Assembly (NCBI RefSeq): GCF_014643835.1 | Contig: NZ_BMKD01000001.1 | Coordinates: 992,001-1,056,000, forward strand | Direction: 5' to 3' | DNA: 64,000 bases | Origin: Mucilaginibacter rubeus | GTDB lineage: Bacteria > Bacteroidota > Bacteroidia > Sphingobacteriales > Sphingobacteriaceae | Part shown: positions 1 through 64,000 of the stretch, piece after piece | How the letters are laid out: each line of letters begins with the position of its first letter | Numbering within the stretch: the first letter of the stretch is position 1 | The notes under the pieces: model-generated | Databases searched by the model: none | The model's input: the letters and a program-made list of their open reading frames with translations, nothing else | What the model was told of the DNA's origin: nothing | Position numbers and translations under genes: made by a program

Positions 1-2458
1 AGCCCGATGCTTTTGGTATTGGGCGCTGCATGATAAGCCCGTCGGATATTTTGTGGTAATAATCGTAAGTGAAATTCAAACGATTGTTAAACAGCGACAG
101 GTCTAAACCGATATCGAATTGTTTATTGCGTTCCCAGCGGAGGTCATCATTAGCCAACCGGTTAATGGTTTGCCCTGCTACAGATGTACCACCAAATTCA
201 TAATAATATTTCGCTATTGTTGCCTGTGCAGCATAGTAACCCGGAAAGAAATTATTACCGGTTACGCCATAACTCGCTCGGATCTTCATGAGGTTAAGAA
301 AACTGAAACGATCCATGAACTTTTCATCACTGATTACCCAGCCTGCCGATACCGAAGGGAAATTACCATAGCGCTGGTTCGCACCAAAGCGCGAAGATCC
401 GTCACGACGAACAGCCCCCTGCAGCAGGTACCTGCCTTTATAATTGTAGTTAATACGAGCGATACCAGATAACAACGAATAAGCACTATATGAACTGCCA
501 CCTTCTGATAAACTTGTAGCCGCGTTTAAATATGGGATATCGTCGCTTGGGTAACCTAAACCGGTTAACGTATTATTAGTACCGCTATATTTTTGAGCAG
601 AATAACCTGCCAGTGCTTCAATATTGTGATCTCCGAAAGATCTATGGTAAACCAGGTTCGCCTCCGCAGTATATGATCCATTATCTACTGAACTGCTGGT
701 TCCGGTGGCCTGACCTACCGTTGAAGTAACTACACCCGACTGGAAATACTGCCGGGTTTCGGCGCCTTTATCTACAGCGATATTAGTTTTAATGCTCAGG
801 CCGGTTAAAAACTCGTAGTTTAAATAGCCATTGGCCAGGATGCGTGTAGTTTTATAATCATCGTTAGTAAGGTTGAACTGGGCCAGCGGGTTAATATAAG
901 CCACCATACCCGGTGAATAAGTATCACGGTTGTAACTGCCATCTGCATTATAAGGCGACTTTAACGGACTGGCTTCAAAAATCCTTTCAAACAAACCGCC
1001 AACCCCATCAGTACCTAAACGGTTGTTATGATCAAGGCGATAGCTTGGCGCAAGATTAAAGCCTATTTTTAATTTATTGTTGCTTAATGAAAGGTCCTGA
1101 TTTATACGCAATGAAAACAATTTGGTGCCGGTATTAATCAGTACGCCCTGCTGCTCCTGGTAACCAGCCATAACTGTCGAACTTGATTTTTCGCGCGCGC
1201 TGCGGATGGTGATGTCATAACTTTGAATCGGAGCAGTACGGGTAAGCAGTTTATACCAGTTAGTACCTTCGCCATATTGCTCCGGGTTCAAATAATCGGC
1301 TGGGGTAGCTGTTGTATAGCCAGGTTCGTACTGACGGCTATCGGCAAATTTTTCATTCATGTACTGGGCAAAGCCACGGGCATCCATCATTTTTGGAACA
1401 CGCTCGCCCGGTATTTTCTGCACACCATAATTAGCATTAAATTCAATTTGAGCATCGCCCGGTTTAGCATGTTTTGTAGTGATCAGTATCACGCCATTTG
1501 CTGCCCGTGAGCCATAAAGCGCTGTAGCCGAAGCATCTTTTAAAATACTGAAGCTTTCGATCTCGGCAGGATTCATGTTATTGATGCTGCCTGTAACAGG
1601 GATTCCATCAATCACTACCAAAGGCTGGTTGCTGGCATAAAAAGAAGCCGCACCCCTGATCCTGAATTCTACGCCACGGCCCGGTTGTCCGCTGCTTTGC
1701 GCAACCTGGACACCGGCCGCCTTACCTTGCAATTGCTGAGCAAACTGCATTACAGGCATATCCTGAAGCGGAGCTGCATCAACCTGGGTAAGCGAACCCG
1801 TAACTTCCCTTGCACGCTGTTTTCCATAACTTACAGTAACTTCTTTTAACTGGCTACCGGCCACAAGGCTTATATTTAAAGTAGTTGTTTGATTACCGTT
1901 GATTGTAACATTGGCAGATTCAACCCGGGTGTAACCCACAAATGAAGCGGTCACAGTATAAGTACCTTCGGGCAGGCTGATATTATACCTGCCCTCGGCA
2001 TCGGTCATCATTCCCAACGAGGTGCCAACAACACTTACCGATGCACCGGGCAAGGGCTGCCCGCTTTCATCTGTTACCCTGCCGCTTACGCGCCCTGAGA
2101 GCTGCCTGTATAATATAATATTACCGGCTTGTTCTTTAAAGCCTATCTCCTGCCCTTTTAGCAATGCAGTAAGGATGTTTTTCAGGCTTTCGTTCTGATA
2201 ATTTGCCGCATTGACGTGTTTATTAGCGAGTTTTAAAAACAACTCGTCATAGGCAAAAGCAACGTTGGCCTTTTGCTCCAGTTTTTTTATAACTGAAGAA
2301 AGGTCTTCGTTTCCGATGCTAATATCAAGCCGGGTATTCACCCCCTGGGCCGCTAACTCAGTGGCCTTTACTGATACCAGGCCGATGGTTATTGATATGG
2401 AAATTAGTAAAAAAGAGATACGCATAAACTGTCTGCATAACTGTGTATGGAAATTCAT
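1..2458 (-). CDS. SusC/RagA-type TonB-dependent outer-membrane receptor (C-terminus outside window)
   Basis: TonB-dependent outer-membrane importer, probably for a glycan or oligomer. The frame is open from an ATG at 2458 to the window edge, about 819 codons, so the barrel end and any SusD partner lie outside. In order: a signal segment (LLISISITIGLVSVKA), an STN (secretin/TonB N-terminal) domain of about 70 residues, a carboxypeptidase-regulatory-like beta domain (GRVTDESGQPLPGASVSV), a TonB-box/plug region with the SusC-typical stretches PLVVIDGIPV and LKDASATALYGSRAANGV, then barrel strands. The STN domain suggests signalling to the FecR/sigma pair transcribed just before it. A second in-frame ATG at 2425 is possible, but the start at 2458 keeps a fuller signal peptide. 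Family is clear; substrate is unknown. Confidence 0.93.
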   Translation of the reverse strand, partial: MNFHTQLCRQFMRISFLLISISITIGLVSVKATELAAQGVNTRLDISIGNEDLSSVIKKLEQKANVAFAYDELFLKLANKHVNAANYQNESLKNILTALLKGQEIGFKEQAGNIILYRQLSGRVSGRVTDESGQPLPGASVSVVGTSLGMMTDAEGRYNISLPEGTYTVTASFVGYTRVESANVTINGNQTTTLNISLVAGSQLKEVTVSYGKQRAREVTGSLTQVDAAPLQDMPVMQFAQQLQGKAAGVQVAQSSGQPGRGVEFRIRGAASFYASNQPLVVIDGIPVTGSINNMNPAEIESFSILKDASATALYGSRAANGVILITTKHAKPGDAQIEFNANYGVQKIPGERVPKMMDARGFAQYMNEKFADSRQYEPGYTTATPADYLNPEQYGEGTNWYKLLTRTAPIQSYDITIRSAREKSSSTVMAGYQEQQGVLINTGTKLFSLRINQDLSLSNNKLKIGFNLAPSYRLDHNNRLGTDGVGGLFERIFEASPLKSPYNADGSYNRDTYSPGMVAYINPLAQFNLTNDDYKTTRILANGYLNYEFLTGLSIKTNIAVDKGAETRQYFQSGVVTSTVGQATGTSSSVDNGSYTAEANLVYHRSFGDHNIEALAGYSAQKYSGTNNTLTGLGYPSDDIPYLNAATSLSEGGSSYSAYSLLSGIARINYNYKGRYLLQGAVRRDGSSRFGANQRYGNFPSVSAGWVISDEKFMDRFSFLNLMKIRASYGVTGNNFFPGYYAAQATIAKYYYEFGGTSVAGQTINRLANDDLRWERNKQFDIGLDLSLFNNRLNFTYDYYHKISDGLIMQRPIPKASG

Positions 2459-2540
2459 ATTTTTGATTGCTTTGTAATAGTCAAATTTTGCTGAGCCTTG
2501 CAGGCTGGGGTCGGCAAACCTTCACCTGCTGAAATTAAAG

Positions 2541-2577
2541 CCGGCTCCTGCTGAAACAGGACCGGTTTCTTTTTTAA
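2541..2577. terminator. GC-rich hairpin between fecR and susC
   Basis: Arms CCGG-CT-CCTG and CAGG-A-CCGG form a bulged stem. The T-run lies on the + side (2566-2575), while both adjacent genes read leftward. It may therefore attenuate or process the FecR-SusC transcript rather than fully stop it. Confidence 0.4.
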
Positions 2578-2580
2578 GGG

Positions 2581-3525
2581 TTAATAAATAATTACTTCAG
2601 TACCCTCCTTTCTGAAATGTGCATTATGTATGGCGCTGATGAGTTTCAGCGTTTCTGTGGCCGGTGTATTGCGCTTAATACGTAAGGTGAATAAATAATC
2701 ATGCACCCGTTTGCTGCCTGCTTTTAAAGTAAGGCCATACAGGTTTTTAAAAACCAATGACAGTTCCTCAAACTTTACTCGATTTAAATAAGTGTCACCA
2801 TCTTTCCAACTCTGGCTTTGACCGGCATCCACTTTTTTCTGCTCAAAAGTGCCATCGTCCGTTGTATAACTAAGTTCCTGTCCCGGCGTGAGGAATGACA
2901 GCAGCTTTGTGCTTTTACTTACCCCTACCTTGCCGGTAACAACAGTAATTTTAACATGAGAAAGGCTGTGATATGCGTTGATGTTGAACGAGGTTCCTAA
3001 AACCTGCACCTGTAAAGGAGCGGTGATAACCCTGAATGGTTTGTGAACATTGTGCTTAACCTCAAAATAAGCCTCCCCCTCATCCAGGTAAACCTGGCGT
3101 ATAGTTTTATCAAAATTAGAAGGGATCCGTACACGGCTTTGGGCATTTAACCAAACAACAGAACTATCCGGCAATGTCAGTTTCCTGATCTCACCGTTAT
3201 GTGTACTTAAAGTGGTATAAGTTTCCGGAACTACAGTTGCGGGCTTTCTCAGAAAATAAATCAACGCAGCCGAACAGCATAACAACAAAATACTTGCCGC
3301 GATTCGATAGTTGAACCACATTAACCGTACAGGCGTATTGATGGAACTGCTGATCTTTGCGTGCATAGCATTTCTTACGCGCTCCAGCTCTTCTGCCGGC
3401 AACGCTTGCTTTTCATTCCCGGCATCATATGAATCATACCAGGCTTCAATGATCGCTTTTTCGGTTTCGTTAGTTGCGCCTTTCTGGTACCGGCCCAGTT
3501 GTTTTATAAATTTACGTAGCTCCAT
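2581..3525 (-). CDS. FecR-family anti-sigma factor
   Basis: Inner-membrane anti-sigma/transducer of 314 aa. It has an N-terminal cytoplasmic sigma-binding part (residues 1-70), one membrane helix near 72-92 (IAASILLLCCSAALIYFL), a periplasmic FecR domain (about 100-200, with LPDSSVVWLNAQSRVRIP and YLDEGEAYFEVKH), and a C-terminal DUF4974-like domain with the GLTLKAGSKRV pattern. It sits 70 bp after the ECF sigma gene and 122 bp before the SusC receptor, the usual Bacteroidota order. It should hold the sigma factor inactive until the STN domain of the receptor signals. Confidence 0.93.
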   Translation of the reverse strand: MELRKFIKQLGRYQKGATNETEKAIIEAWYDSYDAGNEKQALPAEELERVRNAMHAKISSSINTPVRLMWFNYRIAASILLLCCSAALIYFLRKPATVVPETYTTLSTHNGEIRKLTLPDSSVVWLNAQSRVRIPSNFDKTIRQVYLDEGEAYFEVKHNVHKPFRVITAPLQVQVLGTSFNINAYHSLSHVKITVVTGKVGVSKSTKLLSFLTPGQELSYTTDDGTFEQKKVDAGQSQSWKDGDTYLNRVKFEELSLVFKNLYGLTLKAGSKRVHDYLFTLRIKRNTPATETLKLISAIHNAHFRKEGTEVIIY

Positions 3526-3595
3526 AGTGGGTTTTCAACAGTAAGTCGTCAAAAGGCCCTGGAGGTACTTATAATTTACATCAACATTTTGTTAA

Positions 3596-4189
3596 TTAAT
3601 TGTAAAGCACAAATAGTATTAGTGCTAAATAGGCGGCGCTTTGTTCGGGGTGTTTTTCGGAGATAGCGATACGGAGCCGGCGCAGTACTTCAGAGATGTA
3701 ATTTTTTACCGTTTGCTCAGCCAGTCCTAATTCGCTGGCAATTGCTTTTACCGAGTGGTTTTCGCTGCGCAGTTCGTAAACCTTTTGCAGCATTTCGGGC
3801 ATATGCTTAACCGCCTGTTCAAGCGTTTGCTCCAATTCAAGATATCCGGAATGGTCATGTATGGAATTTTCAAGCAGTTCTACCCGCTGCAGCGCATCCT
3901 CCAGGCGCACATGCGTAACCTTTTGCGATCTGAAATAACTGATCACACTCAGACGTACCGCGCTCAATAAATATTGCTCAAAACTTGTTTGAATGGCTAA
4001 GGTATGTCTGCGTTGCCACAGTTTTATAAAAATCTCCTGCACAAGGTCCTGTGCCTGCGCTTCATCATCAAGCCTGGCACGGGCTGCCTGGTACGCGCGC
4101 TCCCAATAACGCTCAAACAGCAGATCAAAAGCCGAATGATTGTCTTCCCTGATTCGTGAAAGTAAAATAGTATCGGCAATTTCTATCAT
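3596..4189 (-). CDS. ECF RNA polymerase sigma factor (RpoE-like, SusC-associated)
   Basis: An ECF sigma factor of 197 aa, normal for the family. Region 2 (about 20-90) contains FDLLFERYWERAYQAARARL and AQDLVQEIFIKLWQRR. Region 4 (about 125-185) contains a helix-turn-helix, VKAIASELGLAEQTVKNYIS. The start gives MIEIADTILLSRIRED; no better upstream ATG is seen. First gene of the leftward sigma-FecR-SusC module, which it is expected to activate. Confidence 0.93.
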   Translation of the reverse strand: MIEIADTILLSRIREDNHSAFDLLFERYWERAYQAARARLDDEAQAQDLVQEIFIKLWQRRHTLAIQTSFEQYLLSAVRLSVISYFRSQKVTHVRLEDALQRVELLENSIHDHSGYLELEQTLEQAVKHMPEMLQKVYELRSENHSVKAIASELGLAEQTVKNYISEVLRRLRIAISEKHPEQSAAYLALILFVLYN

Positions 4190-4312
4190 TTGATGCTACA
4201 AACCTACATTACTAATGTTAACTAAACTTTAAGAAAATGATCGCTGCATGGTTGTTACAAAAAACTAACCGTCTAATAAAATATTGGATGATAGTTTGTA
4301 GATTTAAAAATT

Positions 4313-5290
4313 ATGAGAAACCAACCTACTATTAAAAAGAACTCAAATAGCAGATTCATCCGCATACAGCTCATCGCAGGATTGCTGCTTTTAATGATTT
4401 CGGGAGCCAAAGCTCAACAGGCAAAGGACCCTGCCGTTATCGGCAGATGGGATATAACTATCGACAAAGGTGGTAAAAGCCTTCCTTCCTGGCTGGAAGT
4501 TCAAAAATCAGGCACACATACCCTGATTGGCCGTTTTACCTATGCTTTCGGAAGTGCGCGACCAATATCAGAAGTAAAACCACATGACGGCAAATACAGC
4601 TTCTCTATCCCGCTGCAATGGGAAGAGGGAAACCGGAACATGGATTTTGAATTTGAGGTTAAGGGCGAAGAAATAACCGGAACAATGGTATATTCAGATG
4701 GGGTTACTTATCATTTTACAGGTGTCAGAGCTCCATCAATGACAAGGGCAAAGGCACCGGTTTGGGGCAAACCTGTTAAACTGTTCAACGGTAAAGACAC
4801 CAAAGGCTGGCATACGGACGGCAAAAACCAATGGGTAGTAGAATCGGGCATATTGAGGAGCAAGCACTCCGGCGCAAACCTTATTACCGATCAAAAATTC
4901 AGCGATTTTAAATTACACATCGAATTTCGCTATCAAAAAGGCAGCAACAGCGGCGTTTACCTGAGAGGGCGCTATGAGGTACAGGTTATCGACACTAAAA
5001 CCGGTGAGCCTGAACCTATCAATAACCAGTTTAGCGCTATTTACGGTTTCCTGCCGCCTAATAAAATGATGGCAAAAAATGCCGGGGAATGGCAGTCATA
5101 TGATATTACGCTGGTTGGCAGATTAGTTACCATTGTAGCCAACGGTACTATGGTAATATGCCAGCAGGAAATTCCGGGCATTACGGGCGGGGCTATCGAC
5201 AGTAAAGAAGGTGAACCAGGGCCGCTCCTGATTCAGGGGGATCACGGACCTATCGATTACAGAAACATTATCATTACTCCGGCAAAATAA
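4313..5290 (+). CDS. secreted DUF1080 (3-keto-disaccharide hydrolase-like) protein
   Basis: A 325-aa exported protein. Residues about 18-35 form a signal peptide (LIAGLLLLMISGAKAQQ). Residues 40-145 form a small beta domain. The C-terminal half (about 155-325) is a DUF1080/LamG-like jelly roll with the hallmark LFNGKDTKGWHTDGKNQWVV, then FRYQKGSNSGVYLRGRYEVQV and PGPLLIQGDHGPIDYRNI. Members of this family bind or hydrolyse modified sugars. Encoded divergently from the sigma factor (123 bp between starts) and ended by a strong terminator. Enzyme activity is inferred from the family only. Confidence 0.85.
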   Translation: MRNQPTIKKNSNSRFIRIQLIAGLLLLMISGAKAQQAKDPAVIGRWDITIDKGGKSLPSWLEVQKSGTHTLIGRFTYAFGSARPISEVKPHDGKYSFSIPLQWEEGNRNMDFEFEVKGEEITGTMVYSDGVTYHFTGVRAPSMTRAKAPVWGKPVKLFNGKDTKGWHTDGKNQWVVESGILRSKHSGANLITDQKFSDFKLHIEFRYQKGSNSGVYLRGRYEVQVIDTKTGEPEPINNQFSAIYGFLPPNKMMAKNAGEWQSYDITLVGRLVTIVANGTMVICQQEIPGITGGAIDSKEGEPGPLLIQGDHGPIDYRNIIITPAK

Positions 5291-5310
5291 ATTACCGAAG
5301 GTATATTATT

Positions 5311-5355
5311 AAAAAAATCGGCCTGTTTATACTAAGCAAACAGGCCGATTTTTTT
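5311..5355. terminator. bidirectional rho-independent terminator
   Basis: Perfect 18-bp arms (5311-5328 and 5338-5355) around a 9-nt loop, with a GC core (ATCGGCCTGTTT) and an A7 run on one side and a T7 run on the other. Placed between the convergent DUF1080 gene and the rubredoxin-fused gene, so it can serve both. Confidence 0.92.
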
Positions 5356-5378
5356 CAAACTGATTTATTTAAAAACGA

Positions 5379-6821
5379 TTAATCGGCTTGATACATCAGT
5401 TCTGCAAAGTTCTCCTTTTCGGCGCCGCAGGTTGGGCATTCATATTCGCTTAAATTTTCAAAAGGCATTCCGGGTTCTATATTATTAAAGATATCTCCAT
5501 ACAACTCGTCATAAATAGTGAAACAGCTTTTACATTGATGAACCGTTTTTTGATTGGGTGATTTAATTTCAGTATTGGTTTTGCTTACCGGCAACGGTGA
5601 TAGATTATTGATTTGTTGTTCATAAAACATATCGCAAAGCGCTGTCAGGTGCCTGCTTAAATCTGCTTTGGCAACACCTTGTTTATAAATCACAAATTCG
5701 CGGGTATTGTGGTTAAAGTCACGTGTATGCACAATTTCAAATTCATCGGGCATCCGCGCGCGGATCATAATTGAGCCATAAATCCCCGATTTAGGCGACC
5801 GCTTTATGGCAAAGCTAAGTCCATATGTTCGCAAATCGGCCTCTTCAAATTCGCTTACCAATTGCTGCTTAAGCTCGAGGCAGGGATTGCAAAGGTCTTC
5901 AACCTGCCAGTTAAGCTCATTTGAAGCATGCCTGATGTTTACCCGGTATTTATTAAGCAGGTTACCCCATAACGGCCTGTGCTTTGCCTCGATATTTTTA
6001 ATGAGTAAGGATTTCCACGGGCTAAAATACAATTGTCCAACCCTGGTTTGCATACACAGGTTGCAGATTTCTTTCAAAAACTCAATATCAAAAAGCTCGT
6101 GGCGCCTGTAAATACCCAGCCAGTATTTATTACCCTGTTTGTTAAAACCCTCATAATAGGGTAGTTGAAATTCGGGAATAATAAGCGGTTGATCAATTTC
6201 CTGGATTACAAATTGGTAACCGGCAGTAACTAATTGATAAAGCTTATCGGGATTGATTTCAACCTGATCGTAAAACAGCTTTTTGTTGGCAAATATAACC
6301 TGTTGTATTGCTTTGCCAATGGCGGGAATATCATCCGAATAAACCAATACAGGCCAGCAATACAGGATATTAGTTTTAGGAAACCTGATATACAAGTACC
6401 AGTAATTACTTACCGGCGAAGAAATAAAATTAAGGTTACCGGTAAAAAAAGAAGCAAAAGTTTGATTGCTGTCAACCAGGTTTATTTTCAGTTCGGGCTG
6501 ATAATCAAACAGGTCGAAAATGTCTTTATAAACACCTTCTTTGAGCCAGTTCTCCTGGTTAAAAATACCATCAGCTATGTACGAACTGGTGATGTTGGGA
6601 TAAGTATCCTGGTTAACTTCATGGTCAATACCGGCACTAAGCATATCAAATCCCAGATCCTCCAGCTGCGCTTCTTCAATTTCAAAATACAGTTGCTGCC
6701 GGTTCCCAAAACGGACCTGTTTAGCACCAGCATTTTGCGCGATGATGAGCATCTCGTAAAAATCACCGGCAGAAGCTACACCGCCGGGTAAATTTATCTT
6801 AATTAGTTGCTTATTATCCAT
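5379..6821 (-). CDS. nitrite/sulfite reductase ferredoxin-like protein with C-terminal rubredoxin domain
   Basis: A 480-aa protein. The N-terminus (KINLPGGVASAGDFYEMLII, then AKQVRFGNRQQLYFEI) resembles the ferredoxin-like half domain of siroheme nitrite/sulfite reductases. Two CxxC pairs (CNLC, CNPC) lie in the middle, but the full Cx5C...Cx3C siroheme/4Fe-4S set of NirB is not seen, so it may not be catalytic. The last about 55 residues form a rubredoxin with CKSC and CPTC iron ligands and DELYGDIFNNIEPG between them. It ends the operon 4 bp after the nitrate reductase fusion. I infer an electron-transfer or accessory role in nitrate reduction. The domain combination is unusual; the exact function is unknown. 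Confidence 0.75.
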   Translation of the reverse strand: MDNKQLIKINLPGGVASAGDFYEMLIIAQNAGAKQVRFGNRQQLYFEIEEAQLEDLGFDMLSAGIDHEVNQDTYPNITSSYIADGIFNQENWLKEGVYKDIFDLFDYQPELKINLVDSNQTFASFFTGNLNFISSPVSNYWYLYIRFPKTNILYCWPVLVYSDDIPAIGKAIQQVIFANKKLFYDQVEINPDKLYQLVTAGYQFVIQEIDQPLIIPEFQLPYYEGFNKQGNKYWLGIYRRHELFDIEFLKEICNLCMQTRVGQLYFSPWKSLLIKNIEAKHRPLWGNLLNKYRVNIRHASNELNWQVEDLCNPCLELKQQLVSEFEEADLRTYGLSFAIKRSPKSGIYGSIMIRARMPDEFEIVHTRDFNHNTREFVIYKQGVAKADLSRHLTALCDMFYEQQINNLSPLPVSKTNTEIKSPNQKTVHQCKSCFTIYDELYGDIFNNIEPGMPFENLSEYECPTCGAEKENFAELMYQAD

Positions 6822-6825
6822 TAGT

Positions 6826-9800
6826 TCAAGCTTTTAATAATTGTTGCTCAAGTACTTCTTCCAACAGGCGTTTTACTTCGGGCCTGCATGATCCGCAGCC
6901 CGTTCCAGCTCCGGTTTGGCTGCAAACATCGGCCAGTTGGGTACAGCCGCCGGCTACTTTATTACGTATATTATCGGCCCCCACGTTGTTACAACTGCAA
7001 ACCAGCTTGCCCAAAACAGGTTCGGCTACCTTACCGCTGCGAAGCAATTTAAGGCGCTTATCGCTGAGCTCGGTTTTGTTTGCTATCAGCTCCCTGAATT
7101 CCTGAAACTCACCTTTATCACCAATTAAAATGGTGCCCACCAGCCTGTCCTGGTGAATAATGCATTTTTTATAATAACGCTTGGCCTTGTCTATAAACAC
7201 AATTTCTTCATAGTCTTTTTCATTCGGGCAATCAGATAAACCGATACTGCACAAATCAAAGCCATGAATTTTGATGATATTCATAAACAGGCTGCCCTTG
7301 TAATAACTGGCTATGTCGCCGTTCATATAGCCTGCAACTACAGCAGCTTGTTGTTCTGCAGCGGCAGTTATACCGTATAATGTGCCGTTAAACTCTGCTA
7401 TTTCGCCAATGGCATATATGTTTGGATCGCTGGTAAGCAGGCGTTCATTTACAATTACGCCGCGCTTAATTTCAAGGCCGCAATCTTTTGCTATTTCAAG
7501 GTTTGGCGTAGTACCGATGGCCAGGATCATGGCATCACAATCTATTTTCCGCCCGCTTTTTAAGCCGATGCCGGTAAGCTTACTACGCCCATAAAACAAC
7601 TGCACTTCATCATCATAGAAAATGTCGCAACCTTGATCAACCATTTCTTCGTGCAACAGCCTGCTGCCAAGCTCATCCAGCTGACGGTTTAAAAACCTTG
7701 ATGTACGTTGAATAATGGTGATGGTAATCCCTATTTCACGCAGGGAAGCCGCCATCTCCAATCCCAATAAACCACCACCAACAATAACCACATGCCCGTT
7801 TTTAGGTACATGCTTTTTGAAATTATCAGCATCGTTACGGCTGCGCATACTGAAGATCCCCGGCAGGGATGGAACGTTTTTAGGAATTGCCGCCCGGCTG
7901 CCGGTAGCCAACAGCAACACATCGTAATAGGTTTTTACACCGCGGCTATCGAGGACATATTTGTTAACACGATCTATTTTCTCGACACTTACGCCACGTA
8001 ATAACTTTATTTTAAGTTCGGGTTCTTCCTCATCCGTCATTTTTACCAGTTGCTCCCAGCGTTGCTCACCGCTGATATAATCTGGCAGCATAACACGATT
8101 GTAAAAAGGATGGTCTTCTTTACTGAAAATGATGATCTCATCATCTTTGTTGAGTTCCCGATATGATCGTACAAAGCCGTGCGCACCGGCGCCGGCTCCA
8201 ACAACCACAATTCTTTGAAATGGCTTTTTATATTTTTGGATATTTACCGCGCAATACTTAAAATCCGGCTCCTTTGATATCGGATCAAGTGCGTCATTAG
8301 TAACATTGTTAATGCGGTGCAGATCATTGTTCAGGATCTTGCCCCAATGCATCGGCACAAAAACGACACCCTGCTTTATCTGTTCGGTAATCCTGGCTTT
8401 TACCCTCACTTCCCCCCTTCTGGATGTAATAATAGTTACATCGCCTTCCCTGATTTCCAATGCTTCAGCATCAGCAGGATTGATCTCGATAAATGACTCT
8501 TTAATATGCTGGTTAAGCTTATTCACCTTACCGGTTTTGCTCATGGTGTGCCATTGATCTCGAATGCGGCCGGTAGTGAGAATAAAAGGATAGTCGCCGT
8601 CAGGAACCTCGCTGGTATGCGCATCCGGTACCGCGCTTATCTTAGCGTTACGTGTTTCGGTATAAAATTGCTTGTCGGTAAACAAGCGGGGTGTCCCTGG
8701 TATCGCATTACGTTTTTTATAAGGCCATTGTATTGATCGTTGTTGTATGATGGTTTCGTGCGTAAGCCCGCTGATATCAATATTGGTTTTGCCTGTTAGT
8801 TTAGCATGCTCGGCATAAATTTCTGCGGCATTTTTGAAGTCGAAGCCTTTGTACCCCATTTTTTGAGCAAAACGGCAAATGATCTCGCTATCCGGCATAG
8901 CCTCGCCTGGTGGGTCAAGTACTTTACTCAAATAACTGATCCGCCTTTCAGAATTGGTCATAGTACCCTCCTTTTCGGCCCAGGCTGCTGCGGGGAGGAT
9001 CACATCGGCATAAGCCAATGTTTCGGGCTTATTGCTGATCTCCTGAACCACTACAAACTTTGCTTTTTTCAGAGCTTCTTCGGCAAGGCGTACGTTTGGC
9101 AAGCTGGTTAATGGGTTGGTACACATGATCCAGATGGCTTTAAGGCGGCCATCATTTAATGCCTCAAACATCTCCGTTGCGGTAAGACCAGGTTTTGCGG
9201 CTACCTCTGTACCTCCCCAAAACTTCTGCACCTCCGCCCTGTCTGCCGGATTGGTTAAAACACGATGCGCCGGTAAAAGATTAGCAAGCCCTCCCACTTC
9301 ACGTCCGCCCATAGCATTTGGTTGCCCGGTTAGTGATAATGGGCCAGATCCCGGCTTACCAATATGGCCTGTTATCAAATTAAGATTCAGGAGGCTTAAA
9401 TTTTTATTTACCCCAACAGCGCTTTGATTTAGCCCCATTGTCCACATCGTTATAAAGCCTTTTGCTTCACCGATATAACTGGCAGCAAGCCGGATATCGT
9501 TTTCGCTTACGCCGCAAATAGCAGCCGATTCAGCGAGGGTACGTTCAAATACCAATTTGCTGTACTGCTCAAAACCATCAGCATGGTTGTTTACAAAATC
9601 AATATCGATATCCCCGTTCTCTATCAATACCCTGCCAATAGCGTGGTTAAGGGTGATATCGGTACCCGGGTTTAACTGCAGGTGCAAATCGGCATTGCTG
9701 CAGGTATCCGTAGCGCGAGGGTCAACTACGATGATCTTTACCTCGGGATTTGCGGCTTTATGCGCTTCAACCCTTCGCCATAAAATAGGATGGCACCAGG

Positions 9801-10341
9801 CTGGGTTAGCTCCGGTAACATAAAAACAATCGGCCAGCTCAATATCATCATAGCAAACAGGTACAGTATCTTCGCCTAAAGCAATTTTATATGCGGCAAC
9901 CGCGCTGCTCATACACAAACGCGAATTGGTATCTATATTATTACTGCCAATAAAACCTTTAATTAGCTTATTAACAACGTAATATTCCTCTGTAAGGCAC
10001 TGGCCTGAGGCATAAAATGCAACCGAATCCGGCCCGTATTTATCAATGAACGTTTTAAAAATGGCTGCTGTGCGCTCCAATGCGTCGTCCCAGCTTACCC
10101 TTTGCAGGGGCATGCTTTTGTTATAACGCATTTGAGGGTACAGCAGCCTGTCGGTTTTATCGTTAGCTGTGTAATGCAGGTTAAGCCCTTTACTGCACAA
10201 CATGCCTTTATTTACAGGATAGTCCTTATCGCCCTCAAGCGTTATACTGCCATTTTTTTCTTTATTAATTACCACACCACAGCCTACCCCGCAGTAGCAG
10301 CAAGTACTTTTAAATGTATTTTGAGGGCGTTTGTTCAACAT
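6826..10341 (-). CDS. assimilatory nitrate reductase: molybdoenzyme fused to NirB-like FAD/NAD(P)H and BFD domains
   Basis: A 1171-aa fusion that should reduce nitrate to nitrite in the cytoplasm with NAD(P)H. The molybdopterin oxidoreductase part starts with a 4Fe-4S motif, C14-x2-C17-x3-C21 ... C49, followed by the Mo-bisPGD core and a dinucleotide-binding domain (about 580-690, with FILTTGRIRDQWHTMSKTGK). A pyridine-nucleotide flavoprotein follows (about 700-1100, IVVVGAGAGAHGF and VVIVGGGLLGLEMAASL), then a BFD-type 2Fe-2S domain near the end (CSCNNVG, GAGTGCGSCRPEV). In many bacteria these parts are separate NasC/NasB subunits, so the fusion suggests one self-contained electron path. It precedes the rubredoxin-fused gene by 4 bp and follows the transporter. 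Confidence 0.92.
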   Translation of the reverse strand: MLNKRPQNTFKSTCCYCGVGCGVVINKEKNGSITLEGDKDYPVNKGMLCSKGLNLHYTANDKTDRLLYPQMRYNKSMPLQRVSWDDALERTAAIFKTFIDKYGPDSVAFYASGQCLTEEYYVVNKLIKGFIGSNNIDTNSRLCMSSAVAAYKIALGEDTVPVCYDDIELADCFYVTGANPAWCHPILWRRVEAHKAANPEVKIIVVDPRATDTCSNADLHLQLNPGTDITLNHAIGRVLIENGDIDIDFVNNHADGFEQYSKLVFERTLAESAAICGVSENDIRLAASYIGEAKGFITMWTMGLNQSAVGVNKNLSLLNLNLITGHIGKPGSGPLSLTGQPNAMGGREVGGLANLLPAHRVLTNPADRAEVQKFWGGTEVAAKPGLTATEMFEALNDGRLKAIWIMCTNPLTSLPNVRLAEEALKKAKFVVVQEISNKPETLAYADVILPAAAWAEKEGTMTNSERRISYLSKVLDPPGEAMPDSEIICRFAQKMGYKGFDFKNAAEIYAEHAKLTGKTNIDISGLTHETIIQQRSIQWPYKKRNAIPGTPRLFTDKQFYTETRNAKISAVPDAHTSEVPDGDYPFILTTGRIRDQWHTMSKTGKVNKLNQHIKESFIEINPADAEALEIREGDVTIITSRRGEVRVKARITEQIKQGVVFVPMHWGKILNNDLHRINNVTNDALDPISKEPDFKYCAVNIQKYKKPFQRIVVVGAGAGAHGFVRSYRELNKDDEIIIFSKEDHPFYNRVMLPDYISGEQRWEQLVKMTDEEEPELKIKLLRGVSVEKIDRVNKYVLDSRGVKTYYDVLLLATGSRAAIPKNVPSLPGIFSMRSRNDADNFKKHVPKNGHVVIVGGGLLGLEMAASLREIGITITIIQRTSRFLNRQLDELGSRLLHEEMVDQGCDIFYDDEVQLFYGRSKLTGIGLKSGRKIDCDAMILAIGTTPNLEIAKDCGLEIKRGVIVNERLLTSDPNIYAIGEIAEFNGTLYGITAAAEQQAAVVAGYMNGDIASYYKGSLFMNIIKIHGFDLCSIGLSDCPNEKDYEEIVFIDKAKRYYKKCIIHQDRLVGTILIGDKGEFQEFRELIANKTELSDKRLKLLRSGKVAEPVLGKLVCSCNNVGADNIRNKVAGGCTQLADVCSQTGAGTGCGSCRPEVKRLLEEVLEQQLLKA

Positions 10342-10465
10342 TTCTTTTAAGCTAAAAGCTTTTCTTTAAGCCGAAAGCTTAAGGCTTAAAGCCTAAAGCT
10401 TTCATATGATTTCTTTTCTATTTATTCAGCCTTCTGCTTTTCGCTTTCGGCCTTTTGCTTTAAGC
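10342..10465. repeat. intergenic AAGCTTWAAGCC-type short repeats (copy 1)
   Basis: The gap between the transporter and the nitrate reductase gene is packed with variants of a 7-8 bp unit of the type AAAGCC/TTAAGCT in both orientations, for example AAGCTTAAGGCTTAAAGCC and CTTTCGGCCTTTTGC. The same motif family fills the gap on the other side of the transporter (11753-11858). The inverted order would allow RNA stem-loops. Role unknown. Confidence 0.6.
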
Positions 10466-11752
10466 TTATAAAGCCAAAGCAGGTTCATCTGCTGTTTGAG
10501 CTTCAGCCTGTTTTTGAAAACGGGTGATCAGCACAATCACTGAAATTACCATAACAGTTATACCGATGTAGGTAAATGCTTGTATATAGGTGATATGCTC
10601 CGATTTAAAAAGAAATCCAAACAACATCCCGCCAAGGTTACCGCCCGCACCCACTATACCACTTACCATCCCAACATTTTTACTGTTGATGAAAGGCACT
10701 ATGCCATAGGTGGCGCCGTTTGACATTTTGAGGAACAACGCGAATGAAAGCATGGAAATAATAGCCATTGTAAGGCTGCCCGAATTTGCAAACAGAACAA
10801 GGCCAATACCCTCCAGCAGCAGCACGCCGGCAAGCAATAGGCCTTTGCCGCGCATACCGAATTTGCCGCCAACTTTATCAGATACAATGCCGCCTAACGC
10901 GCGGGCAAAAATGTTCATGAAGCCAAAAATACCTGCCCAGAAACCGGCCGAACTTTGCGACAAATGAAAAGTATCTACAAAATGCAGAGAAGCTACATTA
11001 TCAAAAGTGATCTCCATACCAAAACACATCGCATAGGCCATTGTAAGTGCCCAAACACGCCAGTCGGCCAATATCGACCAATCGGTTTTTGATGGGTTGG
11101 TTTTGGCATAACCTACTTCATCATAGTTACCGTTAGGCGTGTCTTTGGTAAATTTCCAGTATACAAATGCAATTATCAGCATCATTACACCCGGAACTAT
11201 CATGGCATACCTCCAGGCTTCGGCCTTGGTAAAACCGGCCCCTACTATAGCAGCAAATATTAAAGGCATCACCATATTGGTTACACCACCGCCAAGGTTA
11301 CCCCAACCACCGGTTACCGCGTTGGCTGTACCTTTTATATTAGGCGCAAACATCATAGAAGTGTGGAACTGGGTAATTACAAAGGATGAACCTATTACAC
11401 CAATAGCCAGGCGGAACAGTAAAAACGAAGTATAATCATGAGCCAGACCTACCAGAAAAACAGGCAATGACCCTATAATTAATAACCTGACTGCTGTTTT
11501 ACGCGGTCCCCAGGTATCACAAAGTTTACCTATAATAAGGCGCGCAATAATTGTTGCAGCTACAGATGCAATGATGGTGTTACCCACTTGTCCTTTGCTC
11601 AAATGTAATTCAGCACGGATGGTTGGCATTAACGGAGCCAGGCCGAACCAACCAAAAAAGCAAACAAAAAACATGAGCCAGGTAATGTGAAAGGTGCGCA
11701 TTTGTACACCCTTTAATGAAAATATGTTGAGTTTGGTAAGTTGTTTTTCCAT
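10466..11752 (-). CDS. nitrate/nitrite MFS transporter (NarK/NasA type)
   Basis: A major-facilitator inner-membrane protein with about 12 hydrophobic segments. It shows the nitrate/nitrite porter traits FFGWFGLAPLMPTIRAEL at the N-terminus and the glycine-rich signatures GGWGNLGGGVTNM and GIVGAGGNLGGMLFG. I start it at the ATG at 11752 (MEKQLTKLN), giving 428 aa. The upstream in-frame ATG at 11773 lies inside the repeat tract and its first residues are repeat-encoded. It sits between the porin and the nitrate reductase in the same orientation, so nitrate uptake is the obvious role. Confidence 0.92.
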   Translation of the reverse strand: MEKQLTKLNIFSLKGVQMRTFHITWLMFFVCFFGWFGLAPLMPTIRAELHLSKGQVGNTIIASVAATIIARLIIGKLCDTWGPRKTAVRLLIIGSLPVFLVGLAHDYTSFLLFRLAIGVIGSSFVITQFHTSMMFAPNIKGTANAVTGGWGNLGGGVTNMVMPLIFAAIVGAGFTKAEAWRYAMIVPGVMMLIIAFVYWKFTKDTPNGNYDEVGYAKTNPSKTDWSILADWRVWALTMAYAMCFGMEITFDNVASLHFVDTFHLSQSSAGFWAGIFGFMNIFARALGGIVSDKVGGKFGMRGKGLLLAGVLLLEGIGLVLFANSGSLTMAIISMLSFALFLKMSNGATYGIVPFINSKNVGMVSGIVGAGGNLGGMLFGFLFKSEHITYIQAFTYIGITVMVISVIVLITRFQKQAEAQTADEPALAL

Positions 11753-11858
11753 TTTTTTAAGCTTAAAGCTCAAAGCCTAAGGCTAAAAGCTGTTTGTTGT
11801 ACTTTAATTTTTTAACATTTCTCGCTTTCGGCTTTTAGCCTTAAGCTTTCAGCCTACA
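11753..11858. repeat. intergenic AAGCTTWAAGCC-type short repeats (copy 2)
   Basis: Second patch of the repeat seen at 10342-10465, for example AAGCTTAAAGCTCAAAGCC on one side and CGGCTTTTAGCCTTAAGCTT on the other. The two halves are partly inverted complements. It separates the porin stop from the transporter start. Confidence 0.6.
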
Positions 11859-13400
11859 TTACTTGTTTAAAAACTCAGGTTTGATATTAAGTTGCAGGTA
11901 TGCCCAAAACGGGTGCAGCTTGCTGCTGTCTGGCGTTAAACCTTTAGCATACTCCATGCTGTGGGTTGCTGCCATGTAGGATAAGCCCAGATCAACAGCG
12001 GTAAATTTGTTAAGCTTATAGCTGTTGGTGAGATCAAACTCAGTACCCAAATATTTGTCGATAGGTTGGCCGTTTGTTCCTTTCTGATCTTTAGCCAACA
12101 GAAAGTAATGATTAGCCAAATCAACGCTAAATCGCTTATTATCTGAAAGATATTTGATTTTAACGTAAGGGTTGCTCAAGCCGCCGGTTGGGGATCCGGT
12201 GCCTGCATAAAAATAGTCCATATAGCCCCAGAACTTATGCGGAGTACCATACAATGGGTCAAACCTGTGATTGGTTTTTGAAGTGGACAGCGCATCATTT
12301 CCTGACAGATAGTCCCATCCGGCTGTGTAAGCCATGTTACTGCTTTTGTATGATAAAGATGCGGTATAAGTGTAAGCACTTAACTCAGCACCGTCGCGAT
12401 CATGACCTCCCTGGTAATAAAATCCAGCGGTAGCAGCCCATTCATCTTTGCTGCCGAAAACGGGATTAACAAGCAGCCCGGTTGTATAGCGGGTATTAAC
12501 TCCTGGTTGATTAAACCGGCGGCCATATATATAACCAACATCTTCGCCTGATACATTTTTTACCGAATCGAGCTTGTATTTGGCAAACTGATCGGCCAGG
12601 AAAAGGCCGGTTACTTTAGTTTTATTAAATTTTTTAGCAAAGTAGAGATATTCAAGTGCTTTATAGTTCTGGTTTTGCCCGTTAGTACCGGGAGGATTTA
12701 AAAATGAGAGGTTGCCGTTTTTGGCGCTAATACCAGAGGCATTGACTAGCGGGATAAGCCCGGCAGGGGTGTTAGCCAGATTACCTTTGCTATCCTTTAC
12801 TGTAGCGGGTACATTGGCCGGTGTATAATAGGTGCCATTATAGTTAATAGCATCAGAGCTTTGATTAAAGGCAGCGCCGAGATCAACCTGCCAGCCTGAT
12901 TGAAGAAGTTTTAATACGATGGCGTCATGCCTGCGGGCTTGCTGAATCCAGTCGGTAGCGCCAAGCAAGCGTTCATCGTCATAGCTAATTTCCTGGCGAC
13001 CAGCTTTTATGGCGAAATAATCGACAGGTGATTTTTTAAAGGAAGTGTCTTTTTTGTTGGAGAGGATCAGCTCGGCCCAGGCTTCGTGAAGGCTTAGCCG
13101 GCTGCCATCGTTGATAGTAATAGTTGAGGCATCCTGGCCCCAAAGCCTTACATCCTGTACGGATGTTTGGAAAATAAGCTTGCTGCTTTTGTAATTAAAG
13201 GTGAGCCGCGTTCGTTGTGACACAAAGGCCGCGTTTTTGTTACCTACCGGTTCTAAAGTTCCATAACCATCACGTAATTCGCCCCTTGTTTTGATCTGGC
13301 CTGTCAAAGACAGCTGCGCAGAAGCATTATAAGAAACGAAACATGATATAATTAATAGAATTTTTCCAATAGTGTATTGATTAGATACATTTTTGTACAT
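11859..13400 (-). CDS. alginate-export-family outer-membrane porin
   Basis: A 513-aa predicted outer-membrane barrel. A signal peptide (ILLIISCFVSYNASAQ) leads into LSLTGQIKTRGELRDGYG and TRLTFNYKSSKLIFQTSVQD, the N-terminal strand pattern of the alginate_exp family. Alternating aromatic strands follow to the end (PFWAYLQLNIKPEF). In Bacteroidota such porins are often found in nitrate clusters. Here it is first in the leftward run porin - transporter - nitrate reductase, so passage of nitrate/nitrite across the outer membrane is my inference rather than alginate export. Confidence 0.82.
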   Translation of the reverse strand: MYKNVSNQYTIGKILLIISCFVSYNASAQLSLTGQIKTRGELRDGYGTLEPVGNKNAAFVSQRTRLTFNYKSSKLIFQTSVQDVRLWGQDASTITINDGSRLSLHEAWAELILSNKKDTSFKKSPVDYFAIKAGRQEISYDDERLLGATDWIQQARRHDAIVLKLLQSGWQVDLGAAFNQSSDAINYNGTYYTPANVPATVKDSKGNLANTPAGLIPLVNASGISAKNGNLSFLNPPGTNGQNQNYKALEYLYFAKKFNKTKVTGLFLADQFAKYKLDSVKNVSGEDVGYIYGRRFNQPGVNTRYTTGLLVNPVFGSKDEWAATAGFYYQGGHDRDGAELSAYTYTASLSYKSSNMAYTAGWDYLSGNDALSTSKTNHRFDPLYGTPHKFWGYMDYFYAGTGSPTGGLSNPYVKIKYLSDNKRFSVDLANHYFLLAKDQKGTNGQPIDKYLGTEFDLTNSYKLNKFTAVDLGLSYMAATHSMEYAKGLTPDSSKLHPFWAYLQLNIKPEFLNK

Positions 13401-13915
13401 TTGAATTGGTTTTTTATTTGTTAAAGCGATTAAAAACTATTTAACCCTGTCTGGGAATGCGACCTCCCGGCAGGGCTTTTTTATGAATTTTTGATTTTTA
13501 CCATAGGCTCAACCTTTTTTGATTTATTTGTCTGTTTAATTATGATAAATATAACTTATTTAATGATTGCGTACAAATAATTGATTTTTAAAATGAATTT
13601 TTATGATTAAAATCATTAAAAACTATATTTTTTGATAAAAACTCAAATTACAAACGATCAAAAACAACTGAAATGCATTTTTAACAATTTATTAATAGAT
13701 AAAAAACCAATAAACCATCGCAAAAACCAAATTAAAATCCTTTCAATAAAATAAAATCACTATAAAAAATCACATACATTGATATAAATCCATTTAAATT
13801 TGCTTTAAACTCTAAAAATTCGAAAAATAAATTCAAAATAAGACGGCAAAAACGAATATGGCTTTATTAACCAATACCTTGGTGTATAAAATACACTGAA
13901 ATTTTAAACAAAAAC
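13401..13915. other. AT-rich non-coding region upstream of the nitrate porin operon
   Basis: About 515 bp with no credible ORF on either strand. It holds a GC-rich imperfect hairpin at 13444-13478 (CCCTG..GGGA / TCCC..CAGGG) about 45 bp upstream of the porin start, which may be a 5' leader structure or an upstream transcription stop. It also holds the palindrome described separately. It should contain the promoter of the leftward nitrate operon, but I could not fix one site. Confidence 0.5.
13603..13616. promoter_or_regulatory. FNR/CRP-like palindrome ATGATTAAAATCAT
   Basis: A perfect 14-bp palindrome containing TGAT-N4-ATCA, the core of FNR/CRP-family sites, about 200 bp upstream of the porin gene that opens the nitrate operon. 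In such AT-rich DNA the match could be chance. Confidence 0.3.
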
Positions 13916-13955
13916 GCAAAAAAAGCGCCATTACCCCTTTCGGCAACGGCGCTTA
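13916..13955 (-). terminator. rho-independent terminator after nirBD
   Basis: On the minus strand AAGCGCC (13948-13954) pairs with GGCGCTT (13923-13929) and the stem is followed by a T7 run and further T-rich sequence. It lies 42 bp past the nirD stop and would end the nirBD transcript. Confidence 0.85.
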
Positions 13956-13996
13956 ATGTAAATTTCGTTCTGTTTTCCGCCTAAATACACCAGCAT

Positions 13997-14347
13997 TTAA
14001 TCAACTCCGACAAAAACTTTTCCGTCGGCTATTTTTACCGGATAAGTTTTTATCACCAATTCCTCTTCCCCCAAGCACTCACCGGTAAGGAGCGAAAATG
14101 TTTTTTTATGAAAAGGACAAGCTACTTTTGGCTCGCAGCTTTCGCCGGCACTGCCGATCATGCCACGCGATATTGCCATTTGCTGCTTATGAGGGCAAAG
14201 ATTTTGCGTTGCATACCATTCATTGCGACGTGTAAAATTAAATATTGCTATCTGTTCATCGCCGTGCTTAATACATGATCCGCCATTTTCGGGCACATCA
14301 TCAACATAACAGGCCATGATCCATTGGGTTGCTATTGTTGCTTCCAT
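13997..14347 (-). CDS. nirD: nitrite reductase (NAD(P)H) small subunit, Rieske type
   Basis: A 116-aa NirD-like Rieske protein. Unlike many NirD proteins, both iron-binding pairs are present: C51-P-H53 and C77-P-F-H80. The fold pattern FNFTRRNEWYATQNLCPHKQ and LLTGECLGEEELVIKTYPVK fits. It lies 66 bp after nirB on the same strand and ends at a strong terminator, so the two form an operon. It should assist NirB in reducing nitrite to ammonium in the cytoplasm. Confidence 0.92.
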   Translation of the reverse strand: MEATIATQWIMACYVDDVPENGGSCIKHGDEQIAIFNFTRRNEWYATQNLCPHKQQMAISRGMIGSAGESCEPKVACPFHKKTFSLLTGECLGEEELVIKTYPVKIADGKVFVGVD

Positions 14348-14413
14348 TGTGTTTTCTTTTTAATAATGATCAATCTAACTTTGAACTAAAAACTCGGGAT
14401 TTCCTAATAAAAC

Positions 14414-16909
14414 CTACCATTCCTTAGCGCGAACCTGTTCACGCATTGGCTCAAATTGAGCATGAGGATCTTTTTCATCAGGCGCATTTATAAAATGAGC
14501 GAAGCGCTTACGCATTGAAGGGTTATTTATAGCCTCTTTCCACTCGCAATGGTAGGTATTTACCAACGCCTGCATTTCCTCTTCCAACTGCTCACCCAAT
14601 CCAAGACTGTCATTTACTATTACATTTTTAAGATAGCTCATGCCACCGTCGAGCTTATTAAGCCAGGTTGCTGTCCGGGTTAACTGATCGGCTGTTTTTA
14701 TATAAAACATCAAGAACCTGTCGAGATATTTAATTACGGTCTCCTTATCAATATCTGTAGCCAGTAACTGGGCGTGCTGAGGCTTTGAGCCACCATTGCC
14801 ACACACATATAAATTCCAACCTTTCTCTGTGGCTATAATTCCAAAATCTTTTGATTGCGCTTCGGCACACTCCCTAACACAACCACTTACGCCGCCTTTA
14901 ATTTTATGCGGCGCGCGAATCCCTTTGTATCTATCCTCCACCTCGATGGCGAAAGTCACACTATCATGCAAGCCAAACCTGCACCAGGTACTGCCTACAC
15001 AGCTTTTTACAGTACGGAGTGCCTTGCCGTAAGCATGCCCGCTTTCAAAACCGGCATCAATAAGCTCTTCCCAAATTAAAGGCAGATCGCTCAGGTGTGC
15101 ACCAAACATATCAATGCGCTGCCCTCCGGTTATTTTAGTATACAACCCGTATCTTTTAGCAACCTGGCCAATCACGATCAATTTATCAGGCGTAATTTCA
15201 CCACCCGGAATACGCGGCACAACAGAATAAGTGCCTCCCTTTTGAATATTGGCTAAAAAACGATCATTGCTATCCTGTATTACTTCCTGTTTTACAATAA
15301 CATCATTCCATAAGCTGGATAAAATACTGGCAACAACCGGTTTGCAAACCTCACAGCCATCGCCCTTGCCGTAATGGTCAAGCACCAGGTCGTAGTTTTT
15401 CAGCCCGTTTATTTTAACAAGATCAAATAGCTCCTGGCGCGAGTAATCAAAATGCTCGCAAATAACATTTTTAATATACTGGCCATTCGCCTTCATGGTG
15501 CCGGCAATCAAATCTTTTACCAATGGTACGCAACCGCCGCAGCCTGTACCCGCCTTGGTGCATTTTTTCATGCCATCAATACCAGTAACGCCACCCTCAT
15601 TTACAGCCGAACAGATTGCACCTTTGGTAACCGCCTCGCATGAGCAGATCAGCGCATCATCAGGCAAGCTCATTACACCTGCCCCTGCATTAGCTTCACC
15701 TCCCCTTGATCCTAATATCAGATCTTCAGGATCCGGCGGCAGTACTATTTTATTATTAACGGTTTGCAGCAGCATATTATAAGCATCTGCATCGCCGATT
15801 AAAATACCACCTAAAAGGTTCTTGCCATCGTTTGTTATATTAATACGTTTATAAATCCCCTTATGCGTATCCTCAAACAAAATAGTACGACAATCAGGTT
15901 CAGTAATAAAGGCATCACCAAAGCTGGCCACATCAACACCAATCAGCTTTAGCTTAGTGCTCATATCATAGCCATAAAAACTCTTATCAGCCCCAGTTAG
16001 ATGAGCTGCTACAATATCAGCCATCTCATAGCCGGGTGCAACGAGGCCATATATCATACCTTCGTATAAAGCACATTCGCCAATAGCATAAATACATTCA
16101 TCACTGGTTTGCATTTTTTCGTTCACTACAATACCGCCACGTGTACCTACATGCAAACCCGCCAGTTTAGCCAGCTCATCGCGCGGACGGATGCCGGCCG
16201 ATATAACCAGCATATCTACAGCAAGCTGGCTATCATCATTAAATTTTAACGAGTGGATTTTTTTATCGCCGGTAATAGCAGCAGTGCTTTTATTAAGGTG
16301 AATATGCAACCCCAGCTGGCTCAATTTCATTTGCAACATATTACTCCCTGCAGAGTCTATCTGACGCGGCATTAGGCGCGGTGCAAATTCAATAACATGC
16401 GTTTCAGAAATACCAAGATCTATTAAAGCCTTAGCAGCTTCCAGCCCCAGCAAGCCACCACCCATTACAGCTCCTGATTTTGCATTAACAGCGCAGGCCT
16501 TGATCAACTCCAGGTCTTCAATGGTGCGATACACGAACACGCCTTCCTTTTCAATACCCGGGATATCGGGCACAAAAGCCGATGAGCCGGTTGCTAAAAC
16601 CAGGTAATCATATTTAAGTGTAATGCCTTTTAAAGAGTGGATTGTTTTTTCGGTGCGATTGATTTCCTGGATGGGGTCATCCAAATGCAGCGAGATGCCA
16701 TTATCTGAATACCACGATAAAGTGGATAGCGACAGGTCATCAGCAGTCTTACCGTTAAAATATTCACTAAGGTGCACCCTGTCATAAGCGTGACGCGGCT
16801 CTTCGCCAAAAACAATTATTTGGAACTGTGTTGATCTGGCTAAAAGTTTTTCGCAAAACTTATAACCTACCATACCGTTGCCAACAACAATGATGGTTGG
16901 TTTTGACAT
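14414..16909 (-). CDS. nirB: nitrite reductase (NAD(P)H) large subunit
   Basis: An 831-aa siroheme nitrite reductase, close to the usual 840. In order: FAD/NAD(P)H-binding domains (about 1-400, IIVVGNGMVGYKFCEKL and GAVMGGGLLGLEAAKALI), a BFD 2Fe-2S domain (CSCEAVT ... GCGGCVPLV), a second BFD-like segment (CEHFDYSRQELFDLV ... GDGCEVCKPVV), a ferredoxin-like half domain, and the siroheme/4Fe-4S ligands CVGSTWC and CVRECAEAQ. It reduces nitrite to ammonium with six electrons and needs siroheme, which matches the methyltransferase gene that starts divergently 288 bp away. Confidence 0.96.
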   Translation of the reverse strand: MSKPTIIVVGNGMVGYKFCEKLLARSTQFQIIVFGEEPRHAYDRVHLSEYFNGKTADDLSLSTLSWYSDNGISLHLDDPIQEINRTEKTIHSLKGITLKYDYLVLATGSSAFVPDIPGIEKEGVFVYRTIEDLELIKACAVNAKSGAVMGGGLLGLEAAKALIDLGISETHVIEFAPRLMPRQIDSAGSNMLQMKLSQLGLHIHLNKSTAAITGDKKIHSLKFNDDSQLAVDMLVISAGIRPRDELAKLAGLHVGTRGGIVVNEKMQTSDECIYAIGECALYEGMIYGLVAPGYEMADIVAAHLTGADKSFYGYDMSTKLKLIGVDVASFGDAFITEPDCRTILFEDTHKGIYKRINITNDGKNLLGGILIGDADAYNMLLQTVNNKIVLPPDPEDLILGSRGGEANAGAGVMSLPDDALICSCEAVTKGAICSAVNEGGVTGIDGMKKCTKAGTGCGGCVPLVKDLIAGTMKANGQYIKNVICEHFDYSRQELFDLVKINGLKNYDLVLDHYGKGDGCEVCKPVVASILSSLWNDVIVKQEVIQDSNDRFLANIQKGGTYSVVPRIPGGEITPDKLIVIGQVAKRYGLYTKITGGQRIDMFGAHLSDLPLIWEELIDAGFESGHAYGKALRTVKSCVGSTWCRFGLHDSVTFAIEVEDRYKGIRAPHKIKGGVSGCVRECAEAQSKDFGIIATEKGWNLYVCGNGGSKPQHAQLLATDIDKETVIKYLDRFLMFYIKTADQLTRTATWLNKLDGGMSYLKNVIVNDSLGLGEQLEEEMQALVNTYHCEWKEAINNPSMRKRFAHFINAPDEKDPHAQFEPMREQVRAKEW

Positions 16910-17116
16910 ATCGAAATTTTTTAAATGTTAAAGCAATTTTCAAACTAAAAATGAATCAACTGCGACCTTGATTTCATTTATATCACAATTATAACTCAAA
17001 AAAACATCAAATAAAAATTAATTTCAATTTTTTATTAAATAAATCATGATTATTGGTGTTTAAATTCATAAATTAGTGCTATTAATATAATTTATATCAA
17101 TATTTAAACAGTTTTT

Positions 17117-17153
17117 TTTCATTGATTTTGTAATTTTCACAAAATCAATGAAA
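17117..17153. promoter_or_regulatory. perfect 15-bp inverted repeat in the nirB / methyltransferase divergent promoter region
   Basis: TTTCATTGATTTTGT at 17117-17131 is the exact reverse complement of 17139-17153, with a 7-nt spacer. It lies 44 bp upstream of the methyltransferase start in the 288-bp gap between divergent genes of one pathway. It could be a regulator site serving both directions or a leader hairpin. The rest of the gap is very AT-rich with no ORF. Confidence 0.55.
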
Positions 17154-17197
17154 TATAAAGGCTTAAAAATCTATTTTTCAATCACTAATTTAATAAA

Positions 17198-17926
17198 ATG
17201 CAAAAAAAAATACAAAATCCAGAACTTTTTGTACTTGGAGCCGGTCCAGGAGACCCGGAATTGATGACTATCAAGGGATTTAAGGTATTACAGCAGGCAA
17301 ATGTGATATTATATGACAATCTGGCTAACAAAGAGTTACTGGCGATAAGCCGGGATGATTGTGAAAAGGTATACGTTGGCAAGCAACCTTATGGTGACTA
17401 TACACCGCAGGAAACAATTCATGAGCTGATAAAACACTACGCATTTACTAAAGGTAATGTGGTAAGGTTAAAGGGAGGTGATCCATTTATATTTGGCCGC
17501 GGATTTGAAGAAATTGTTTATGCCCGTCAACATGGTATCACCACACATTACATACCTGGTGTAACCAGCATGCAGGCCTCCGGACTGGAAGACATCCCCT
17601 TAACCCACCGGCAAGTGAGCGAAAGCGTATGGATGGTTACCGGCACCAAAAAAGATGGCAGTCTATCTGCCGATTTAGCCTGCGCCATGCACAGTAACGC
17701 AACAGTTGTTATATATATGGGGATGAAAAAGCTGGCAGAAATAGCATCAGCCTACATAAAAGCGGGTAAAGGCGATACACCGGCAGCTATTATACAACAT
17801 GCTTCATTGCCTCAACAAAAATCTGCAAAAGGAAAAGTAAGCGGGCTTGAAGCTATCGCGGCAGATAATCAGCTTACTTACCCCGCTATTATTATTATAG
17901 GTGATGTTGTTAACGTAAAAAATTAA
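17198..17926 (+). CDS. cobA: uroporphyrinogen-III C-methyltransferase (siroheme synthesis)
   Basis: A 242-aa SUMT enzyme that methylates uroporphyrinogen III twice, using S-adenosylmethionine, to give precorrin-2, the branch point to siroheme. Motifs seen are VLGAGPGDPELMTIKGFKVL at residues about 11-30, VRLKGGDPFIFGRGFEEI, PGVTSMQASGLEDIPLTHR, and VIYMGMKKL. Single-domain: there is no CysG-like dehydrogenase/chelatase part, so those steps must be encoded elsewhere. Divergent from nirB, whose cofactor depends on this step. Also known as sumT. Confidence 0.94.
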   Translation: MQKKIQNPELFVLGAGPGDPELMTIKGFKVLQQANVILYDNLANKELLAISRDDCEKVYVGKQPYGDYTPQETIHELIKHYAFTKGNVVRLKGGDPFIFGRGFEEIVYARQHGITTHYIPGVTSMQASGLEDIPLTHRQVSESVWMVTGTKKDGSLSADLACAMHSNATVVIYMGMKKLAEIASAYIKAGKGDTPAAIIQHASLPQQKSAKGKVSGLEAIAADNQLTYPAIIIIGDVVNVKN

Positions 17927-17930
17927 AAAA

Positions 17931-18290
17931 ATGAAGATCAGAATAAAAGGAAACTCGCTGCGCTATCGCTTAACCAAAACTGACGTAGAAAACTTTGACA
18001 GGGACGGTTATCTGGAAGAAAGCACCAATTTTGGTTCACAAGTATTTAAATATGCATTGCAACGCTCTGCAACTGAATTTTTAACTGCCGGTTTCAGCGA
18101 TAACACCATAATTATGTATATGCCGGCCGCGATGGCCGTTGAATGGGCAAGCACCGACCGTGTTGGTTACGAAAGCAACAACAACCAGATGTACCTGCTT
18201 ATTGAAAAAGATTTTAAATGTCTGGATAATGTGGCTGAAGACCAAAGCGACAATTATCCTAACCCATTGAGTTTAAAACTTCAGCATTAA
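17931..18290 (+). CDS. DUF7009-family protein of the nitrate cluster
   Basis: A 119-aa protein without signal peptide or membrane segment, starting 4 bp after the methyltransferase stop and so co-transcribed with it. The sequence (MKIRIKGNSLRYRLTKTDV, then FGSQVFKYALQRSATEFLTA and YLLIEKDFKCL) matches what I recall as DUF7009. Its place next to siroheme and nitrite genes suggests a part in that pathway. No catalytic motif is recognisable, so any function is a guess. Confidence 0.75.
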   Translation: MKIRIKGNSLRYRLTKTDVENFDRDGYLEESTNFGSQVFKYALQRSATEFLTAGFSDNTIIMYMPAAMAVEWASTDRVGYESNNNQMYLLIEKDFKCLDNVAEDQSDNYPNPLSLKLQH

Positions 18291-18327
18291 GCCAGGAAGG
18301 AGTAAATAAAAATCAATTAAACCGAAG

Positions 18328-18549
18328 TTATGATGAAGTTTTGGCGTGGTTATTTAATCTTAAATGCCGAACGGTAAAAAATAGCGCAACTAAAATCAAA
18401 ATCCATACCCAGGTGTCCAGCGGGCAACCGTCGGGGCCGCCATCATTGCCATCGCAAAGACCATCTCCCGGATCGGCAAAACTCCAGGATACAGTGAGCA
18501 GGTTGATTATTATAATAGCTAATATTGTTTTCCATTTTGATTTAATCAT
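18328..18549 (-). CDS. small secreted protein with PID-CTERM-like tail
   Basis: About 73 aa if started at the ATG at 18549 (MIKSKWKTILAIIII), which gives a clean signal peptide ending near SWSFA. The mature part is short, Asp/Gly-rich with two Cys (GDGLCDGNDGGPDGC). It then has Pro-Leu-Asp, a hydrophobic helix (TWVWILILVALFFTV) and a basic end (RHLRL), similar to PID-CTERM sorting tails. It starts 20 bp after the large T9SS protein gene on the same strand, so the two are probably co-expressed. In-frame ATGs reach upstream to 18627, but those would overlap the neighbour. Confidence 0.6.
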   Translation of the reverse strand: MIKSKWKTILAIIIINLLTVSWSFADPGDGLCDGNDGGPDGCPLDTWVWILILVALFFTVRHLRLNNHAKTSS

Positions 18550-18568
18550 AGCTAATTCAAACATGTTG

Positions 18569-21500
18569 TTATTGTCTAAAAAACATTCCACTCCCAATTC
18601 TATCTCCTGTGCCTTCATTAACTGCAACTACTATGTAAAGCCCGCGGCTCAAGCTATTAACATTTTCCTGTATAGTATTTGTGCCTGTTGCCGATAGTCT
18701 TCTCACAATAGCCCCCGAAGGGCTGACTATATTAATCCTAACAGGCCTGGTTGATGTTTGTTCTACCTTTATATTGACTGTACTGGCTGAAACTACGGTT
18801 GGATATACCAGAAATTTAGTTACTCCGGCGCCCGGTCGGATCTCAAAATTAAGGTTATCGGAGAGTTTATTTTCCCCGGTTACCAGGGTTTGGCCAAGGC
18901 GGTAGATTATCTGCCCGCTACCAGGAGTTTGGTCTGTATAGTTATATTTACCGATACCAGTTGACTGCAGGCTATCTATAGTCAAAAACGTTTTGCCCCC
19001 ATCAGCACTTTTTTGAACAGCGAATTTGGTAAAGTTGCTTTCATTATTGGTTTCCCAGTTCAGGGCTACCCCTTCAGTAACTTTCTTTCCTGTAAAGGTC
19101 AATAAACGGTAATCATGGCCCGGCACGATACCGATTTTAAGATAAAACCTGTCATGTGCATAGCTTGCCGGGTTCGACTCTACTTTGAATGCGTATTCGG
19201 AGTTATGTACAACATCAAGCGAATCGTTGGTGTATTTATCCTTTAGATAAATTGAATACCTTGCATCTATATTCTTTTTTACGGGCGAGGTAAGTTTATA
19301 CGTGCCATAATTTGAGAAAGTAACGATCAGGTTTACACGTTTTAACTTTTCGAGATTACCTGTGTAATTAGCAAAACACCCTACCGAATCGCTGCTTAAC
19401 GAGTAAAACAAATCACCCTGCCCTGATGGCCGATAATAGGGTGCATCTTCGCCAGGAACAAACTTGTCTGTAGCATTTTTATCAAAATTGATATCGGTAG
19501 AGTTGTGGACTATCGTATCCTGCACCAACTCCATAGTAAGACGGGGCAAAGGGCTTTCAATATCATTGGTAGCTTTGCTCGCAAACGAAGCGTCAATATT
19601 TTTACTTGGGTTGCCAACGACATTGAATATTGGATTAGATGAAGGAGAGTTTGAGTAAAGAGAATAAGCCACCTTCATTGACTCATCAAATTTAAGAGCA
19701 GAAGCAGCTGTTGCTAATATGAAAAAACCTTGTCCTGACAAAGCATAACGACTCGCGCCTGCTCCGACACTATTAGTACTGGCATCATACAAAGCAAACT
19801 TAGTTGAAGAACTATTGGTGCCCGTACTTGCGTCTTTTACCAGCATATAATAAAATTTGTGAACACTCCCGTTTACAGTATAAAGTTTATTAAGGTCAAT
19901 TACTGATGCATAAGGGTTACCAATAAGATTAAGTCCTTTCTTTGTTGAGACGGTTGAATTGAATGACAACGCCTGCGGAGCACTTACTGCTGTAGCCGTA
20001 TAATAAGTTGGCGGCGTAGATGGAAAATTAACAATATTGGCCGTTAACGCGGCATTAGTAGCGGCTGAGCCAGTGCCTTTAATAACAGTACCGAAAAAAT
20101 TTAATGTAGCGTTATCCGTCGCCGGAAAAGGCCTTACAAAAGGGTTAACCACGCTTCTGCTGCCTCTGAAATAATATAAAAAACCATTAGCAGCAGGCAA
20201 GCCCTGGCTTGTTGAGCTAAATGGCTTATACTCGTTATTTACCACCTGATTGGGGTCGGTACTGAGAGGCGCGTTTTCATCATATACAAAAACAGACGGA
20301 CTATTATTCGTGGTTGGAGAAGAATCAAAACCACCGCCAGACGGGCCTGTGATATAAGTTGTTGCGATAAGCGGAATCAGATTATAGGTAGAAAGCGAGC
20401 CAGTTGTTGTAAATGTAGTTGTACCGTTAAGCAGCGGCGACGAAAGCAGCATATACCGGCGCAAAGTGCCTTTTACGTAACGCTGAACATTAATACTGCC
20501 GGTTATACTATTGACGAAACCACTTGATACAAGATTACCGATACTTGCGTCCCCAATAGCAGTAGACAATAACGTAAGCGCCGATGTTGTTGATGTGGCG
20601 TTACCTACCGCAAGGGTCGACCCCGCGCTTGCTGATGAGGTTACATTTAACGTATATAATGGAGCAACTGTAAATTTGCTGCCTGATGCCATTGTTTTGG
20701 TTCCGCCACCAGTGAAGGTTACGTTATAAAAATTTGTACCGGTGCTTGTAGCATCTGTGAGCGTTTGCGTTGTGCCATCAAATGATATCAGCGCGGATGC
20801 ATTGGGTGTAAAAGTACCTGTATTGGTGTAGTCCTTGGCAATCGATAAGGCACCTGTCCCCATATTCATGGTGCCGGCATTGCTGAGCGTTCCGTTTACG
20901 TCAATACTTCCAGAACCGCCGGTAATCGTCGCAGCTGCATTATTAGTCCAGATGGCAGCTGTTGAACCAGCCACACCAATTTTGGTAGCCGTATTGGTTG
21001 CATTGGAAAATGACACATTTGAATTTGTGGTAAATGTGGAATCGATATTTAAATAACTTGTTTGACCAGCGGTTGTACCACCAATAACAGCTGTGCCGCT
21101 GCCTTGTATAATGAGGTTGTCATAAGTGCGATCTGTAGCCGCATTTGGGTTTACAGGCCCGCCACCCGAGCCAAAACCCTGAACTGAAGTAGTATAAATC
21201 ACTGGGTTAGCCCCTTTATAATTAACAGTAGCTTTACCTCCATGGTCACCATAAAAATTACAGGACGCATAAGGTACAGGTATCGTTCCGATGGCGTTTG
21301 TGGCGTTAAGGATTAATGTTGGATTTACAACCGTATTAGTTGTTTTATATGATGTGAGGGCATTCACCGTAAAGTAAGCGCCATTCTGACTGGTAACACT
21401 GTGATTTGTAAAGGTTATCTGGTTATTTATGGTCATAGTCCCCCCTTCCAATCTGAATCCACTTCCATTTTGTTGTTTTACGTTCAGATGTATATTTACA

Positions 21501-22072
21501 TTGTTGCTGACTGTTAGTGTGTTGACCTCCGAAAACAAAAATGAAAAACTACCATAGGTGGCTGAATTAGTACCGATCTGTATGTTTGTGCAGGAGATCG
21601 TACCGGTTCCTCTTATATCATTGAAAATGGTACCACTTGCATTGGTATTGACATCCTGGGTGATATCACCTGTTACGGTCAGTGTCGCGCTATTTACAGT
21701 TAATATTGTTCCGGTTAGCGATGTGCCCGCTAAGACGCCTCCCGAAACGTATTGAATCCGTCCAAAAGTGATTGAAGCTACTGTAACGTTTGCCGAAAGG
21801 ACAGGTTGGTTTGTGTAAGTAGATCCTGTAACACCAAAGCGAACAATGTCGGCAGTACTACCGCCCTGACCGGGGTATGAGGTTGTTGTCGCTCCTCCAA
21901 CAGTCCAGTTATCCGGATTGCTCCATAAAGTGCCGTTTATATAACCACCAGAACATAAAAAACCTGAACATGTTCCCGCGCCGGTCCAATCAAAAGTAGT
22001 CGCAAAAGCGAGCTTATTTATGAAGAGTGCACAGATTGATAGCAGGATAATTTTCAAATAGCTTATTTTCAA
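18569..22072 (-). CDS. large secreted surface protein with T9SS type A sorting domain
   Basis: An 1167-aa exported protein. A signal peptide (IILLSICALFINKLAFA) is followed by about 500 residues rich in Thr, Ser, Asn and Gly with repeated beta-strand turns (TVSGDITQDV-like, STFTTNSNVSFSNATNT), typical of a beta-helix or adhesin stalk. A middle region holds a polypeptide often seen in Bacteroidota surface proteins (LNLIGNPYASVIDLNKLY). It ends in a Por secretion/T9SS type A domain (KFLVYPTVVSASTVNIKV, then GLYIVVAVN). It should pass the type IX system and be cell-surface bound or released. The ligand is unknown. Confidence 0.88.
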   Translation of the reverse strand: MKISYLKIILLSICALFINKLAFATTFDWTGAGTCSGFLCSGGYINGTLWSNPDNWTVGGATTTSYPGQGGSTADIVRFGVTGSTYTNQPVLSANVTVASITFGRIQYVSGGVLAGTSLTGTILTVNSATLTVTGDITQDVNTNASGTIFNDIRGTGTISCTNIQIGTNSATYGSFSFLFSEVNTLTVSNNVNIHLNVKQQNGSGFRLEGGTMTINNQITFTNHSVTSQNGAYFTVNALTSYKTTNTVVNPTLILNATNAIGTIPVPYASCNFYGDHGGKATVNYKGANPVIYTTSVQGFGSGGGPVNPNAATDRTYDNLIIQGSGTAVIGGTTAGQTSYLNIDSTFTTNSNVSFSNATNTATKIGVAGSTAAIWTNNAAATITGGSGSIDVNGTLSNAGTMNMGTGALSIAKDYTNTGTFTPNASALISFDGTTQTLTDATSTGTNFYNVTFTGGGTKTMASGSKFTVAPLYTLNVTSSASAGSTLAVGNATSTTSALTLLSTAIGDASIGNLVSSGFVNSITGSINVQRYVKGTLRRYMLLSSPLLNGTTTFTTTGSLSTYNLIPLIATTYITGPSGGGFDSSPTTNNSPSVFVYDENAPLSTDPNQVVNNEYKPFSSTSQGLPAANGFLYYFRGSRSVVNPFVRPFPATDNATLNFFGTVIKGTGSAATNAALTANIVNFPSTPPTYYTATAVSAPQALSFNSTVSTKKGLNLIGNPYASVIDLNKLYTVNGSVHKFYYMLVKDASTGTNSSSTKFALYDASTNSVGAGASRYALSGQGFFILATAASALKFDESMKVAYSLYSNSPSSNPIFNVVGNPSKNIDASFASKATNDIESPLPRLTMELVQDTIVHNSTDINFDKNATDKFVPGEDAPYYRPSGQGDLFYSLSSDSVGCFANYTGNLEKLKRVNLIVTFSNYGTYKLTSPVKKNIDARYSIYLKDKYTNDSLDVVHNSEYAFKVESNPASYAHDRFYLKIGIVPGHDYRLLTFTGKKVTEGVALNWETNNESNFTKFAVQKSADGGKTFLTIDSLQSTGIGKYNYTDQTPGSGQIIYRLGQTLVTGENKLSDNLNFEIRPGAGVTKFLVYPTVVSASTVNIKVEQTSTRPVRINIVSPSGAIVRRLSATGTNTIQENVNSLSRGLYIVVAVNEGTGDRIGSGMFFRQ

Positions 22073-22551
22073 GATTTTTGTGCGCTTGGTTTTAAATTGT
22101 TTCTTTATACGTTATACATTTCCTTCAGGTTATATTTCAATGAAAAAAACAAGTTACATTTAATTAATAAGCAGAAATAAAACAATACAAATCCCCCTAT
22201 CATTTGATTTGATCGGCCCGCTTATCGGAGTAGTATTAATATCCTTAGCGTAACCATCTAACGGCGTAAAAAGAATAATACAACAAGATGGCCACGAACT
22301 GTTATTAACAACACGTATCAAGAGAACTTTAAATTTCAGGCAAAAAACAATTCGGCCTGGCGGCTAATACTTTTTTTAACCCAACCCTAAAATCTTTTTT
22401 TCCTGTTTACTACCACAGAAGTATAATACGAATCAGAAACAATATAGAATGTATTCGACGATAATATGAGTTTTCCAGACCCAGACTTTCAGAAAGCAAG
22501 ATTCAATTTTTATGTAATCTTATGAAGATTAGATGAAGGCTCCGGCCGACA
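22073..22551. other. non-coding gap between divergent genes
   Basis: About 480 bp between the T9SS protein start and the ArsR regulator promoter. AT-rich, without a believable ORF or RNA gene. It must hold the leftward promoter of the surface protein, which I could not place. Confidence 0.45.
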
Positions 22552-22552
22552 G

Positions 22553-22603
22553 TTGTTCATGTTTAAATATGAATTATATATTTGTAACTCATATTTAAAC
22601 ATG
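22553..22603 (+). promoter_or_regulatory. promoter overlapped by a 15-bp inverted-repeat operator (arsR-like autoregulation)
   Basis: CATGTTTAAATATGA at 22558-22572 is exactly inverted at 22589-22603, with 16 bp between. A Bacteroidota promoter sits on it: TTG at 22553-22555, a 21-bp spacer, and TATATTTG at 22577-22584. The right arm ends on the start codon at 22601. A dimer bound here would block the promoter, which fits autorepression by the ArsR-like protein encoded immediately downstream. Confidence 0.7.
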
Positions 22604-22930
22604 GCTAATCATAAAAAGACTGAGTTTGCCGTAACAGATCAGGACATATCAATGGTAGCAAAGGCGCTGTCGCACCCTGCAAGAATCGCCATCATGCGTA
22701 TTTTGGCACAGCACAAGCATTTTACCTGCGGCGAAATAGTTGAAATACTCCCTTTAGCGCAGCCAACGGTATCCCATCATTTAAAAGAATTAATGGATGC
22801 CAGGCTGATCACCGTTGCAATTGATGGTAAAAAATCATTGTATGATGTAAACTGGCCAACCTGGAACAAGTATACAGCCGAGTTTGAAAATATGCTCAGT
22901 GCTATTAACAATGCGGACCAGCAGACCTGA
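22601..22930 (+). CDS. ArsR-family winged-helix repressor
   Basis: About 109 aa with the start at 22601 (MANHKKTEFAVTDQD). The in-frame ATG at 22553 lies inside the promoter and is unlikely. The winged helix is clear: MVAKALSHPARIAIMRIL, then TCGEIVEILPLAQPTVSHHL and KELMDARLITVAIDGKKSLY. No obvious metal-binding Cys pair is seen in the recognition helix, so this is probably not an arsenic sensor. No target gene is attached: the next gene is convergent. The 5' untranslated region is probably only about ten bases. Confidence 0.88.
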   Translation: MANHKKTEFAVTDQDISMVAKALSHPARIAIMRILAQHKHFTCGEIVEILPLAQPTVSHHLKELMDARLITVAIDGKKSLYDVNWPTWNKYTAEFENMLSAINNADQQT

Positions 22931-22944
22931 TCTGCCTTGTTAAC

Positions 22945-24141
22945 TTATGGGTTATATTCATACACAACCTTATAAGGTACCTGTTTAAGTGAAGCAGATA
23001 CCTGTCCTATCCTCAGATCGCGCAGTTGTGGGGTGGGCTCACAAAAGGAATAAGCTTTTCCTTTATAAAGCAAGGGTTTCCCCATCGGTTTATTAAACTG
23101 CACTGCCATAGTTATATGAGTTGGATATAACACCGCGATCATCGGCAAATTGTATATTTCTTTAACAAGGTAAAAAAATAACGCGGCACGATCATCGCAG
23201 TCGCTGTATTGGGCAAACAGCGTTTCTTCCGGGCTCAACCGTTTCTCCCGGCCGAAATTCATATCATCATTTTCATATAAAAAGGCATATCGGGTAAAAT
23301 GCATCAAGTAATCAACACCTTTTTTGATACTCATGCCGTCCACATTTTTTTTTAGCAGGGGGATCAGCGATCCATAAGTTTCTTTACTCAGCGGAATATT
23401 GAAGTAAGATTCAAAATCTACAACCGGATAGTTCTTGAAAATGGAATCAATCAGCGGGTTAAGCTTAATCCTGAAATAGTATGCTTTATGCCGGTAGGTA
23501 AACTGCAGATCCTTTTCAACATAGTCCGCAGGCGCAAAATCAGGCATGCTCGTAACCTTATATGAAAATGAGTTTATTGCACCGGGCACATTGATATCAA
23601 CAGGAATAGCCGGTTGTATTGTAAGATCGGTACCCGGGTAGTCATGAATGTTAAGACACATGTACTTTTTATCATCAACCGTATAAGAAGGAATATCTGA
23701 TACATCTTCATTGTTGTAAACATAAAAAATGATTTTTTTTCCGGCCAGCGCCAATCGTGCGTCATAGCCCGATTTAACCATCAGGAACCATTTACACAAG
23801 GTGTACGTATTGTAATTTTTTTCTTTAGGGCTTATTTGCTGGGCAGTTTTGCGCACGAGCTGGTAATACAGCCAGTCATTAAGCTGGTGATCTTGTTTAT
23901 AACTCAATAATGCATTAAGCAAAGATTTATAATTACCGGCATCAACATTGGTATAAAAGCTTTTTATGTTATTTACCGATAGTCCGCTTGTGGTATCGCT
24001 AATAGTTAAAGCATCAGCATTAAATGTACCATCATAAAAAGCAAAACAAATCCTCCCGTTACTTTGAGCAAACAAATTAGCTGTACTTAAAAGTATCAAA
24101 CAAGGGAATAATATTTTAACATATCTGCCCATAGCAAACAC
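22945..24141 (-). CDS. secreted transglutaminase-like cysteine peptidase family protein
   Basis: A 398-aa exported protein with a signal peptide at about 8-25 (KILFPCLILLSTANLFAQ). The C-terminal part has a transglutaminase-like core: C315 in QYSDCDDRAALFFYLVKEI, H342 in LYPTHITMAVQF and E368 in YSFCEPTPQLRDL, a plausible Cys-His-Glu triad. The N-terminal 250 residues are not recognised. Many Bacteroidota members of this fold are periplasmic and may act on proteins or peptidoglycan. Convergent with the ArsR gene, with 14 bp between stops. Activity is inferred from motif only. Confidence 0.75.
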   Translation of the reverse strand: MFAMGRYVKILFPCLILLSTANLFAQSNGRICFAFYDGTFNADALTISDTTSGLSVNNIKSFYTNVDAGNYKSLLNALLSYKQDHQLNDWLYYQLVRKTAQQISPKEKNYNTYTLCKWFLMVKSGYDARLALAGKKIIFYVYNNEDVSDIPSYTVDDKKYMCLNIHDYPGTDLTIQPAIPVDINVPGAINSFSYKVTSMPDFAPADYVEKDLQFTYRHKAYYFRIKLNPLIDSIFKNYPVVDFESYFNIPLSKETYGSLIPLLKKNVDGMSIKKGVDYLMHFTRYAFLYENDDMNFGREKRLSPEETLFAQYSDCDDRAALFFYLVKEIYNLPMIAVLYPTHITMAVQFNKPMGKPLLYKGKAYSFCEPTPQLRDLRIGQVSASLKQVPYKVVYEYNP

Positions 24142-24294
24142 ATCATTTTACTTATAAAGGTTAAAGCATTTTGGTTTATGTCTAAATATACAAAATTGCA
24201 AATTAAAACATCAATTGACTTAATATTATTTTAATCGTTTAACAACATACTATTAATATTACACGCATAGATTTGAATTGGAAAATTATGATGC

Positions 24295-24693
24295 ATGAGG
24301 ACAGAAACATTAGGTAAAAGAATACTATGCTTATTTATAGCTATAGGGTATTTCTTTTTTTCGTGTTTGTATGTTACACGATGTCCCAAAATTGCAGGTC
24401 ATGTCAAAACAGGAAAGTATTTAACGCTTAACAACGGAACGGTAAAACAAAACGGTCCGGTTATCTCGAGTGCAAATAACGGTAAATCGGCACCTGTTCT
24501 CTTTTTATCCCGCCCGCGGGTCATTTTCGGCAAAACCTTAGCTGCATTAAATAATCAATTCAGGTTAATTCGTACTTGTGAGTTATGTCCGTTCCTGTTC
24601 ATATCAGAATATGACACTCAAAGCAGATTTCGATCTCACAAGGTTTTTTACGCTGCTAACATTTTTTCCATTACCTGTACCTGGAAAATCTGA
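24295..24693 (+). CDS. uncertain small membrane or exported protein
   Basis: An open frame of 132 codons with a hydrophobic N-terminus (ILCLFIAIGYFFFSCLYVT), then an unremarkable polar stretch. It is not a shadow of another gene and lies between the transglutaminase-like gene and the second HTH gene, where there is otherwise about 660 bp without a gene. The C-terminal third has no clear protein character, and I do not recognise a family. It may be spurious. Confidence 0.3.
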   Translation: MRTETLGKRILCLFIAIGYFFFSCLYVTRCPKIAGHVKTGKYLTLNNGTVKQNGPVISSANNGKSAPVLFLSRPRVIFGKTLAALNNQFRLIRTCELCPFLFISEYDTQSRFRSHKVFYAANIFSITCTWKI

Positions 24694-24802
24694 TTTATCA
24701 ACTTCTCTCCTGCCAGTACCTTTTACAACGTTTTCTTATTACCTGCATTTACAGCGATTAATGCTGTACTATTAATTTATTTAAAAATCGTGTAGACAAG
24801 TT

Positions 24803-25138
24803 ATGCCTTATTTCAACTTAAAATTTTCAAATACCGATAATGAACTGGCTAATTTTGCGAAAGCCCTTGCATTGCCGGTCAGGATTGCCATTGTTCGTAT
24901 CATTATAGCTAACGACAATTTAGTACCCAAAGAAAGTTTATATAGCATCCCGTTTAACCAGGAAACAATAACCAAGCACATTGCCGAATTAAAACGGATG
25001 GGTATTTTAAAGGCTTGTGGTTTACGCGGTTCAATTAAATACAGTATTGACGAGCGGTTGTTTCGTCAAATGGCCGATGGATTTGCCATGCTATTTGAAA
25101 GTATAAGGAGATTTGAACATGATCTGCCGGACTATTAA
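24803..25138 (+). CDS. ArsR-like winged-helix protein
   Basis: A 111-aa HTH protein aligned by eye with the ArsR regulator at 22601: here FAKALALPVRIAIVRIII, there VAKALSHPARIAIMRIL. The recognition region is FNQETITKHIAELKRMGIL and the wing RGSIKYSIDERL. It is probably a paralogue that has diverged in the recognition helix. No palindromic operator like that of its relative is seen upstream. Likely a transcription regulator with unknown targets. Confidence 0.8.
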   Translation: MPYFNLKFSNTDNELANFAKALALPVRIAIVRIIIANDNLVPKESLYSIPFNQETITKHIAELKRMGILKACGLRGSIKYSIDERLFRQMADGFAMLFESIRRFEHDLPDY

Positions 25139-25274
25139 ACTTGATTATACGAGTATTGAGGTGATTTTCTGAACGCAAGATGATTAATTACAAAAAAAAT
25201 CAATTATAATAACCTGATAAACAGGTACTGCGTTATAACATTTACTTAACCTGTGCTTAAAATACCAATTCAGA

Positions 25275-25305
25275 TTTGGCAATTCGGTTCAGATTTGTAC
25301 TTTTG
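25275..25305 (+). promoter_or_regulatory. Bacteroidota-type promoter of tRNA-Ser
   Basis: TTTG at 25275-25278, a 19-bp spacer and TACTTTTG (TAnnTTTG) at 25298-25305 match the Bacteroidota primary sigma consensus and end six bases before the tRNA. Confidence 0.75.
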
Positions 25306-25310
25306 CGCCC

Positions 25311-25397
25311 GGAGAGTTGGCAGAGTGGTCGATTGCGGCAGTCTTGAAAACTGTTGAACTGTGAAAGGTTCCTGGGGTTCGAATCCCTAACTCTCCG
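25311..25397 (+). tRNA. tRNA-Ser (anticodon TGA)
   Basis: 87 nt. The acceptor stem is GGAGAGT (25311-25317) with ACTCTCC (25390-25396) and discriminator G25397. The anticodon arm is GCAGT / ACTGT with loop CTTGAAA, anticodon TGA at 25345-25347. It has a long class II variable arm and a T-loop GGTTCGAATCC. CCA is not encoded. An integrase remnant lies 245 bp downstream, so the gene may be an old integration site. Confidence 0.97.
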
Positions 25398-25423
25398 CAT
25401 CAAGTATTATTCAGTTAGGATAA

Positions 25424-25461
25424 AAAGCGCTGTAAATGAAATATTTACGGCGCTTTCTGTT
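25424..25461 (+). terminator. terminator after tRNA-Ser
   Basis: AAAGCGCTGTAAAT (25424-25437) pairs with ATTTACGGCGCTTT (25443-25456), with one G-T wobble, followed by CTGTTTTT. Confidence 0.88.
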
Positions 25462-25641
25462 TTTAGCCATCGCCAAAATAAACCGATCAATCGCGTTGTT
25501 CCGGTACCCGTGGGTGACCTTTTTCAAGGTAAGCTTGCCGATCACCGGAACGTTATAAGTCTCCTATATTGAACATTTTCTTAATTTAAACATCTTGATT
25601 TCAGTAGGATATGTAACTGATTTTATTCACTTAAAGCTTCA

Positions 25642-25796
25642 GTGATGAACAGATCTTTTAACCTCCTCTTTTACGTAAAGAGATCAAAAGCAAATGCCGA
25701 AGGCCTCGCCACATTTACCTGCGTATTACTACCACTGGGCACTTTAGATTGGCGAAGAGGGGGCAATATCACTGGTATATCCAAATTACCGCCTGA
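25642..25796 (+). pseudogene. remnant of tyrosine integrase N-terminus, frameshifted
   Basis: The first residues MNRSFNLLFYVKRSKANAEG match the arm-binding start of Bacteroidota tyrosine integrases. The frame is then lost. Shifting frame near 25711 restores IYLRITTTGHF, the next conserved piece (YLRIT), up to a TGA at 25794. Only about 50 residues of a normally about 400-residue enzyme remain. Its place just downstream of tRNA-Ser points to a former element inserted at that tRNA. Confidence 0.6.
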
Positions 25797-25942
25797 AACC
25801 GTCATTTTTCAGGGCGCAAAAAGGGCGCAGGAAAGAATTTAATTACAGTCTATTTAAGTCCTTTCAATCACTTATTTAAATACATAAACATCTTAATAAC
25901 AGTACATTAACAAATAAATGCGCCTAAAATTAGAAACTAATT

Positions 25943-26161
25943 TCAGGGTGCATACATATGCTTCAGCTTTCGGTTCTCTTCCTCCATCTCTTTCAGCCGC
26001 TTCAGTTCCTGGCTATCCATACCGGCATACTTTTTACGCCAGTTGTAAAAGGTTGATTTGTGAACGCCCAGTTCGCGGCATAAATCGTTAAACTCACGGC
26101 CTCCTTCGTATTCTTTGATCGCCTTGACAATCTGTGCTTCGGTAATAATAGAGTGCTTCAT
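25943..26161 (-). pseudogene. IS3-family transposase orfA, truncated
   Basis: A 72-residue fragment with the helix-turn-helix of IS3 OrfA (AQIVKAIKEYEGGREFNDLC, then LGVHKSTFYNWRKKY) and the start of the leucine zipper (LKRLKEMEEENRKLKHMYA). Full OrfA usually continues about 15-20 residues and frameshifts into OrfB, both missing here. Not expected to be mobile. Confidence 0.85.
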
Positions 26162-26226
26162 CGTTTGACTGTTTAAAGTTAAGGCTTTTCGTCCTTTAAG
26201 CAGTCCGATTTTTAGGAGGGGTTACA
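25943..26226 (-). mobile_element. truncated IS3-family insertion sequence (5' end only)
   Basis: Read on the minus strand, the element starts at 26226 with TGTAACCCCTCCTAAAAATC, an IS3-like terminal repeat beginning TG. It runs through the orfA start at 26161 and is cut off at about 25943 within orfA. No orfB, no right end and no target duplication were found. Confidence 0.75.
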
Positions 26227-26316
26227 CTGCTCCCGCTTAATCAAATAACGACCACAATCGTTACTGTTTTGCCAGTCCCTTAAGATATCCTAAGCAACCT
26301 TTTTACTAACCCTTTA

Positions 26317-27636
26317 TCAAATCAGGTTGGAATCTACGTAAGCCGCTTTTGCCTCATATATTCTCTTTAGCTGAGCATTTGCGCGAGTAAAGTTTCTGAT
26401 TAACATCTCTTTATCGTCATTATTTCCTTTTGATACATCAGAATAGCCGAAGTATTTTTGCACCGAAATAAACGGGAAAAACACCATTTTATTAATCACC
26501 ATTTTGGAAAGCAGAATATCCGCAACTACATTATTATTATAGGGTTCGTCCAATATTTTTTGAAATACAGGTTTATACAAAATAGTAAATTGTGTACAAT
26601 GGGAATAGCCTATCCAGGCTCTATTATTGGTAATGGGAAGGGCCTTAATCAATCCACAGATACCACCCAACAGCATCTCGGCCTGCTGCAAATAAGCCTC
26701 CATAATATTTTTAAGTAAAAATGACCTGGAGTAGTCGGATGTAAACTCATGATCATCTTCACAAATAATAATTACATCATCCCCGTTTTCAATAGCTAGT
26801 TTTATAATTTTACGAACGGTTTCCCATAAGCCAACGGCGCCGACTGGATTTTTACAGGCCTCTATTATCTGGATATTGAACTCATCCTTCCCAGCAAATT
26901 GCCCTTTTATATGTTCCAGTCTTTCCGTTCGTTCCGGCAGATTAATTATATATGTTGGAATAATGACGTTATCATAGTTTTCTTCATTTAAGGCATCTGC
27001 ATTTTCGATTGAAAATGACTTATAAAAGGCAGAAATGCGTTCTATTAGTTCAACTTGTTCCGAAGCATTGAAACTTGGTCGTTTTACGCGTGCCTCATTA
27101 GTATCCGACTTTAAACCGGCACCTTTTGGCTCTGTCAAATTTGATATAAATGGATATATAAAGAATTGTCCATTCGCAATTGAAAATATATTTTTATCCG
27201 CCAGTAATATGTCTTCAAAAAATGGGCGAAATATAATTGTAAACTGCGATTCGGAGAAATTCTCTACCCAAAATATGTTATTTGAAACTCTTATCGCACT
27301 CCCAAATGAGGTTACGTCACCACATAAAATATCTGCACCTAACTTTTCTGCCTGCCTTATACATTCTAATAAATTATCCGTCGAATAATTGGCCGTAAAT
27401 TGATGGCTGTCTTTACATATCAAAATGTAATCTGCATTTGTGCTTATTACATTTTGTACAATTTGTTGGATAGTTTTCCATAAATCACTTATTTTATTTT
27501 CATCGGTAATGGGTTCCACAAAATTCAGTGCAAATTCTTCTTTCCCGTTAAACTCCTTAAGGATATTTTCTTTAAAATCCATCCGGTCTTTGGGGTTGAT
27601 AATAAAGGTGGGGATGCATTGTCTTGTCATATTCAT
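26317..27636 (-). CDS. two-domain glycosyltransferase, GT25-like, N-terminal half degenerate
   Basis: A 439-aa cytoplasmic protein made of two similar halves. The C-half (about 225-410) has the GT25/LPS-glycosyltransferase start IIPTYIINLPERTERLEHIK and an acidic metal motif ICEDDHEF (D294, D295). The N-half (about 5-170) follows the same order, but its start is CIPTFIINPKDR and its acidic motif has become ICKDSHQF, so it is probably not catalytic. It is a paralogue of the next gene and the last gene of the leftward bacteriocin cluster. It could glycosylate the exported peptide or act on surface glycans; the sequence does not decide. Confidence 0.75.
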   Translation of the reverse strand: MNMTRQCIPTFIINPKDRMDFKENILKEFNGKEEFALNFVEPITDENKISDLWKTIQQIVQNVISTNADYILICKDSHQFTANYSTDNLLECIRQAEKLGADILCGDVTSFGSAIRVSNNIFWVENFSESQFTIIFRPFFEDILLADKNIFSIANGQFFIYPFISNLTEPKGAGLKSDTNEARVKRPSFNASEQVELIERISAFYKSFSIENADALNEENYDNVIIPTYIINLPERTERLEHIKGQFAGKDEFNIQIIEACKNPVGAVGLWETVRKIIKLAIENGDDVIIICEDDHEFTSDYSRSFLLKNIMEAYLQQAEMLLGGICGLIKALPITNNRAWIGYSHCTQFTILYKPVFQKILDEPYNNNVVADILLSKMVINKMVFFPFISVQKYFGYSDVSKGNNDDKEMLIRNFTRANAQLKRIYEAKAAYVDSNLI

Positions 27637-27727
27637 TTTTATAACTATTAATACGTGATGGGTAAAACAATCACTGATGATTGTTCTTAAATATTTCGAA
27701 TCTATACACTAGAACATACAATTCTTG

Positions 27728-29044
27728 TCAGGACATTTGCAAACTCGAATAAGCGGCCTTTGCTTCATATATTCGCTTTAATCTTGTGTTCTCGCGATAA
27801 AATGACTTGGCAAACAACTCTATATTTTCATGATTACCTTTAGTTACATCTGAATAGCCAAACGGCTTTTGGGCAGAGATAAATGGGAAAAACACCATTT
27901 TATTACTCAGTATCATCGAAAGCATTGCATCTGCCGTTACCGTATTGTCGTAAGGGGTGTCCAATATTTTTTGAAATACAGGTTTATATAAAATTATAAA
28001 TTGCGTACAAAAGGAAGTACTCACCCAGGCTCTGTTAGTGGTAACAGGAAGGGCTTTATGGAACTCACAGATACCGCCCGAAATCATTTCCGTATGCTGT
28101 TCATGAGCTTCCAATATATTTTTAAGTAAAAGTGATTTGGAATAATCGGCCGTAAACTGATGATCGTCCTCGCAAATAATGATTACATCATCTTCGTTAT
28201 CCATAGCAATCTTTACTATCTTCCGAATGCTTTCCCAAAGCCCAACCGCACCAATCGGATTTTTGCAAGCTTCGATTATTTGAACTTTGAACTCATCCTT
28301 TCCCGCGAATTGCTTTTTTATATGGTCGAGTCGTTCTGTTCGCTCGGGAAGATTGATAATATAGGTTGGAATAGCTACATCATTCAAAAATTCTTCGCCC
28401 AAGTCGTTCTGCTTTTGCCCGGAAAATTCTTGATAAAATGCGGAAATATTATCTAATATTTCAACTTGTGCTGAAGCCAACCCGCTTACATTTTCCGTTC
28501 TGCTTATTTCGGTATTGCCGGGCGTTGCGTTATCACGGACGAGTTCCTTCTTAATTGATATAAAAGGATATATAAAAAATTTACCATTGGTAAATGGGAA
28601 AGTTTTATAATCATCTGTTAGAATGGATTCGAAGAATGAGCGGAAGACAATTGTAAATGGCAACCCTGCAAAATCCTCTACCCAAAAAATATGTTTTGAA
28701 ATCCTCAAAGCACTCCTGAATGTGCCCAGCCCACCACATAAAATATCGGCACCTAAATCTTTGGCCTGACTAATGCACTTAATTAAATTATTCTTTGAAT
28801 AGCTATCGGTAAATTGATGGTCATCCTGGCATATTAGAATATAATCGGTTTCGGTTGCCGTCACTTTTCGGATAATATGCTGAATAGTTTTTGGTAAGCT
28901 TATTACATTATCTTCGTCCATTACGGGCGCTATAATGTTTACCAGAAATTCCTTTTTTCCTGAAAATTCTTTCAAAACAGTTTCTGTGCCATCTGTACTG
29001 TTGTTGTTAATAATAAATGCGGGGATGAAGGTTTGATTTGTCAT
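27728..29044 (-). CDS. two-domain glycosyltransferase, GT25-like, paralogue
   Basis: About 438 aa when started at the ATG at 29044 (MTNQTFIPAFIINNNSTDG). The in-frame ATG at 29125 adds an unrelated-looking N-terminus. Same two-half design as the downstream gene. The C-half has IPTYIINLPERTERLDHIKK and ICEDDHQF; the N-half keeps both acids, ICQDDHQF. The pair arose by an internal duplication followed by gene duplication, with the two N-halves drifting at different rates. Same strand as the exporter genes. Confidence 0.76.
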   Translation of the reverse strand: MTNQTFIPAFIINNNSTDGTETVLKEFSGKKEFLVNIIAPVMDEDNVISLPKTIQHIIRKVTATETDYILICQDDHQFTDSYSKNNLIKCISQAKDLGADILCGGLGTFRSALRISKHIFWVEDFAGLPFTIVFRSFFESILTDDYKTFPFTNGKFFIYPFISIKKELVRDNATPGNTEISRTENVSGLASAQVEILDNISAFYQEFSGQKQNDLGEEFLNDVAIPTYIINLPERTERLDHIKKQFAGKDEFKVQIIEACKNPIGAVGLWESIRKIVKIAMDNEDDVIIICEDDHQFTADYSKSLLLKNILEAHEQHTEMISGGICEFHKALPVTTNRAWVSTSFCTQFIILYKPVFQKILDTPYDNTVTADAMLSMILSNKMVFFPFISAQKPFGYSDVTKGNHENIELFAKSFYRENTRLKRIYEAKAAYSSLQMS

Positions 29045-29232
29045 TTCTTGTTTTGCGATTATTAGGCTGGTAAATTTGCTTCCACCTTTTATGGAATTCC
29101 CACCTATGTTACTTTTCAGAAGCAACCGATTGTTTTATTTATTTAGCTTGGCGACTTTCCAGGCTTTAACAGTAAAGGCTCAACCTACCAAGAAAAACCC
29201 AGCGTATTCAAGTTTATATAGCCTTGTTCATT

Positions 29233-30864
29233 TTATTTAACAGCTTTAATTATTTTAGCTTGTAACATAAGTTTTATTCTACCGATAATTAACAACTCAA
29301 ATTCAGCTAAAGAAGCCTTAAGATCATCCGGCTCAAAAACGGACCTTATTTCAGTTAATACATCATTTATTGCTACCGGCTGTTCCGATATCTGTAATAA
29401 GCGCATATCCAAATCATCAATTATTGACAACGAATAGCCCTTGTAATGGCATTCCGGTATAATGCATACATAAACACTTGTTGGCGTTTCATTTAAATTT
29501 AGCGGCCGTTTCTTTAAATTTTTACTGATTTCAGTATCAAACGACCTCCAGTCAAACGAGCTTTCCGTTATTTGAACTATCTTATCTGCTACGATCTTCT
29601 TAGCATAGCTACTGTCTCTGTCAGCAAAAATGTATTCAAAATAATTAGTATGTGCAATGTCTCGTTGGTACAGAAATTCATTTGAATGTTGAGAAAAATC
29701 GTTTTCTATAGTATCATTAAGCCTTGCCTCAAATAACTTTGCGTCATTCAGCATTTTGGAATATATGGCATCATCTATATTATTTGTTTCTGTATTATCG
29801 ATCGCTGCTAATACATTTTCAACTATTTTACTTTGAAACTGACGTTTGGTTTCTGATTTAATACCTGTATTCTTTTCTGATATTACCAAATCCGGATGTT
29901 GTTGGCAATCCTTCAAATTAAAATATCTATCTGTTAAATATTTTTCGGTGGGCTGATTAATAAAATAGTAATAATCCTTTTTTAAGGGAGTCTGCTGATT
30001 CTTAAACAATGCAATTATCCGGTAATAATATTCAGGATAATCCTGCCTTAACCTGTTTGCCAGTTGTTGACAAACATTCGAAGTTCTTTTATATTGACCT
30101 ATCAGATGCAGGTAATTTTTGTTAAAAGGCACTTCCGTAAAATCGCCGAACGATTTATATTGGTTATCAGGAATGATCTCATCAAATAACACATTTACCT
30201 TTTTATTAAATTTAGCTGCCAGGCAATAAAAAAGATATTGCTCAAAATATATATTGAAAGCGCCAATGTTAATATTGGAGAGACTGTTGACATTATTGCT
30301 TATTGTTTCCTTTGATCGTGCTGTATAAAGATTAAAAAAACTCAAGTCGTTGCCGCCTATGATCCCGGCGTTGTAGGCATATATTTTATTTTTTTTATCT
30401 TTTTCTTCTGTTACTTCAATTGGAATGTAGGTTAATCTGGGTTCCAATTCGCTAAATAAATTTTCATAAAAGCTAGTTCCAACTTCCAAATTCTGTGCTA
30501 TCAAATCGCCATGAAGCAGACTTTCATCAAAGGGTTTCCAAATAATTACATCTCCGTCCACGTGTAAAAATGGTACGGCTTGTTGTGAATAGGTATGTAT
30601 TTTGGGCAACCCCCATAACTCAGAGGGGTTTTGATCGAATTGATCCAAGTCGCATACTACATCTGTATAGGGTAGCCGTAAGGTATCAATTAGAGTTTTT
30701 GCTGTAACACTATCGGCATGTAATACAACCTCATCGTAATATTTTTTTAATTGCAGACAGCTTAAAGCCCAGCCCATTAAATGATATTCGGGCGAATACC
30801 ATCCGGCATTAAATTTCAGCATATCCTTTTGATTACATGCCCAGGAAGTTTGAACGATTTTCAT
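29233..30864 (-). CDS. DUF6734-like glycosyltransferase-fold protein
   Basis: A 543-aa cytoplasmic protein. The first about 300 residues look like a nucleotide-sugar transferase fold (MKIVQTSWACNQKDMLKF, YSPEYHLMGWALSCLQL), with a DxD-like site in PFLHVDGDVIIWKPFDESLL and YAYNAGIIGGNDLSFFNLYT. I relate it to DUF6734 from memory. The last 230 residues are unrecognised, with many Asn and Lys. It starts 46 bp after the outer-membrane barrel stop and so joins the same operon. Possible peptide or glycan glycosyltransferase. Confidence 0.62.
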   Translation of the reverse strand: MKIVQTSWACNQKDMLKFNAGWYSPEYHLMGWALSCLQLKKYYDEVVLHADSVTAKTLIDTLRLPYTDVVCDLDQFDQNPSELWGLPKIHTYSQQAVPFLHVDGDVIIWKPFDESLLHGDLIAQNLEVGTSFYENLFSELEPRLTYIPIEVTEEKDKKNKIYAYNAGIIGGNDLSFFNLYTARSKETISNNVNSLSNINIGAFNIYFEQYLFYCLAAKFNKKVNVLFDEIIPDNQYKSFGDFTEVPFNKNYLHLIGQYKRTSNVCQQLANRLRQDYPEYYYRIIALFKNQQTPLKKDYYYFINQPTEKYLTDRYFNLKDCQQHPDLVISEKNTGIKSETKRQFQSKIVENVLAAIDNTETNNIDDAIYSKMLNDAKLFEARLNDTIENDFSQHSNEFLYQRDIAHTNYFEYIFADRDSSYAKKIVADKIVQITESSFDWRSFDTEISKNLKKRPLNLNETPTSVYVCIIPECHYKGYSLSIIDDLDMRLLQISEQPVAINDVLTEIRSVFEPDDLKASLAEFELLIIGRIKLMLQAKIIKAVK

Positions 30865-30910
30865 ATTGGATTTTTAGTTGTGTAAATGTTCTAAGTCATT
30901 ATTTAGCCGG

Positions 30911-33712
30911 TTAATGAATAAAGCTCCCGTCTCCCCTGCGTTTCAACGGCTGGCCGTTATGCATCGGCGTCCCCCCCCATTTTTGCAGATTTAATTTTAG
31001 CCCCACCAAAAAATATCGACTTAAAGTATTTGACTGTGTGTAAGTTGTGGACTGCGGCGTAACCGATTGCTGTAAAAAATTGTTCTGGTGTAATAGATCG
31101 AATACATCAAAGGTGAGTGCCAAACTCTGTGTCCGCATTGAAAATCGCTTTTCAAAACCGGCATTAATTACCAGCGGGTTTTGTTTATAATTTGTAAAGC
31201 CCGATATGTAATTCTTGATGGCATTATAATGTAACTGAAAATTTCTTGGTAAATAGATCTGACCATCAATCGCCAATTTGGTGGTTTGAATGGTGTTTGA
31301 AGTTGCATTTAATGTGTTGGTGAATGACCTGTTGACCTCATAACCTATGTAAGGGCTTATTATAAACTTATTATCATTTAAACTTATCTGAGGGCCAAAC
31401 CTTTCATTAAAATCCCATTGGGATGTATGGTAGGATATACTATTGCTTACCGCATTGAAATAGCCATAAGTAATGCTTCCGTTTAACCCAAGATAATAGT
31501 TCCGATCATTTAATTGTTTTGAAATTGAGTAGCCGCCTGTTATTGCCTTGTCGCCGTTTATATTAACATAATTAATTTCATTGATGGTTTTATTTAATGT
31601 CGCCGAAATGGGTGCTGTGATCTGCACAATATTGGTCGCTACCTGATTATCATATAATCTTCCGTCTACATTAAAAGAAATATTAAACTTGTCATTGGGG
31701 AAATATTTGTTGTAACTGGCCGTAACGCTATGGGTAAAGGTAGGCTTAAGGTTGGGGTTGCCTATAATAATGTTATTGGGATCCGATCTGTCTATAAAAG
31801 GCTGTATTTGTTGAAACTCCGGCTCGGTGTTGATACCGGAATACGCTATTTGAAATCTTTCGGAAGTTGACCAGGAGTATGAATACCTGAATACGGGTAT
31901 GATCCTAAAATCCAATCGGGAGGTAGAAACATTATTGGCCGTATTATTGTCTACCTGTGTGCCTGATAGTGCGGTAGGTACAAATGTAGCCCCCAGGGAT
32001 AAATTGCTCTTTCGGCCGCTATACCGGTAATCAACCGTGGCCCTTGTTTCTGTAAACGAAAAATGATAAGTATTCTCCAACCGGGTGAGTTCCTGTAACT
32101 GACCATTCGCCAACACCGTATCCGATATCGCTTTATTGTCATAAACTGCGTTTCTTATTTGTCCGGTAAACTCAAGTTGCGCCCTGGCCGTTAACGGCTC
32201 AACATAAGTAACAACGGAACGATAGACTTTGCTGTTACTTGTTTTGTTAATTATTAAATGGGATAAGGAGTCCTTTACCAACGTGTTCTGCGTTGTGTCA
32301 AGGTAATAACGGTACTCAGTGCTTTTATCCCCCTTTATCTGGCTATTTGATTGAGTGAAGCCAGCCTGAATAGAAAAGTTTCTTTTGGGCTTTTTAAATG
32401 TATGCACAAATAGTGCTGTTAAACCATAGCCATGACCGGTAGTTGAATTGACTGCTTCGAGGTTGACCACCGGGTGTTCAAATCCAGTGGTAAAATAATT
32501 TAAATTACTTGTTAGCGTACTGGTGGTTGCCGAGGAATTAATATTATTGAATGTTGCGTTGATTTGGAGATAGTTGGATTTATCAAGGTTATCCTCCAGT
32601 TGAAATTTTACAGTATTGCCACGGCTTGAGTTTTTAACCGTGCTATTGTTAATGAAATTACTTAACCCATTGCTTGAATTTGCAAATCCGTAAGTATTGC
32701 TTATTGAGTTAGTATTATTAAAATTATAAACGTAACTGCCAGTGGCCACTATTTTACTGCCCCAATCATCAGTATAACTAAAGGTAGGTGATCCGGATCG
32801 GGTTGTTCCGGGAGTGGATATCACGGAACTTGTTGGCGACGTTGAAGCGACACCATTGACAGTGCTGCTTACATTGCCAATTAAATTTATTACCCGGTTG
32901 GCATTGATATGCTGTACCGAAAGCTGTTCATTATACCGGCCATGATTTCCTTCTTGCGATACGATCCGGGCAATAGTACCAATTGACTTATCGGCCCTGG
33001 TGGTGATGTTCAATGTTTTTGAAGGGGCGCCATCTTTTATCCCGGTCCGGGCAGCCTGATCTCCATAATCATCAACTATCTGAATTTTATCCACGATGGA
33101 AGCCGGCAAATTCTGGATGGCCTGTGCTACATTTCCCCCTCCAAATACTTTTCCGTTAAGCTTGGCTTTTGTCACTTGTTGACCCTGGTGTACCAATGTC
33201 CCATCTGCTCCAACCTCCATTCCCTCCATCTTCTTCAGTAACTGATCCACGGTAGAGTAAGCGGGTACTTTATAGTCGCTGGCCCTGTATTGGACGGTGT
33301 CCGTTTTATAAACAATCGTGGGCGTTCCGTTAACGTTGACTTGTTTAAGCTGATAATATTGATCTTTGAGTATTATTGGTGCCAGTACAATTTTTTTTGT
33401 CTCCTCATTATTTAAATACCGGCTCACCTTGGTTGTAAATCCTACTTCGGATACGGTAAGTAAAAATGTCGCCTCTCTTACATTCTCGAATATAAAAATC
33501 CCATCTTTATCAGAGCTTGTCGCCATCGAATCTTTTGCAGACTTTAGTATGACCGTAGCCCTGGCAACCGGCGTTCCGGTACTGTCCTGTACAATCCCGC
33601 TAACCTGGCGAAACTCCCGCGCAGGCAACTTCGGTGCGTCTTTATTGATAATTTGTTGCGCCTTCAAATTTGTCGCTACCATTAAAAAAAGGATAAAAAA
33701 AATATGTTTCAT
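30911..33712 (-). CDS. outer-membrane beta-barrel protein of the bacteriocin exporter operon
   Basis: A 933-aa protein with signal peptide (IFFILFLMVATNLKAQ), a carboxypeptidase-regulatory-like beta domain (VSGIVQDSTGTPVARATVIL), a plug-like segment (YSTVDQLLKKMEGMEVGADG, NGKVFGGGNVAQAIQNLP), and a long barrel ending in FLVGLKLNLQKWG. It belongs to the Bacteroidota outer-membrane beta-barrel family related to TonB receptors but without an STN domain. It overlaps the HlyD gene by 4 bp, so their translation is coupled. An outer-membrane exit or uptake step for the peptide is my inference. Confidence 0.82.
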   Translation of the reverse strand: MKHIFFILFLMVATNLKAQQIINKDAPKLPAREFRQVSGIVQDSTGTPVARATVILKSAKDSMATSSDKDGIFIFENVREATFLLTVSEVGFTTKVSRYLNNEETKKIVLAPIILKDQYYQLKQVNVNGTPTIVYKTDTVQYRASDYKVPAYSTVDQLLKKMEGMEVGADGTLVHQGQQVTKAKLNGKVFGGGNVAQAIQNLPASIVDKIQIVDDYGDQAARTGIKDGAPSKTLNITTRADKSIGTIARIVSQEGNHGRYNEQLSVQHINANRVINLIGNVSSTVNGVASTSPTSSVISTPGTTRSGSPTFSYTDDWGSKIVATGSYVYNFNNTNSISNTYGFANSSNGLSNFINNSTVKNSSRGNTVKFQLEDNLDKSNYLQINATFNNINSSATTSTLTSNLNYFTTGFEHPVVNLEAVNSTTGHGYGLTALFVHTFKKPKRNFSIQAGFTQSNSQIKGDKSTEYRYYLDTTQNTLVKDSLSHLIINKTSNSKVYRSVVTYVEPLTARAQLEFTGQIRNAVYDNKAISDTVLANGQLQELTRLENTYHFSFTETRATVDYRYSGRKSNLSLGATFVPTALSGTQVDNNTANNVSTSRLDFRIIPVFRYSYSWSTSERFQIAYSGINTEPEFQQIQPFIDRSDPNNIIIGNPNLKPTFTHSVTASYNKYFPNDKFNISFNVDGRLYDNQVATNIVQITAPISATLNKTINEINYVNINGDKAITGGYSISKQLNDRNYYLGLNGSITYGYFNAVSNSISYHTSQWDFNERFGPQISLNDNKFIISPYIGYEVNRSFTNTLNATSNTIQTTKLAIDGQIYLPRNFQLHYNAIKNYISGFTNYKQNPLVINAGFEKRFSMRTQSLALTFDVFDLLHQNNFLQQSVTPQSTTYTQSNTLSRYFLVGLKLNLQKWGGTPMHNGQPLKRRGDGSFIH

Positions 33713-34434
33713 TTTATCCCTCTCATTAAGCTGTTAATTAAACGGTGAAATAAAGTGGCTTTGGCTGTTATAATTTCGGCGTCGGCTATCATCCCGTTCT
33801 TCAATAATAAATATCCGCTTCCATGGTTATCAAAAGCCACCTCTGCAACATATTCTCCTGTTTTTACTTGATCATCGGTAACATACCTGATTACACCGTC
33901 CAACGTACGTTGGTCATCAACAGGATTTCTAAGTTTAATTAATACTGTTTGCCCTGATTTAACCTTATAAATATCATTTTGCGAAACAATCATTTCTCCG
34001 TAAAACCCTCTATTCTCACCAACTATAAAAAATACATTCTGATTAGGATGTAATTGTTCATTTTCATGTATCACCCCCGCATAAATTAATTGCCCATCGA
34101 CCGGTGCTTTAAGGTTCTTTCTGCCGGTCGAATTTTCGAGGACTGCCAAATAATCGTCTTTCTTGACGGAGCTATTATTTTGTACCAATATCTTGATTAA
34201 TCTCGCCGAATCTTTTATTGACAAGCTATATGGTGAGTTTACCGAATGTATTTTTATCTGTGTTTGAATAGCTTCGGGATAGCTTATAGTTGATGAAATG
34301 AACACACATATTATTGCGATAGCTAATACCAGACTTATTCCCCACCTATACAACCACATTGGCGGTGTACCGATAATATCCTGCATTTCTTCAGCATGTA
34401 CCGGCTCTTCTTGATTTAATAATTCCTTTGCCAT
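33709..34434 (-). CDS. HlyD-family membrane fusion protein
   Basis: A 241-aa periplasmic adaptor, short for HlyD. It has one N-terminal membrane helix (ISLVLAIAIICVFISSTISY, near residues 33-52), then a biotinyl-lipoyl-like region (NSSVKKDDYLAVLENSTG, LKAPVDGQLIYAGVIHENEQ) and a beta-barrel part (SGQTVLIKLRNPVDDQ). No long coiled-coil hairpin is present. It starts 5 bp after the C39-ABC exporter stop and overlaps the barrel gene. It should link the inner-membrane exporter to the outer membrane. Confidence 0.85.
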   Translation of the reverse strand: MAKELLNQEEPVHAEEMQDIIGTPPMWLYRWGISLVLAIAIICVFISSTISYPEAIQTQIKIHSVNSPYSLSIKDSARLIKILVQNNSSVKKDDYLAVLENSTGRKNLKAPVDGQLIYAGVIHENEQLHPNQNVFFIVGENRGFYGEMIVSQNDIYKVKSGQTVLIKLRNPVDDQRTLDGVIRYVTDDQVKTGEYVAEVAFDNHGSGYLLLKNGMIADAEIITAKATLFHRLINSLMRGIK

Positions 34435-34438
34435 GTAA

Positions 34439-36616
34439 TTATATGCCTAATTCAAGTTGATTTTTCACCAGGTTAAAATACTCCCCCCTCATTTCAGTTA
34501 GTTGGCGATGAGTACCTTGTTCAATAATTTTGCCCTTATCCATAACAATAATATTATCAGCATTTCTTACGGTGCTTAAGCGATGTGCAACCACCACCAC
34601 GGTTTTTCCGTTAGTAAACTGGTTCAGGTTGTCCATTATTATTTTTTCGTTGTTTGCGTCCAATGCATTCGTTGCTTCATCAAAAAATAAGTAAGCCGGA
34701 TTTTTATAAACAGCACGGGCGATAAGCAGGCGTTGTTTTTGGCCCTGACTTATTCCATGTCCGCCTGCTCCAATCTTGGTATAGAGACCAAAAGGCAGCT
34801 CGCTTACAAAATCATTCAGGTTCGCTGTTTCAATGGCCTTATTTAATTTATCCAAATCCGGAAAATCATCTCCAACCGCTATATTATTGGCTATAGTGTC
34901 TCCAAAAATAAATCCGTCCTGCATTACGGTCCCGCAACTGCTCCGCCAAATCTTATAGCTTAAGCTGGTTAAGTGTATTTTTCCAACTTTTATTTTTCCG
35001 GTTTCGAGCGGATAAAAACGGAGAAGTAATTTCAGCAATGTGGTTTTACCGCTACCGCTCATTCCCACTATTGCCGTAGTTTTACCCTGCGGAATGTTTA
35101 AATTTATATTTTCCAAGGCGGGATTGGCATCGGCTCCCGGATATCTGAAAGTAAGGTCTTTAATACTAATGCTTTTGTCAGCGGGCAATTCATTGATAAA
35201 CGTACAGTCAGCAGGCTCTTCATCTTTTAGCTGGTGCACTTCATTTAAACGTTCCAGGCTAATTTTGGCATCCTGATACGCCTGTATAAAACCAATCATT
35301 TGTTCGATAGGGTTACTTACCTGACCAACAATGTATTGTATAGCCATCATGCCGCCTAAAGTAATATTGCCGTCAATAACAGCCTTTACGCTTATAAATG
35401 TTATCAGTATGTTTTTTCCCTGATTTATGAATGCTGATCCGGTTTGCTGTATCTGGCTTAGGGCAAGATTTTTTATTTTAAATTTGTAAAGGCTTGCCTG
35501 TATATTTTCCCAGTGCCAGCGTTTTTGTTTTTCACAATTATTCAATTTAATCTCCTGCATACCATTTACAAGCTCTATTACATTGCTTTGATTATTTGAA
35601 GCGATGCCGAACTGTCTGTAGTTAAGGTCACGCCTGCGTTTCAAAAACAGAATTATCCATAAAACATAGAGTACGGTACTAATAAGAGAAATTAAAAAAA
35701 TCAGCGTATTATAATAAATCAATACAATGGTAAAAACCACCAGGTTAAGCAATGAAAACAAGGTGGTTAATGCGGTGCCGGTTAAAAAGTTTTCTATCTT
35801 TTGCTGGTCATTCATTCGCTGCAGAACGTCGCCTGTAGTTTTTGTTTCAAAATAGCTGATTGGCAACTTCATGAGTTTTACCAAAAAATCGGTTAAAATA
35901 GAAACATTGATACGCACACTTATGTGAAGCAGTATCCATGATCTGATGAAATTGATGCTCATACTTCCCAAAAAAAACATCAGCTGAGCAATCAAAATCA
36001 AATAAACGAAGTTAAGGTTACGGGTATTGATGCCTGTATCTACCAGGGCCTGCGTAAAAAACGGGGTGACCAACTGTATTAATGTGCCAACACCCAGTCC
36101 AATAATCAACTGAAAAAAAAGTTGTTTATATTGGAAATAGTAACGGAGGATGGCACTCCATTTGACCTCATTTTGCTTATCTTCTTCAAGTTCATAAAAC
36201 GAAGGCATTGGTCCTAGTAAAAGTGAGATGCCATCATAAAGCTCTTTGTGCGAAAACCAATTTGATTTAAATTCTTCTTCCTGTAGCATAACCAACCCTT
36301 TGGCCGGATCGGCGATGTAGTAGGCCGTGCCTCCTATTTTATAAAGTATAACATAATGGTTTTGACGCCAATGCAAAATACAGGGCAGTTGTACTTGCTT
36401 AAGCTGTTCAATAGTTACCCTTACGCCTAATGAGCGTAAGCCTATTTTTTCTGCCGCGTCGCTGATGTTCCATAAAGTTGTCCCCCCTCTGCCCGTAAAA
36501 CACAAAGCCCTCAATTTTTGAATGGAATAATTGCGATTATAATACTTCGCAATCATCCGCAAACACGTTGGGCCGCAATCTAAATTGTCTTGCTGTTTGT
36601 AAAAGGTAAATTTCAA
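34439..36616 (-). CDS. peptidase-containing ABC transporter (C39 bacteriocin exporter)
   Basis: A 725-aa PCAT. The N-terminal C39 cysteine peptidase has C14 (DCGPTCLRMIA), H87 (LHWRQNHYVILYKI) and D103 (YYIADPAKGLV), the expected triad for cutting after a double-glycine leader. A six-helix membrane domain spans about 160-460. The ATPase has Walker A GMSGSGKT (518-525), signature ISQGQKQR, Walker B YLFFDEATNALD and H-loop VVAHRLSTVRNAD. All catalytic elements are intact. The GG-leader peptide encoded about 1.2 kb upstream is the likely substrate. Confidence 0.95.
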   Translation of the reverse strand: MKFTFYKQQDNLDCGPTCLRMIAKYYNRNYSIQKLRALCFTGRGGTTLWNISDAAEKIGLRSLGVRVTIEQLKQVQLPCILHWRQNHYVILYKIGGTAYYIADPAKGLVMLQEEEFKSNWFSHKELYDGISLLLGPMPSFYELEEDKQNEVKWSAILRYYFQYKQLFFQLIIGLGVGTLIQLVTPFFTQALVDTGINTRNLNFVYLILIAQLMFFLGSMSINFIRSWILLHISVRINVSILTDFLVKLMKLPISYFETKTTGDVLQRMNDQQKIENFLTGTALTTLFSLLNLVVFTIVLIYYNTLIFLISLISTVLYVLWIILFLKRRRDLNYRQFGIASNNQSNVIELVNGMQEIKLNNCEKQKRWHWENIQASLYKFKIKNLALSQIQQTGSAFINQGKNILITFISVKAVIDGNITLGGMMAIQYIVGQVSNPIEQMIGFIQAYQDAKISLERLNEVHQLKDEEPADCTFINELPADKSISIKDLTFRYPGADANPALENINLNIPQGKTTAIVGMSGSGKTTLLKLLLRFYPLETGKIKVGKIHLTSLSYKIWRSSCGTVMQDGFIFGDTIANNIAVGDDFPDLDKLNKAIETANLNDFVSELPFGLYTKIGAGGHGISQGQKQRLLIARAVYKNPAYLFFDEATNALDANNEKIIMDNLNQFTNGKTVVVVAHRLSTVRNADNIIVMDKGKIIEQGTHRQLTEMRGEYFNLVKNQLELGI

Positions 36617-36858
36617 TTGACTTGAGTTATTTTATTGTTTTCTGCCAAGGCATACTTGCCGAAAAAATCTATAGTTTGAATACCCAGGTATAAAGCGTTC
36701 TTGGGCATCAATGCGCTGAATTTGTTTTGCTTTTAATTTTCATACCGGCAGGTTCACGCGGACTGTTTTTTGAAAGATGTAGAGACTTTAAGCTTTCTTA
36801 CCAGTAATGCTAAGCGCCATAACAAACAATATCAGTTTAAAATTCATTATTTATCCAT

Positions 36859-37701
36859 TTACTTTTTTGCTAAAGTATATTCACTCCAAAAATCTGTGGA
36901 GGAAGTAAAAGCCTCTATATGGACTTTAACAGGAAACGAAGGCTGGTTATTTTTGATGTATTCGTCGCTAACCCCAGGCAGGGGCCCGATGGGGACAACA
37001 TATACTCCCCCAGCCAACGTTGTTGCTTGGCCGGCCGCGTTATATACAGCGGCCATATCTACGCCCGGCAATTTAATATTATAAGTAAATTTTGCAGGCG
37101 CATTTGCATCAAGTCCCAATTGTTTTAAACTGATAGACAACTCATAGGTAAAAAACAATTTATTATTAAAAGCTCCGGCTGCTTTGATGCCATCATGATT
37201 ATATACCGAAATAAGGCTGTCCATGCTTTTTATTCCGGTTACCTTAATGAGTTTGGATGCATTTGCGTAATCTGTATTTTTTACCTTCATAATCGAGTCG
37301 GCTTCCGTCTGAGAAGCTGGCTGGTATTTTAGATTAACCCAGACCCGGTTGTGCATATCTGGGAAAGGATAAGTTATACTAATGCCATTTTTGATGTTTT
37401 TTTGATTAGATGGATTAATAGTCAGAATGATACCGCCTCCCAGTATTTTATTGATATTGGTATGTTCCGTTGCCTGTATAGTTAAATACAAGTTATCATC
37501 ATCGTTAGCCATCGTATAAAAAATATCTGTAGCATGGTTATAAGCCTGAAATTTGTTGCTCCATTCCGTTGATTTCCCGTCAATTTTCACGTTCGACGGA
37601 GCGCGCAGGCTGCTTTGTTGGATGCCGGGCAGCTTTTGAGCATAAATAATAACGGGTATTACGATTGACAACAACAGTAGTGAGAGGTGTTTAAAGTTCA
37701 T
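36859..37701 (-). CDS. exported protein with carbohydrate-binding/DOMON-like fold, unknown role
   Basis: A 280-aa protein with signal peptide (LSLLLLSIVIPVIIYAQ). Residues about 30-200 resemble a CBM9/DOMON-like beta sandwich (VKIDGKSTEWSNKFQAYNHA, then DIFYTMANDDDNLYLTIQAT). The C-terminal part is unrecognised. It sits between the precursor peptide gene and the exporter in the same direction. An extracytoplasmic immunity or maturation role is possible but unsupported. Similar proteins occur outside bacteriocin loci, so it may be a passenger. Confidence 0.6.
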   Translation of the reverse strand: MNFKHLSLLLLSIVIPVIIYAQKLPGIQQSSLRAPSNVKIDGKSTEWSNKFQAYNHATDIFYTMANDDDNLYLTIQATEHTNINKILGGGIILTINPSNQKNIKNGISITYPFPDMHNRVWVNLKYQPASQTEADSIMKVKNTDYANASKLIKVTGIKSMDSLISVYNHDGIKAAGAFNNKLFFTYELSISLKQLGLDANAPAKFTYNIKLPGVDMAAVYNAAGQATTLAGGVYVVPIGPLPGVSDEYIKNNQPSFPVKVHIEAFTSSTDFWSEYTLAKK

Positions 37702-37724
37702 TTTTTTACAAAAAAAGATTCACG

Positions 37725-37761
37725 GAAAAAACAACCATGATTTTTGTTATCATGGTTGTTT
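37725..37761 (-). terminator. terminator directly after the precursor peptide gene
   Basis: On the minus strand AAACAACCATGAT (37761-37749) pairs with ATCATGGTTGTTT (37741-37729) and runs into T6. It lies 10 bp past the precursor stop. It would let the precursor be made in excess over the downstream exporter genes, either by partial readthrough or because those have their own promoter. Confidence 0.88.
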
Positions 37762-37770
37762 ACTCAAAAA

Positions 37771-37989
37771 TTAATAACAATCAACATTGTCGCAACAATC
37801 GTTCGTATTGCAATTATTATCTGCACCAGATTGAGTACCACTTGTGATACTGGTGTGAACTCCTACTGCCCCTGCACAACCGGGGGCACTACTCCAGTAC
37901 CATGTACATGAGCCCCCACTAATCATTTTCATTTGATCTTTGGTGAGCATTTCCTTAATGTCTCCAAACTTAAGTTCCAACTTTTTCAT
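37771..37989 (-). CDS. double-glycine-leader Cys-rich bacteriocin/RiPP precursor
   Basis: A 72-aa peptide. The leader MKKLELKFGDIKEMLTKDQM followed by KMISGG (residues 1-26) matches the Bacteroidota natural-product leader type (MKKL.L..., L...M..I.GG). The core is 46 residues with six Cys, at core positions 2, 12, 34, 39, 40 and 45, many Ser/Thr and a CCDNVDCY end. It has no charge-rich stretch. Six Cys allow three disulfides, which fits the VKOR-thioredoxin gene just upstream. Ser/Thr/Cys could also be glycosylated by the transferases of the cluster. I do not recognise the core as a known bacteriocin. Confidence 0.85.
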   Translation of the reverse strand: MKKLELKFGDIKEMLTKDQMKMISGGSCTWYWSSAPGCAGAVGVHTSITSGTQSGADNNCNTNDCCDNVDCY

Positions 37990-38098
37990 AAATTTTTGTT
38001 TTTAAATTGATGCCTCTATTTTAGGGTTGCGGCTTTCCTTATCCTGTTTTACCAAGGCAGGCAACTTTTTTGTTCGCGAAACAAATTCTTTACACCTT

Positions 38099-39685
38099 TT
38101 ACAAAACATATTTAATATCTTCTGCCTGGTAAGCAGAAGGTAATCTGCGACCGTTGATGAACAGCGTTGGCGTACTTGTAATTTCTACCATCTTACACCA
38201 CTCTTTTTGCGCTGAAAGTGCGTTAGATTCAATCGCAGTTCCCATAGCCGGGTATTTCTCTTTCCATAATTCATATTTTTTTTTCTCCTGTTTATACCAG
38301 TCATTTATTGCTTCTTTAAGCCTGATTTCGTTCTTTTCAAACTTTAATGTCATAAAGTGGCTGATAACATTTTTGTCCAGTTCTTTTTGATATAGTCTGT
38401 TAACAAAAACCAATTGAAGTTTTATATCATCTCTTGAATCAAGTAAATTATCCAAAAGCATATGTGTTTTTGTACAATGAATGCAAAAAGGGTTAGATAC
38501 CAGCGTAATCACGTTGGTAGCTTCTTTGTTACCTATCATGATAGTATTTTCTTCGGTTGGCAAAGCATACTTATTCTCCCGGTGCAGCATATTTTGGAAT
38601 AATTCTTTATTGTATTTATACCTATACAACTCCAGTCGAAGCATTTGTAATTGCATAGAATTAATCAAGTAAGGCTTTATGAAGACCCATAAAAGGATCG
38701 GAACAAGTATTCCGACAAACAAATTGCTCAAGGTATGTAAATCGGGATACTGAATTCCATTGGATAGATAAGGTATAAAAGCAGCAAACTCCAGCCATAA
38801 AAGAGCCTGGACCGTGCAACAGAAAATACACCATTGCTTTGCTACCCGCCACTGATAATAAATGGAATAAAAAGTATAGGGTAAGCTTAGTAAATTTAGA
38901 ATTCCCAATATTTGTATTAAGTGGGCGTTTGCGGCATTAAATAGCAAAGCAACCAATGTACCTGAATAGTAAAAAAAACCAATTTCGCTCCAACTCAATT
39001 CTTCGGTTACTTTTGCAGCCTTTGATGATAATATGACATGGCAATTTTTACTATTATCGTCCCCGCAAAATTTTTGTATCAGAGGATTATTTGCATCGAT
39101 GCTTTGTATTAGTAACAATATGGAAGCTAATAAGCCTACCGTCTTAAAAAAAGCTAAGATGCCGATATGCCAATTTATAGTTTGTAGATAGGATTGATTG
39201 AAAAACAAATAAGCGAGAAAAACAATGATTAGTCCTGATACAACAAACGGCATGCGTAGGGTCTCGATGATTTCTTCCCTGCGTTTGGCAGAATAATCAT
39301 ACTCACCGGATGAGTCATCTTTTTGAAACGCTAATATAGATCCCTGATAACGACTTTTAAATTCGTCTATACTAAATGAATGGTTATTCCAATGGTCATT
39401 CGATATGGTGATTTGGCTTTCATCTTTTTGGTTTACTAAAACAAATTCCCCTTTTGCAAAACAAGCTATAAAAGGCAAAGGTATTTCCGTCTCAATTAAT
39501 TCTTCAACACTAACCTGGTAAGCTTCATTGGGGATATTCCAATAGGTCAATACCTCACTGATAGCAAGTAGGCTGGAAGCATCGGTATGTTTTTGCAATT
39601 CACTAATAATGCTATTCCGGGTGACGGGAATACCCAATTGTTTCACGACAAGGCTTATTACCTTAATTGAGTTACGGTGTTCCAT
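38099..39685 (-). CDS. fusion: C39-like domain, VKOR disulfide oxidoreductase and thioredoxin-fold domain
   Basis: A 528-aa membrane protein that should make disulfides in exported peptides. Residues 1-120 are a C39-like fold without the catalytic Cys (LQKHTDASSLLAISEVLTYW), so it probably binds rather than cuts. Residues 145-335 are a VKOR domain with four to five helices, the loop cysteines C207 and C215 and the active site C286-x2-C289. Residues 390-528 are a DsbA/thioredoxin-like domain with C401-I-H-C404 and the cis-Pro motif STPTLFING. First full gene of the leftward cluster, 109 bp before the precursor. Confidence 0.9.
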   Translation of the reverse strand: MEHRNSIKVISLVVKQLGIPVTRNSIISELQKHTDASSLLAISEVLTYWNIPNEAYQVSVEELIETEIPLPFIACFAKGEFVLVNQKDESQITISNDHWNNHSFSIDEFKSRYQGSILAFQKDDSSGEYDYSAKRREEIIETLRMPFVVSGLIIVFLAYLFFNQSYLQTINWHIGILAFFKTVGLLASILLLIQSIDANNPLIQKFCGDDNSKNCHVILSSKAAKVTEELSWSEIGFFYYSGTLVALLFNAANAHLIQILGILNLLSLPYTFYSIYYQWRVAKQWCIFCCTVQALLWLEFAAFIPYLSNGIQYPDLHTLSNLFVGILVPILLWVFIKPYLINSMQLQMLRLELYRYKYNKELFQNMLHRENKYALPTEENTIMIGNKEATNVITLVSNPFCIHCTKTHMLLDNLLDSRDDIKLQLVFVNRLYQKELDKNVISHFMTLKFEKNEIRLKEAINDWYKQEKKKYELWKEKYPAMGTAIESNALSAQKEWCKMVEITSTPTLFINGRRLPSAYQAEDIKYVL

Positions 39686-39700
39686 AGGATATTAAAATGG

Positions 39701-39829
39701 CTAAGCGATGGTCAATAAACGAGGACGATCAGGATGTTTTTCGAATTCCTCAGTGATATTATCACCAATAACGGATATATCAAATGCGTGGCCAATACAG
39801 GTTATTACCTGCGAAAAATTACTTTTCAT
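39701..39829 (-). pseudogene. 42-codon remnant of a second C39-like N-terminal domain
   Basis: A short frame from ATG at 39829 to TAG at 39701. Its end (NITEEFEKHPDRPRLLTIA) lines up with residues 26-43 of the following protein (SIISELQKHTDASSLLAIS), the conserved core of C39-like domains. It begins MKSNFSQVITCIGHAFDI and stops where the domain should continue. It lies 15 bp before the VKOR fusion gene. Either a truncated duplicate left by recombination, or a real small leader protein. Confidence 0.45.
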
Positions 39830-39919
39830 AATAAGGTTTAGATGTACAATTAATACTCTTCAGTACTAATTAGTTGTATTAAATTGATCGTATTTAATCG
39901 GTAGTATAAATTGGTATTT

Positions 39920-39951
39920 CAAATATATAATTATATATGTCAATAACACAA
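39920..39951 (-). promoter_or_regulatory. likely promoter of the bacteriocin cluster, with AT palindrome
   Basis: On the minus strand TTG (39951-39949), a 21-bp spacer and TATATTTG (39927-39920) fit the Bacteroidota consensus. The spacer and -7 box share the 16-bp palindrome ATATATAATTATATAT, a possible operator. The first start codon downstream is about 90 bp away. Confidence 0.6.
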
Positions 39952-40764
39952 GTATTTTTAAAAATAATTTTCATTTACATGTATACCGGCCTATTTAATC
40001 TGGATCGTTGTGTTTTGTCCATATCCAAATCCGCAATTAACCCCCTTGAATTCGAATTTTCCAACTTCGAATAACTGCTTAAGCAAGATATTGTTATGAA
40101 TTCCAAATTTTGTTTGACTTTTTCCCTGATTGTCATTTCGAGATTTGTGAATTGCGGTTTTCTAATATCGATCTTAGCTTTGTATTTCCAGCGGCAAGAG
40201 GTCTTTTTGCCCTACAAAAAGCCTCTTACCCTCCGGGGATTTGTCGGAATTTCGCAACTCTTTCCGATGTATTAAATATTTTAAGTTCTATTTGAAAATA
40301 TAATTTCGAGTATCTGAAAAATATCGATTTCAATTTTTGGAGTTTCATTACTACGTCGTCGTTAAATCGGCAGACACTTTTCTTTCAGTAGCCAAATGTA
40401 CGAGCCTCATTTTTGTTGCCTGTCGTTTAACGGCGGTTGACAAACCAGGCAGGACAGCGCCGGAATTCCGCAATCATGAACAAGCCTGATTCTACCATGG
40501 GATCTGATTTAAAAACATTTTCTAAAGTGATGGCTGATTGCTTCCGCCCTACTATTGAAGATTTCTTTTTGGGGTGGTAAAACGTTTGCTTTACTTTATG
40601 CTTAAGCTGATGGTCCGAAGGGGAAAATAACCCCTTCGAATGAAAAATACGACTTTCCATGTTACGTATTTTACATTTTTATTTATGCCGGATTACCACC
40701 CTTTTCGCACTGTTTTCGCTATCTAAAACCCTGTTCATTTGCTCGTAAGAAACAATTCTTAAAA
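39952..40764. other. AT-rich region without convincing genes
   Basis: About 810 bp between the bacteriocin promoter and the broken gene at 40765. Two open frames exist (40110-40295 + and 40427-40660 -), but neither has a recognisable domain, signal or start context. Coding character is absent and the region looks like decayed DNA. Confidence 0.45.
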
Positions 40765-41533
40765 ATGGAACAAGCATCAGTCAACGAAAAAAGATCAGTA
40801 GCAGCACTCGGGTACTCCATTTACCTCATGGAACAAGGTATTACATTTTCGCATACCCCACCCTATCTGATCTCGGGCGCTCTGACCGGTCCGGAATCCT
40901 GGCTGATCCACCTCTCTATCGTAAGCCAGCAATTTGATTCGTACATCAGGCCAATCCTGGATTTCCTGAAATCGGAAGGTCTGCCATTGGCTATACCCGC
41001 AGACGCTGTACAACATAACAGCATATTGGGTGGCACAGGCGGCTTTCAGTTCACCGGCAAAGTGATCTCGGTCAGGGTTAGCAGAACCAATGACCTGACA
41101 AGAATAACCGAAAAGATGCGCGATCTGACCAGGCACTGTCGTTTCTGGAGCCATGCGGCGCTCCTATTTACCCTCCCGTATGCTACTTACGTGATCCTCA
41201 TGTACTGGGTACAGTTGGCGACGGTGATCCCCGAATCGCTGCGTGACCCGCGCGAAACCACCTTAACGGTAAAACCGCATTCCATTTTCTGGACGCTGGA
41301 TGCGCTCGGTTTTATCTGCATGGGAAGTTCCACGTTTTTGGCGGCCTTGCGCTGGAAAAGAGCGACCGGAAAGCTTGCCGGCTGCGCGGCTTTTTACTGG
41401 CCAACGGCTTGCCTATTTCTACCCGCGTTTTTCCACCTTAGTGCTGTTCATCGTTTCGCCCTGGCTGGTCACCGCGCCGGGGTCGATGCTGGCGATGGCG
41501 ATGTTTCTATGGACGACACAGGATAAACTTTAA
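40765..41533 (+). pseudogene. composite gene relic: LanKC-like N-terminus joined to a frameshifted membrane protein
   Basis: Residues 1-125 (GYSIYLMEQGITFSHTPPYL, ESWLIHLSIVSQQFDSYIRP, then QFTGKVISVRVSRTNDL) resemble the N-terminal domain of class III/IV lanthionine synthetases. The kinase and cyclase that should follow are missing. From about residue 130 there is instead a multi-helix membrane protein (FWTLDALGFICMGSSTFLAA) that continues only by changing frame twice: FGGLALEKSDRKACRLRGFL near 41335-41405, then YFYPRFSTLVLFIVSPWLV to a TAA at 41531. The segment is visibly richer in G and C than its surroundings. The LanKC match is from memory and moderate. Confidence 0.5.
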
Positions 41534-41910
41534 TAACCGGAAAACGCTGCTGCCGGCTTATGCGGCTTCCAAAGCTGTATCGCAGCTTTCTTTTCCCTGG
41601 CCGGACCCATGAACGATACCATATGGTATCGGTTTGATACTTGCAATATTATCTCGATGAATTCATCTTTAAATATAATCATAGAGGCAATAGACAATCT
41701 TTAACTTTTTAGTCAAAAAAACGGCTACTGCCTCCTGATGGGCTATTACTTTCAAGAGCCTCCGCCGGGGCAAAACAAACTAAAATAATTAAGCGCGCGA
41801 CCAGTGGGATCTTTACTATTTTAGGGATTCCGATCGGACAATGCATCGATTATTTACTCAAAAGCTTAATAAAAGCCTGCCCAAAATTGTCACCATTTTC
41901 TATTTCAAAA
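41534..41910. other. non-coding stretch after the gene relic
   Basis: About 375 bp with no supported gene on either strand. It begins with the same GC-rich character as the relic and turns AT-rich near 41640. Confidence 0.4.
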
Positions 41911-42054
41911 TCATTTGATATAGCGAAACTGAAGATACAGCCCAATAATAACCGCATAACACATACTGCCTACAATCGCCACAATTAATCCTGTTATAAA
42001 CAGATGCCCGTTATAACAGGCGGGGCGTGGTACGTCGGTCTTTTTTTTTGCCAT
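41911..42054 (-). CDS. small single-helix membrane protein
   Basis: A 47-aa frame from ATG at 42054 to TGA at 41911. It starts with a basic stretch (MAKKKTDVPRPACYNGH), followed by one hydrophobic helix of about 24 residues (GLIVAIVGSMCYAVIIGLYL) and a short basic end (QFRYIK). The regular positive-hydrophobic-positive layout argues for a real small membrane protein. It lies downstream of the lipoprotein gene on the same strand. No family recognised. Confidence 0.45.
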   Translation of the reverse strand: MAKKKTDVPRPACYNGHLFITGLIVAIVGSMCYAVIIGLYLQFRYIK

Positions 42055-42154
42055 TTTTAATGCGTAATCCGGAATTATATTAACAAAGTATCCATTTGAT
42101 TAAATCACCCAAGAGACGATCTGCTTAAATGTCGATGGTAAAACCAACCCGCTC

Positions 42155-42928
42155 TTATTTGAAATCAGCTGATAAATCGGCTGTTTGATAATAATCTGTA
42201 ACAGCATTGGCATCGCCGTTAGGCATAATCGAAATAAGCTGACTGTCTCCCTTGGCAAAAGTCACAAATTGTCCGTAGTTGTTTTCTGGGTCGGCTATAA
42301 AAACGTGCTCATTGCTCTTATATGGCAACTCCTTTGTTCCGGATTTATAAACCTTGAAATAATACTGATGATCGGGTTCCAGTGGAGGCAGTTCTGTAAA
42401 ATCGCTGAAGGCGCCGCTTACATTCTTAATTACTTTATTCAAAGGCTTGTAAACAAACTCAAATTTGTCATAGTCTATGTATTCGTCAAAAAACTCGACA
42501 TCTACAGAACCTCCGTAAAAATCGATAAAAGTTGTTGTGAACCGGAGACGAAAGCCCATGTTTTCAGGGTTTTTAACAGGTGTAATAGCGACATTATCAG
42601 AAAACGTCACACCGTCATAAAAGATCCGTTTGGTCTGATTAAAGGGATTTTCTGAAAGGCTGATCGTACTGACAGCCTTATGGTCGTTTTTTTTGCGGAC
42701 CTGTATCTGATCCCTGGAATTGAAAAGTGACACATTAATTTTAAACTCGTTGTTGATGGCTTCGCCGATATTTTTATCATTCAGTGTAAATTCAAGTGTA
42801 TCAGTCAGCACCAGCCCTTTAATGTTGAGTTGTACAGCTTTTACAGGATTGTTATTTAACAACTGCTCTTTCTTACAGGCAAATAAAAACAACGATAATA
42901 TTGGGAGCAGGTATTTTATTTTGATCAT
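42155..42928 (-). CDS. lipoprotein of the second TonB module
   Basis: A 257-aa protein with a lipoprotein signal (YLLPILSLFLFACKKEQ, lipid Cys at 18). The mature part is beta-rich without a family I recognise. It has a repeated pattern of charged loops (YIDYDKFEFVYKPLNKVI, HQYYFKVYKSGTKELPY) that suggests Ig-like folds. It is the last gene of sigma - FecR - receptor - beta-helix lipoprotein - lipoprotein, after a terminator, so its level may be lower. Possibly surface-exposed and helping the receptor. Confidence 0.65.
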   Translation of the reverse strand: MIKIKYLLPILSLFLFACKKEQLLNNNPVKAVQLNIKGLVLTDTLEFTLNDKNIGEAINNEFKINVSLFNSRDQIQVRKKNDHKAVSTISLSENPFNQTKRIFYDGVTFSDNVAITPVKNPENMGFRLRFTTTFIDFYGGSVDVEFFDEYIDYDKFEFVYKPLNKVIKNVSGAFSDFTELPPLEPDHQYYFKVYKSGTKELPYKSNEHVFIADPENNYGQFVTFAKGDSQLISIMPNGDANAVTDYYQTADLSADFK

Positions 42929-42944
42929 ATGTTAATTATTTGAA

Positions 42945-42974
42945 GAAAACCGGGACATCAGCTGATGCCCCGGT
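42945..42974 (-). terminator. rho-independent terminator after the beta-helix lipoprotein gene
   Basis: A near-perfect palindrome, ACCGGG-A-CATCA/TGATG-C-CCCGGT (42949-42974), followed on the minus strand by TTTTCTTC. Confidence 0.85.
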
Positions 42975-42996
42975 AAATCACAATTCGGTGAAAATA

Positions 42997-44328
42997 TTAG
43001 AAAGTAAATTTGGTCCAGTTGGCAACCCAGTTACCTGAACCAACGGTTAATGCACCGCTTGTACCAGGAGCAAGGAAATTAACCGCGCCTGCATTGTAGA
43101 ATGGCTGGCTCATGCCCCAGGTAGGTGCAGTGGCAGCTGTTGATGTAGGATTGGCTACAGTGCTGGAATAAGCGCCGGTTGCTACAGAGATAGCAGCGCT
43201 GAAGCCGTGAACACTGGTACCATTGATGGTTGATGGTGTAGCACTTGCATCAGCATCAAAGACAACACCGGAAGGATAACCGGTAAAGAATGAGTTGCTC
43301 AAAGTAACTTCAGTACCACGACGGTTACGGAAGCCGTATTTAAAGCCTGGTGAGGTGATAGCCGGCGATAATGTAGCAGTTTTTGTACCGATAACACTAA
43401 AATTAGCTAACGTAGGGTGTGTTTTTGGTAATAAGCTGAAGGTAGCATCTTCAGTAGGTGCATTATTATCAGATTCGATACCGTTTGAATCACTTGCACC
43501 ACTGCTGGCACTGTGTGTAGAGTAGGCATCAGCCACAGCGATGGCGTATTGGATAGAACCTGTAAAACCGTTATCAAAGTCAAACTGGTCGTCATCGTTA
43601 CCAAATGAAACCAGGTATTTAGGGCTTACTTTACCACCAAAGAACTCAAACCCGTCATCCAGGCCGTATGAAGCCTGTACGTGATCAATGGTTGTTCCGC
43701 TACCGACGCCACCTAAAGTTAAAGAGTTTACCTCCACATTTGGTGCCAGTACGTAACCAGCATATTCAATACGGGCATATTGCAGGGTACCGCTGTTGTC
43801 TGCATCGTTCGAACCACCGTAATGGAATTTAGGATCATCAGCCAGACCTTCGATCAGTTTATCACCAACGTTGATCTTCGCGTTACCTAACAGGATGACA
43901 CCGCCGAAATCACCAGGATGACCAACAGTGCTTGCGTTACCGTCCAATAAATAACGGCTGGTGAATACAATCGGGTTTGTTGAAGTACCAACTGCGTTGA
44001 TTTTAGCACCTTTGGCAATTACCAAAACACCATTTTGAACACCAGCAGTGTTTACAGTTGATTTGATGAAAGTACCGGCATTGATGGTCAGGGTAGCACC
44101 GCTTCTAACAGTAACTACACCGCTAATTTCCCATACATGACTTGCGTCCCAGGTGGTATTGGTAGTAATATCGCCACTGACTGTTGTAACCGGCAATGAT
44201 GACGCGCTGTAATCGGCAGCTGATGTACTGCGATTGTCAAATGCTTCGCCGTTTTTGGCTTCCTTTTTACAAGATGATACGAAAATACCTGCAGCAAGGC
44301 ACAGGGTAATTATTGATAATTTTTTCAT
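42997..44328 (-). CDS. beta-helix surface lipoprotein, partner of the TonB receptor
   Basis: A 443-aa protein with a lipoprotein signal (LCLAAGIFVSSCKKEAK, lipid Cys at 20). It has repeated short strands and turns typical of a right-handed parallel beta-helix: TVRSGATLTINAGTFIKST, VLVIAKGAKINAVGTSTNPI, IVFTSRYLLDGN, then LQYARIEYAGYVLAPNVEVN and DHVQASYGLDDGFEFFGGKV. It follows the TonB receptor on the same strand with a 398-bp gap that holds a terminator. It takes the position where SusD would be in a polysaccharide locus, so substrate capture at the surface is my inference. Confidence 0.75.
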   Translation of the reverse strand: MKKLSIITLCLAAGIFVSSCKKEAKNGEAFDNRSTSAADYSASSLPVTTVSGDITTNTTWDASHVWEISGVVTVRSGATLTINAGTFIKSTVNTAGVQNGVLVIAKGAKINAVGTSTNPIVFTSRYLLDGNASTVGHPGDFGGVILLGNAKINVGDKLIEGLADDPKFHYGGSNDADNSGTLQYARIEYAGYVLAPNVEVNSLTLGGVGSGTTIDHVQASYGLDDGFEFFGGKVSPKYLVSFGNDDDQFDFDNGFTGSIQYAIAVADAYSTHSASSGASDSNGIESDNNAPTEDATFSLLPKTHPTLANFSVIGTKTATLSPAITSPGFKYGFRNRRGTEVTLSNSFFTGYPSGVVFDADASATPSTINGTSVHGFSAAISVATGAYSSTVANPTSTAATAPTWGMSQPFYNAGAVNFLAPGTSGALTVGSGNWVANWTKFTF

Positions 44329-44611
44329 TTTTTCTGTTTTTCAGGGAGGTAATTTTTGTTTTATGCTCCCACTTTTTAAGGTTCATTTTTGGATTTGGGT
44401 CATACCGGTAAACTTTATACTGCTTTGCGAGATTAGATCAGCTCAATGTTTCCGGCATACATTTTTTATTATATCTTTGCCGTCAGTCCAAATCCAACAG
44501 CAACGATCTTATGTTTATACCCTTGGTTTAAACACGTATCCCTTTCGGGGGCTGATATATTACTTTCAGGTTTTCCTGTTTGTGCCGGTAGCGGGCAAGC
44601 TAATCGGTTTT

Positions 44612-44642
44612 AAACGAAGGGCAGTACAAGCGCCCTTCGTTT
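44612..44642 (-). terminator. hairpin after the TonB receptor gene
   Basis: AAACGAAGGGC and GCCCTTCGTTT form a perfect 11-bp stem around a 9-nt loop, 84 bp past the receptor stop. The rest of the 398-bp gap (44329-44726) shows no gene. The T-run on the minus side is weak, so termination may be partial. Confidence 0.7.
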
Positions 44643-44726
44643 TATTTTATGGCACAGCGGAAATTGTTTTATCCTCCTTTTTTTGTTCAACCATTATATC
44701 TCTACATACAGAATGTATTCGTTCTG

Positions 44727-47700
44727 TTAAAAATTGTAGGTGAGCGATGTGCTGAAGGTCCGTCCAAAACGCTGCTGAAACATCACCTGGTCACCTTTTT
44801 CATAATTATTACTAAATCCGCTTTTTAAGCGATAGGCTTTACTTTTATCGCCGCTGTTATCGCCTGATATAAGCTCATAACTGGCTGTGTTACGATAAAC
44901 ATTGAATATATTATTGGTAAGATTAGCCATGTTGAATTTAGCCTCCATCTTATTTTTCAGGAAACGATAGCTGATCTGAATATCCAGTTGTTCTCTTGGC
45001 CTTTCATATTCAATAAAAGTAGGATCGTCACTAACAATGTAGGTTTTGCGCCCCGACTTATTATAAGCCGCGTTGAAACCAAGATGATTGCCAAGATATT
45101 GCAGACCGATATTATACAAATAAGGTGATTGCCCATACAGCGATCGTTTTTGTTGGGATGGAACCTGTATGTAGGGTTTGCCGCCTCCGGGATCTACGGT
45201 ATAGGTATTTTGAACAGTTGATTTTTGAAAGGTAAGGTTACCGTACCCTGCTATATTTTTGAAGATCTCATTATCAGCTATAAAGCTGAAGTTTTTTCGC
45301 AATTCAAATTCCAGGCCGTATACTTTTGCCCAGTCCGCGTTTTGAAGGTAATAATTAGGATTGCCGTTTACCATAATAGCGTTCAGCTCTACGGGCTTAT
45401 CAAAGCGTTTATAAAAACCGCCCACCGAAATAATCTCACCCAGGCCGGGAAACAATTCCGCTTTAAGGTCATAACTGTTGATACGGGTACTGTATAAGCC
45501 TTTATTACCGTATAAAGCATCAAGCGTGGGGCTATATCTCAAAAAGGGATTATTATCCATCAGCTCGGGCCGTACCACGCTGCTGGAAACAGCTCCCCGG
45601 ATGTTTAGCGACTGTATAGGGCTATAGGTCAGATTAACCGATGGAAGCCATTGCCGTCTTTTATCAGGTTTTACCGCGAAAATATTCTCACCACCTCCCT
45701 TAATGATCGCGCCTGCTTTGATCTCGGTATATTTATAATATTCGCCCCTTAAGCCCCACACTAACCGCAGCTTATCAAATAGCCGGTTATCAAACATCAC
45801 ATAGCCCGCGTGTGTCTGGCTTTTGCCTTTATAATTGTCTACAAAGGAAGGATCAATCGCATATACATATTTATCATAAGCTATATTTCCAGGACTGATC
45901 AACTGTCCAATTGGCTTATAGCCTGAACTGTCCGCATATTTTTCAGTTGTGGCCAGGGCTGCGATCTGCCAGTCAAATTCCGCTTTTTTATGCGTGCCGA
46001 AATAGCCGGTTTTTATGGTGCTGCGGAAACCTGCCAATGTGAAAGGCAATGTGCCGGAGAGGTTCCATGAATAATGAGTTTCTTTATTAGCAGCATGCTG
46101 ACGCGAGGTTTGCGATATCCTGGGTTCCGTAAGTTTACTCCCGTTATAGAAGTATTGATAGCGATCACCGACCAAAACAGGTCCGCTTGTGGCAATACCA
46201 GCGTCCTTTTCCTGCCTGTTTACCGAAGTTTTGGCTACGTCCCACTCTATCTTTAATTTTGCCACTTGGTGCTGCCCGTTTAGTTTATTTTGCAGCAAAG
46301 AGGTATAGGTAGGATCATCGGCCTCTAAAACCCGTCGTGGAGGCCTGCCAGCAGCTATGTCACCCGCCCCGTTATCCGGCTCGTAGCCAGCAATTCTTGT
46401 TAAGGTATTATCATACACATGGGTATAGGTATTGCGCAGGCCAAAGCGGTTATTGCCCAGTTGCAAACCCATATTGAGCAATGCCCCCAGGGTTGTGTTA
46501 AATACATAGGCCGAACCGGTATTTAAATCTGGTCGCTGAATATACCAGCCTCCCCTTGATTGATCATCAATAACATTAATATTTTGTGTGTTACGGTAAC
46601 TTATAGCGCCTGTAAAACCAAATTTGTTGTTCCTGGCAGTATCCAACGCCAACAAACGGCCTATCGAGAACTGATAGTTTTGCGAGGGAGCCGTTTTATA
46701 TTTATACATGGTAAAGTTGTCATTGATCAATCTTTTACTTTGATCAACTACCTTTTTTTGATACTCTGCGTCAGAAAGTGCGCGGTTAGGCTCAGTATTT
46801 CTGTTGGTGTGTACCAGCCCTGCGGGGAAATCTCTCCTGCCATCATCAAAACCCCAGTAATCGTACTTCCCGCGTTTGTGGCTCAGGAAATCTTTACCTG
46901 TGCTTTGGTCATTATACGAGGCCCCTGCCGTAAAATTCATGAAATTTTCGGCCGGGATATCCTTTGTATTCACCTGGATCAGGCCGCCCCCAAAACTGGC
47001 ATTCATATCCGGGGTAACTGTTTTGCTGACAACCACGTTATCAACCAAACCTGCAGGGATCATATCGAACGAAAAGTTGCGGCTTTGTGCTTCTGTACTT
47101 GGCAATACCGTTCCATCCATCATGGCTGTATTGTAGCGCTCACCAATGCCCCGTACCAGTACAAACTTATTGTCAACAGTGCTTACGCCGCTAATCCTTT
47201 TCAGACTTTCGCCTATGTTCCTGTCGGGTGTGCGGTCCAATTGCTCGGCGCTGATGCCATTGCTGATCTGCGATGCGTTTTTTTGCCTGGCGAGCAATCC
47301 TTCGACCGATGCTTTTTGATAACTTGCCGTAACGACAACTTCTCTCAAGGCCGATGCGGCAGGCTTTAAAGTCACATCAAGTGCTGTATTTTTGTTTTCG
47401 TTAACAACTATTCCGGTTATACGCTGTGTTTGATAGGATATATAGCTGACTTCCAGGGCGTAGGATCCGGGTGGCAGGTTCAGCAAATAAGTCCCGTCAA
47501 CGCTTGTTTGTGTTCCTGCGTCGCTTCCGATCACTTTTACCGAAGCACCAGGTAAGGTTTCCCCTTTCTCATCCAGCACTTTTCCTGCTATGGTACCGGG
47601 CTTGACAGGAACAGGAAGTTTGTACAGCAATATCGTTGACTGGTCCGCAAATTTAAACGTGACATGGGTATTAGCTAAAATTATTTTAAGCACGTCTGTA

Positions 47701-48008
47701 AGGGAAACATCCTTTACATCCAGGCTGATCCTGCTGTTGGGTTTAAAAATTGCTTTGTTGTAATTAATTACGCAACCCGCTTTATTTTCGAGTGCAGTAA
47801 GCCCCTGGGGAATGCTAACCGCTACCAGTTTAAGTGTGATAGTATGAGGAGGTGTTCCCTGATAAGCAGTTGCATAGGTATCCCAGAAAAGCAGGGCAAG
47901 CATCAGGGGTACAAGCAGGATTGCCCTACAGCTAATTTTGAAAAAATACAGATATACTTTTTTGTAAAAGCTTATATTCATAAGTTTACGATGTTTTTTA
48001 ATTTTCAC
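44727..48008 (-). CDS. TonB-dependent receptor with STN signalling domain
   Basis: A 1093-aa outer-membrane receptor. A long N-terminus with signal segment (ILLVPLMLALLFWDTYATAY) is followed by an STN domain (about 52-128), a carboxypeptidase-regulatory-like domain (TIAGKVLDEKGETLPGASVK), a plug (about 225-350, with RTPDRNIGESLKRISGVSTV and LVRGIGERYNTAMMDG) and a barrel ending FQQRFGRTFSTSLTYNF. It lacks SusC landmarks; the plug is of the catecholate/TonB type. Preceded by its own FecR and sigma genes. The cargo is unknown; iron, metal or an oligomer are all possible. Confidence 0.92.
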   Translation of the reverse strand: MKIKKHRKLMNISFYKKVYLYFFKISCRAILLVPLMLALLFWDTYATAYQGTPPHTITLKLVAVSIPQGLTALENKAGCVINYNKAIFKPNSRISLDVKDVSLTDVLKIILANTHVTFKFADQSTILLYKLPVPVKPGTIAGKVLDEKGETLPGASVKVIGSDAGTQTSVDGTYLLNLPPGSYALEVSYISYQTQRITGIVVNENKNTALDVTLKPAASALREVVVTASYQKASVEGLLARQKNASQISNGISAEQLDRTPDRNIGESLKRISGVSTVDNKFVLVRGIGERYNTAMMDGTVLPSTEAQSRNFSFDMIPAGLVDNVVVSKTVTPDMNASFGGGLIQVNTKDIPAENFMNFTAGASYNDQSTGKDFLSHKRGKYDYWGFDDGRRDFPAGLVHTNRNTEPNRALSDAEYQKKVVDQSKRLINDNFTMYKYKTAPSQNYQFSIGRLLALDTARNNKFGFTGAISYRNTQNINVIDDQSRGGWYIQRPDLNTGSAYVFNTTLGALLNMGLQLGNNRFGLRNTYTHVYDNTLTRIAGYEPDNGAGDIAAGRPPRRVLEADDPTYTSLLQNKLNGQHQVAKLKIEWDVAKTSVNRQEKDAGIATSGPVLVGDRYQYFYNGSKLTEPRISQTSRQHAANKETHYSWNLSGTLPFTLAGFRSTIKTGYFGTHKKAEFDWQIAALATTEKYADSSGYKPIGQLISPGNIAYDKYVYAIDPSFVDNYKGKSQTHAGYVMFDNRLFDKLRLVWGLRGEYYKYTEIKAGAIIKGGGENIFAVKPDKRRQWLPSVNLTYSPIQSLNIRGAVSSSVVRPELMDNNPFLRYSPTLDALYGNKGLYSTRINSYDLKAELFPGLGEIISVGGFYKRFDKPVELNAIMVNGNPNYYLQNADWAKVYGLEFELRKNFSFIADNEIFKNIAGYGNLTFQKSTVQNTYTVDPGGGKPYIQVPSQQKRSLYGQSPYLYNIGLQYLGNHLGFNAAYNKSGRKTYIVSDDPTFIEYERPREQLDIQISYRFLKNKMEAKFNMANLTNNIFNVYRNTASYELISGDNSGDKSKAYRLKSGFSNNYEKGDQVMFQQRFGRTFSTSLTYNF

Positions 48009-48121
48009 GATTTAAAAACTATTCCCGAAACCGTTCTGTTGGCGCAGAGCGGTTTCCTTGTATGATAAGTGGCGAACCCCACAACGGGCAACTGTTTGCC
48101 TGACTTTATAAGGTTATGTCT

Positions 48122-49147
48122 TCATTCACAAGTCTCCCCCCATAAGACGACTGTTTTATTGTTGTTGATCCTGTATTTGATGTGCCCGCTGCTCATAATG
48201 CTGAGCTGCTGCATAACACCATGGATGTTTTGGTTAAAAAAGGTAGCATTAAACCTGCAACGGGCAAGTGCCGGGTTTTTTATCTCAAAACGAACGTCAT
48301 AATAGCGCTGAAGTTTAAAAAGGATATCACCCAGGTTTTCGTCCCTGAAAACGAAACGGTTGCTTATCCAACCATCAGACTCTGTGGCCTTAACACTGCT
48401 AACCTGGTAATTATGGTCATTGTTACGGTACGTTATCCGCATACCCGGCGACAGCAATGACAGGGTGGTACGAATGCCGTTCCGGTTCTCGATAACACCC
48501 ACTTTCCCTGTTCGTACGGTCACGGTTACTGTATTATCGGCAGGGTAGGCATAAACATTAAAAGAGGTACCCAAAACCCTGGTTTCCAGCTTTCCGGATT
48601 TTATAATGAACGGGCGGGTTGCGTCGTGCTTCACCTCAAAAAAAGCTTCGCCTTCAAGGCTTATATACCTGGGATGGCCAGGTTCAAAATGTTCTGGCCA
48701 GGTAATTTTTGTTTCGCTTCCGAGATAAACTACAGAACTGTCAGGCAGCAGCATTTTAATTTTTTCACTGCCCACGGTTGTTTTACTTACCAGAGCGACG
48801 GGATCAACCACATGCTGCCGGCCCGGTTTCAACTTGTACCAGATCACTGCAGCCGAGCAAAGTAAAATCAGCGCACCCGCGTATTTGAGCAACGGGATAC
48901 GGTTGTTTTTTTGCTGCCGGTTCCGGTTAATTTTGGTCCATATCAGATCCAGTTCAGCTTCCGGGTCAGTCACATCATCGGTGTTCATTTCCTCCTTTTG
49001 CCAGATATCTTCCATGACAGCCGACAGCTCTGATTCCGCGTCTTTATGATCTCTCAGGTACCGGAACAGAACTCCATTCTGAACCAGGTCAGTCTTACCT
49101 TCCAGATACATTTTGAATAAGCTTTTTATTTCGTCGCTGTGTTCCAC
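48122..49147 (-). CDS. FecR-family anti-sigma factor
   Basis: A 341-aa membrane transducer. N-terminal cytoplasmic part (about 1-90), one membrane helix (about 93-108, LLKYAGALILLCSAAVIWY), FecR domain (about 125-225, MLLPDSSVVYLGSETKITWP and YISLEGEAFFEVKHDATRPF) and a DUF4974-like C-terminus (LGDILFKLQRYYDVRFEIK). Same architecture as the FecR at 2581 but clearly diverged. It precedes the receptor by 113 bp. Confidence 0.93.
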   Translation of the reverse strand: MEHSDEIKSLFKMYLEGKTDLVQNGVLFRYLRDHKDAESELSAVMEDIWQKEEMNTDDVTDPEAELDLIWTKINRNRQQKNNRIPLLKYAGALILLCSAAVIWYKLKPGRQHVVDPVALVSKTTVGSEKIKMLLPDSSVVYLGSETKITWPEHFEPGHPRYISLEGEAFFEVKHDATRPFIIKSGKLETRVLGTSFNVYAYPADNTVTVTVRTGKVGVIENRNGIRTTLSLLSPGMRITYRNNDHNYQVSSVKATESDGWISNRFVFRDENLGDILFKLQRYYDVRFEIKNPALARCRFNATFFNQNIHGVMQQLSIMSSGHIKYRINNNKTVVLWGETCE

Positions 49148-49382
49148 GTTTTTGATCTCAACCGTTATGGGCCATTTTTATAGTATATAAGATTGGCAGG
49201 CGAAGTATGGCTATATCAATTTGAAATTATTTGAAAAAAGTTCGGGCTTGAATAAAAAGCATCTCCTCAAACACGATAACGATGTTCTTCCTCTGTATAA
49301 CCTGCGTGCGCAATTAAGGCAAACCGGCATATCGCCGTGTTTGCTATTTGAAGCAATAGGAGAACTTATAGAAAAAGAGAAT

Positions 49383-49988
49383 TTAGCCCAGTTCCGGGGT
49401 AAGGGATATGATTATCAGCAAAGCAGGAAGAATTGTATCTGGGGACAGATATCGAAATCTTGCACGGATGTGGCTCAGGGATTTTTTAATGTGATTATTA
49501 ACGGTATTGGGAGAGATACCCATTTGTTGTGATATAGCAGCGTGTGAGCAGCCGCCTTCCCTGCTCAAAAGGTAAGCAGCCCTGGCCTGTGGAGACAAAG
49601 ACTCGATCGCCTGCATGGCAATTTTTCCGCACTCGCGCAGCTCGATATATTGGTCTGTGGAATTATGGGTTGGTTCGCCTTGGTTCGCCGCTCTGTAAAC
49701 AGACATCCTTGTTTTCTTTTTAAGAGCATCCAGAAAATAACTTCGTACCATACTGAACAGATAAGCGTCAAAGTTTTTTTCCGGGTCTATCTTACCACGG
49801 CTTTCCCAAAGACGGACAAAAACATCCTGCGTAAGCTCATGCGCATCTTCTGCACATCTTACAAAACGATAAGCGAAAGTGTAAACTTTTTTTCTGTATA
49901 GTCTATAAATTTCACCGAAAGCATCGCCATCCCCAGCTTTGACGTTTGCTAAAAGTTGCTTAACAGATAAGGTTTTCAAATATTTCAT
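49383..49988 (-). CDS. ECF RNA polymerase sigma factor
   Basis: A 201-aa ECF sigma. Region 2 (about 20-90) has FGEIYRLYRKKVYTFAYRFV and DAHELTQDVFVRLWESRGKI. Region 4 has SPQARAAYLLSREGGCSHAA and ISQQMGISPNTVNNHIKKSL. It begins the second sigma-FecR-receptor module, with a 235-bp gap before the FecR gene in which I see no gene. Confidence 0.93.
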   Translation of the reverse strand: MKYLKTLSVKQLLANVKAGDGDAFGEIYRLYRKKVYTFAYRFVRCAEDAHELTQDVFVRLWESRGKIDPEKNFDAYLFSMVRSYFLDALKKKTRMSVYRAANQGEPTHNSTDQYIELRECGKIAMQAIESLSPQARAAYLLSREGGCSHAAISQQMGISPNTVNNHIKKSLSHIRARFRYLSPDTILPALLIIISLTPELG

Positions 49989-50067
49989 ACAGCAGCAGGT
50001 TAAGACAATTGCAAGTTAACCGGGTTAATTTGAAGTTAATGTTAAATGTGCAAGATGCTTTTGAGTT

Positions 50068-51468
50068 TTAGCGGTGTGTAACAACCACACTTGATGAACT
50101 GGCCGATAGTTTGGAGTCTGCAAGTACAGTTAGCGCCCCCGTCGTCCTTTTTTTCGTTTGCGCAGCGAGCGTTACTGTTTGCGCATGAGCATCTTTGATA
50201 ATAGTTATTGCGGTGTTTATAAGCGGATCATTCTCCGATCCAAGCGGGAGCAACGGTAAAGTCGCCAGCTCGTTTACGGAAATATCAGGATTAATCCCTC
50301 CGCTGTAATCTCCGCTCCCGACGGCGTTAAAGAGTTTATACACTATCGGATGCATTTCCCATGCTACCCGCTTAGGTACGCGCATATCAGAAATTTTAAA
50401 GGACGCAGCATCCTTCCCCCGCGTTACTTCGCCTATAAGCGTAACCTGCATGTACGGTTTTAAATTATTGATCATAACCTCAGATGCAGAAGCAGTAGCT
50501 CCGGTGCCCAGTATATAAATTTGTTTTAAGCCTAAGTTGTATTGTAATGCCAGCTCAAAATTTACGGTACCATCATAAGTAGCGGCATCCCCGACAGACT
50601 CTTTTCGCCTGCCGCCGTTCTTATTGCCCTGGTAAATGATAAAGGGCGTTGAATAATTTATATCATTCGCTATCATTGCCGTAAGACCGGCAGCCTCTGC
50701 AACTTGTCCGCCGGAGTTATAACGCAGATCAAGTATCAGATCTGAAATCCCCGAACTTTTAAACCTTGCAAAAACACTATAAAGAGAAGCAGCCAGCCCG
50801 GGGCTAAAATCATTGATATAGAGATAACCGATCTTTTTATTTCCGGCCGCTATAACTTTGCTGGTGGCCGGCTGTTCAAAGGTGGCACCTGATGAAATTT
50901 CCACATCCCTATCCGCGATCAGCTGATCTCCGCTAATACGAGCTATGGATAATGTGACACTATTGCCAGAAAGTAGTTCGCTCTGGAGGTCTTTGGCGTT
51001 ATCACGGGTTAATTGCTTACCGTTGATCTTGTTGATATAATCCCCCCTCACCAAACTGTTCCTGGAGGCAGGCGAATCATTCAGTACCAGTTTAATTACG
51101 CCAATAACCAAACCTGTTCTTTGTTCAACGATCGTACTGTAATCAAATCCGAATTTACTTTTGCTGTTCGCAATCCCGCTTGTAGGATCGCTGGGGAGAA
51201 TAATATAAGAAAAGGGATCGGCCGTGTTTTTTACAGTGTTAAAATATACCAAAGGGGGCTTGCTGATGTCTGCATGTGCAGGCAGTTGGTCTGTCCAATA
51301 ATAATATCGTTTGAGACTATCCGTTATCCAGGTATTAATATCTTCATTGCTCCCGGCAGGATACACAACTTTAACGTTCTCTTTTTTGCAGGAAAACTGA
51401 ACCAAAATACTGAAACAGAGCAGCAGATTTGGTAATTGCCTTTTAGACAACCGGAAAAAAAGCACCAT
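50068..51468 (-). CDS. S41-family (C-terminal processing) peptidase lipoprotein with PDZ domain
   Basis: A 466-aa exported serine protease. Lipoprotein signal (LLLCFSILVQFSCKKE, lipid Cys at 27), an N-terminal helical cap (about 40-110), a PDZ domain (about 115-190, GVIKLVLNDSPASRNSLVRG) and the S41 core. The core has DLRYNSGGQV, a nucleophile in GTGATASASEVMINN (likely S327) and the base K352 in VTRGKDAASF, so it should be active. It may trim exported or envelope proteins. Upstream there is a perfect 29-bp palindrome. Same direction as the sigma module, 79 bp before it. Confidence 0.9.
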   Translation of the reverse strand: MVLFFRLSKRQLPNLLLCFSILVQFSCKKENVKVVYPAGSNEDINTWITDSLKRYYYWTDQLPAHADISKPPLVYFNTVKNTADPFSYIILPSDPTSGIANSKSKFGFDYSTIVEQRTGLVIGVIKLVLNDSPASRNSLVRGDYINKINGKQLTRDNAKDLQSELLSGNSVTLSIARISGDQLIADRDVEISSGATFEQPATSKVIAAGNKKIGYLYINDFSPGLAASLYSVFARFKSSGISDLILDLRYNSGGQVAEAAGLTAMIANDINYSTPFIIYQGNKNGGRRKESVGDAATYDGTVNFELALQYNLGLKQIYILGTGATASASEVMINNLKPYMQVTLIGEVTRGKDAASFKISDMRVPKRVAWEMHPIVYKLFNAVGSGDYSGGINPDISVNELATLPLLPLGSENDPLINTAITIIKDAHAQTVTLAAQTKKRTTGALTVLADSKLSASSSSVVVTHR

Positions 51469-51518
51469 AGGTATGATAGGTTTTTCACAAAGCTATCATA
51501 AGCTTGTTAACAAATAGT

Positions 51519-51547
51519 TAATATATCATATATTATATGATATATTA
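51519..51547. promoter_or_regulatory. perfect 29-bp palindrome upstream of the S41 peptidase gene
   Basis: TAATATATCATATA (51519-51532) is the exact reverse complement of 51534-51547 around a single central T. It lies 50 bp before the start codon, a position suited to an operator or a promoter-region hairpin. The remainder of 51469-51704 shows no gene. Confidence 0.5.
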
Positions 51548-51704
51548 GCAACTATCTTTTTATCTCTAAAACAATGTGTTGCGCCGCTTTTCAACCATTC
51601 TTCACAAGGAATAATATCTTCATTGCTAAAATATTCTGGTGTAACATATATATAACCAACGCGGTTCGCCACTGGCTATATTCAGTTTTTGAGATCTGGC
51701 AGTA

Positions 51705-52481
51705 TTATAGTTTTTGAAAACTTTTGAAGGAATAAAACCGTTCCGACCAGACCATGGTTCTCATTGAAGAAAACTGTCGACCAGGGAGGGTGATGCGCCG
51801 CTGCCGTCCTTCAAACAAAAAGCCTTTACCTAATTCCAGCATAAAGTGCTCCAGTTTATTGATGATGGCGGTCTCCAGATCATTCTCCGAATAGCCGCTA
51901 TCCTCCTTTAAGCCCAAAAACTCCAGTACGAACGGGCTTTTCAACGCGCGAATGGGTTCTTAGCTTGTTTGACCTGCCTCCGCACCATCCGGTACGCATT
52001 TTTTATCGCGGCTTAACGCCAGCCGCTCGAACAGGGAAGAATTGTACTGACGCTGCAATTCCCGGACTGACCAGTTATTCGTTACCGATTGCTGCTCATA
52101 AAATTCCCGTTCACCGGGGTCGGCAATCTTCATTAACTGGATGTAATGTGTCCAGCTTAATTTGAACAGACCGGAAAACGCAATCAGTGATTGCGGAATC
52201 TGTTCCTGATATAACAGGTAGAACCTTTTGAAATAGTCCAGGTTACGATGCGAATAACCTTTGCCATATTCGCGCGTCAGCGCTTGACTGAGGTCTTTGA
52301 CGATTGTTTCCGTATAAGCGGCCCGCTGGCTGCCGGCCTGCTCTTCATTGACAATCATTTCACCTATATGATAATAGGTGTAGGTCATTACGGTGTTCAC
52401 ATTCCGAACAACCTCGCTGCGGGATTTTTCGATCAGTTCCCTGACTGACCTGAAAAGTTTGTCATTGGTTAGCTGTTCCAT
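51705..52481 (-). pseudogene. DUF1016 (YhcG-like PD-(D/E)XK nuclease) gene, interrupted
   Basis: The N-terminal DUF1016 domain (RELIEKSRSEVVRNVNTVMT, then REYGKGYSHRNLDYFKRFYL and NNWSVRELQRQYNSSLFERL) reads from 52481 to a TAA at 51960. After that stop the same frame goes on with the C-terminal nuclease start LKSPFVLEFLGLKEDSGYSE and ELGKGFLFEGRQRRITL. It then leaves the family sequence just before the catalytic Lys region and ends at 51705. So there is an in-frame stop in the linker plus a lost C-terminus. Its start codon overlaps by one base the repaired stop of the integrase gene. Confidence 0.8.
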
Positions 52482-53769
52482 TAGCTTACGCGTTTCATTG
52501 CGGGTTTAACATTCGATCTTCTTGCTGCCGGGCGCTTGGGTTCCGGTTTCAGTTTTTCCTTCAGCACGCTCATATCCTCGCTGATCTTTTTAAGCAGTAC
52601 ACGGGCATAGATCTGCGTCGTGGCAATCTTGGTATGGCCATCATTTTGCTGACGGTTTCAATAGATACGTTATTGGCTAAGGTGATCGTCGTGGCAAACG
52701 TGTGGCGGCCTACACCGAAGGTGAGGGTCTTTTTGATACCTAAGATCTTGGCAATCTCTTTAAGGTGCATATTAACCTTCTGGTTGGTGAGGGTCGGAAA
52801 GATCGTGCCGTGGTAAACTGCCCTGGGATCGTCTTCATACTTCTTCATCAGGGCAAGTGCCGGTGCCAGCAAAGGGATATTGGTTGCCTCATTGCTTTTC
52901 TGCCGGAACAGCTTCAGCCATTTTCCACCGTCTTCGCCATCGACCACATTGCGTTCCGTCAGATTCATCAGGTCGACGAACGAAAGGCCGGTATAACAGG
53001 CATATACAAAAAGGTCGCGGATCATGACGAGCGACCCGGAAGCGAACTCATGCTCCTGAACGAGCTTCAGTTCTGAATTGGAAAGGAAGGCTGTTTCTCC
53101 CTTCTTATACCGGAACCTGTAATTTTTGAAGGGGTCTTTATTGATCCATTGCAGTTTGAAAGCCAGCGTGGTCATCTTGCGCAGTCGGATCAAATGTTTC
53201 ATCACACCATTATTGTTGATCGGCTGAGGGTGGTCAGCTGGCTTGTGATTGCGCAAATACGTTTCAAAATCGACGATAAATTTGTAGTCGATCTCATGGA
53301 TGCGGATATCGGTGGTCTTGCGTTTCTCTTTCAGGAACTTTTCCAGGTAGCACCGGGTCACCGTGTAGTGCTTAAGGGTACTCCAGGTGAATGCTGCCGA
53401 AGCGACCTCATAATGATAATCCATCAGCCTGCTGAGCGAGTAGGTTTCCTCAGTTACTTCGCCGAGGAAGCAAGCTTTGAGTAAAGCCGGCGTGATCTCT
53501 TTTCCGGCGATCTGCAATTGCCGGTAGTAGGCGGTAATGGTGAATCTGACCTGCTCCAGATAGGTGTTGGATTCTTTGGCTTCCGGCAGCCTGACCTTGA
53601 CACAGCCGCGTCCTTTGTCCCAGCTTTCTGCATTCACGAAATGCGGCAGGGCAATGATTACTTTTTCCTTGTTGACCGTGATCGAGGCGTAAACCTTGGT
53701 TTTACCATCTTCTTTTTCTCTTCCTTTCTTGATGCTGAAATGCACACCAAACGACTGCGATGTTTTCAT
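52481..53769 (-). pseudogene. tyrosine integrase with one-base frameshift near the C-terminus
   Basis: A Bacteroidota site-specific recombinase: arm-binding domain (about 1-90, FGVHFSIKKGREKEDGKTKV), core-binding SAM-like domain (about 110-215) and catalytic domain. The first Arg box is in FVYACYTGLSFVDLMNLTE and the second in GVGRHTFATT. At about 52638 one G is missing from MMGHTK: the actual frame ends 399 residues long in LPRRRSMPVYCL, while adding one base gives MMGHTKIATTQIYARVLLKK with the catalytic Tyr and a stop at 52481, 429 aa in total. GC content is higher than in neighbouring genes. Either a recent mutation or a sequencing error. Confidence 0.82.
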
Positions 53770-54024
53770 TTTTGTAACAGTTTGTTTATGAATAAATGAT
53801 TAATTACATCCTGAAACCGTTCTTTTCAGGCCGCTTTTGTCCGCCGGATTGCGATTTTTAACAGTTTTTCTGAGTGCATTTGAGTTCTTATTTCAGGAAC
53901 TCAACTAACTGTATTACAATCAATTAAGTCATAAAAGCGGACAAATCTAAAAAACGATTTTTGTCCGCCGGATTGTCCGCCAAAACGGTGCATTCGAAAG
54001 GATTGAGAAGGATTGGAATAAAAT

Positions 54025-54061
54025 AAAAAATCCTGTAAATCAACGACTTACAGGATTTTTT
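54025..54061. terminator. hairpin next to the tRNA-like attachment remnant
   Basis: AAAAAATCCTGTAA (54025-54038) pairs exactly with 54048-54061, with a T-run on both sides. It lies 22 bp from the tRNA fragment. The rest of 53770-54293 contains no gene. Confidence 0.85.
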
Positions 54062-54082
54062 AGTGCCGAAAACACTAATTTG

Positions 54083-54124
54083 TGCGCCCACCTGGGCTCG
54101 AACCAGGGACCAAAAGATTATGAG
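54083..54124 (-). other. 3' half of a CAT-anticodon tRNA, probable attachment site
   Basis: Read leftward, the sequence begins with an anticodon loop CTCATAA (54124-54118), a 3' anticodon stem TCTTT, a variable loop TGGTC, a T-arm CCTGG-TTCGAGC-CCAGG, acceptor strand TGGGCGC and discriminator A. The 5' half that would supply AAAGA and GCGCCCA is missing. Integrases of this family commonly recombine at tRNA 3' ends, and an integrase gene starts 314 bp away, so this looks like an att remnant left by integration. Confidence 0.6.
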
Positions 54125-54293
54125 TGGTCGAGTTGGCTCGGAATATCTTGAGTCAAAAACTGCGTTTTTGACTTGCTTAAGGCTAATTTACGATTATATT
54201 TTCTTTTTTGCAAGTATTTCAATGACGGAATGGTGACGGTTTTTCGTTAAATTCAACAGAAAATCCTGCTATTATAAATGTACCTTAGATGAT

Positions 54294-54839
54294 ATGGACT
54301 TACCACAGCGGATTTTTCTTGATACCTCTGTTATCAATTTTATCGTAGACCATTCGGAAAGCATTTTTGACGGCGGTGAGATAAGTGAAAGTGTAAATGA
54401 TCGTGCTTACGATGATATCCGCGCGATGATGAGGATTTTTTATTATGCCGATCATAATGCAATTGAAATGATAATTTCGAAGACCACATTCCAAGAAATA
54501 AACGCTACCACGGATCAAGAGAAAAAAGAAAAGCTAAAAAAATATTGCGATGAGCTTTGGATGTATTTTCATTACCTTATCGAAGATGATTATACTGCGC
54601 CTGGGCTAGAGGTAAAATATTATGAAGAATATTTACTCGATAAGGGATTAGGTCAATTATCTGATGCCAATGACCGGCAGCTTATTATTGAAGCGCTATT
54701 TTATAAGTGCGATATTTTCTGTACCCGTGATTGGAAAACGATATTGAAGCATCGGCAACTGCTGAAACAAAAAATCCCATTAGAAATTTTAACCCCGTTA
54801 GAATGGTGTTTAAGATATGAGTACAAGAAAGCATATTAA
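54294..54839 (+). CDS. PIN-domain nuclease-like protein
   Basis: A 181-aa protein with the PIN pattern IFLDTSVINFIVDH (D10), E68 in TTFQEINATT, SDANDRQLIIEALF (D127) and CDIFCTRDWKTILK (D146). These acids normally bind the metal used to cut RNA. No small antitoxin gene precedes it. It is followed after 15 bp by the DUF4365 gene, so the pair is probably one transcript. It could be a toxin or a defence effector. Confidence 0.8.
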   Translation: MDLPQRIFLDTSVINFIVDHSESIFDGGEISESVNDRAYDDIRAMMRIFYYADHNAIEMIISKTTFQEINATTDQEKKEKLKKYCDELWMYFHYLIEDDYTAPGLEVKYYEEYLLDKGLGQLSDANDRQLIIEALFYKCDIFCTRDWKTILKHRQLLKQKIPLEILTPLEWCLRYEYKKAY

Positions 54840-54854
54840 CTGCCGCAAAATACC

Positions 54855-55769
54855 ATGAATAGATATTCCTCAACAGACAGAATTGGAATCAATCATGTAG
54901 AAAGTTTCTTTTTACAAAATGGCTGGATACCAAGAACAATTCTTCAGTCTGATGTCGGTTTAGATATGGAAGTAGAGATTTCCGAAGATGGAATGCCGAC
55001 AGGTCAACTGTTGGGTATCCAGATAAAAACGGGGAAAAGCTATTTCAATGAAGCTTCAGAGGGCAATATCATTTTTCGTGGGTCAACCACGCATTTAGAA
55101 TACTGGCTAAATCATAGTTTGCCAATTCTTATCATTCTTCACAATGACGCCACTAATCAAACAATTTGGCAAAAAATAACTGAAAAAACAATAATTAGAA
55201 CTACAAAATCCTTCAAAGTTGCCATCCCGATCAACAACGCACTAAATGTTGCCGTCTTAAACAAGCTTAAGAAATTAAATAAATACCCTATCTATATTCA
55301 AAGATTGCAGCGTCTGGCCATTCATAAGCAGCTGATGTTGTTTATTAAAAATGATGAAAAGGTAATAATAGAATTACAGGAATGGGTCAACAAATCAATT
55401 GGCAGGGCTACAATAACAATAAAAAAACTTGACCACAATGGAGATGAACTTGTGTTAAGTGAAGGCGGCTACATATTTTTCAAGGGGCTGGAAGATTTGG
55501 AGGTGCTATTTCCCTGGGCAGATTTTTACATAGATGATGATTTCTATGAGGAAAGTGATGAAAACGATTATCATGCAACCTATGGTGAGCATCCACCTTA
55601 CAGTTTTAGTGAATATCGAGAGCACTTACCTGATGTTCGTGCTATAGATCTGAATGGCGAAGTTCATTTATACCGGTTCGAGGTAAGCCTTAACGAAATT
55701 GCTCAATCTTTTCTTGTTTTACATGATTTTTTAGAAGGTGGACAGCAGACGAAATTGAAATTGGGTTAA
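54855..55769 (+). CDS. DUF4365 domain protein (nuclease-like)
   Basis: A 304-aa protein. The DUF4365 region (about 8-130) shows IGINHVESFFLQNGWIPRTI, then DVGLDMEVEI (D33, D37, E39) and LLGIQIKTGKSYF (Q56, K58), a PD-(D/E)XK-like order. STTHLEYWLNHSLPILIIL follows, as usual for the family. The C-terminal 170 residues are unrecognised and acidic (DFYIDDDFYEESDENDYHAT). It is coupled to the PIN gene and convergent with the methylase operon, with 10 bp between stops. DUF4365 proteins are common in defence islands. Confidence 0.78.
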   Translation: MNRYSSTDRIGINHVESFFLQNGWIPRTILQSDVGLDMEVEISEDGMPTGQLLGIQIKTGKSYFNEASEGNIIFRGSTTHLEYWLNHSLPILIILHNDATNQTIWQKITEKTIIRTTKSFKVAIPINNALNVAVLNKLKKLNKYPIYIQRLQRLAIHKQLMLFIKNDEKVIIELQEWVNKSIGRATITIKKLDHNGDELVLSEGGYIFFKGLEDLEVLFPWADFYIDDDFYEESDENDYHATYGEHPPYSFSEYREHLPDVRAIDLNGEVHLYRFEVSLNEIAQSFLVLHDFLEGGQQTKLKLG

Positions 55770-55779
55770 ACCAACGTAA

Positions 55780-57657
55780 TTAACTTTTTGTAACAATTTC
55801 AGAGTTTGAAAGCTGGTACAGTTCAGATACATAACTGTTTGAGTCTTTTATTTTTAATAGTTTTAATTTTTCAATTTCATTTAGTTGGTAAACGCCAAAG
55901 TTTTTTAAATAGTTTCGGCTCATCGAAATGTAACCGGAGGCATAATCTTTTGTTGTCGCCTTGATATATTCAAAAAACACATCAGACTCCAATATTTTTT
56001 GAAGCGTTACAAGTTTTTCTTTTGTATCCGCGATTACAGCGATTCCGTTATAAAATAGCAAATCTCTATTTTCAGATATCACAAATGTTGGTCGTTCGCA
56101 TATATGAGGAAAAAAAAGTTTGAAAGCATCAATGTCCATTGATTGCCGCCGACCAAACGCGTACCATTCCTCGTATTCCCTTTTGCCTTTGTCCCTTGTA
56201 GCTAATATTTCTCTTTTTGTAAGTAAATACTCAAATGCCTTTGGATATTCCCGTTGAAAATCAGACTCTCTTATTATAGCAGTATTCCCATTCAGAATTA
56301 AATAGGGAAATATTATCTTCTCCAGCTTCGTTTGTATGTCATCAGTAGTCTTCAACTTATTTGCGTTAACAATATCGCGGCACACTTTTTTCTCAATTGG
56401 AAACACAGCGCCGCCATCTTGCAAAAAGTAAAATTCATTATCCTCTCGTACAGGAATAAATTTATATACGTCATTTTTTAAGGTAGCAATTCCATTTTTA
56501 GTTGTGTAAAGGTCTTTAAAAGGTTTACCTGTACTTTCAACGAGTTGGACGTACATTTCAAGTTTCTTAGTGTTTACAAGATTCCACCCGTCTTTATGGT
56601 TTAGTTGATTATAATGAGTTTGATAAAAATCAGTCGGCCCTATGGTAAGCAACTTGTCACTCTGCGTTCTAAAATAACTAATTGAACCTACAGTTTTAGA
56701 GATAAAACAAAGGCATGTATAAGTATTTCTCCCCTTGAAAACCTGCTCGCCACCAAAATTTATAATTTTGAGACTAACTTGATTTTCTGCAAAGTATTCT
56801 CTTAAAGCCCGCCCATTAATACTTTTCATAAAAGTATTAACAGTAATATATCCGAGCGAACCGCCGGGTGCCAACGCTTCGTAACCGATTTGAAAGAATG
56901 GAATATAAAGATCGGGATGCCCAGTTTTAGAAACACTCCAATTCGACATCAATTTAAGAGTGTGATTATCCATATTCCGAGATGCAACATAGGGCGGGTT
57001 ACCTGCTATGATGTCAAACCCCTGATTTTCGGATATTTTTGGATGAGTTTCTAACCAATCATATTCCAAAGAATTTCCTACTTCTATGTTAAACTCAAAT
57101 TCAACATCCTCACCTTGAAACAATGCAAATAGGGACAACAATAGTTTGGATCGTATTGTGCTATATTCAGTAATGTCAATACCATAAATATTTTCATTGT
57201 AAATATCAAAATAGCTTTTTCCTGTTTTTTCATGGATTACAGATGCCATTGTTACTAAAAAGCCTCCACAGCCACACGAAATATCAGCGCAACACAAATT
57301 ACCAATAGGTTTATTTGAAGCCTCTAAGAGGTTTAAAACAATATAATTTCTAATAAATTCAGGAGTATAAACAGCGCCGTTAATTATTTTATCCGCAGGC
57401 GATACCACAAATTCAAATAATTCAATAAGATTTTCAAAGTTAAAATCCCTTACGGCTCCGTTAATTAGAATAATAAATTTTTCAAGTTGGGTAGATTCGT
57501 CATCGTTCTTTTCGCTTTTGATAATATATCCTTTTAGAAAGGAATTTTTTACGTCGAATTTACTATTTAAATTTAAAAATGAGGTTACAATTAACCTGTC
57601 AATTAATAAAGGAGAACTTGAATATTGCTTTAAAAAGTTAAATACATCGGCATTCAT
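55780..57657 (-). CDS. N6-adenine DNA methylase (class I, type I/IIG-like)
   Basis: About 625 aa if started at the ATG at 57657, which follows the upstream stop by one base (TGA-T-ATG). The in-frame ATG at 57714 would overlap the neighbour. It has GAVYTPEFIRNYIVLNLLEA, then SAM-binding motif I ADISCGCGGFLVT and the catalytic NPPYVASRN. A TaqI-like C-terminal specificity region follows (SYFRTQSDKLLTIGPTDFYQ, ending in KDYASGYISMSRNYLKNFGV). No nuclease domain is seen in it. It should methylate adenine in DNA, possibly as the self mark of a restriction or defence system run by the coupled kinase and receiver genes. Confidence 0.88.
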   Translation of the reverse strand: MNADVFNFLKQYSSSPLLIDRLIVTSFLNLNSKFDVKNSFLKGYIIKSEKNDDESTQLEKFIILINGAVRDFNFENLIELFEFVVSPADKIINGAVYTPEFIRNYIVLNLLEASNKPIGNLCCADISCGCGGFLVTMASVIHEKTGKSYFDIYNENIYGIDITEYSTIRSKLLLSLFALFQGEDVEFEFNIEVGNSLEYDWLETHPKISENQGFDIIAGNPPYVASRNMDNHTLKLMSNWSVSKTGHPDLYIPFFQIGYEALAPGGSLGYITVNTFMKSINGRALREYFAENQVSLKIINFGGEQVFKGRNTYTCLCFISKTVGSISYFRTQSDKLLTIGPTDFYQTHYNQLNHKDGWNLVNTKKLEMYVQLVESTGKPFKDLYTTKNGIATLKNDVYKFIPVREDNEFYFLQDGGAVFPIEKKVCRDIVNANKLKTTDDIQTKLEKIIFPYLILNGNTAIIRESDFQREYPKAFEYLLTKREILATRDKGKREYEEWYAFGRRQSMDIDAFKLFFPHICERPTFVISENRDLLFYNGIAVIADTKEKLVTLQKILESDVFFEYIKATTKDYASGYISMSRNYLKNFGVYQLNEIEKLKLLKIKDSNSYVSELYQLSNSEIVTKS

Positions 57658-57658
57658 A

Positions 57659-58450
57659 TCAAAGTAATTGCGGCCATATATCCTTTGCTTTCCAGCAATT
57701 TGGTGTTTTGGCACTCATTCCAAAATGCTGAGATAAACTGGTAATAAATGGTAAAACAGTTCGTTTTTGGGAGCGCTGCAATACCCCAATATAGGTCTGA
57801 TCTGAACGGAGTTTTTTCCAGGTCTTAGGGCTAAAATTTGAAGTTATAAAATCTATTCCTAAAACGATATCCATAGGGTAATGCATGAATCTTGGGCTGT
57901 CAATAAATAACGAATGCCCAAAATTATTGTTAGATACTTTTTTTAGGCGGTGACCCCCAAGCTGAAAATGGTATATTGGATGAACTTCCTCCGGATGATT
58001 TCCACCCGTTATATGCCGGTCGAGGTGGTACGACAAAATGTGATAATTTCCTTTCCTGGATAATCCTTCCAGTACCAAATTAAATTCCAAATGATGAAAA
58101 GGGTCTAATATTTCTGTACTCTTATCATAAGCGCCGGATAAAGAAATATCGAAAGTCAATTTACCTGTTTTTACACTTAAAGGATATTGAATTCCTGTGG
58201 TATCTACAGTAAATACCAAATTTTTAGCAGTATAACCCCAACTCATTGGGGTACTTTGTTTGACATCCTGCCCATTAACGACCGTATTTACTGGAGGCAA
58301 ATAATTTGGATTATTTAATTCTTTAATAGCTGTGTCAATAGTATCTATGGTTCGTTTTTCCAAATTCACTTTTAAAAGACTCGCCTTTAATAATGTTAAA
58401 TCCCTGGCAATGTCATTCCGGAATTTTTGGTTGTCAGTATTGATATTCAT
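57659..58450 (-). CDS. unknown protein of the kinase-receiver-methylase operon
   Basis: A 263-aa protein with no signal peptide or membrane helix. A helical N-terminus (about 1-50, NDIARDLTLLKASLLKVNLE) is followed by a beta-rich part with a run of His (YHILSYHLDRHITGGNHPEE and VHPIYHFQLGGHRLKK) and RFMHYPMDIVLGIDFITSNF. I do not recognise the family. The His/Asp-rich stretch (H at LSYH, DRH, HPEEVHP, YHF) could bind metal, as in a nuclease or hydrolase, but this is a guess. Spacing is 2 bp after the receiver gene and 1 bp before the methylase. Confidence 0.8.
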   Translation of the reverse strand: MNINTDNQKFRNDIARDLTLLKASLLKVNLEKRTIDTIDTAIKELNNPNYLPPVNTVVNGQDVKQSTPMSWGYTAKNLVFTVDTTGIQYPLSVKTGKLTFDISLSGAYDKSTEILDPFHHLEFNLVLEGLSRKGNYHILSYHLDRHITGGNHPEEVHPIYHFQLGGHRLKKVSNNNFGHSLFIDSPRFMHYPMDIVLGIDFITSNFSPKTWKKLRSDQTYIGVLQRSQKRTVLPFITSLSQHFGMSAKTPNCWKAKDIWPQLL

Positions 58451-58452
58451 GA

Positions 58453-59532
58453 TTACAAGTCTGCTATTTCAACTGAATATCTTTCCACCTCGGACGGGTG
58501 AATTACCACTCCGTCTCTTTCAGCAAGCCTCTCGATCAAAGCAAATAAAGAAACATAGTTGTAGTCTTGCCATGGTTTTGGTTCTGACTTCATATCTATC
58601 TTAAAGGCCTCATAGGGATCAATCGGTTGTTTTGTCACAACGCAAACAGTCCAATAGTTGGTACTAAAATTAAATTTAAGAGGTTTGGCAGCCACAATTT
58701 TTTCACCTACAATTGGTAATAATAAGGCAACTCTTTCCTCAGCATTTAACCCAGCAAGATTATCTCTTGTGAGATCGCTAAAAATTTCTGAAACAGAATC
58801 GCTCCACCATCTGTCCCAACTTTCATGAAATACCCCTTTATATTTTGCCTCAATAAATAATTTATCCCTGACAATTTCCCAGTTTGAAGATTCCTTTATA
58901 TCAATTCCTAATCTTGCCGCTAAAATATCCTCATTAATTAAAACTCCGGTAGGTTGGACAATATCTTTAAAAATTACACGAGCAATTTCATGCACTGGGG
59001 GATTTTCTTCATTAATGAATCTTGATAAAATTCTATTATCTATTGAAGCATAATCTCTTTCGAGTAACTTGCTAAAATCTTTAAGATTGGCAGCTATTCT
59101 CTGATAGCCTAATATAATCGAGGAAATCTTCTTTATTGTATGATCCCCGATTTCATTTTTCAAAAATGTCCAATCGAATAAATCATGACTCGTGAAATCT
59201 CTTTTAAATGAATCTTTTATTCTGTCATCTGTGGAACAAAGAAATATCGGAATATCGGGTATTTTTTTTTCGGTAGCCAACGTTCTAACGGTTTGGGCCA
59301 ATGGTGGTGCTTGGTATTTAACCTTTGTACCATCTTCCTGGTCACCGTTCAATTGTAGGTCAAGGAAAAGACCATTATAGTCTTTCAATATGCCTTCTAA
59401 ACTGTCTAATTCTGATTCGAATGCCACAGGCTTTTCCCATTTGACATCCAACTCTCCTGTAGATTTTAATTTATTGACGATTGGTTGTATTAAATCAGCT
59501 TTTTCGTCATCAAGATAGAATACTTTATACAT
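58453..59532 (-). CDS. response-regulator-like protein with unknown output domain
   Basis: A 359-aa protein. Residues 1-140 form a receiver: acidic pair D8/D9 (FYLDDEKADL), phospho-acceptor D58 (NGLFLDLQLNG), switch S100/T101 (IFLCSTDDR) and K125 (FDWTFLKNEIG). All switch positions are present. The remaining 220 residues are an unrecognised alpha-rich domain (LSRFINEENPPVHEIARVIF, KYKGVFHESWDRWWSDSVSE, VALLLPIVGEKIVAAKPLKF), not a normal DNA-binding output. It starts 7 bp after the kinase gene, so it is the obvious phosphorylation partner. Confidence 0.85.
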   Translation of the reverse strand: MYKVFYLDDEKADLIQPIVNKLKSTGELDVKWEKPVAFESELDSLEGILKDYNGLFLDLQLNGDQEDGTKVKYQAPPLAQTVRTLATEKKIPDIPIFLCSTDDRIKDSFKRDFTSHDLFDWTFLKNEIGDHTIKKISSIILGYQRIAANLKDFSKLLERDYASIDNRILSRFINEENPPVHEIARVIFKDIVQPTGVLINEDILAARLGIDIKESSNWEIVRDKLFIEAKYKGVFHESWDRWWSDSVSEIFSDLTRDNLAGLNAEERVALLLPIVGEKIVAAKPLKFNFSTNYWTVCVVTKQPIDPYEAFKIDMKSEPKPWQDYNYVSLFALIERLAERDGVVIHPSEVERYSVEIADL

Positions 59533-59539
59533 TATTTAA

Positions 59540-61828
59540 TTAGGCTTTAGGTAATTCAATTCTTATAGTGGTGGTAAATCCGTCTGTGGGTTCTTTCACA
59601 AAAATATCACCACCATAACCTTCGACAATATCCCTTACAATTTTCAATCCTATTCCAGTACCGGTTAGTTCTTCCATTTCATTTGCAGAATTACCAGACG
59701 GCGCACTTGTTGTAAAGAATGGGGTAAATATTTTGTCCTCGTTTTCTTTAGGAATGCCAATACCATTATCTGAAAATTCCAAATAAACTATGTCATCAGC
59801 TTTCCCAGCCTTAATGTGTATTAACCCTTTAACTTTGGTTTTCTTAATAGCCTTTTTTGAATTGGTATAAAAATTAAACAGAATGGATGCCCACTCAGAC
59901 ATATGCATCGGGCAGGTGAATAAATGATAGCCAATAAATTCAGGCTTTTCCAATGTAATTCCTGATCTAATAAGGTCAGGAGAAATTACATCCGAAAACT
60001 TGTAAACAGCATCTCGCAATTCTATTACTTCTAATTCCCGGTTTACATTTTTAGAAATAGCTTCTTTAAAATAAGAAGTGTAAACAGTGAAAGCCGCCAA
60101 ATTGTCTTGCAAGCGGACTCCAGTAGTTTTACCTTCTTCAGTGTTAACTAAGCTGGTTAGTAATTCGGCATCGTATTTAAATGCTGGTTCATAATGATTT
60201 ATTTCATGCACAAACTCACCTATCGTCAATCCCAGTCCTGCTAAAATTCTTAATAATTGAATTTCCTTTAAGAGTTCCTTTTTAACCGCCTCTGCTTCGA
60301 TTTTTTCTTCTATTGTAATTTCTTCTACTTCAACCAACTTTTGTTCTATAACTCTTAGGGTGTCATTAAAAGAGGCTTGAACTTCTTCAGGAGGTGAATT
60401 TGAATTACTTGTAGATTTTATAATACTTTCCAAATCCTCTTTTACTTCTTGTAGAACCTGAGAAGAAGACCGTCCTGTCCAATTTTTTTGAGCAGCTGTA
60501 CCTTTACGTTCCCTTAAAAAAGATATTTTGAGGGCTACATCGGTTAGTACTTTATATCCAAAATCTTGTAATTCAGATAATGATTCATTGGCTAATAACC
60601 CCTCGCGACTTGACTGTTCTTGAAAATTAATCCCATTGGGGTCAATCAATTCAATAAATCCAAAAAAGTTGATATTGGAGTGCGGAGTGATAAACGTTCT
60701 TCTTCGAGCGGAGGCATCTAAACCTAACCAATCGTCATCCTTTTCACCGTATGGCAATACCCGAAACCCATTTCTATATAACCTTATCCCACCATTTTCA
60801 CGAGCATTTTGCCTTATGTATGTTTCTATTTTTTTAGGGATAAGTCCGACATTATAAATGAAATAATAGGCTTTCAGATGAATGTTTTTTAATGAATTGA
60901 ATTTATCATCTCGTTCTTTTTTGCCGATTAAATCGATGTCATCCTGATTAGTTACCCCTAACTTGTGGCTGGTAAATGAATAATAACCTTGCCCATCGTC
61001 ATCAACGTAAGCTTCAATTTCGGCAAGGGAATGTTGAAAGAATGCACTTTCGACATCAATTATGGTTTCGCCATTTTTATAAAATGAAACAATAAATCCT
61101 GGATCATTCTCACTTTGTTGAAAGCGAGTTGAAAGTGGAAATGGCTGTAATAATTCAGAAATATATTTGTAGGCCCGACTGATCATTGTATCAGTCCAAA
61201 TATCCCTTACATTTTCAATTAACAGCGTTGTACCTTCAGGCTTCTCTTTATCAACTTCAACAATAGAATTAGTAACTAATAAAAGATTTGTATCTATGGC
61301 GTAATTATCCCAGTTAACTGTAACTTTCAAAGCCTTATCCGATGCTAAGGTTTGAGTTATAATGGTCAAAACCTGGCCAATCCTTTGAGTTGCAAACCTG
61401 CCAATTCCCTTTTGACCTGCTCGCGATCTTTTATAACGTGGAGATTTTGGGTTATGAATTTTATCGCTGGAAGATATTGTCATAAAACCCTTGACCAGTT
61501 GTTCCCTGGTCATCCCTAAACCATTATCATCAATTGTGACATTGCCTCCAATTTGAGAACATCCATTAAAATAAAGATTTACTGTTGTTGCATCTGCGTC
61601 ATATGCATTTTTAACAAGTTCGGCCACTGCTGATTCATGTCGCCCTACAAGTTCTTTGCCCAATCGATTAATTACTCCTGCATCAACAGAAAAACGGATA
61701 TTATCCTGATCCAAGGACGCTATTTCATGTGAAATGGACAATAAAACATTATTGTCGGAAACACCTTTTTGTAATTCTGCATTAAGTTGTTCTTTTAATA
61801 ATTTTATTTGTTTTTCAATGTCAGTCAT
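59540..61828 (-). CDS. dual-GHKL ATPase / histidine kinase
   Basis: A 762-aa cytoplasmic protein with two ATP-binding GHKL lobes. Lobe 1 (about 45-230) is Hsp90/MORC-like: AVAELVKNAYDADA (67-80), DDNGLGM (100-106), GQKGIGRFA (138-146). A middle region (about 240-440) has RLYRNGFRVLPYGEKDDDW, as in Hsp90-like proteins. A coiled coil (about 485-530) leads to the kinase His in EFVHEINHYE (H541). The kinase lobe 2 follows: FNFYTNSKKAIKK (651-663), SDNGIGIP (686-693), IFTPFF, and GTGIGLKI (723-730). No sensor membrane domain is present, so it probably senses an internal signal. First gene of the four-gene operon. Confidence 0.9.
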   Translation of the reverse strand: MTDIEKQIKLLKEQLNAELQKGVSDNNVLLSISHEIASLDQDNIRFSVDAGVINRLGKELVGRHESAVAELVKNAYDADATTVNLYFNGCSQIGGNVTIDDNGLGMTREQLVKGFMTISSSDKIHNPKSPRYKRSRAGQKGIGRFATQRIGQVLTIITQTLASDKALKVTVNWDNYAIDTNLLLVTNSIVEVDKEKPEGTTLLIENVRDIWTDTMISRAYKYISELLQPFPLSTRFQQSENDPGFIVSFYKNGETIIDVESAFFQHSLAEIEAYVDDDGQGYYSFTSHKLGVTNQDDIDLIGKKERDDKFNSLKNIHLKAYYFIYNVGLIPKKIETYIRQNARENGGIRLYRNGFRVLPYGEKDDDWLGLDASARRRTFITPHSNINFFGFIELIDPNGINFQEQSSREGLLANESLSELQDFGYKVLTDVALKISFLRERKGTAAQKNWTGRSSSQVLQEVKEDLESIIKSTSNSNSPPEEVQASFNDTLRVIEQKLVEVEEITIEEKIEAEAVKKELLKEIQLLRILAGLGLTIGEFVHEINHYEPAFKYDAELLTSLVNTEEGKTTGVRLQDNLAAFTVYTSYFKEAISKNVNRELEVIELRDAVYKFSDVISPDLIRSGITLEKPEFIGYHLFTCPMHMSEWASILFNFYTNSKKAIKKTKVKGLIHIKAGKADDIVYLEFSDNGIGIPKENEDKIFTPFFTTSAPSGNSANEMEELTGTGIGLKIVRDIVEGYGGDIFVKEPTDGFTTTIRIELPKA

Positions 61829-61986
61829 GAATAGGTTATAAATTGTAAATGTATTCTTTTTAGATTGATTATTGAATGTCCAATTTACTATAACGTCACA
61901 AAAGACTAAAATTACAACAGCTCGGGAACTATAAAAAAATGTAGACGTTTCTAAAAGTCACATAATTGAAGTAAGGCACCATTGAC

Positions 61987-62016
61987 TTGTAATTACTAAT
62001 TTTGTTAGTATATTTG
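61987..62016 (+). promoter_or_regulatory. promoter with inverted-repeat operator upstream of the SRAP gene pair
   Basis: TTG (61987-61989), a 19-bp spacer and TATATTTG (62009-62016) form a Bacteroidota promoter. The spacer holds ACTAATTTTGTTAGT (61995-62009), an inverted repeat with 5-bp arms. Given the downstream DNA-repair genes, a LexA-type site is a reasonable guess. The opposite gene starts about 160 bp to the left. Confidence 0.5.
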
Positions 62017-62021
62017 TTATA

Positions 62022-62324
62022 ATGAATGATCCAAAGACATTTGAGGTGGAGGTTAACGGACAGATCGTTCGAGTGAGCGGTCACACGATAAAGTCGGCTC
62101 GGGTCTACCATATTGTTTATCCCAATTCCAAACCGCCTTTAAATATTACCATAGCTGAAGATACTGATGGGGTAAAATTTTGGACATCTCTTCCTGAAGG
62201 ACGTCAAGAAGAAGCAGAATTTGCAGGCAAGATTATTGCTACGTATATTCGTGAATACAGGAGGAATCAACTATGTGTTACTACAACGGACAAAAAGTTA
62301 CCCGCTCGGAATTTATTCGATTAA
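62022..62324 (+). CDS. hypothetical small protein, upstream partner of SRAP
   Basis: A 100-aa soluble protein, beta-rich at the front (FEVEVNGQIVRVSGHTIKSA, then VYHIVYPNSKPPLNITIAED) and helical at the end (EEAEFAGKIIATYIREYRRN). It starts just 6 bp after the -7 box, so its transcript has almost no leader. Its last 17 codons overlap the SRAP gene in another frame, which suggests coupled translation. No known domain recognised. Confidence 0.7.
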   Translation: MNDPKTFEVEVNGQIVRVSGHTIKSARVYHIVYPNSKPPLNITIAEDTDGVKFWTSLPEGRQEEAEFAGKIIATYIREYRRNQLCVTTTDKKLPARNLFD

Positions 62325-63208
62325 AAGGCATAGAAAAAGCGATTAGGAATTATAACTTTCTAAACGTCGGCGTTCATAAGGGTTTTAACTACGCCCCCTG
62401 TGCGATATTAGTTCCGTCTGAAGATGGAAAGGACTTTGAGATTGTCCAGGCCGAATGGGGTTATGTGCCGGGTTTTGTGAAAACCCGATCTGAAGCTAAC
62501 ATCTTCCGCGCCAAATACACTACTCTTAATTTTAAATCAGAAAATCTTTTTGTGAAGGAGGACGGCAAGAGGTCTATGTGGTCATCCGCAGCTAAGAATC
62601 GTCGTTGCCTGGTTTTATCTACAGGCATTGTCGAAAGCCGACATGTGCCGAAGATTGGCAAAAAGGGACAGGAGTTAAAAGAGACGATCAAATATCCATA
62701 TTATGTAACGGTAAAGAACCAGGAGTATTTTTTTATGCCCGGTTTATATAACGAATGGTTAGACCCGGAAACGAGCCAGTTTGTAAATACCGTCGCTATT
62801 GGCATTACAGAGGCCAATGCCCTTATGCGCCAAGTTCATAATACTAAATTGCGCATGCCGACGATATTAACGGAAGACCTGGCCTATGAATGGTTACTCA
62901 AAAAGCCGGACGAGGAACGATTGAGCACAATTGCCCGCACCCAAATACCGTCACGCTTATTAGAGTTTTGTACTATTGATCCAGATTACCGCACCGCTAA
63001 AGAAGCGACACCGCGTGACTTTCCGGAATTAGCGCCGATAGACACGGCTTACCTTGACTTTGCTGAGGAACTACAGTTTAATCATTGGCCCGACGATCTT
63101 GAGCCCGTACTGGCTGGTGCTGAGCGGCCATCAGGAAAAGTCGTCGAAAGTACAGTCAGGACTTATTATCCTCCGGGTATAAACCCCCAAGGTGATCTGT
63201 TCAACTAA
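62273..63208 (+). CDS. SOS response-associated peptidase (SRAP/HMCES/YedK family)
   Basis: A 311-aa protein that should bind abasic sites in single-stranded DNA through its Cys2. The start at 62273 is fixed by MCYYNG, since Cys must be residue 2 after Met removal, and by an AGGAGG ribosome site 8 bp upstream, rare in this phylum. Other family features: FNYAPCAILV, EANIFRAKYTTLN (N76), STGIVESRHV (E121) and the catalytic H189 in QVHNTKLRMPTIL. It is longer than YedK (222 aa), with an extended C-terminus (about 230-311). It meets the polymerase gene head-on, with 2 bp between stops. Confidence 0.93.
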   Translation: MCYYNGQKVTRSEFIRLKGIEKAIRNYNFLNVGVHKGFNYAPCAILVPSEDGKDFEIVQAEWGYVPGFVKTRSEANIFRAKYTTLNFKSENLFVKEDGKRSMWSSAAKNRRCLVLSTGIVESRHVPKIGKKGQELKETIKYPYYVTVKNQEYFFMPGLYNEWLDPETSQFVNTVAIGITEANALMRQVHNTKLRMPTILTEDLAYEWLLKKPDEERLSTIARTQIPSRLLEFCTIDPDYRTAKEATPRDFPELAPIDTAYLDFAEELQFNHWPDDLEPVLAGAERPSGKVVESTVRTYYPPGINPQGDLFN

Positions 63209-63210
63209 TG

Positions 63211-64000
63211 TTATTTAAAATTCCTGCCTTTGTGCAGATAGTTGGCCGAATCGGTATCAAGAGACTTTAATGGTTTTTCCATCGGGATAAAGGGCGATGC
63301 TTTTTCATCGGCGCGAGACAACGTTAAAACAGGTTGTTTGTCGTTACGGATGGCAGTTAGGTCGCCGAGTAGTTTGGTAATATCAAAAACGCGTCGAACG
63401 ATGATGTGCGTAACTTCAGTACGTTCGACCACACCCTCAACCATCAGTAACCGCGCATGTAAAATTTCTTTGCGGTATTTATCAAACAGTTTTGGAAAAA
63501 CCACCAGGTTGGTTGTACCTGTTTCATCTTCCAATGTAATAAAGCAAACTCCTTTAGCTGTACCTGGGCGCTGGCGGATCAGAATTAAACCTGCCGTTTT
63601 AATGACCGTTTTATTTTCAGTTACATTAGCTTCTTTAGCTGTTTTGATATGTAACAATTCAAGCGTATGGCGAATAAAGCTAAATGGATGGCCCTTTATA
63701 GAAAGCCCTGTTGTAGCATAATCCTGTACGACGTGTTCTGACAAGCGCAGTTCAGGCAGATTCACTTCCGGCTCGTGAACGCTTTCCGATGGTTGGCCTT
63801 GCATCAATTGTACAGGACGGTCATGTAGTGCGGATACTTCCCAAAGCGCGCGCCTGCGGTCAAGTCCCATAGAACGAAAAGCATCAGCATTGGCGAGTTT
63901 TTCCATCGTGGCTACGCTGACTCCGGCATCACAAAGCTGATGAGGAGCAGTATAGGGTTTAGTTCTGCCTGCCACCAATTTATCCATTTCCTCTTTTCTA
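63211..64000 (-). CDS. dnaE2: error-prone DNA polymerase III alpha subunit (DnaE2-like), C-terminal part
   Basis: The frame is open to the window edge; the first ATG inside (63987) is internal, because the codons before it (R-K-E-E) are also open. It matches the end of DnaE-type polymerases: a helix-hairpin-helix region (CDAGVSVATMEKLANADAFR, MGLDRRRALWEV), then an OB-fold (IKTAGLILIRQRPGTAKGVC, ITLEDETGTTNLVVFPKLFD, RLLMVEGVVERTEVTHIIVR), and a short end without the tau-binding extension of the replicative enzyme. Together with the SRAP gene this suggests the ImuA-ImuB-DnaE2 mutagenic repair cassette, whose other genes would lie to the right of the window. Confidence 0.9.
   Translation of the reverse strand, partial: RKEEMDKLVAGRTKPYTAPHQLCDAGVSVATMEKLANADAFRSMGLDRRRALWEVSALHDRPVQLMQGQPSESVHEPEVNLPELRLSEHVVQDYATTGLSIKGHPFSFIRHTLELLHIKTAKEANVTENKTVIKTAGLILIRQRPGTAKGVCFITLEDETGTTNLVVFPKLFDKYRKEILHARLLMVEGVVERTEVTHIIVRRVFDITKLLGDLTAIRNDKQPVLTLSRADEKASPFIPMEKPLKSLDTDSANYLHKGRNFK

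What the first reader, a model, noticed from the sequence alone, without database searches (positions are those of the whole stretch)
55780..61828. Four-gene operon: dual-GHKL histidine kinase, receiver protein, unknown protein and N6-adenine methylase
Gaps of 7, 2 and 1 bp show strict coupling. The kinase has an Hsp90/MORC-like ATPase lobe plus a full histidine-kinase lobe with H541 and no membrane sensor. The receiver has all switch residues (D58, T101, K125) but a non-DNA-binding-like output. The last gene is a DNA methylase without an obvious restriction nuclease. This looks like a phosphorelay that controls DNA modification or an effector, possibly an anti-phage system. It is reminiscent of, but not the same gene set as, two-component-like defence such as Detocs. 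Neighbouring PIN and DUF4365 genes, an integrase and an att remnant support an island context.
Basis: partly seen in the sequence, partly recalled or inferred. Interest (0 to 1): 0.82.

Follow-up and report, generated by a model that had tools for sequence, protein, structure and literature searches.

The report
Phosphorelay trio paired with DNA modification
A bacterial gene set couples a cytoplasmic sensor kinase, its receiver and a conserved third protein to a DNA-marking enzyme, and because relatives swap that enzyme for other DNA-marking systems, the trio looks like an unstudied 'attack' half of a self/non-self DNA defence.

Summary
In detail: four co-directional genes (gaps 7, 2, 1 bp) for an HK with two GHKL lobes, a receiver protein (RR), a 263-aa protein (X) and an Eco57I/CamA-like N6-adenine methylase. 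They are a conserved unit: 38 loci keep complete HK-RR-X in order, mostly Bacteroidota, also Chloroflexota and Psychrobacter. The modification partner is exchangeable: 33 have this methylase, two Chloroflexota loci have another methylase family, and in three HK directly follows the phosphorothioation gene sspD. That resembles the restriction half of a modification-coupled defence more than a methylase regulator. HK and RR catalytic residues are nearly invariant. X is probably a remote relative of DUF2290, known from an anti-T7 helicase system. Bellieny-Rabelo 2021 already described paraMORC-type HKs plus Response_reg_2 proteins beside R-M genes (PMC8011034); this lineage fails both of its Pfam models, except one HK of 29. 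My literature searches found no description of the HK-RR-X trio or of its link to Ssp. Verdict: new variant of a known kind, probably anti-phage; trigger and effector unproven.

The parts
59540..61828 (-). HK: soluble dual-GHKL sensor kinase (N-terminal MutL/MORC-like ATPase lobe, linker, H541 region, C-terminal HATPase_c 648-760)
   Evidence: Pfam PF13589 at 65-178 and PF02518; 29 of 29 family members carry both; E70, N74, D101, G103, G105, K140, H541, E542, N652, D687, G723, G725 identical in 38 of 38
58453..59532 (-). RR: receiver domain (about 1-150) plus an unclassified, mostly helical C-terminal domain with RWW and C297 motifs
   Evidence: AlphaFold2 pLDDT 89; Foldseek matches to receiver structures; D9 and D58 in 38 of 38, S/T100 in 38 of 38, K125 in 37 of 38, W243 and C297 in 38 of 38
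57659..58450 (-). X: 263-aa protein, probable remote DUF2290 relative, candidate effector
   Evidence: model pLDDT 87; H142, D144, P158, H161, P186, R187, P192 in 38 of 38; hhalign to DUF2290 score 48.1, against at most 21.3 in 150 column shuffles
55780..57657 (-). N6-adenine DNA methylase of Eco57I/CamA type (start taken at the ATG)
   Evidence: Pfam Eco57I 8.5e-31; PADLOC MTase_II PDLC03335 4.4e-99; family profile matches CamA 7lni 4.8e-35 (name recalled; the record says adenine-specific methyltransferase) and BseCI 6e-25
54855..55769 (+). convergent DUF4365 neighbour, not part of the conserved set
   Evidence: Pfam DUF4365 2.5e-31; PADLOC model Aga_REase-PNTD1-PNTD2 1.3e-17

Best explanation
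HK-RR-X is a phosphorelay-gated restriction (anti-phage) module paired with a DNA modification module that marks self DNA; in this window the marker is an N6-adenine methylase. Proposed working: (1) the methylase marks host DNA (inferred from family). (2) The N-terminal GHL ATPase lobe of HK, of the MutL/MORC/paraMORC kind, clamps on or samples DNA, and unmarked or otherwise foreign DNA changes its ATP cycle (inferred). (3) The C-terminal lobe phosphorylates H541 and the phosphate passes to D58 of RR (residues shown intact; reaction inferred). (4) Phosphorylated RR, through its non-standard C-terminal domain, switches on X, whose conserved His/Asp/Arg set is taken as the active site of an effector acting on nucleic acid (inferred; weakest step). 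Shown here: gene set, order, conservation, intact residues, exchange of the modification partner, and a probable DUF2290 link. Not shown: any activity.
For: HK-RR-X in one order and strand in 38 of 38 loci, with junctions of -14 to +12 bp in the 27 loci measured, two artefacts apart. Partner exchange: methylase family A in 33; family B (PADLOC PDLC03267) in two Chloroflexota loci, upstream of HK in one and after X in the other; sspD directly upstream of HK in three loci. A comparable exchange is known: in Vibrio the unrelated three-gene SspFGH stands beside sspBCD where no SspE was detected (PMC8092258, passages). Over the same 30 loci, distances correlate best within the trio for HK-RR (0.94) and RR-X (0.90), and worst for X-methylase (0.61). 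X is probably related to DUF2290, part of an anti-T7 system. Defence neighbours: a Piwi protein and a type IIG-like enzyme on the Hymenobacter plasmid; AbiEii directly upstream of HK, confirmed by PADLOC in four loci.
Against: No nuclease signature in X or RR; Foldseek finds nothing for X with E <= 0.001 in PDB or BFVD. A plain DUF2290 HMM does not hit the 38 X proteins, nor an X HMM the 8 DUF2290 proteins, at E up to 10. HK correlates with the methylase as well as with X (0.81 each). The three Ssp loci form one HK clade (98/100), so that exchange may have happened once. L073 also has type I R-M genes on the same strand about 1.7 kb downstream of X (methylase 4.9e-162), and L038 has PbeA- and PbeC-like genes nearby, so other restriction candidates exist there. 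Two of the three Ssp genomes encode one unlinked GmrSD-type protein (585 and 609 aa, other contigs) that could be SspE. In L050 RR scores only 51 bits and lacks K125. No phage or methylome data.
Confidence: 0.55

Rival explanations
1. Classical regulatory two-component system: HK and RR control expression or activity of the methylase, and X is an accessory protein.
For: Receiver plus kinase is the usual architecture of regulation; the methylase follows X closely in 33 of 38 loci. Bellieny-Rabelo 2021 also suggested signalling that controls R-M. HK-methylase distances correlate 0.81.
Against: No DNA-binding family is recognised in RR. HK-RR-X persists with unrelated modification genes, including Ssp. 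X is nearly as tightly correlated with RR as HK is (0.90 and 0.94).
Confidence: 0.2
2. Ordinary type II R-M system in which X is simply the site-specific restriction endonuclease for the methylase and HK-RR only set the timing of cutting.
For: The methylase is most like type II enzymes; X lacks an annotated function and lies beside it; the N-terminal GHKL lobe weakly resembles BbrUII/HgiDII restriction enzymes (1.8e-21, far below that model's cut-off). The recognition half of the methylase is nearly as conserved as the catalytic half (47% and 50%), which would suit a fixed target.
Against: X occurs with two methylase families and with Ssp, which a site-specific enzyme should not tolerate without changing its specificity; no PD-(D/E)xK, HNH or GIY family is among the Pfam matches of X.
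Confidence: 0.12
3. Abortive-infection or toxin module: the relay triggers X to harm the cell on infection, and the modification gene or the adjacent AbiE pair serves as antidote or addiction element.
For: AbiEi/AbiEii genes lie directly upstream of HK in several loci; two of 28 X proteins match Pfam AbiTii weakly (best E 0.0025); DUF2290 chemistry is unknown.
Against: Among 89 flanking proteins scanned only 4 match AbiEii, and the scanned neighbours in the window hold none; AbiE looks like a frequent neighbour rather than a part.
Confidence: 0.13

Closest known systems
paraMORC-type HK plus Response_reg_2 TCS-like pair (Bellieny-Rabelo 2021, PMC8011034)
   Same: Soluble HK with N-terminal HATPase_c_3, H-box and C-terminal HATPase_c; adjacent receiver-like gene; R-M neighbourhood
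   Different: Window HK and RR fail PF19191 and PF19192; RR is 359 aa against 561 aa in the example L037; in that example the neighbour reads as a C5 methylase; X and the strict four-gene unit are not described in the parts of the paper I read
Ssp phosphorothioation defence with SspE or SspFGH (PMC8092258)
   Same: Exchangeable restriction module next to a DNA modification module; HK-RR-X directly follows sspD in three relatives
   Different: The window's HK, RR and X show no DUF262/DUF1524 domain; the window uses adenine methylation, not phosphorothioation
Helicase+DUF2290 anti-phage system (PMC9122126)
   Same: X carries a DUF2290-like HPxxH and R...N-F-Y region
   Different: Partner is a helicase there, an HK/RR pair here; X falls outside Pfam DUF2290
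Detocs (recalled, not read)
   Same: Histidine kinase and receiver used for defence
   Different: Sensor lobe here is a GHL ATPase; extra X and a methylase; sequences not compared
CamA-type orphan adenine methylase (PDB 7lni; name recalled)
   Same: Profile match 4.8e-35 over about 366 profile positions
   Different: CamA stands without such a trio (recalled)

Membership tests
Bellieny-Rabelo HEF_HK/Response_reg_2 system | HK with HATPase_c_3 + HEF_HK (PF19191) + HATPase_c | tested here: not met
   HATPase_c_3 and HATPase_c in 29 of 29, PF19191 in only 1 of 29 (6.3e-5), not in the window
Bellieny-Rabelo HEF_HK/Response_reg_2 system | Adjacent Response_reg_2 (PF19192) protein | tested here: not met
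   0 of 29 RR proteins at E up to 10
paraMORC/MORC GHKL ATPases | GHL ATPase motifs with catalytic Glu and an S5-type domain | tested here: inconclusive
   E70, N74, D101-x-G-x-G and G138-x-K in 38 of 38; the S5 part was not tested by a profile
Receiver domain (two-component RR) | (beta-alpha)5 fold with acidic residues, Asp, Ser/Thr, Lys | tested here: met
   model and Foldseek; residues; Pfam itself gives no significant receiver match, only iREC in 5 of 29 at E 0.007 or worse
Type II R-M | Methylase with cognate endonuclease in the operon | tested here: inconclusive
   methylase yes; no recognised nuclease domain in HK, RR or X
Ssp restriction module | Lies with sspBCD | tested here: not met
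   not in the window; met only in relatives L038, L072, L073
Ssp restriction module | SspE domains (DUF262/DUF1524) or SspFGH genes | tested here: not met
   no such match in HK, RR, X of the window; whether PADLOC 2.0 holds SspFGH models was not checked
DUF2290 (PF10053) | Match to the Pfam family | tested here: not met
   0 of 28 X proteins match PF10053 at E up to 10
DUF2290 (PF10053) | Remote homology by profile-profile comparison | tested here: inconclusive
   probability 15%, 66%, 83% and 89.5% with different alignments; score 48.1 against a maximum of 21.3 in 150 shuffles
Detocs | DtcA-DtcB-DtcC gene set, TPR sensor (recalled) | tested here: inconclusive
   no TPR Pfam match in HK; not compared with Detocs sequences
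Anti-phage defence system | Phage protection in a host | not testable with these tools
   needs experiment

The most novel reading that the evidence does not exclude
HK-RR-X is a general 'restriction' cassette in which a GHL-ATPase DNA clamp is wired to a phosphorelay that fires a DUF2290-like effector, and which reads several chemically different self marks (two adenine methylase families and phosphorothioate). It would be a restriction principle where the decision to attack passes through a His-Asp phosphate and not through a site-specific nuclease.
Probability: 0.38. Interest if true: 0.85.

Novelty: new variant of a known kind. Interest (0 to 1): 0.62.

Why it matters
If right, two-component chemistry acts as the gate of modification-coupled immunity, and one attack cassette can be plugged onto unrelated DNA marks. 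It turns the 2021 prediction of a paraMORC-type two-component system beside R-M genes into a testable mechanism with a third partner, and offers a context for the DUF2290 superfamily. The Ssp-linked loci make the key claim directly testable: can HK-RR-X do the work of SspE?

Tried and rejected
E2/ubiquitin-conjugating-like fold for X: suggested by eye from the strand order, not supported (no Foldseek hit with E <= 0.001 in PDB or BFVD; no Cys among the invariant columns); dropped. Photosystem PsaE match to X (E 0.047): noise. Viral-contig scans with RR, X and DUF2290 alignments: none, none and 3 DUF2290 loci. The phage and E. coli collections were not searched. L056 (E 1.9e-4): weak hit with no HK, RR or methylase match in the contig, rejected. 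L021 and L057 were dropped as duplicates of L020 and L009 (all four proteins identical). L018, L027, L034 (broken HK frames), L022 (RR interrupted, contig edge) and L033 (RR truncated) were left out of the 38. The gap table has two artefacts: -133 for L019 (start choice) and 5832 for L025 (another methylase picked; by the coordinates the true gap is 2).

SspE check: in the three Ssp-linked genomes, PF03235 and PF07510 (GmrSD, the domains of SspE) are absent from G333; G1466 and G1479 each have one protein with both, on another contig than the trio; I could not tell whether these are SspE. In L038 eight neighbours were scanned with PADLOC and none was called SspE; in L072 and L073 only 2 and 4 neighbours were scanned.

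Literature: the searches listed no paper that I recognised as describing the HK-RR-X trio or an HK-RR partner of Ssp; listings were cut to 10-20 rows where more papers matched. PMC10853773 has no hit for MORC, GHKL, histidine kinase, receiver or DUF2290. The supplements of PMC8011034 could not be read, so its unnamed orthologous groups might include X. Most subscription-journal papers are not held.
Full report
Observation. The four ORFs, their order, strand and gaps of 7, 2 and 1 bp are as stated, with the methylase starting at its ATG. Pfam finds two GHKL domains in HK and Eco57I/N6_Mtase in the methylase, nothing significant in RR and X. Of the four proteins, PADLOC knows the methylase (MTase_II, 4.4e-99) and, weakly, the first GHKL lobe of HK (2.9e-12). 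AlphaFold2 gives confident models for RR (pLDDT 89) and X (87). Foldseek matches RR to receiver-containing structures (17 hits with E <= 0.001) and finds no relative of X in PDB or BFVD at that level.

Conservation. A Hymenobacter plasmid carries the same four genes in the same order (HK 51%, RR 40%, X 32%, methylase 44% identical), close to a Piwi-domain gene and a DNA methyltransferase. An RR-anchored scan of species genomes gave 33 loci. HK lies directly upstream in 32 of 32 assessable loci (L022 has no upstream sequence), X directly downstream in 31 of 31 (L033 and L034 are cut or broken), and the methylase in 30 of 31, the exception being a Chloroflexi locus, L016. HK frames are broken in L018, L027 and L034. 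In 27 loci measured, all junctions but two artefacts lie between -14 and +12 bp.

Distribution. X-anchored searches show that the family is rare. Matches, centre genome included: 2 of 395 in the phylum of L002's genome (Bacteroidota), 2 of 301 in the phylum of L016's genome (Chloroflexota), 8 of 397 in the family of L005's genome (one rejected as chance), 5 of 149 in the family of G333 (the other four already in the previous set), 3 of 148 in the order of L012's genome and 1 of 239 in the phylum of the Psychrobacter genome, which is the centre itself. After removing duplicates and damaged copies, 38 loci including the window have complete HK, RR and X, all in the same order and on one strand; two of them (L052, L053) share 99% identical HKs.

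The modification partner is exchangeable. Of these 38, 33 carry the window's methylase family after X (31 complete, two cut by contig ends), and five do not. Two Chloroflexota loci carry a different methylase family (PADLOC PDLC03267), upstream of HK in L016 and after X in L050. In the other three (L038, L072, L073) HK starts within about 40 bp of the end of the gene for SspD, behind SspC; SspA is near in all three, and SspB is seen in two, the third contig starting inside SspC. L072's SspC and L073's partial SspA were read by eye and not scored by PADLOC. L073 also has type I R-M genes on the same strand about 1.7 kb downstream of X, and L038 has PbeA- and PbeC-like genes nearby, so these loci are not free of other restriction candidates. 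SspE-type domains are absent from G333, while G1466 and G1479 each have one unlinked protein with both domains that might be SspE or another GmrSD enzyme. In Vibrio the unrelated three-gene SspFGH lies beside sspBCD where no SspE was detected (PMC8092258, passages). HK-RR-X thus sits where a restriction module can sit. The HK tree puts the three Ssp loci in one clade (98/100, with a long-branch warning), so a single exchange may explain them.

Coherence of the trio. Over the same 30 loci, pairwise distances correlate 0.94 (HK-RR), 0.90 (RR-X), 0.81 (HK-X), 0.81 (HK-methylase), 0.75 (RR-methylase) and 0.61 (X-methylase). The trio is thus only partly tighter than its link to the methylase: HK goes with the methylase as well as with X. 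In the larger set none of 500 label permutations reached the observed value for any pair. The recognition half of the methylase is nearly as conserved as the catalytic half (47% against 50%), so the methylases may share a target.

Residues. In 38 of 38 HKs the first lobe keeps E70, N74, D101, G103, G105, G138 and K140, the pattern of ATP-hydrolysing GHL enzymes (recalled), and the second part keeps H541, E542, N652, N656, D687, G689, G723 and G725. RR keeps D9 and D58 in 38 of 38, S/T100 in 38 of 38 and K125 in 37 of 38. X keeps H142, D144, P158, H161, P186, R187 and P192 in 38 of 38.

What X is. X matches no Pfam family significantly; two of 28 members match AbiTii at best E 0.0025. Its C-terminal region resembles DUF2290: HPxxH, then an arginine, then N-F-Y. 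Profile comparison gave 15%, 66%, 83% and 89.5% probability with different alignments. The best score, 48.1, compares with at most 21.3 in 150 column-shuffled controls and 13.9 for the reversed family; for the broader X alignment it was 43.6 against at most 24.0, and the highest score with an unrelated family of this operon was 24.2 (X with RR). Against this, single-profile searches in both directions found nothing at E up to 10, and the aligned region is only about 44 columns. A strict motif is present in 23 of 43 X frames, 6 of 8 DUF2290 proteins and 0 of 710 other frames. I call it probable remote kinship. DUF2290 is known as partner of a helicase in a system that inhibits phage T7 (PMC9122126, passages).

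Prior art. Bellieny-Rabelo 2021 (PMC8011034; abstract, introduction, results and discussion read; supplements not) described soluble HKs with HATPase_c_3 + HEF_HK + HATPase_c, 91.6% linkage to Response_reg_2 proteins, near type II R-M genes with C5 methylases, and proposed signalling that controls R-M. Our HKs share the outer domains, but HEF_HK is met in 1 of 29 and Response_reg_2 in 0 of 29. In a Response_reg_2 example (L037/L039) the RR has 561 aa and a neighbouring protein reads as a C5 methylase (by eye); its HK-like frame matches our HK profile (1.1e-37), while our RR, X, methylase and DUF2290 profiles find nothing there. So the kinases are related and the rest has diverged or been replaced. 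Iyer 2008 (PMC2292703, passages) proposed that MORC and paraMORC ATPases loop DNA in R-M operons. The V. cholerae Shedu work (PMC12137116, passages) shows that a GHKL lobe fused to a nuclease protects against phage and needs its ATPase residue.

Interpretation. The constant trio with exchangeable DNA marking, the DNA-clamp type sensor lobe, the intact His-Asp relay and the defence neighbours (AbiE in several loci, Piwi, type IIG and Ssp genes) fit a modification-coupled restriction module best. Which molecule is sensed, what the C-terminal domain of RR does, and what X does are inferred only.

Verdict. Real, conserved and probably defensive; a new variant of a published kind. The new elements are the third protein and its probable DUF2290 link, the strict four-gene unit, and the exchange between adenine methylases and phosphorothioation.

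Noticed in passing
window 52570-53769 (-): Tyrosine integrase whose last residues do not look like the usual catalytic end of this family, so it may be inactive (read by eye).
   Followed up: no
window 51960-52481 (-): 173-aa ORF holding the DUF1016 N-terminal domain (7.7e-44) and otherwise only a sub-threshold match, perhaps a truncated gene.
   Followed up: no
window 54294-54839 (+) and 54855-55769 (+): Weak PIN-like gene followed by a DUF4365 gene, convergent with the operon; DUF4365 also matches a PADLOC model named Aga_REase-PNTD1-PNTD2.
   Followed up: partly
L014, L023, L025, L033, L054; also L031, L052, L053: AbiE toxin-antitoxin genes upstream of HK; AbiEii confirmed by PADLOC in L023, L025, L033 and L054, AbiEi in L025 and L031; L014 by clustering with L023, L052 and L053 by eye.
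   Followed up: partly
L008, L013, L014, L023: Recurrent shared flanking gene families around the operon, suggesting that related mobile elements carry it.
   Followed up: no
L020 14540-17758 and L008 13746-15356: Large uncharacterised genes downstream of the operon with no PADLOC match.
   Followed up: no
L001 4252-6879, L011, L012: HK frames longer by about 100 residues or more at the N-terminus, possibly an added sensor part; start codons not settled.
   Followed up: no
L038, L072, L073: Ssp phosphorothioation operons whose sspD is directly followed by HK-RR-X, one with PbeA/PbeC-like genes and one with type I R-M genes close by.
   Followed up: partly
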